Shown in pieces: positions 1 to 22,226 of a stretch of 22,226 nucleotides of DNA; positions within the stretch are counted from its first letter, which is position 1, and every line of letters begins with the position of its first letter. The position numbers and the translations under genes are program-made. Below the pieces are notes generated by a model. It was not told the origin of the DNA. It saw only the letters and a list, made by a program, of their open reading frames with translations, and searched no databases. Origin of the DNA: a virus; IMG/VR virus record IMGVR_UViG_3300028025_003716, positions 1 to 22,226 of that record; one strand, given 5' to 3'.

Positions 1-17
1 GGATAAGGAGGGCTTAA

Positions 18-272
18 ATGTCTGTAAAAAGATTAGTCCCCTTACATGCAGTAGCATTAGACGATAATCCCGTTTCTGCCAGAATTGGCGATATATATTA
101 CAATACTGCAGATGAAGAACTAAGATATTTTGACGGCACCGACTGGAATCCAGTTGGAAGCGGAGCTATCACAGGACTTCTCGATCATATTCATACTTAT
201 GATGGAGCAATTTTTTCTGTTGAGTCTACTGAAGTTCCAGCTTCTGGAGTTATTGATGGCGGGACAGCATAA
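18..272 (+). CDS. Small fibre-associated virion protein with a GD-Y/W module
   Basis: This 84-residue protein probably belongs to the tail fibre or appendage set. Residues about 22-47 match the short aromatic module common in phage fibre proteins (GDIYYNT...LRYFDGTDW), in which a Gly-Asp, an aromatic strand and a final 'DGTxW' recur. Related copies lie in the proteins at 4328, 7341 and 10971. The start is well supported by a strong Shine-Dalgarno sequence (AAGGAGGG, bases 5-12) five bases before the ATG. Its TAA overlaps the ATG of the next fibre gene by one base (TAATG), so the two are probably translationally coupled. It has no signal peptide or membrane segment. The precise function is unknown; a role as a small fibre subunit or fibre connector is inferred from the module and the neighbour. 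Confidence 0.75.
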   Translation: MSVKRLVPLHAVALDDNPVSARIGDIYYNTADEELRYFDGTDWNPVGSGAITGLLDHIHTYDGAIFSVESTEVPASGVIDGGTA

Positions 273-1927
273 TGTCAGTTACAATAAGAGTAAAAAGAGG
301 AACTGCTACGCAATGGGCAGCACGTACAACAGCGTTATTATCTGGTGAAATTGGCTACGACTTAACAAATAAAATAACTAAAATCGGAGATGGAACAACC
401 CTATGGGCCAGTCTTCCTTCTATCGATTCTTCTGGTGGCAGTAATACTGGAGATATTACATTCGATGGTGTACGGGTTATTGGTGCTGGAACAGCATCTG
501 GAGATGGTTACGGACTAGGAACATTAGAGCTTGTGCCAGATGGAGATATTACTTCAGATCAGTATTTAATTATTGATCCTACAGCTCCAAACCACATTCA
601 TATTCGTGGTGGTGGAACTCAAGATGCTTCAGGTGCAGATTTATTTATTGGTGGAGAAAGAAATAATGTTCGTGTATCTGACGGAGCAAGATCTGTATAT
701 ATTAGTACAAGACCAGAAACAATTATTAACACTTATACAAATTTAAACGAAACAAGCAACACTTCTTTTGTAGTTAGCAATACAGCAAATATTTATGTAG
801 GCGATACAATGTTTTATCCAGGCGGAGATATAGTCACTGTTGATTCTGTTACAACAGACTCACCAAGTGCTGGTCTACAAACTATTACAGCAAATTTAAA
901 TGGAGAACCAGCATCATTTGTTGGAGGAGCAGCTCATGTATTTAGTCATGAAGAGTTTTGGGATAATTACTGGCAATTCGGGTCAGATGGAGTTTTACAT
1001 GGTCCAGGAGGTGGGACACTAATTGTTTCTGGAATTAGTGGAGAGCCAGGAGATGATGTATTTGCTATTGTTGCAGATCAGAACCTAGTATTACAACATG
1101 GCGTAGGTGGAGCATACTTAAATGATTCAACCATTGCAAACAATCATATTGCAACTATGGGAGATATTGCAGATGCAAATGATTATACAGATACAGCAAT
1201 AACATCTCTTGGAAATACTGTAGACGGTGCATATGTTCCTATCTCAGACGTTGGAAATGCAGGTGGAGTTGCATCTTTAGATATAAATGGCAAAATTCCA
1301 TTATCAGAGCTAGGTAATTTAATTGACGGTGCCCCAACAGCGCTTGACACCCTGAATGAATTAGCAGCAGCCATAAATGATGATGCTTCATATGCTGCTA
1401 CAATTACAACAGCTTTAGGAAATAAGCTAGACTCCAACTATGTAACTATAGGAAACACGCTGCTTGAAGGAATAAGTGGGCAAACATACGGACTTATTGG
1501 AACATCTACTTATTTAGATGTTAAAAATACTAATGGATACAATAAAGAAATTGAGTTAGATATAGCAGCAGTAAAATCACAACTAGATACAGACGGATAT
1601 ATTAAGCAGGCTGCACTAGATGCTAAATCAGATAAAATAATTTCAATATCATCTAAGTCATCATCATATACATTGCAACCTACTGATATAGGAACACTTA
1701 TTGAAATGTCTGACGGAGGTACTGTAACTATTACAGACTCTGCATCATTTCCAGTTGGATTCTATGCAGATATTCTGCAAACTGGATCAACACAAGTATC
1801 TGTTGCAGGAAATGGTTTTACCTTAAATGGTACTCCTGGATTAAAGTTGCGTAATCAATGGAGCAGCGCAACTGTTATAAAACGAGCTTTGAATGTATGG
1901 GTTCTTGTCGGCGATTTGAGCGCTTAA
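272..1927 (+). CDS. Tail fibre / receptor-binding protein with Mtd-like N-terminal domain
   Basis: This 551-residue modular fibre protein probably acts in host-surface recognition. Residues about 1-50 (IRVKRGTATQW...LLSGEIGYD...KIGDGTTLW) match the N-terminal domain of the Bordetella phage major tropism determinant and similar fibres. Residues about 65-145 carry a beta module (LELVPDG, PNHIHIRGGGTQ, ADLFIGGE, VRVSDG) that I recognise from many environmental phage structural proteins. Residues about 305-390 hold a 'YVPISDVGNAGGVASLD' block followed by a 'NLIDGAPTALDTLNELAAAI' block; both recur in the 4328 protein in the opposite order. Residues about 455-551 form a C-terminal beta domain ending VLVGDLSA. 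The start overlaps the upstream stop by one base. There is no reverse transcriptase nearby, so nothing shows that this protein is diversified as Mtd is. Confidence 0.85.
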   Translation: MSVTIRVKRGTATQWAARTTALLSGEIGYDLTNKITKIGDGTTLWASLPSIDSSGGSNTGDITFDGVRVIGAGTASGDGYGLGTLELVPDGDITSDQYLIIDPTAPNHIHIRGGGTQDASGADLFIGGERNNVRVSDGARSVYISTRPETIINTYTNLNETSNTSFVVSNTANIYVGDTMFYPGGDIVTVDSVTTDSPSAGLQTITANLNGEPASFVGGAAHVFSHEEFWDNYWQFGSDGVLHGPGGGTLIVSGISGEPGDDVFAIVADQNLVLQHGVGGAYLNDSTIANNHIATMGDIADANDYTDTAITSLGNTVDGAYVPISDVGNAGGVASLDINGKIPLSELGNLIDGAPTALDTLNELAAAINDDASYAATITTALGNKLDSNYVTIGNTLLEGISGQTYGLIGTSTYLDVKNTNGYNKEIELDIAAVKSQLDTDGYIKQAALDAKSDKIISISSKSSSYTLQPTDIGTLIEMSDGGTVTITDSASFPVGFYADILQTGSTQVSVAGNGFTLNGTPGLKLRNQWSSATVIKRALNVWVLVGDLSA

Positions 1928-1928
1928 C

Positions 1929-3623
1929 ATGCGTAAGAAATTAGGCAGATTCGGTCTTAGAAAAGTAACTGTTCCAAATCTATCTGGATTAACAAGATCA
2001 CAAGCCCAGTCTTTGCTTTCATCACTAGGTCTTAATTATTCGGAATCTACAACAAATACCTCAACCTTAGCATTAACAGATAGCATTGCTTCACAAGGTT
2101 CTGCTCATAGTTCTACCGTTTCCATCGGAAGCACAGTTCCATTTGTGTATTATAATTATGTCGATCCAGTAGTAATAACCTATGGCCCATGTGAGTCATA
2201 TGGTACACCAACCACCATAGGATCTGGAACTCAATGCTCTGGTGAATTTTATGAAGAATATACTGATTATAGATACAATACAAGAAAAAAGATTTATTCA
2301 GACGGAGTCTGGGATGGTTTTTCATATACAACATCTGGATGCGGCACAACAGATTCTAGAATAGTATCAACTAGTGTAAAAGTAAATGGTCAATGTGGAT
2401 ATGTAACTCCACCCGTAATAACATATGGTCCATGCGAAACTTATGGATCTGGTACAGTAATTGGAAGCGGCAACCAGTGTTCTGGAACATACTATCAGCA
2501 ATATACTGATTATAGATATAACACTAGAAAAAAGATTTATTCAGATGGAGTGTGGGACGGAACTTCTTATAGTACATCTGGATGCGGTACATCTGATTCA
2601 AGAGAAATAACATCGAGCTCTCAAATAGACGGATCATGTGGATACACAGCACCTTGTTCAATTACTTCATATTCTGGGTGGGATTATTCTGGAATTACGT
2701 GGAGCGGTAATTGCGTTTCTAGCGTAGAAGCAGGAACTGCAACATCTAGAAGTAGAACAGATAATTGCGGAAATACTTATAACGAAAGTGGTAGCTATTC
2801 TGTTAGTAGATCATGTACCCCTCCAGCCACAATAACTTATGGGCCATGTGAGGCATATGGAAGCGGGACCAATGTTGGAAGCGGCAGTCAGTGTTCTGGA
2901 ACCTATTATCAAACATATACAGACTACATATATAATACACGCAAACAAATTTATGTTAACGGATCTTGGGATGGGTCATCCTACACAACATCAGGTTGTG
3001 GAACAACTACATCTAGGTCAATAACTGAAAGCTCTCAAGTAGAGGGATTATGTGGGTATACAAATCCCATAACTTACGGTCCATGCGAAGCCTACGGCAG
3101 TGGTACAAACGTTGGTTCTGGATTCCAATGCAGTGGAACATACTATCAAAATTATACTGACTATGTTTACAACTCTCGGAAAAAAATTTATGTAAATGGA
3201 TCATGGGATGGCAGTTCTTATACCACTTCAGGATGCGGCACAGTAACAGAGCGTTCGATTAACAGCTCAAGTCAAGTAGATGGTACTTGCGGATATACAG
3301 CACCTGCACCAGCAGCTCAGTGGTATTGCACAACATCTATTAATGGCGGTGGAGTAGGAAATTGTGAATATACCATGCCTGGCTATAACAACTCAGCAAG
3401 CGGCAGCGGATATAGTAGGCAATGCGTTTTTGGATACGCTTATCCAGGATGCCAGTCTACAAATCCAGTACCAGTATGCACATCTTATAAATATAACTGC
3501 AAATCTTATGACGTAACAAATTCTGCAAGTAATAATTATTATCAATGCTACGGAGTTGGAGATTGTACAGCTAATAATAACTCAGATGGATCTAGAACTA
3601 CATGTTGTGCATCTTATGGATAA
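1929..3623 (+). CDS. PASTA-domain virion protein with four cysteine-rich repeats
   Basis: This 564-residue protein is probably exposed on the virion. Residues about 12-78 match a PASTA domain (VTVPNLSGLTRSQAQSLL...LGL, ending in a strand near SIGSTVPFVYY), a fold known to bind muropeptides in Gram-positive kinases and penicillin-binding proteins. Four repeats of about 80 residues follow, starting at residues 83, 164, 302 and 381 with ITYGPCE. Each has four cysteines (GPCE, QCSG, SGCG, a final CGY) and a conserved TDYxYNxRKxIY...WDG core. An extra insert with four cysteines lies between repeats 2 and 3. The last 100 residues carry ten further cysteines, including a terminal CC pair. Translation probably couples to the previous gene, whose stop lies one base upstream; I see no strong Shine-Dalgarno site. 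I do not recognise the repeat family. Cell-wall or glycan binding is inferred from PASTA and the fibre neighbours. Confidence 0.8.
   Translation: MRKKLGRFGLRKVTVPNLSGLTRSQAQSLLSSLGLNYSESTTNTSTLALTDSIASQGSAHSSTVSIGSTVPFVYYNYVDPVVITYGPCESYGTPTTIGSGTQCSGEFYEEYTDYRYNTRKKIYSDGVWDGFSYTTSGCGTTDSRIVSTSVKVNGQCGYVTPPVITYGPCETYGSGTVIGSGNQCSGTYYQQYTDYRYNTRKKIYSDGVWDGTSYSTSGCGTSDSREITSSSQIDGSCGYTAPCSITSYSGWDYSGITWSGNCVSSVEAGTATSRSRTDNCGNTYNESGSYSVSRSCTPPATITYGPCEAYGSGTNVGSGSQCSGTYYQTYTDYIYNTRKQIYVNGSWDGSSYTTSGCGTTTSRSITESSQVEGLCGYTNPITYGPCEAYGSGTNVGSGFQCSGTYYQNYTDYVYNSRKKIYVNGSWDGSSYTTSGCGTVTERSINSSSQVDGTCGYTAPAPAAQWYCTTSINGGGVGNCEYTMPGYNNSASGSGYSRQCVFGYAYPGCQSTNPVPVCTSYKYNCKSYDVTNSASNNYYQCYGVGDCTANNNSDGSRTTCCASYG
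2175..3305 (+). repeat. Four copies of a cysteine-rich ~80-codon repeat
   Basis: Copies begin at 2175, 2418, 2832 and 3069. The first, second and fourth span about 237-243 bases. The second is followed by an unrelated insert of about 60 codons before copy three. Copies 3 and 4 are the closest pair at protein level (both GPCEAYGSGTNVGSG and IYVNGSWDGSSYTTSGCG). Copies 1 and 2 share YRYNTRKKIYSDGVWDG. Synonymous bases differ between copies, so the duplications are not very recent, or the copies have been held at protein level. Confidence 0.85.
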
Positions 3624-3630
3624 TATGCTA

Positions 3631-3659
3631 TTTACAAAATCTACCAGAAAAGGTATAAT
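3631..3659 (+). promoter_or_regulatory. Sigma70-like promoter, near consensus, probably giving a leaderless mRNA
   Basis: TTTACA (3631-3636), a 17-base spacer and a perfect TATAAT (3654-3659). The ATG at 3666 is six bases after the -10 box, where transcription would normally begin, so the transcript would start at or within a base of the start codon. It lies in the only gap between the cysteine-repeat gene and the next gene. This is the best-matching promoter in the window. Confidence 0.75.
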
Positions 3660-3665
3660 GACAAT

Positions 3666-4049
3666 ATGATTAATTTACAAGAAGAAGACTGGTTTATTCC
3701 AGGAGTCAAGCAGACAAAGGTGGACTTAGGAGAATCTGCAAAACAGGTAGCTGTAGTAATTGATGGTGAGATAGCTTTTTTTATTGGGGTTAGACAAGAT
3801 ATTGCTGATGCCTTAATAGGCGCAACAACCTTTTCTGAATGCGAACCAGCCAATGGTCTTTTTTGTGTATCTTTTATTAAAGATGGTGCGACAGATCAGA
3901 TTCTTTGCAATGAAATGACTCAGGCGGCATTGCTATCTAATCCAGAATTAGTTTATGTAGATAAAGAAGTTCAAAGGCATGCAGAATTAGCAGAGGCTGG
4001 TTGGCTATATGTAGATGGCCAGTTTATAGTTCCAGGGGTATATGAATGA
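3666..4049 (+). CDS. Hypothetical phage protein, 127 residues
   Basis: I do not recognise a family. The protein is acidic, with a short beta-like core (VAVVIDGEIAFFIGV, residues about 28-42) followed by a helical stretch (QDIADALIG) and a C-terminus rich in hydrophobic turns (GWLYVDGQFIVPG). There is no signal peptide or membrane helix. It follows a near-consensus promoter whose -10 box is six bases from the ATG. The only SD-like bases (AAAAGG) lie about 12 bases from the ATG and overlap the promoter, so leaderless translation is likely. Its TGA overlaps the ATG of the next gene (ATGA, 4046-4049), so the two genes form a coupled pair. The position between two fibre genes suggests a virion-assembly or accessory role, but nothing in the sequence proves it. 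Confidence 0.7.
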   Translation: MINLQEEDWFIPGVKQTKVDLGESAKQVAVVIDGEIAFFIGVRQDIADALIGATTFSECEPANGLFCVSFIKDGATDQILCNEMTQAALLSNPELVYVDKEVQRHAELAEAGWLYVDGQFIVPGVYE

Positions 4050-4282
4050 CCGAAAAAAGTAAATGGCAGCAGTATAAAGAAAAGTTGGGGGATACCAGAC
4101 CATGGGATCTTCTTAATCCAAATACTGAGTATGCTGAAGATACAGAAGCGGATAGAAGATATGATATCTGTAAATCCTGTCCAGAGCTTATAGATTTAAC
4201 AAAGCAATGTAAGCAATGTGGCTGTATTATGTCATTAAAAACCAAGCTTCAGCATGCCACCTGCCCACTAGGAAAATGGTAA
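4046..4282 (+). CDS. Small probable zinc-binding phage protein
   Basis: This 78-residue protein has a charged N-terminus (KWQQYKEKLGDTRPWDLLNP) and a cysteine-rich C-terminal half: C42-x2-C45, C55-x2-C58-x-C60 and C73. Pairs of CxxC spaced about ten residues apart suggest one structural zinc ribbon. I recall similar short proteins (WDLLNP ... YDICxSCPEL ... CKxCGC ... CPLGKW) in T4-like and other environmental phages, without a known function. It is translated from an ATGA overlap with the upstream gene. It could be an assembly factor, a small nucleic-acid-binding protein or a minor virion component. The zinc site is read from the cysteine spacing. The function is unknown. Confidence 0.75.
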   Translation: MTEKSKWQQYKEKLGDTRPWDLLNPNTEYAEDTEADRRYDICKSCPELIDLTKQCKQCGCIMSLKTKLQHATCPLGKW

Positions 4283-4301
4283 TACTGAATAGATTTTAAG
4301 G

Positions 4302-4307
4302 TATAAT
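4302..4307 (+). promoter_or_regulatory. Consensus -10 box upstream of the 972-residue fibre gene
   Basis: TATAAT sits 20 bases before the ATG at 4328, in the 45-base gap after the zinc-protein gene. A matching -35 box at the usual spacing is weak (about GTAATA). Transcription would begin near 4314, leaving a short leader containing GAGG as a modest ribosome-binding site. The flanking bases (AAGGTATAAT) repeat those of the promoter at 3631-3659 (AAAGGTATAAT). Confidence 0.5.
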
Positions 4308-4327
4308 AGGGAAAGAGGTATACGTAA

Positions 4328-7246
4328 ATGGCAATAAATTTCCCAACTAGTTTGGATTCCTTGACTAATCCCCAGGGAACCGACTCCGTCCAAGCAGTCT
4401 CGCATGCTGCACAGCATGCTGATGCCAATGACGCTATCGAAGCACTTGAAGCTAAAGTCGGTGCCGATAATTCGACTGTCACAACGTCCCTTGATTATAG
4501 AGTAAATGCCCTTGAAAATGCATCACTAGATGAAGAGGGTATTCAGCAAATAGCCGCTGATCTTTTAACAAATGGCACACATACAAATATAGTCGTCACA
4601 TATGATGACGCTAATGATAAGATAAATTTAGAAGCAACCTATGGCGATGAAGAGGCAATAGATGCTATTGCTACTGCATTAACTACTGGAACTGGAATAA
4701 CTAAGACCTATACTCAAAATCCACCCAACTATATTGGTGATTATGATAACGGAGCATATTACAGTTTAAATGATGTTGTAAGCATTCCAACAGGAAGCCC
4801 ATATGGAGCTCCTGGAGAGTTTTATATTAGAAGTGGTAACCCAGGAAACCCTGGATATCCACCAGGAACTCTAAGTAGCTGGACACCATATGTATTTTCT
4901 CCAACTATCACAATTGCAGTAGATACCAATGCTATTGCCACACAGTCTTATGTAACAACTGCAATATCTAATTTAATAGACTCTTCTCCCGCTCTTTTAA
5001 ATACACTTAATGAAATTGCTGCAGCCATTGGCAATGATGCAAATTTTGCAACAACTATAACAAATGCCTTGGCTCTCAAAGCCCCACTTGCCAGCCCAGC
5101 TTTAACTGGAACACCAACAGCACCAACTGCTACAACTGGAACAAATACTACACAAATAGCAACTACAGCATTTGTTAAGACCGCTGCAGATGGCGCAGTT
5201 ACAGCAGCAAATGAATACACAGATGAAGCAGTAGCAAGCCTTGGAGATAGTTTACCAAACACATATGTTCCAATTTCAGATGTTGGAAATGCTGGAGGAG
5301 TTGCTTCTTTAGGATTAGACGGCAAAGTTCCATCTACCGAGCTAGATATCGATTCAACAATTCAATCAGTAGCATCTACAATGATTACAGGCGGAACTCA
5401 TACAAATCTTTCTGTTACATATGATAGCGTAACTAAAAAATTAAACTTTACAGCAGAAGCAGGAGGAGGAGCTAATGTTAGTATTTCTTCTAACCCTCCC
5501 TCATCTCCAAACGCTGGAGATCTTTGGCTAGATTCAGATACAGCAACTCTATATGCATATGACGGCGGATTCTGGCTAGAAGTATCTGGCAGTGGAGGCG
5601 GAGGAACATCTGGTGGTGGAAGCTTTATACTTTCAGTAACAGCACCAACATCTCCAACAGAAGGCGACACTTGGTTTGATACAGAAAACGGAAAACTATA
5701 TGTTTACTATGATTCTTATTGGGTTGAAGCAATTGCAACAGGTGCAACTGGTCCAACAGGACCAATGTTCTTGGATTACCAAGGTTTATGGAGTTCTGGA
5801 GTAGGATATCTTGAAAATGAAGGCGTAACTTATAACGGAAGTCTCTGGAGATTAAATGCTACAAGCAGTCCAGCAGGCACAGTTCCATCTACACCAAATT
5901 GGCAACAAGTTATTCAAAAGGGTGATAAGGGAGATACTGGAGAACTAGTTGTAGGAACAGTTACAACTGTAACTCATGGTAATTCAGCAACTGTAACAAA
6001 TGCTGGAACCTCAACAGATGCAATATTAAATTTTGTAATACCTGCAGGTCCTGCAGCAACAATAGCAGTAGGAGATGTAGATACAGTTCTTTATGGAAAC
6101 CCTTTAACTGTAACAAACAGTGGAACTACTAGTTCTGCCGTCTTTGATTTTGAAATACCAGCAGGCAGAGCGGCTACTATTTCAGTAGGATCTGTCGATG
6201 ATGTTCTTTATGGACAGCCACCAACAGTAACAAATTCTGGAAACACCAGCGATGCCACATTTGATTTTGAAATCCCTGCAGGTCGTGCAGCCACCCTTGC
6301 AGTCGGGACAGTTACAACTGTATTAGACGGAGAACCAGCAACAGTAGTAAATTCTGGCGATACAAGCGACGCAGTATTTGATTTTGAAATTCCAGCGGGC
6401 CCAAGGTCTACTATTACAATTGGAACAGTTGACGATGTTGATTTTGGAACGGCTCCAACAGTAACAAATAGCGGAACAACAAGCGATGCCATATTTGATT
6501 TTGAACTCACAACAGGTAGAGCATCAACTCTTGCAGTAGGAACTGTAACAACAGGCTCATATGCTTCAAGCGCAACAGTTACAAATGCTGGAACATCCAG
6601 CGATGCAGTATTTAATTTTTCAATACCACAAGGTATACCTGGAGACTTCCAGCCTGGAGAAACACCACCAGCAAATCCATTAGCAGGACAAGTTTGGTAT
6701 AACACAGCATCTGGAAGAGCCTATGTTTATCATGATTCTTTCTGGGTAGAATTTTCACCAGGATTTGTAGGACAGCCAGGAGCAACAGGCCCAGCGGGAG
6801 CAAATGGTGCAGACGGAGAATCAGCATCAGATTTAAATCCCTGGACTTCATATACTCCAACTATTACTGCAGATGGTGGCGGATTTTCAATTGGTAACGG
6901 ATCAATTACTGGTCGATATAAGCAGATTGGAAAAACAGTTTTTTTTCACGCAAAACTAATATATGGCTCTACTACTAATCCAGGATCTGGACACTGGAAT
7001 TTTGGACTGCCAGTTACTGCACAGAATTCTAATTTTCAATTTTCAGCCTCAATTCTTGACGACGGCATTTCATGGTATGGTGCAGTTGGAAATGGAAACT
7101 ATACTGGATCAACCACCTCATTTGCAGTTATCACTCCATCACCAACCTCTTCATCAACTGCGTGGGTTGGAGTCGGAAATGGTGGCCCCTTTATTTGGGG
7201 GAATGCGGATAATATCACAATTTCAGGAAGCTATGAGTCAGCTTAA
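4328..7246 (+). CDS. Large modular tail fibre protein with collagen-like and 39-residue repeats
   Basis: A 972-residue fibre. The N-terminus (INFPTSLDSLTNPQGTDS...HAAQHADANDAIEALEAKVG) is a common phage fibre attachment region. Carbohydrate-binding-like modules occur near residues 135-190 (IGDYDNGAYYSLNDVV) and 480-535 (YQGLWSSGVGYLENEGV). Middle blocks include NLIDSSPALLNTLNEIAAAI and SPALTGTPTAPTATTGTNTT, a classic phage fibre repeat, then YVPISDVGNAGGVASL. Three aromatic GD/GQ-W modules (DLWLDS, DTWFDT, QVWYNT) flank a short GATGPTGP collagen-like piece at residue 472 and the six 39-residue repeats (residues 539-772). A second collagen-like run (GQPGATGPAGANGADG) is at residues 815-830. 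Residues about 837-972 form a C-terminal beta domain. Its length and multi-domain stalk suggest a long trimeric fibre. Receptor specificity cannot be read from the sequence. Confidence 0.85.
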   Translation: MAINFPTSLDSLTNPQGTDSVQAVSHAAQHADANDAIEALEAKVGADNSTVTTSLDYRVNALENASLDEEGIQQIAADLLTNGTHTNIVVTYDDANDKINLEATYGDEEAIDAIATALTTGTGITKTYTQNPPNYIGDYDNGAYYSLNDVVSIPTGSPYGAPGEFYIRSGNPGNPGYPPGTLSSWTPYVFSPTITIAVDTNAIATQSYVTTAISNLIDSSPALLNTLNEIAAAIGNDANFATTITNALALKAPLASPALTGTPTAPTATTGTNTTQIATTAFVKTAADGAVTAANEYTDEAVASLGDSLPNTYVPISDVGNAGGVASLGLDGKVPSTELDIDSTIQSVASTMITGGTHTNLSVTYDSVTKKLNFTAEAGGGANVSISSNPPSSPNAGDLWLDSDTATLYAYDGGFWLEVSGSGGGGTSGGGSFILSVTAPTSPTEGDTWFDTENGKLYVYYDSYWVEAIATGATGPTGPMFLDYQGLWSSGVGYLENEGVTYNGSLWRLNATSSPAGTVPSTPNWQQVIQKGDKGDTGELVVGTVTTVTHGNSATVTNAGTSTDAILNFVIPAGPAATIAVGDVDTVLYGNPLTVTNSGTTSSAVFDFEIPAGRAATISVGSVDDVLYGQPPTVTNSGNTSDATFDFEIPAGRAATLAVGTVTTVLDGEPATVVNSGDTSDAVFDFEIPAGPRSTITIGTVDDVDFGTAPTVTNSGTTSDAIFDFELTTGRASTLAVGTVTTGSYASSATVTNAGTSSDAVFNFSIPQGIPGDFQPGETPPANPLAGQVWYNTASGRAYVYHDSFWVEFSPGFVGQPGATGPAGANGADGESASDLNPWTSYTPTITADGGGFSIGNGSITGRYKQIGKTVFFHAKLIYGSTTNPGSGHWNFGLPVTAQNSNFQFSASILDDGISWYGAVGNGNYTGSTTSFAVITPSPTSSSTAWVGVGNGGPFIWGNADNITISGSYESA
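5942..6643 (+). repeat. Six exact-length 39-codon repeats in the fibre stalk
   Basis: Six consecutive units of 117 bases (702 bases in total), with no insertion or deletion between units. The unit pattern is xxxVGxVxxVxxGxxxTVTNxGTxSDAxFDFxIPAGxxA. It is a known kind of phage fibre repeat that links to collagen-like segments. Units 2, 3, 4 and 5 share 'FDFE'. Units 4 and 6 share LAVGTVTT. The nucleotide copies have diverged at synonymous sites while keeping exact length. Confidence 0.9.
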
Positions 7247-7268
7247 TTTAATAAAAGGAGGGTTAGTA

Positions 7269-7337
7269 ATGAGTATAGATAATATAAGCATATGGTTTAA
7301 GCCTAGCTATTTTAATGTATACCATGCTATACTTTAG
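7269..7337 (+). CDS. Candidate 22-residue small ORF with a very strong Shine-Dalgarno site
   Basis: ATG at 7269 follows AAAAGGAGGG by seven bases, one of the best ribosome-binding sites in the window. It encodes MSIDNISIWFKPSYFNVYHAIL and stops at TAG 7335-7337. It is too short for most gene finders. Nothing else could use this ribosome-binding site: the next gene starts 80 bases downstream and seems to have its own leaderless promoter, whose -10 box lies within the last codons of this ORF. It could be a real micropeptide, a leader peptide, or the remains of a decayed gene. No homology is claimed. Confidence 0.5.
   Translation: MSIDNISIWFKPSYFNVYHAIL
7317..7332. repeat. Imperfect 16-base palindrome overlapping a promoter
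   Basis: GTATACCATGCTATAC reads GTATA-n-CATG-n-TATAC on both strands, with only one symmetric base pair (C/C) breaking the symmetry. It covers most of the -10 box of the 7341 promoter and could be a repressor operator or a chance AT-rich palindrome. Confidence 0.4.
7325..7333 (+). promoter_or_regulatory. Extended -10 promoter, probably leaderless
   Basis: TGCTATACT is a TGn-extended -10 box ending seven bases before the ATG at 7341, with no ribosome-binding site in front of that ATG. No good -35 box is visible at 16-18 bases, which is typical of extended -10 promoters. It overlaps an imperfect palindrome at 7317-7332. Confidence 0.5.
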
Positions 7338-7340
7338 ACT

Positions 7341-7703
7341 ATGCCAGCATTAGATTTTCCAACCAGCCCCGTCGTAGGACAGCTTTTTGCTACCGACGAT
7401 AGAACTTGGTCTTGGAACGGCACAACGTGGGACTCTGTTGCAGGAGAAAGTAGCGGCGGAGGCAACGCAACAGATATTGGAGTTTTTTACGGTTTTAAAA
7501 CAAGCAATGATCTTGGAAGGTTATATCTTCAGGTTACAGATGATGGATCTAAAGTAGTTCTTCCACAGAGTAGTATATATTCGAACGGTATTCGAGTTCG
7601 TAAAAATGACGAATACAAAGAGTGGATATTCACAACAATTCCATTACAATTTGAATGGGATGAAGAGAATCCGACACACTTACTAGTAGAGGTAGGAGCA
7701 TAG
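7341..7703 (+). CDS. Small fibre-associated protein with aromatic N-terminal module
   Basis: A 120-residue protein. Residues about 3-33 (LDFPTSPVVGQLF...WSWNGTTWDSV) form the short aromatic module seen at the N-terminus of many phage fibre and tail proteins. A glycine-rich linker (GESSGGGN) follows, then a C-terminal beta domain with no family I can name. The N-terminal part is paralogous to the 97-residue protein at 10971. The ATG lacks a Shine-Dalgarno site but follows an extended -10 box by seven bases, so a leaderless mRNA is likely. It precedes the first long fibre of the duplicated cassette by three bases and is probably co-transcribed with it. A role as a fibre connector or small fibre subunit is inferred. 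Confidence 0.75.
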   Translation: MPALDFPTSPVVGQLFATDDRTWSWNGTTWDSVAGESSGGGNATDIGVFYGFKTSNDLGRLYLQVTDDGSKVVLPQSSIYSNGIRVRKNDEYKEWIFTTIPLQFEWDEENPTHLLVEVGA

Positions 7704-7706
7704 CAA

Positions 7707-9953
7707 ATGGCAACACAATTAATCGATTTAGGAAACATTCGCTTCATTTGGAAGGGCGATTGGGTTCAAGCAAACACATACGAACTAAATGACGTAGTTC
7801 GTTATAATAATATTGTATGGGTATATATTAATCAACTCCCTGCAGCAAATACTAACGTTACAAATACAACATATTGGTCACGCATGGTTGAGGGTTCTGA
7901 AATCCCTCCCACAGAAGGACAGGCAGGAAAAGTTCTTAAGACCGATGGCACACTGACATTTTGGTCAGACTCTTTCGACACATTTTTAATTGGTCAAGAT
8001 ATTACAGATTTTATTACAGCAGCTACATTAACAGATGTTGCTCTTGGTATTGAAGGATCCTCTACATCTTTTGTACAAACAGCATTAGTTAATACAGGCT
8101 CTGGAGTTAGCTCTTCAGCTGACTTTATTGCTTATGCCTCAAATGGAACAAATGAATCTGGTTGGATTGATATGGGTATTACAAATCAATCATTTAACGA
8201 TCCAACATTTTCATTAACTGGCCCTGGAGACGGATATGTATTTATGTCTGGAGCAATTGCAGGCGTTGTATCTGTTGATCAGTATAGCGTTGCAGGTACT
8301 AACTTAAACATTATTTCAGATGGTCCACACGGAATGATTGCTGGAGTCATTTTTGACTTAGTTCTTCCAGTGGCACCAACATTAGAAGGACGTTACACAG
8401 TTGTTTCTGCTCCAAGTTCTACACAAGTTGTAGTTACAACACCAGCTGGATATACAGGTGGAAACGTACCTCTAACAAGTGTTATTAACTCTCAAATGAA
8501 TAAATTTACTGGAGATGGAAATCTTGTATTAGCAACAGATTCCACAGGTCTTGCAAATAACGTAGTAATTGCCGCTGGTGGACTTCAAAGTGGTACAGAG
8601 CAAATAGTTATTACTCCAAATACTGGAATTGATATTACTGGAGATCTTAGAATTGCTGGAAATACATCTTTAACAGATACTATATATGTTGGATCTGGAG
8701 CCGCAGCTTTTGAAACTTCAGCAGATCTAACAAATCCAGGTGCAGTATTTAAATTAAATGGTGAACCATATGCACAATTAGCAATTCAGAATTCATCATC
8801 AAATTCATCTACAGATATTATTGCTTATGCAAATAATGGTAATGATACAGCAGGCTGGATTGATATGGGAGTTACTGGATCGACATTTAATCAAGCAACT
8901 TATGGTATTACTGGTCCAAATGATGGATACATTTTTTATGAAGCACCAGCAACAACAACTGGCGCAGGCAATTTAGTTTTAGCAACTGGTGCTAATGGTT
9001 CACAGAATAAAATTGTATTTGCCGCAGGTGGATACGATTCTGGTAATGAACAAATGTCAATTACCCCAGATACAAATGTTCACATTGAAATTGCAACACC
9101 TTCTACTTCACCAACTACAGGTGCATTAACTGTTGTCGGTGGTGTCGGTATTCAAGGAGATGTTAATATTGCTGGAGATATTGTTTTCGGCGGTACTGGA
9201 ACAACTCTTTCAACAACAACACTTTCAGTAAATGATCCGATAGTATTTGTTGGAGATGGAAACGCAACAGATGCCGTAGACCTCGGTCTAGTTGGAGAAT
9301 ATACATCTGGTGGATCAACAAAGTATTCAGGTATTGTTCGTGATGCTTCTGATGGAGTAGTTAAGTTTTATAAAGATACAACAGTGGCTCCATCTGCAGG
9401 TGTTGTTAACTTCTCAGGAGCAGGACTTGCTTATTCAGACATAAGAGTTGGAGGGGTTACAGCAAGCACTGTTACAGCTTCAGGATTATTAACAGCAAAT
9501 GCTGGAATCACAGCTACTGGAACAGTTGGAATTACTGGAGGCTTAACTGCAAGCGGTGGAGTTTCTTTAAGCGGAACAGTAGATGTTCAGGAGCTTCGTG
9601 AACAAGTTAATGAAGTTACTTTAACATCTAATTCAGGCACACTTGATTGGACAAGCGGAAATATATTTTATATTCCAACAGCTCCAACTGGAGCTATGAC
9701 ATTAAACCTAACAAATGTTCCAACAGATTCAAATAAAATGATGACTGTAAACGTATTTACTACACAAGGCTCTACAGGATATGGTGTAGGCACATTACAG
9801 ATAAATGGAACAAATCAAACAGTTAGATGGCTCGAAGGAGCTGCTCCAGCTGGAACAAGTGGTGCAGGAAAAATTGATATATTTACATTTACATTACATA
9901 GAACCTCAGCAGGATCTTGGATTGTATATGCTGCAGCAACACTAAACTTTTAA
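7707..9953 (+). CDS. Long modular tail fibre protein, cassette copy 1
   Basis: A 748-residue fibre. Residues about 13-62 resemble a chitinase-type carbohydrate-binding module (WKGDWVQANTYELNDVVRY...TYWSRM). Two copies of a beta module follow (about residues 117-311 and 335-493), each with the signature DFIAY/DIIAY...GWIDMG...GDGY/NDGY...GNLVLAT...AAGG...ITPxT. Copy 1 is interrupted by an 'HG' subdomain (DGPHGMIAG...GRYTVVSAPSSTQVVV). TTGALTVVGGVGIQGDVNI near residue 470 is a motif known from aquatic phage structural proteins. Residues about 625-748 (VQELREQVNEVTL...NVPTDSNKMM...SWIVYAA) form a C-terminal domain shared with the 1021-residue protein at 12353. A moderate ribosome-binding site (TAGGAG) precedes the ATG. 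The next gene is the glycine-rich partner, 18 bases downstream. Confidence 0.85.
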   Translation: MATQLIDLGNIRFIWKGDWVQANTYELNDVVRYNNIVWVYINQLPAANTNVTNTTYWSRMVEGSEIPPTEGQAGKVLKTDGTLTFWSDSFDTFLIGQDITDFITAATLTDVALGIEGSSTSFVQTALVNTGSGVSSSADFIAYASNGTNESGWIDMGITNQSFNDPTFSLTGPGDGYVFMSGAIAGVVSVDQYSVAGTNLNIISDGPHGMIAGVIFDLVLPVAPTLEGRYTVVSAPSSTQVVVTTPAGYTGGNVPLTSVINSQMNKFTGDGNLVLATDSTGLANNVVIAAGGLQSGTEQIVITPNTGIDITGDLRIAGNTSLTDTIYVGSGAAAFETSADLTNPGAVFKLNGEPYAQLAIQNSSSNSSTDIIAYANNGNDTAGWIDMGVTGSTFNQATYGITGPNDGYIFYEAPATTTGAGNLVLATGANGSQNKIVFAAGGYDSGNEQMSITPDTNVHIEIATPSTSPTTGALTVVGGVGIQGDVNIAGDIVFGGTGTTLSTTTLSVNDPIVFVGDGNATDAVDLGLVGEYTSGGSTKYSGIVRDASDGVVKFYKDTTVAPSAGVVNFSGAGLAYSDIRVGGVTASTVTASGLLTANAGITATGTVGITGGLTASGGVSLSGTVDVQELREQVNEVTLTSNSGTLDWTSGNIFYIPTAPTGAMTLNLTNVPTDSNKMMTVNVFTTQGSTGYGVGTLQINGTNQTVRWLEGAAPAGTSGAGKIDIFTFTLHRTSAGSWIVYAAATLNF

Positions 9954-9971
9954 TTAAAAAGGAGAACTTGA

Positions 9972-10964
9972 ATGCCATTTATTAGTAGCGTAAGATCTAG
10001 CTATGGAACATCAGGTAGAAAAAAATCTTCATCTGCTAAAGGAAGACTACTTGCTGCCCTTGCCACTTCGGATAAAACATTTTCTCCTGGAACAGTACAA
10101 ATAGTAGACCTGCGTGGATATTTTGGATCTTCTGACACCATAACAGTTTTTGCTAAAGGTGGAAATGGTGGAGATTCTGGAGCTCGTGGTGGCTATGGAA
10201 CATTCTTGCAAGGAACTGTTCCAATTAGTCAATTAGCTGGAAAACAAATAGCTTTTATAAGTGGTAGTAATGGAACAAATGGTCCAGGCGGTAGAGGTTC
10301 TGGAGCTGGTGGTGGATTTTCTGGAATTGTAGTATTAGATAATTTAGATTCGTTTAAAACTATAGCACATATTGCATCAGCAGCTGGCGCTGGCGGAGCA
10401 TCAGGTCCAGGAGATTCTGGAAGCCCATCTCAAGGATATGATACATCTAATATTGTTTATTCTGGAAGTCCAACTGGAGGTAGTGGTGGAACTGCTAGAG
10501 ATTCAGGCGGATCACAAGGAACTTATCCTAGCATTTCTTTTGCAGCAAGACCAGGTAACGCATGGGGTGGAGGAGACTCCTGCAGCGATGTAAATGGTAC
10601 TGACAATTTTGCAAGCGGAAGCGGTGGAGGATTTGGATATTTAGCAGGTAACTCACCAGCAGATACAAGTGGTCCAGGAGTTAGAGGCGGAAATAGTCCA
10701 GCTAATCCATACTCGTCTATATTTTCTGGTGGTTTTGGTGGGGGTGGAGCATCTACTGGTGGCGGAAGCGGTGGACTTTCATGGAGAACACAATCAGGTG
10801 GCGGTGGCGGTGGAGGATTTAATGGAGGAAATGGAGGTAGCTACATAGGTGACGAACAGCCAAGCCCAGGATTTGCAGGGACTTCATTTTGGTTTAATAG
10901 TGCAAATGTAATTACACATTCTCCAGCAAATTCTGGATCACCGTATCTAAGGGTAGTGTTATAA
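9972..10964 (+). CDS. Glycine-rich putative adhesin / fibre-tip protein, cassette copy 1
   Basis: A 330-residue protein. It opens with MPFISSVRSSYGTSGRKK, which matches the opening of the protein at 15430 (MPFTSSARGAYGPQGKK) position by position, although the bodies differ. Residues about 40-110 look like a beta-stranded entry domain. The remainder is dominated by glycine runs (GGNGGDSGARGGYG, GGGFGYLAG, GGGASTGGGSGG, GGGGGGGFNGGNGGS). Such glycine-rich tips can fold as polyglycine-II bundles, as shown for the Salmonella phage S16 gp38 adhesin. That comparison is structural inference, not detected homology. A strong Shine-Dalgarno site (AAAAGGAGA) precedes the ATG. Its position straight after a long fibre mirrors gp37-gp38. 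The promoter for the next gene lies across its stop codon. Confidence 0.75.
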   Translation: MPFISSVRSSYGTSGRKKSSSAKGRLLAALATSDKTFSPGTVQIVDLRGYFGSSDTITVFAKGGNGGDSGARGGYGTFLQGTVPISQLAGKQIAFISGSNGTNGPGGRGSGAGGGFSGIVVLDNLDSFKTIAHIASAAGAGGASGPGDSGSPSQGYDTSNIVYSGSPTGGSGGTARDSGGSQGTYPSISFAARPGNAWGGGDSCSDVNGTDNFASGSGGGFGYLAGNSPADTSGPGVRGGNSPANPYSSIFSGGFGGGGASTGGGSGGLSWRTQSGGGGGGGFNGGNGGSYIGDEQPSPGFAGTSFWFNSANVITHSPANSGSPYLRVVL

Positions 10965-10965
10965 T
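10957..10965 (+). promoter_or_regulatory. Extended -10 promoter overlapping a stop codon, probably leaderless
   Basis: TGTTATAAT is a perfect extended -10 box. It contains the TAA stop of the glycine-rich gene and ends five bases before the ATG at 10971. No convincing -35 box is visible. The next ATG has no nearby Shine-Dalgarno site, so the transcript probably starts on the start codon. Confidence 0.5.
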
Positions 10966-10970
10966 TATTT

Positions 10971-11264
10971 ATGACTTCAGCACTTGGATTTCCTTCAACA
11001 CCAACTCTTAATCAAGAATATACAGTTGGATCTAAGACATTTAAGTGGGACGGCACAGCTTGGGGAATAGTTGCTTCTACAGGAGCCACCCTTACTCAAG
11101 AAGAAGTTCAAGATTATATAGCTCCGCTCTTTAATCACTCATCACATACAAACTTAAGTGCTTTATATGATGATGATAATAATAAAATTCTTCTTACCGC
11201 TTCAGGCGGTGGCGGTGGTGGAGGAACGGCAAATTTAGAAACAACTTGGTGGTTAGGGGTATAA
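10971..11264 (+). CDS. Small fibre-associated protein, paralogue of the 7341 protein
   Basis: A 97-residue protein. Residues 4-36 (ALGFPSTPTLNQEY...FKWDGTAWGIV) are the same aromatic N-terminal module as in the 7341 protein. Residues about 42-75 (EEVQDYIAPLF...HTNLSALYDDDNNKI) resemble the 'NGTHTNIVVTYDDANDKI' segment of the 972-residue fibre at 4328. A heptaglycine run and LETTWWLGV end the protein. It therefore looks like a short fibre made from existing modules. Like its paralogue it lacks a Shine-Dalgarno site and follows an extended -10 box by five bases. It is the first of four small genes between the two long-fibre cassettes. Confidence 0.75.
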   Translation: MTSALGFPSTPTLNQEYTVGSKTFKWDGTAWGIVASTGATLTQEEVQDYIAPLFNHSSHTNLSALYDDDNNKILLTASGGGGGGGTANLETTWWLGV

Positions 11265-11265
11265 C

Positions 11266-11595
11266 ATGGCAGGCATTCAAAGATTAGGTATTGTAGATGA
11301 TGCGGCTGGAACAGTATATGGTTCTGGTAATTTAGCATTCACAGCAACTGGAAATTATTTAGTATCAGTTATTGCAACTAATACAGCAGCAACAAATGCT
11401 GAAATTTATGTTTACTCAGTTCCAGCTGGTTCTAGTCAAAATCCAGAACAATGGGGATTGATTGCATATAAATTAACCGTTCCAGGAAATAATAGTTACG
11501 AGACATTTAGATTTGGATTAAATAATACAGATGCAGTTTATGTGGCGGGATCAGCTGGAGTTCGTTATTTTGTTCAAGGAATTTTACAGGTATAA
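11266..11595 (+). CDS. Small beta-rich virion protein, hypothetical
   Basis: A 109-residue protein with no recognised family. The sequence alternates short hydrophobic strands with turns (NYLVSVIATNTAATNAEIYVYSV, KLTVPGNNSYETFRFGLNN, GVRYFVQGILQV), consistent with a single beta-sandwich of the kind used as a decoration or fibre-head domain. It has no cysteine, signal peptide or membrane helix. The ATG is two bases after the previous stop, so it is probably co-transcribed and coupled with the 10971 gene. The next gene (139 residues) has a similar 'strand-LYIY' core and may be a distant relative. A virion role is inferred from context. Confidence 0.7.
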   Translation: MAGIQRLGIVDDAAGTVYGSGNLAFTATGNYLVSVIATNTAATNAEIYVYSVPAGSSQNPEQWGLIAYKLTVPGNNSYETFRFGLNNTDAVYVAGSAGVRYFVQGILQV

Positions 11596-11605
11596 GGAGA
11601 AATAA

Positions 11606-12025
11606 ATGCCAGGTTACGCATATCCAATAGAAGAAGCAGCAAGTCAAGGTTCATTAAAAAGCATTAGCTTTACAGTTAATGATACAGAAGATCCAGCACC
11701 ATTTTATATTGCTACATCTAAGACAAAGGTTTCAGCAGTATTAGCAAGCAATACGCTTGGAACTATTCTTCCAGTAAAACTTTACATATATAGAGATTCA
11801 ACAGAGTCAGCATTTCTTGCCTCAGAGGTAAGAGTTCTAAGTCATAAGTATATGGTTCAGAAGCTGGTTTCAGGAGATTTAAGAGTAGATGACAAGGCGG
11901 ATCCAGAAGTCGGAAGACACAAAATAATAACAGACTTTGTTCTAGGAATTGGCGATAAACTTATGGCCACATGCCCAATAGAGGATGCAATAGTCCTTAC
12001 AGTAAGCCTTGAAGAGGGCATTTAA
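11606..12025 (+). CDS. Small beta-rich virion protein, hypothetical
   Basis: A 139-residue protein with no recognised family. The core LPVKLYIYRD (residues about 53-62) sits in the same relative place as TNAEIYVYSV in the preceding 109-residue protein, and the N-terminal SISFTVNDTEDPAPFYIATS suggests a beta-sandwich. A mixed charged stretch follows (KLVSGDLRVDDKADPEVGRHK). A strong Shine-Dalgarno site (AAGGAG) lies eight bases before the ATG, and the gap from the previous gene is 10 bases. The pair could be subunits of one complex, such as a collar, whisker or fibre-joint structure. That is inference from adjacency and similar size. The gene is followed by one of the few longer intergenic gaps (67 bases), which contains a promoter. 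Confidence 0.7.
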   Translation: MPGYAYPIEEAASQGSLKSISFTVNDTEDPAPFYIATSKTKVSAVLASNTLGTILPVKLYIYRDSTESAFLASEVRVLSHKYMVQKLVSGDLRVDDKADPEVGRHKIITDFVLGIGDKLMATCPIEDAIVLTVSLEEGI

Positions 12026-12029
12026 ACCA

Positions 12030-12058
12030 TTGCTCGATAAGATATTTTGTGATACAAT
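12030..12058 (+). promoter_or_regulatory. Sigma70-like promoter before the second fibre cassette
   Basis: TTGCTC (12030-12035), a 17-base spacer and TACAAT (12053-12058). Unlike the leaderless promoters here, it leaves a leader of about 28 bases before the ATG at 12093, with GGAAAGGA as ribosome-binding site. The -35 box matches consensus at only three of six bases. Confidence 0.45.
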
Positions 12059-12092
12059 TACAAAAGGAAATAAAGCTGGAAAGGATTAACTA

Positions 12093-12353
12093 ATGGCCCA
12101 AGAGTTAATTGAAATTGATGAAGATTACTCAAGTAATCTTGAGAATCTTGTCGACAAAGCATTTTACGGATTAAGACAAGATACCGAAACAGGTAGGGCA
12201 TACATAGATATTATTAAGGGTGATGGCGCAATTCGTTTGCCCAACGAATATGAAACTCGCTCTGATGATTACCTTAATTGGATGTGGAGTTATAATACAT
12301 TCCGCTACAGTTTTGATACAAATACAGGGCGACTACAACTGGAGGTCTTATAA
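12093..12353 (+). CDS. Small acidic protein preceding a long fibre, hypothetical
   Basis: An 86-residue acidic protein, family not recognised. The sequence (ELIEIDEDYSSNLENLVDKAF...DIIKGDGAIRLPNEY...YLNWMWSYNTFRYSFD) suggests a short helix followed by strands, with aromatic residues concentrated in the C-terminal third. An AAAGGA ribosome-binding site lies about eight bases before the ATG. Its TAA overlaps the ATG of the 1021-residue fibre by one base (TAATG), a tight coupling that suggests a fixed ratio with the fibre. By position it corresponds to the small 7341 gene in front of cassette copy 1, although the sequences do not look alike. It may be a fibre-base connector or assembly factor. 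Confidence 0.7.
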   Translation: MAQELIEIDEDYSSNLENLVDKAFYGLRQDTETGRAYIDIIKGDGAIRLPNEYETRSDDYLNWMWSYNTFRYSFDTNTGRLQLEVL

Positions 12354-15300
12354 TGGCACAAATTTTAGATTTAGGTAAACTTCGATTTAACTGGAAAGGC
12401 GAATATTCATCTTCGGTTGAATACTCTTACAATGACATTGTCAAGTACGGGCCAAACCTATATGCATACAAGGCTTCTGTTGCCGCAACTAATATATTGC
12501 CAACAGTTTCAGCAAACTGGAATCTAATAACAGAGGGTATCCGCTATCGTGGAGTATACTCTACTGTTTCTCCAAGTACTTATTTTGTTAACGACCTAGT
12601 ATCAGATGGAACCAATACATACATTTGTACAACACAGTTTACTTCAGGTTCCACCCCAGCAAATCAAGAGACAAGGCTTTCAATTATCGCCCTAGGGCAA
12701 GAAGGACTTCCAAATCAATCTTCAAACACTAACAAAGTTTTGTCTACAGATGGCACAGATGCTGTTTGGACAGATACAACTAGTTTAACAAAAACATATA
12801 CTGGCAACTCTCAAGGATCTGCTGCAGAATCATTCGAAACTTCCGCAGATTTAACTGATGCAGTATCAGTATTTTCTGGATCTGCAAATAGCTTTGTTCA
12901 GTTCCCATTAGTAAATATATCTAATGGTACAGCAGCCTCTACAGACTTTATTGCATACACAGCAGATGGTGTTAATGATAATGGCTGGATTGACATGGGT
13001 ATTACAAGTAATAACTACGATGACACCACATTTGGAATTACTGGTCCGCATGATGGATATATATTTATGTCTGCGCCTCAAGGAGACACATATGATGTTG
13101 TTTCTAAGAGAACGCTTGCTGGAACAGCAACACTAACAACATCTCTTCCTCATGGATATTCAGCTGGAGATATTGTTAGGGTGACTGGCGTTGGCACAGC
13201 ATATGATGGAAAGCGTACAGTTTTAGCAGCACCTAGCGGAACAACATTTACATTTACAACTACTGGTTCACCAGAAGCAGAAACTGGACTAGATCCAGCA
13301 GGGCTAACATGGCAACCAGCAGGAGACGGAAATCTAGTTCTTGCCACATCAGAAACAGGGCTACAGAATAAGATCGTATTTGCTGCAGGTGGATTAACTG
13401 CAGGTAATACTCAAATGGAAATTACTCCAGATACGAACGTTCACATTGAAATTGCAACACAATCAACATCATCAACAACGGGTGCTTTGACAGTAAATGG
13501 CGGAATTGGAATCGCTGGAAACCTATTTATGCAGGGAGACCTAGATGTAAATGGAGATGTTGATTTTTCTGGAGTCTCGCACTTGCCAATTGGAGCAGGA
13601 GCAGCAGCTTTTGCAGAAACTCTAACAAATCCTGTTATTACTGCAGTTGCAAATAGTGCTGATTACCAACAGATTTCTTTCAAGAATTTAAACTCTGGAG
13701 CAGATGCATCTACAGATTTTATTGCATATTCAAATAACGGAACAGATTCTTCTGGTTATATTGACATGGGTATCACATCATCTAACTTTGCCGATCCAGA
13801 TTTTACAATTACTGGTAAGGGTGACGGATATATATTCATGGTTGGTGCCGAAGGTGGCGTAGACCAGGGTAACTTAGTATTTGCTACAGGCGATACAGGT
13901 TCACAGAACAAAATTATTTTTGCAGCAGGTGGTTTGGCAGACGATAATACACAAATGGTTATTACTCCAAATCAGAACATTCATATTGAAATTCCAACAG
14001 AATCCACTTCTCCAACTACAGGTGCACTTACCGTAGTCGGTGGCGTGGGCATTCAGGGTGACGTAAATATTCAAGGAAACATCGTATTCGGCGGAGAAGG
14101 AACTCAGGTCGGAACAGCAAACCTTGCAGTTGAAGCACCATTTATCTTTACTGGTGATGGATCAACGTCTCTAACAAATGACCTAGGTGTCGTCACTGAA
14201 GGTAAGTACACAGTATCTGGATTCCTACCAAGTCGTAAGGTTGTTAATAAATCACTAACATCTAACGTAGCAACCTTAGAAACAGAAGTTGCTCACGGAT
14301 TCTTAGCGGGGGACTCAGTTGTCGTAGCGGCTATTGACGCAACATTTAACGGAACTTACACAATTACTACTGTTCCAACTACAACAACATTTACATATGA
14401 TAAGACCGCAACCAACGTTCCTAGTGCACGTATTGGCGATCAGACATTTTCAATTAATAATAAGTTGCTCGTGTCTGAAGTCGCAACACTTACAACAACA
14501 GCAACTCATCCATATTTGGTTGGAGAAACAGTGGTTGTAACTGGTGTTGACTCAACATTTAATGGTACATATACAATCACAGCAGTTACTTCAAATACAT
14601 TTAGTTATGCAAAAGCGGGAACTGCAAACGTAACATCAACAGATGTTAGCCCAGTCGGTACTGCAGTAGTTAATCAGTCAGTATCATCCGCACTTGTAGC
14701 AGATCCTGTTCGTACACGCTACAATACATGGTCAAAGGATTCTACAGACAGCACATGGAAGCTTGCTTCAAATATTATTACTAAGCCAGAAACAACAGTT
14801 GATTATGGCCAGGCAGGAATTGTTTATGACGCTGTTCGTGTAGGAAATTTAACAGCAGCATCTGGAACATTTTCATCCACAATAACAGGTGGATCTGCTT
14901 CCAACATTGCAATTAATACTGATAAGTTTACAGTTAATGCAACTTCTGGAAATACATCAGTAGCAGGAACTTTAGGAGTAAGTAGTACATCAACATTTAC
15001 AGGAACAGCAACATTTAATGGTGGAATTACTGTAACAGGTGTAACTCAAATTGCAGAACTTCGTGAAGAGGTAGGAAATGTAACTCTAGACGGTTCAAAT
15101 GCAGGAACATTCAATTGGTCAGCAGATAACGTATTCTATATTGGAACTGCACCGTCTGCAAACATGACATTTAATTTTACAAATGTTCCCACAGATAATG
15201 ATTATATAATGACAACAAACGTGCTTGTTACTCAAGGAGCAACAGGAAGAATTCCTTCTACAGTTAATATTAATGGATCTCCTGCGACAATCCGCTGGTC

Positions 15301-15418
15301 TAACGGATTAACTCCAACAGGAACAAATGGTGCAGGTAAGATTGATATCTTCTCATTCAGTTTCCTTCGTACGGGTAATTCATGGATCGTATTTGCTTCA
15401 GCTAATCAAAATTTCTAA
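12353..15418 (+). CDS. Long modular tail fibre protein, cassette copy 2
   Basis: A 1021-residue fibre paralogous to the one at 7707. The N-terminus (ILDLGKLRFNWKGEYSSSVEYSYNDIVKYG) is a carbohydrate-binding-like module, with a second at about residues 64-112 (YRGVYSTVSPSTYFVNDLVSDG). Two copies of the 'DFIAY...IDMGITS...DGYIFM...GNLV.AT...AAGGL...ITP' module occupy roughly residues 160-388 and 418-583. Each ends with TTGALTV.GG.GI. Three 'HG' subdomains occur near residues 246-308, 628-690 and 702-760. The last two are almost adjacent and share a VAT-L-T core and FNGTYTIT. Residues about 898-1021 (QIAELREEVGNVTL...VPTDNDYIMTTNV...SWIVFAS) repeat the C-terminal domain of the 7707 protein. The start overlaps the previous stop and has a GGAGGT ribosome-binding site. 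It is probably a receptor-binding long fibre with an alternative specificity. Confidence 0.85.
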   Translation: MAQILDLGKLRFNWKGEYSSSVEYSYNDIVKYGPNLYAYKASVAATNILPTVSANWNLITEGIRYRGVYSTVSPSTYFVNDLVSDGTNTYICTTQFTSGSTPANQETRLSIIALGQEGLPNQSSNTNKVLSTDGTDAVWTDTTSLTKTYTGNSQGSAAESFETSADLTDAVSVFSGSANSFVQFPLVNISNGTAASTDFIAYTADGVNDNGWIDMGITSNNYDDTTFGITGPHDGYIFMSAPQGDTYDVVSKRTLAGTATLTTSLPHGYSAGDIVRVTGVGTAYDGKRTVLAAPSGTTFTFTTTGSPEAETGLDPAGLTWQPAGDGNLVLATSETGLQNKIVFAAGGLTAGNTQMEITPDTNVHIEIATQSTSSTTGALTVNGGIGIAGNLFMQGDLDVNGDVDFSGVSHLPIGAGAAAFAETLTNPVITAVANSADYQQISFKNLNSGADASTDFIAYSNNGTDSSGYIDMGITSSNFADPDFTITGKGDGYIFMVGAEGGVDQGNLVFATGDTGSQNKIIFAAGGLADDNTQMVITPNQNIHIEIPTESTSPTTGALTVVGGVGIQGDVNIQGNIVFGGEGTQVGTANLAVEAPFIFTGDGSTSLTNDLGVVTEGKYTVSGFLPSRKVVNKSLTSNVATLETEVAHGFLAGDSVVVAAIDATFNGTYTITTVPTTTTFTYDKTATNVPSARIGDQTFSINNKLLVSEVATLTTTATHPYLVGETVVVTGVDSTFNGTYTITAVTSNTFSYAKAGTANVTSTDVSPVGTAVVNQSVSSALVADPVRTRYNTWSKDSTDSTWKLASNIITKPETTVDYGQAGIVYDAVRVGNLTAASGTFSSTITGGSASNIAINTDKFTVNATSGNTSVAGTLGVSSTSTFTGTATFNGGITVTGVTQIAELREEVGNVTLDGSNAGTFNWSADNVFYIGTAPSANMTFNFTNVPTDNDYIMTTNVLVTQGATGRIPSTVNINGSPATIRWSNGLTPTGTNGAGKIDIFSFSFLRTGNSWIVFASANQNF

Positions 15419-15429
15419 AGGAGAGTTAA

Positions 15430-16584
15430 ATGCCATTTACAAGTAGCGCAAGAGGTGCTTACGGCCCACAAGGTAAAAAAGTAATTAAGGGACCACTTGC
15501 TCCTGTATGGGCTACATTTTCGCCCCCAGCATCTTCGGGCCCTTATTCTTATCAGTTTGTTGCAACAGATGATTCTGGCGATGCACCAACATATTCTTTA
15601 GCAAGCGGTTCAATTCCAACGGGAACAACACTTTCCAGTTCTGGTCTTTTATCAGGAACATGTACTTCTGCAGGAACATTTACTTTTTCGGTAAGAGCAA
15701 CAGACGTTAATGGAAGATTTACAGATACAGGTAATTTATCTATAGTTGTTACTTTAAGATCTCCAGCTACATACACGCAATCTCAAGCCCTTTCTTTAAC
15801 ATCTTATGTGGTTGGAGACGTAATTACATTTCCATATACAGGAAACTCTCAGCAATTTAATAGATATAACGCTACAAACTTTAACGTTTCGTTAAGAGGT
15901 GCTGGAGGCGGAGATGGAGATAACTCTTCTAGAGGATCCCGTGGAGCCTTGGCTGCTGGAAATGTTGTTTCTAACTTGCAGTCAACTTACTGGGTATTTA
16001 TTGGTGGAACTGGTACAACAAATAGCACAAATGGAGGCGGCGGAGCTGCAGGATACAATGGCGGAGGACAAGCCTACGATTCTGGAAACCCAAGTTGGTC
16101 CATCGCTGGGTCTAGTGGAGGTTCAGACATTAGATTGACAAACGGTGCCTGGAATGATGGAACAAGTTTAAATTCAAGAATTTTAGTTGCTGGTGGTGGT
16201 GCTTCAGCTTCACGAAACGGAGGCAGTGGCACAGCTGGCGAAGGAGGGTACCCAAGTGGAGGAAATGGAACTGACGGCGGAGGCGGCGGAGCAGGAGGAC
16301 AAGGCGGAGGACAAGGCGGTGGCGGTGGCAGCGTAGGAAGCTCCAGCTTTGCGGGAGGGTTTGGTTATGGCGGAGGCTATAACGGAAGCTATAATGTTTT
16401 GGGTGGATCAGGCGGAGGTGGATGGTATGGCGGTAGCTCTGGAGCATTTCACATGGGCAATGGCGGAGGAGGATCATCTTACTATAATTCTAGCTACGTA
16501 AACAACTGGACACACACAAACGGCTCACGAGGAGTTGGTCGTGAAAATGGAAGTGGTACCATTACCATAGTTGCTGTTTCTTAA
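15430..16584 (+). CDS. Glycine-rich putative adhesin with Ig-like domain, cassette copy 2
   Basis: A 384-residue protein. It opens with MPFTSSARGAYGPQGKK, shared with the 9972 protein. Residues 25-110 match the putative Ig (He_PIG) fold seen in surface proteins (YSLASGSIPTGTTLSSSGLLSG...FTFSVRATDVNG). Residues about 150-375 form a glycine-rich domain with the pattern known from ALK/LTK-type glycine-rich regions (GGSDIRL...SLNSRILVAGGGASA, residues 230-260), then dense glycine (residues about 281-305). Polyglycine-II helices are a plausible fold. A strong ribosome-binding site (AAAGGAG) precedes the ATG, 12 bases after the fibre stop. The arrangement repeats that of 7707/9972, so this is probably the tip or receptor-binding subunit of the 1021-residue fibre. 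The Ig-like insert is absent from the first copy. Confidence 0.75.
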   Translation: MPFTSSARGAYGPQGKKVIKGPLAPVWATFSPPASSGPYSYQFVATDDSGDAPTYSLASGSIPTGTTLSSSGLLSGTCTSAGTFTFSVRATDVNGRFTDTGNLSIVVTLRSPATYTQSQALSLTSYVVGDVITFPYTGNSQQFNRYNATNFNVSLRGAGGGDGDNSSRGSRGALAAGNVVSNLQSTYWVFIGGTGTTNSTNGGGGAAGYNGGGQAYDSGNPSWSIAGSSGGSDIRLTNGAWNDGTSLNSRILVAGGGASASRNGGSGTAGEGGYPSGGNGTDGGGGGAGGQGGGQGGGGGSVGSSSFAGGFGYGGGYNGSYNVLGGSGGGGWYGGSSGAFHMGNGGGGSSYYNSSYVNNWTHTNGSRGVGRENGSGTITIVAVS

Positions 16585-16606
16585 ATAGTAGATTAAAGAG
16601 TAAAAT
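16578..16606 (+). promoter_or_regulatory. Weak promoter candidate before the AT-rich island
   Basis: TTCTTA (16578-16583), 17 bases and TAAAAT (16601-16606). It overlaps the end of the preceding gene and leaves only four bases to the ATG at 16611. AAAGAG at 16595-16600 could instead serve as a weak ribosome-binding site for read-through mRNA. AT-richness makes a chance match likely. Confidence 0.25.
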
Positions 16607-16610
16607 AAAC

Positions 16611-17078
16611 ATGGATTTAAAAAACTCAATTAGTAATTCTATTGTTAACAAAACACCTTTATTGATACCAGCATTTTCTTTTAATACACCTCCATGGGAC
16701 CATTTTTTAACACACTTATTTTCAACTAAGCAAGAAAAAATTTTATCTACAATCGATTTGTTAGTTCCCTCTTTAGAAGAATTTCCGCATCCATACCGAG
16801 ATGTAGTAGTATTAAACGACCTTTATTCATTTTTAATTGGTTCAAGTAATATAGATATACAGTCTAACATATACTTGTCCCCCAGCGTAAAAGAAGCAGA
16901 TGACTATGAGCATACAAAGTTAATCTGGCAATGCGTTGGGTCTTTAAAGATTACATTTAAAGAAAATTTTAAAATAATTATAAGTAAACATTCTGATTTA
17001 ATAGTAATCCCAAAAGGAATAGAATATAGCATAGAACCAATAGACGCTTCTGCAACAGTAACGTTTAGATATAACTAA
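16611..17078 (+). CDS. Degenerate JmjC/cupin-like protein, probably non-catalytic
   Basis: A 155-residue protein, soluble by sequence. Residues 86-141 follow the layout of the JmjC/cupin core: a NIYLSPS strand, an aromatic turn ending YEHTKL (99-104), then a VGSLKITF strand, and SDLIVIPKGIEYSI (128-141), which resembles the 'GD-hyLPxGxxH' strand. In active oxygenases the first part is HxD/E and the last ends in His. Here H101 is followed by T102-K103, and the distal His is replaced (E138/Y139). The metal triad therefore looks lost, suggesting a structural or ligand-binding cupin. The N-terminal WDHFLTHLF also fits these families. The gene lies in a markedly AT-rich two-gene island between fibre and lectin genes. 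The family call is by eye and moderate at best; no function is proposed beyond a possible binding role. Confidence 0.55.
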   Translation: MDLKNSISNSIVNKTPLLIPAFSFNTPPWDHFLTHLFSTKQEKILSTIDLLVPSLEEFPHPYRDVVVLNDLYSFLIGSSNIDIQSNIYLSPSVKEADDYEHTKLIWQCVGSLKITFKENFKIIISKHSDLIVIPKGIEYSIEPIDASATVTFRYN

Positions 17079-17091
17079 AAAGGATTATAAA

Positions 17092-17811
17092 ATGAAAGAC
17101 TCTCCAAAAATTGAATTTATTTCAATGATAAAAGGATTAACATCTATTTCAGAATGTTTACCAAAACCTGCTTCATCATTTATACCTAAATGGTGGAAAA
17201 ATACACCTCCTGAAAGTAATGGTGTAAGTACAATAAAAATGTGCCCAGCGTACCCAGATTATTTTTCAGAAGGCTTTATTCTGCCAATGTGGACAGATGT
17301 TAAATTAAAATTTAATAAAGAAACTGGAGATTGGAACTGGGAAACAAGGAGTCAAGAAAATCCATTTTTATTTGACGTGCACTACAACTCACAGCTAATT
17401 GATCACAAAGTTCCCACTTATCAGGGAGAAGATGGAAAGTTTGTTTTTAAATTTATTTCACCTTGGAAAATAATTACTCCACCAGGATACTCTGTTTTAC
17501 AACTACCTCCATTTTATCATTTTAATAAAGATTTTAGTGTCGCACCTGGAATTTTGCACACAGACATATATCATTCTACAAATCAACAAATTTTTTATCA
17601 TTCTTCTGAAAAAGAAATTGTAATTGAGCGGGGAGCCCCTTTAGTACACTATATTCCATATAAAAGAAAAGAATATAGTCTAGAGGTTAGGGAGTATACA
17701 GCTGAAGACGAACAAAAAATAAGGTCTGAAGATTTATCAATTGTAACTAAATTAAATGGCTCTGGGTGGTTTAAAAAGTTTAAGAAGACACACCCTTATC
17801 ACCAGAAATAA
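17092..17811 (+). CDS. Conserved uncharacterised phage protein, ~240 residues
   Basis: A 239-residue protein. It resembles a family I recall from marine and freshwater phages that has no function known to me. Hallmarks visible here are PKPASSFIPKWWKN (25-38), CPAYPDYFSEGFILPMW (51-67), a tryptophan-rich hairpin (GDWNWE), FDVHYNSQ (94-101), SPWKIITPPGYSVLQLPPFY (123-142), GILHTDIYHSTNQQIFYH (153-170) and GAPLVHYIPYKRK (181-193). H156-T-D158 followed by H161 and H170 would suit a metal site of the HxD...H type, but this is unproven. A clear ribosome-binding site (AAAAAGGAT) precedes the ATG, 13 bases after the cupin-like gene, so the two are probably one unit. Base composition is far lower in G+C than in the flanking genes. 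It could be an accessory gene acquired as a pair. Confidence 0.65.
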   Translation: MKDSPKIEFISMIKGLTSISECLPKPASSFIPKWWKNTPPESNGVSTIKMCPAYPDYFSEGFILPMWTDVKLKFNKETGDWNWETRSQENPFLFDVHYNSQLIDHKVPTYQGEDGKFVFKFISPWKIITPPGYSVLQLPPFYHFNKDFSVAPGILHTDIYHSTNQQIFYHSSEKEIVIERGAPLVHYIPYKRKEYSLEVREYTAEDEQKIRSEDLSIVTKLNGSGWFKKFKKTHPYHQK

Positions 17812-17822
17812 TACAATGAAAT

Positions 17823-17850
17823 TTGCCCAGTACTCATTTGTTGGTATAAT
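17823..17850 (+). promoter_or_regulatory. Sigma70-like promoter, probably leaderless
   Basis: TTGCCC (17823-17828), a 16-base spacer and a perfect TATAAT (17845-17850). The ATG at 17857 follows six bases later, with no Shine-Dalgarno site between or upstream. It marks the return from the AT-rich island to the lectin-domain gene. Confidence 0.65.
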
Positions 17851-17856
17851 AATATT

Positions 17857-19608
17857 ATGTCCTATCAATTAAAAGTAATCAAAGACTACCCTATTGGCTT
17901 CTGGCCGTTGGATGAGTCTTCTGGTACCACTGCCTCTGATATTTCAGGGTGTGGAAATAATGCCACATATGTAGGTTCTCCTGCAGCAAATATGCTGCCA
18001 ATTATTCCAGGCGGAGGATCAGGAACTAAGATAACCGATACCTCTTATATAACAGTACCAACATCAAAAGACTTTTATGGCTCATCTGTTTCAAATGGCC
18101 TTGCAAATAAATACTCCTCAGACAATGACTTCACATTAGAGTTATGGGTCAGCCCATCTATTCAGTCATCAAATATCACAACTCTTTTTGCAGACACTAC
18201 AGATGGTATCGGATTATATTGGGAAAAGGGAGATGTTATATTTAAAATTTCTTCCACTGAACAAATTAGGTGGGCAGTAACATATAGCAAAAAGGCTATG
18301 CATATCGTAGGAGTATATTCTGTAGACTCTATTAAATTATTTATAGATGGCAGACAAGTAGCGGCTAAATCTATAGACTCTACATTTAAATTTACTAACA
18401 CAACCCTAGATCTACAAATTGGTCCAACATCTGATTCAGGAGATTCATTTATTGTAGATGCTCCAGCAGTATATCGATATGGACTAAAAAATGCATCTAT
18501 CTCTAAGCATTACAGCGATGCCAACTTTTATATCCAGCCTATACATGTAGTCCATCCAGAAGATGGGCAATTGTTTTCATGCTCAGAGGTTAACAACAGA
18601 GTCGATCTTGAATACTCATATGGCGTATCTAAGTCATGGGAGGACCTCATTGAGTCAGACGAAAATGTTTACTATGATCAACAAGGAAGATATCTATCGT
18701 TCTTTAGCACAACTACAGCAACTCCACTCAGCTTTGTAATTAACGACTTCTTATTTATTCCTACGGAATCAGGGCTTACAGATTCTAAAATTGAATGGCG
18801 AAATGATTTAGGAGTTTCTGTAGAAACTAGCGTAGACGGAACTAGTTATGTTTCTTGTGAAAATGGGCAGGCAATTCCACAGTACAGCGTAAATTCATTT
18901 AATACAAGCGGTGTCCTATATATCAGAATTACAATGAGCACATCAGATGCTAGCAAATTCCTTCCAAGGTTATCTTTATTTAATATTAGATTCTATAGGG
19001 AGTCAATTGTATATTCAGACAATTCTCCAAATACAATTACCTCAGACAATCAAATTAACGTCGGAGCAGTAAATTACTCCCCACTTGTCAGACATTATAA
19101 CAATGGAATTCGAACAGAGTCTGGATATGGATTTGATATCAATACTGGATTAAACATAAATACAGTAGAGATGTTTTTTACTCCTAAAACAACTGGAGCA
19201 AATACTTTATTCTATGATCCGACTACCAGCACCAAGTATGCCTGGAATGGGTCTGGAACGGTCTCCAAGGCCTCTATAAGCAAAGTTTACGTTAATGGGG
19301 TAGATAAGACCTCACAGACCAATATAAGCAATTTCCTGGTGGCTGGAGAGCCCCATCACATAGTTCTAGTATTCTCTGCGCCAGTAACTGGATCCCTTCA
19401 ATTTAATTATCAAACTTCAGGCGGTCCAGATAACCTATATAACAATATCGCTATATACAATAGAACATTAACCGAAGCAGATGTAGACACCCACTTTGAT
19501 TTATATTGTGGAAGACCTGCTGTTTCAGTCTCAGATCCTGCTATTCAGATGACAGAATCTACCCCAGTATATTATGATAATGACTGGATTGTGCTTCAAA
19601 GTATCTAA
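17857..19608 (+). CDS. LamG-like lectin-domain virion protein
   Basis: A 583-residue protein. Residues 11-222 form a concanavalin A-like/LamG domain: the opening YPIGFWPLDESSGTTASDISG motif of the Laminin_G_3 type, then FTLELWVSP, a glycine-ended strand set and SIKLFIDGRQV. Residues about 415-555 form a second, more diverged LamG-like domain (GYGFDINTGLNINTVEMFFTP, VYVNGVDKT, PHHIVLVFSA, YNNIAIYNRTLTEADV). The region between has beta strands with no named family. Such domains bind glycans or act as structural beta-sandwiches in phage tails and baseplates. The gene is expected to have a leaderless mRNA from the promoter six bases upstream. It is the last appendage-type gene before the head module, so it may be a baseplate, tail-tip or capsid-decorating lectin. 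Confidence 0.8.
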   Translation: MSYQLKVIKDYPIGFWPLDESSGTTASDISGCGNNATYVGSPAANMLPIIPGGGSGTKITDTSYITVPTSKDFYGSSVSNGLANKYSSDNDFTLELWVSPSIQSSNITTLFADTTDGIGLYWEKGDVIFKISSTEQIRWAVTYSKKAMHIVGVYSVDSIKLFIDGRQVAAKSIDSTFKFTNTTLDLQIGPTSDSGDSFIVDAPAVYRYGLKNASISKHYSDANFYIQPIHVVHPEDGQLFSCSEVNNRVDLEYSYGVSKSWEDLIESDENVYYDQQGRYLSFFSTTTATPLSFVINDFLFIPTESGLTDSKIEWRNDLGVSVETSVDGTSYVSCENGQAIPQYSVNSFNTSGVLYIRITMSTSDASKFLPRLSLFNIRFYRESIVYSDNSPNTITSDNQINVGAVNYSPLVRHYNNGIRTESGYGFDINTGLNINTVEMFFTPKTTGANTLFYDPTTSTKYAWNGSGTVSKASISKVYVNGVDKTSQTNISNFLVAGEPHHIVLVFSAPVTGSLQFNYQTSGGPDNLYNNIAIYNRTLTEADVDTHFDLYCGRPAVSVSDPAIQMTESTPVYYDNDWIVLQSI

Positions 19609-19610
19609 AG

Positions 19611-19629
19611 TTGTCATCTTCTGTGACAA
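19611..19629. repeat. Inverted repeat immediately upstream of the head-module promoter
   Basis: TTGTCA and TGACAA (19611-19616 and 19624-19629) are perfect inverted copies around a 7-base loop. They lie two bases after the lectin-gene stop and end five bases before the -35 box at 19635. The stem is short and has no U-tract (A residues follow), so an operator is more likely than an intrinsic terminator. Confidence 0.4.
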
Positions 19630-19634
19630 AAAGC

Positions 19635-19663
19635 TGGACTTAAACCATAAAGAATGGTAAAAT
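19635..19663 (+). promoter_or_regulatory. Sigma70-like promoter of the head module, probably leaderless
   Basis: TGGACT (19635-19640), 17-base spacer, TAAAAT (19658-19663), then eight bases to the ATG at 19672. There is no Shine-Dalgarno site before the ATG. It would drive the small gene at 19672 and the overlapping portal gene. Confidence 0.55.
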
Positions 19664-19671
19664 AAAACTCT

Positions 19672-20013
19672 ATGGATATCAATAAGATTAATACACAAGT
19701 TCTCGAAGAGGAATCAACTCTTGGGATATATGTCTGGGAAATGCCAGATGGTCGCTGGATTGGCGATGATGAAGGAAACTACTTGTCTATTACTTCTAAG
19801 AAGAATAATAAATCAAGAATTGAAGCCCTTGCAAAAGAGGTCAGAAACTTTGGTATTTATGAAGGACAGCCTAAGTTTCTTAGTGCCCGCCGAAAGGTTA
19901 CAGATGAAGAGTTTGAAGAACAGCAGTCAAGGCTTAAGTGGGGTTTGGTTCCAGATCCACTAGATATTGGAAACTATAAAGACGAAGTTAAAAAATTGGG
20001 GAAGCTAACATGA
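19672..20013 (+). CDS. Small head-module protein before the portal, hypothetical
   Basis: A 113-residue charged protein with no recognised family. Residues about 18-40 (GIYVWEMPDGRWIGDDEGNYLS) form a beta-hairpin-like segment, followed by a basic helix (KKNNKSRIEALAKEVRNFG) and an acidic/basic C-terminus (RRKVTDEEFEEQQSRLKWGL). Its TGA overlaps the start of the portal gene (ATGA, 20010-20013), so the two are translationally coupled. In many phages the gene just before the portal encodes the terminase large subunit, but this protein is far too small and lacks Walker motifs. A portal-assembly partner or small head protein is the most likely role, from position alone. Confidence 0.7.
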   Translation: MDINKINTQVLEEESTLGIYVWEMPDGRWIGDDEGNYLSITSKKNNKSRIEALAKEVRNFGIYEGQPKFLSARRKVTDEEFEEQQSRLKWGLVPDPLDIGNYKDEVKKLGKLT

Positions 20014-21593
20014 TTAAATACGAAGAAGATGACAACTCACAAGATATATCAATTTCTAATGTAGCAGACTGGATGAAGTTTAATGCTCCAGTGGATACAA
20101 AAACAACTGACCCATTTAAAATTAGCGGAGATGATTTATCAAAAGTATCTGGACTAGGTGCAACATTTCGTCGCAAGATGAACCGTGATCTTCAAAAAAG
20201 ATTCCAGGGAATTGATGGAGCAGAAACTCAACAGAACCTGCTTGCACAAGCAATTACAGGCTATGCAATGTTTGACCTTATTGAACCTCCATATAACCTA
20301 GATTACCTTTCAACTATTTATGAAATTTCCCCATACAACTATTCAGCAATTAATGCTAAGGTTTCAAATATTGTTGGACTAGGCCATGACTTTATTGAGA
20401 CACGAAAGACTCAAGAAGCATTCGATAACATTTCAGATGACAAGGCCCTAGATCGTGCTCGCAGAAAGCTAAATAGACTTCGTCAAGATTTATATGAGTG
20501 GCTAGAGCAGTGCAACGAAGAAGAAACATTTACAGAAACACTTATTAAAGCATACACAGATGTTGAGGCTACAGGAAATGGATACCTAGAAATCGGTAGA
20601 ACATCTGCTGGCAAGATTGGATACATCGGTCATATTCCAGCAAAGACTATGCGTGTACGCCGATTGCGTGATGGCTTTATTCAATTGCTCTACGGCAAGG
20701 CCGTATATTTCCGCAACTTCGGAGATCAAGAGACACTAAATCCGATTGATGGCGGACTAGAGAGACCAAATGAGATTATTCATTTAAAGAAGTATACTCC
20801 AACAAATAACTATTATGGAATTCCAGACATTGTAGCTTCACAGAATGCTATGGCAGGAAATGAGTTTGCTGGCAAGTACAACCTTGATTACTTTGAGAAC
20901 AAGGCTGTTCCAAGATATATCATCACCGTAAAGGGTGCTAAATTATCAACAGAGTCAGAGCGTAAATTGCTTGAGTTTTTCCAGGTCGGGCTAAGAGGCA
21001 AGAATCATAGATCCCTATATATTCCTCTTCCTCCAGACTCACCAGACTCAAAGGTTGAATTTAAAATGGAGCCAATTGAGGCAGGAACTCAGGAATCTTC
21101 ATTTAACGTATATCGTAAATCTAATAGAGATGAAATTCTATTATCTCACCGTGTCCCAATTAATAAAATTGGAACTCCAGAAGGAGTCAATTTAGCGGTA
21201 GCAAGAGATGCCGATAAAACATTTAGAGAGCAAGTCTGTCGTCCAGCACAAATGAATTTAGAGAAAAAGCTAAATAAAATTATCGAAGAAATGACAGATG
21301 CCCTACTTTTGAAATTTAATGAGCTTACTTTGACCGATGAAGATACTCAGTCAAAGATTGATGAGCGTTATTTGAGAATGCAGGTAATTACTCCTAATGA
21401 AGTTCGTATTAGAATGGGAATGGTTCCAATTGACGGTGGAGATAAAGTCGTTCAATTAAAGCCACAGGACCAGGCAGAGTCTAGAGCACAGGCAGGAAAG
21501 ACCAGAACTAGAGATGCCGAAAGGTCTGCAAATTCTCCAGATATTTCTGGGGAGGGCAGAAATGCTCAGGGCGACGGAAGACAAGTCAACTGA
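20010..21593 (+). CDS. Phage portal protein, PBSX type
   Basis: A 527-residue protein forming the dodecameric channel at the capsid vertex through which DNA is packaged and to which the tail joins. It matches the PBSX-family portal pattern: a disordered acidic N-terminus, an EPPYNLDYLSTIYEISPYNY segment (about residues 92-111) with NAKVSNIVG, a helical clip/stem region (FTETLIKAYTDVEATGNGYLEIGR), HIPAKTMRVRR, a HLKKYTPTNNYYGIPDIVAS motif (about 259-278), and FRKSNRDEI-like and SHRVPINKIG elements followed by long helices. The C-terminal tail (residues 490-527) is polar and probably disordered. It begins inside the stop of the upstream gene (GGGGAAG ribosome-binding site) and is followed by the prohead protease after a 53-base gap with its own promoter. 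The terminase is not in this window. Confidence 0.9.
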   Translation: MIKYEEDDNSQDISISNVADWMKFNAPVDTKTTDPFKISGDDLSKVSGLGATFRRKMNRDLQKRFQGIDGAETQQNLLAQAITGYAMFDLIEPPYNLDYLSTIYEISPYNYSAINAKVSNIVGLGHDFIETRKTQEAFDNISDDKALDRARRKLNRLRQDLYEWLEQCNEEETFTETLIKAYTDVEATGNGYLEIGRTSAGKIGYIGHIPAKTMRVRRLRDGFIQLLYGKAVYFRNFGDQETLNPIDGGLERPNEIIHLKKYTPTNNYYGIPDIVASQNAMAGNEFAGKYNLDYFENKAVPRYIITVKGAKLSTESERKLLEFFQVGLRGKNHRSLYIPLPPDSPDSKVEFKMEPIEAGTQESSFNVYRKSNRDEILLSHRVPINKIGTPEGVNLAVARDADKTFREQVCRPAQMNLEKKLNKIIEEMTDALLLKFNELTLTDEDTQSKIDERYLRMQVITPNEVRIRMGMVPIDGGDKVVQLKPQDQAESRAQAGKTRTRDAERSANSPDISGEGRNAQGDGRQVN

Positions 21594-21610
21594 CCCTACT
21601 CAACCATTAT

Positions 21611-21639
21611 TTGCCTTATATACAATAACGTTATAAAAT
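21611..21639 (+). promoter_or_regulatory. Sigma70-like promoter of the protease gene, probably leaderless
   Basis: TTGCCT (21611-21616), 17-base spacer, TAAAAT (21634-21639), seven bases, then ATG at 21647 with no Shine-Dalgarno site. A perfect 10-base palindrome (ATAACGTTAT, 21625-21634) sits in the spacer up to the first base of the -10 box. Confidence 0.55.
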
Positions 21640-21646
21640 TAAGCAT

Positions 21647-22226
21647 ATGAACATTGAGAAATCACTTTGGTCTTCGCATGGCGATAATATTACATTATCC
21701 GTGCCGTTCACTAAAGTCAACCGTGAAAAAAGAACAGTCTCAGGATTTGCAACTCTAGATAATCTTGATCAGACTGGTGATGTTGTTACTGCTGAAGCAA
21801 GCATAAAAGCATTTGAAAGTTTCCGTGGAAACATTCGTGAGATGCACGGATCAAATGCAGTTGGAAAAATGGTTTCATTTAAGCCAGAAACATTTTACGA
21901 CCCAACAACAAAAGAATTTTACAATGGAGTTTATGTAGACGCATACATTTCAAAGGGAGCACAAGATACTTGGGAAAAGATTCTTGACGGAACCCTAGCA
22001 GGATTTTCAATCGGCGGAAAAATTAAAGAGTCAGAAAATGAAGTTAACAAGTCAACTGGTAAGCCAGTTAGATTTATTAAAGAATACTCATTGATGGAAT
22101 TGTCAGTAGTTGACTCACCAGCAAATGAGCTATGCAACATCTTGTCTGTTCAGAAAATGAATGGTCAGCTAGTATTTAAAGGAATGGCAACAGAAGTTGT
22201 AGCAGAAAATATTTTTTATTGTGCAG
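21647..22226 (+). CDS. XkdF-type prohead serine protease, 3' end outside the window
   Basis: The first 193 residues are visible and stay open to the window edge. The sequence matches the XkdF/U35-like prohead protease that cleaves scaffold and capsid proteins during head maturation. Visible hallmarks are VSGFATLDNLDQTGDVV (31-47), FRGNIREMHGSNAVGKMV (59-76), a GVYVDAYISKGAQDTWEKI segment and LAGFSIGGKI (117-126), then LMELSVVDSPANE (149-161). By comparison with HK97-type proteases, H67, S121 and E151 fit the catalytic His, Ser and acidic residue. It follows the portal gene, the usual order for this capsid lineage. The ATG lacks a Shine-Dalgarno site and lies seven bases after a -10 box. A C-terminal scaffold-like extension may lie beyond the window. 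Confidence 0.9.
   Translation, partial: MNIEKSLWSSHGDNITLSVPFTKVNREKRTVSGFATLDNLDQTGDVVTAEASIKAFESFRGNIREMHGSNAVGKMVSFKPETFYDPTTKEFYNGVYVDAYISKGAQDTWEKILDGTLAGFSIGGKIKESENEVNKSTGKPVRFIKEYSLMELSVVDSPANELCNILSVQKMNGQLVFKGMATEVVAENIFYCA

Follow-up and report, generated by a model that had tools for sequence, protein, structure and literature searches.

A probable virion fibre joining a PASTA domain to four-cysteine repeats in uncultured phages related to the Stanwilliamsviridae

PASTA domains usually occur in host cell-wall proteins, and binding to peptidoglycan is not a property of every one of them. Cysteine-rich repeats that are probably stabilised by disulphides are characteristic of the extracellular proteins of eukaryotes; in phage fibres, to our knowledge, they have rarely been described. 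A literature search for papers describing PASTA in phage virions found none in the library searched. The domain is present in the kinases PknB and PrkC and in PBPs. PASTA kinases have been described as sensors of peptidoglycan fragments (PMC7286690). A phage tail rich in disulphides has a precedent in Agrobacterium phage Milano, where the virion is disulphide-crosslinked in the sheath and other contractile-tail components (PMC10811340). In Streptomyces phages of the Stanwilliamsviridae, such as CeilingFan and Muntaha, the gene order is ribonucleotide reductase (RNR), endolysin, gp46, gp47, and portal.

The window, which is the whole stretch of DNA that was analysed, is 22,226 nucleotides long (IMG/VR virus record IMGVR_UViG_3300028025_003716, positions 1 to 22,226). 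The open frame at 1929–3623 on the + strand encodes a protein of 564 aa, in which 30 cysteines were counted: the four repeats together hold 16, the insert 4, and the C-terminus 10. This is 5.3% of the residues, against 0.34% in the window's 19 other ORFs (22 cysteines in 6463 aa; Fisher P = 3e-20), as had been anticipated in the original prediction of 30 or more cysteines in a phage with few elsewhere. The ATG is 1 base past the upstream stop, there is no clear Shine-Dalgarno sequence, and translation is likely to be coupled to that of the upstream gene. The features of the region are as follows.

272..1927, + strand: upstream fibre gene, with an Mtd_N-type N-terminus and tail-fibre family matches
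1929..3623, + strand: putative gene for a modular, cysteine-rich fibre (30 cysteines in 564 aa)
1965..2138, + strand: PASTA domain, residues 13–70 (Pfam PF03793, PDB profile matches, fold match Z 10.8)
2178..2408, + strand: cysteine repeat 1, residues 84–160 (C-x14-C-x34-C-x17-C)
2421..2651, + strand: cysteine repeat 2, residues 165–241
2655..2825, + strand: insert module, residues 243–299 (57 aa, four cysteines)
2835..3065, + strand: cysteine repeat 3, residues 303–379
3072..3302, + strand: cysteine repeat 4, residues 382–458
3318..3620, + strand: C-terminal ten-cysteine module, residues 464–564
3666..4049, + strand: 127-aa partner gene, with homologues after the repeat carriers
4046..4282, + strand: 78-aa DUF6171-type Zn-ribbon-like protein (Pfam PF19668 above cut-off; phrog_13558)
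17857..21593, + strand: genes for a 583-aa protein, a 113-aa protein, and the portal, with matches to CeilingFan gp46, gp47, and portal

The N-terminus is short and basic (MRKKLGRFGLRK) ahead of the PASTA domain, and no hydrophobic signal stretch or signal peptide was seen in it. The PASTA assignment made in the original prediction holds. PF03793 matches residues 13–70 with E 4.1e-6 (27.1 bits against a cut-off of 23.2), and the PASTA-plus-repeat relatives that were scanned score 26.9–38.7 bits, also above the cut-off. A profile built from seven relatives picks out PASTA chains of known structure, from PrkC and PknB (best E 3.7e-6). The AlphaFold2 model of residues 10–80 has the PASTA fold, in which a helix packs against a small beta sheet. 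It superposes on solved PASTA domains with a best Z of 10.8 (69 residues, 1.9 Å rmsd), and these make up the top 11 rows of the structural alignment (Z 8.8–10.8), with the next row at Z 3.9. The PASTA part of the predicted structure has a pLDDT of 84–92 and is the best part of an otherwise poor full-length model (pLDDT 64.6, pTM 0.24), in which the tail falls below 50.

The four repeats are each 77 aa, or about 81 aa with the linker, in agreement with the ~80 residues first proposed, and carry their four cysteines at identical spacing. Between repeats, protein identity is 62–84% and DNA identity 60–69%, third codon positions are 31–51% identical, dS is saturated, and Tandem Repeats Finder detected nothing over the repeat region of 1929–3623. 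Since the protein identity exceeds the DNA identity and dS is saturated, the repeat is held by selection at the protein level and is not a recent duplication of DNA; on these comparisons the copies are either ancient or much recoded. Selection for recoded DNA as such was also considered for repeats 3 and 4, which have identical codons at 20 of 64 positions, fewer than random expectation (P 0.007–0.017), but this is one pair of six and is too weak.

In 21 repeats from eight proteins, the invariant residues are the four cysteines, Y2, G3, G43, W45, Y50, G71, and G74; the repeats were cut at cysteines, so that the number of cysteines is partly built in, while their spacing is not. In the repeat tree, in which several nodes are weakly supported, the repeats of the PASTA proteins cluster by position (first, second, last) more than by phage. 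This would mean that part of the array, at least, predates the split of these phages, and that units were lost or gained after it.

When repeat 4 and its short flanks are folded alone, an all-beta model of four strands results (pLDDT 89.7, pTM 0.64). A fold search with the single-repeat model gave no PDB or viral matches at E ≤ 0.001, and a second structural alignment reached Z 3.6 at best, a score that marks the fold neither as new nor as known. There was nothing convincing for the repeat, insert, or tail in PHROGs, NCBIfam, or PDB sequences, so the architecture that had not been recognised from the sequence is likewise unmatched here, and the repeat family is undescribed in the libraries searched. 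The insert, repeat, and tail modules may share an origin, but pairwise scores are barely above those of shuffles (for the insert and repeat 3, 8 of 500 shuffles score as high) and profile comparison finds nothing.

The number of cysteines is even in all seven PASTA-type proteins (22, 22, 22, 22, 28, 30, 30), and the 564-aa protein has one His and no CxxC. The even counts, the lack of CxxC, and the near absence of His favour disulphides over metal, and the cysteines would thus pair with one another. That they instead bind metal, the repeats being intracellular zinc fingers, is very improbable. The zf-C2HC_3 family (PF25017) does clear its threshold when the entire protein is scanned, with 27.1 bits against 24, and a neighbouring gene encodes a Zn-ribbon-like protein, but the best match lies at residues 416–440, a stretch of about 25 residues that holds a single Cys and lacks His, while single repeats reach E 0.1 at best and the relatives are below the cut-off. 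With no CxxC pairs and only a single His in 564 aa, the repeats are unlikely to hold zinc, and the setting, a cluster of fibre genes, also argues against it. The Pfam match looks spurious, and the repeats do not therefore fall into a known, unrelated intracellular family.

Relatives of the gene, with one to four repeats, are present on 16 other viral contigs. Six have the PASTA domain with repeats (L002, L003, L004, L007, L008, L009), two are C-terminal fragments (L027, the tail only; L028, a partial repeat and the tail), and eight carry one repeat with PASTA absent (L010, L017, L019, L020, L021, L072, L073, L074). These are counts of contigs, some of which are near-identical (L008/L009 and L019/L020 and, in the third group described below, L032/L033/L034/L039 and L043/L044/L045). 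L009 and L073 derive from one metagenome. The window and its relatives are all fragments of uncultured metagenomic viruses, and E-values from the locus search are relative to the candidates only. None of 50,697 phage records held a homologue of the cysteine fibre, and no relative was found in cultured phages or in plasmids; a tblastn search returned no rows even at E 10, which very remote relatives may escape. None was found in cellular genomes, where the second scan used N-terminal patterns only, so that the repeats may occur in bacteria.

Among the PASTA-type proteins the layout is one PASTA domain, two to four predicted beta-rich four-cysteine repeats, an optional insert, and the ten-cysteine C-terminus. 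The insert is restricted to the window, L004, L008, and L009. The PASTA sequences are 51–68% identical to that of the window, and the C-terminal part 67–86%. The same repeat and/or tail is carried on FN3/PKD-like proteins in L010, L017, L020, L021, and L072–L074, and the first ~54 aa of the ten-cysteine tail ('WYCT.S..GGG.GNC') constitute a module that other phage fibres carry in one to three copies. The sequences of these proteins show the C-terminal part to have been swapped between fibre N-termini that are otherwise unrelated.

A third group of long fibres (L032–L047), with up to 47 cysteines, has one to three tail modules, and most of its members end in a HINT-like part. These ends are HINT/intein-like and ~150 aa long in L032:3912-6101, L036:3429-5936, L038:3441-6563, L040:3438-6650, L041:3360-6035, L043:2862-6287, and L046:3438-6608, and the fibres concerned also contain Ig/FN3-like parts and proline-rich linkers. 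In the four that were scanned, Pfam Intein_splicing has E 0.002–0.06, below the cut-off. An autoprocessing domain terminating a fibre would be unusual.

The partner, a gene of 127–136 aa, is directly downstream of 14 of the 15 repeat carriers that have downstream DNA, in two genome positions. The partners of L072–L074 match the partner profile at E 1e-22 to 1e-24, though they were not used in building it. The exception is L017, where a 119-aa gene in the partner slot is unmatched by the profile. Fibres with the tail module only have a 76–78-aa gene in this slot. Homology of the 127-aa partner to the genes of 76 and 129 aa that take its place after other fibres was considered and rejected, the profile comparison being weak (probability 6–26%). 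Since the partner co-occurs with the C-terminal modules and not with a given N-terminus, this suggests that it acts on the C-terminal part of the fibre; from its position and size, it might be guessed to be a fibre chaperone, cap, or linker. The 78-aa Zn-ribbon-like gene shares 4 bases with the end of the partner gene and is kept after nearly all of these fibres, including those that have no repeats.

The gene lies among fibre genes, its neighbours having tail-fibre matches, and a homologue of 272..1927 is immediately upstream in the PASTA-type relatives. In L010 the carrier comes immediately behind two tail genes, one for a tail protein (phrog_9983) and one for a minor tail/baseplate-connector protein, so that the placing of the gene in a fibre or tail setting is upheld, and the 564-aa protein would be located in the virion. 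Elsewhere in the window, a 972-aa fibre gene contains a tandem 234-base repeat at 6143–6628 (2.1 copies, 73% match), with a period of about 39 aa in the protein. Two glycine-rich fibre-like proteins are encoded at 9972–10964 and 15430–16584, the latter matching PHROGs of unknown function. Two non-fibre genes are within the fibre cassette at 16611–17811, one for a 155-aa protein that matched nothing, the other for a 239-aa protein (phrog_7084, unknown function).

That the protein instead acts from the surface of the infected cell, or after its release at lysis, in superinfection exclusion or as a decoy, and is not part of the virion, is very improbable. In its favour, PASTA domains are normally on host cell-wall proteins, but the N-terminus has no signal peptide to be seen, the C-terminus is common to the L010 protein in a tail-gene cluster, and there are fibre genes on both flanks.

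Homologues of the Stanwilliamsviridae portal, protease, and gp46/gp47 are in order in the window, at 23–60% identity, in a genome that is incomplete. Identities to CeilingFan are 23% for gp46, 51% for gp47, and 60% for the portal, and the protease is 60% identical to those of Streptomyces phages of this family. The ribonucleotide reductase of L009 is 69% identical to that of CeilingFan. The window portal is 75–97% identical to the portals of contigs with related fibres, including a fragment in L010 at 97%, and a related contig of 110 kb, with a portal 75% identical to the window's, carries whiB, which has been described as an actinophage indicator (PMC10202952). The source is probably an uncultured actinophage related to the Stanwilliamsviridae. 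Because the portal, protease, and RNR are of this type, and whiB is in a related contig, the host is probably an actinobacterium, and the Gram-positive host of the original prediction is supported. As the L010 carrier lies after tail genes and the L010 portal fragment is 97% identical to the window's, the cysteine-rich C-terminus occupies two genome positions among phages that are close relatives.

The reading that we favour, at a probability of about 0.68, is that the gene product is a modular tail or side fibre in the virion of an actinophage, stabilised by disulphides and assisted by its partner, with the shared C-terminus facing the receptor or the assembly. The fibre protein would be made reduced, in the cytoplasm, where the partner may help to fold, cap, or attach its C-terminal part. 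After lysis, the cysteines would pair inside each small domain, giving a stiff, protease-resistant stalk. The exchangeable C-terminus would be the end that faces the receptor or assembly, while the N-terminal PASTA may join the fibre to the particle or add weak binding to the actinobacterial cell wall.

From the sequences, it is about equally likely that the PASTA domain binds peptidoglycan or that it only joins modules. As first proposed, the PASTA would grip the wall and the repeats would be a disulphide-stabilised spacer, which is somewhat unlikely. The PASTA fold is certain and the host is probably actinobacterial, but there is only one such domain, at the N-terminus, where most fibres face the virion, the domain is absent from fibres with the same C-terminus, and some PASTA domains do not bind peptidoglycan. 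The sensing of peptidoglycan fragments by PASTA kinases, as described in PMC7286690, also favours wall binding.

Five PASTA domains (Pfam E 6e-47), without cysteine repeats, are present in L057:3966-5720 and L058:3972-5726, where they follow an adaptor-like N-terminal part and precede a C-terminal domain that differs from that of the 564-aa protein and in L057 has matches among tail or minor tail proteins from Streptomyces phages. Two PASTA domains without cysteine repeats were also seen in L051, L053, and L054. The position of five PASTA domains in the middle of the L057 protein means that a structural spacer fits as well as wall binding. It is tentatively possible that the PASTA is a structural adaptor or spacer only and that the repeats and ten-cysteine C-terminus do all of the receptor binding, given L057 and L058 and the fact that the conserved, exchangeable part is C-terminal. 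The good conservation of the PASTA in the family might be held against this, but does not separate the two roles. Because of the single N-terminal PASTA, the PASTA-less fibres with the same C-terminus, and L057, peptidoglycan binding is the weakest step of the original prediction. The fuller proposal, that the repeat and ten-cysteine tip are a new disulphide-built phage adhesion family with a dedicated partner, swapped among fibres that uncultured actinophages encode at different genome positions, with the PASTA gripping actinobacterial peptidoglycan, is unlikely as a whole.

The family, with its one to four repeats, common C-terminal module, and partner gene, offers a handle on host recognition by uncultured actinophages. 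It also bears on how a protein from the reducing cytoplasm could gain many disulphides, and the repeat could act as a small, stable beta scaffold.

Two other repeat families were compared with the cysteine repeat. The G5 domains of HP0197 and Aap are beta repeats of fibrous surface proteins and align with the repeat model at Z 3.0, but the match is weak, level with unrelated folds, and G5 is not defined by cysteines. Properdin, a TSP1-repeat protein, is the top Foldseek match of the low-confidence full-length model, with E 1e-4 but a loose fit (rmsd 53 Å); the structure lists of the single-repeat model contain no TSP1, the TSP_1 profile (PF00090), with its W-x-x-W, CxxCG, and R-x-R motifs, has no match in the protein even at E 10, and a TSP1 repeat has six cysteines where the window repeat has four. 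In the fragment L048:2-700, TSP1-like segments (WSAWSACSGGTRSRTRTC; E 0.008, below cut-off) adjoin the tail module and long PFFP repeats, and the window repeat profile does not align with these segments.

The sequence family and fold of residues 10–80 are those of the PASTA domains in PknB/PrkC and PBPs, but the window protein has a single PASTA at its N-terminus, fused to cysteine repeats, is encoded by a phage, and is without a kinase, PBP, or membrane anchor. In Milano the disulphides crosslink the virion, whereas those of the window fibre would lie within the small repeats of one fibre. Unlike the Streptomyces phages, the relatives of the window have a long fibre cassette, containing the cysteine-rich fibre, between RNR and portal, and in L009 about 27 kb separates the end of the reductase match at 3556 from the start of the portal match at 30652.
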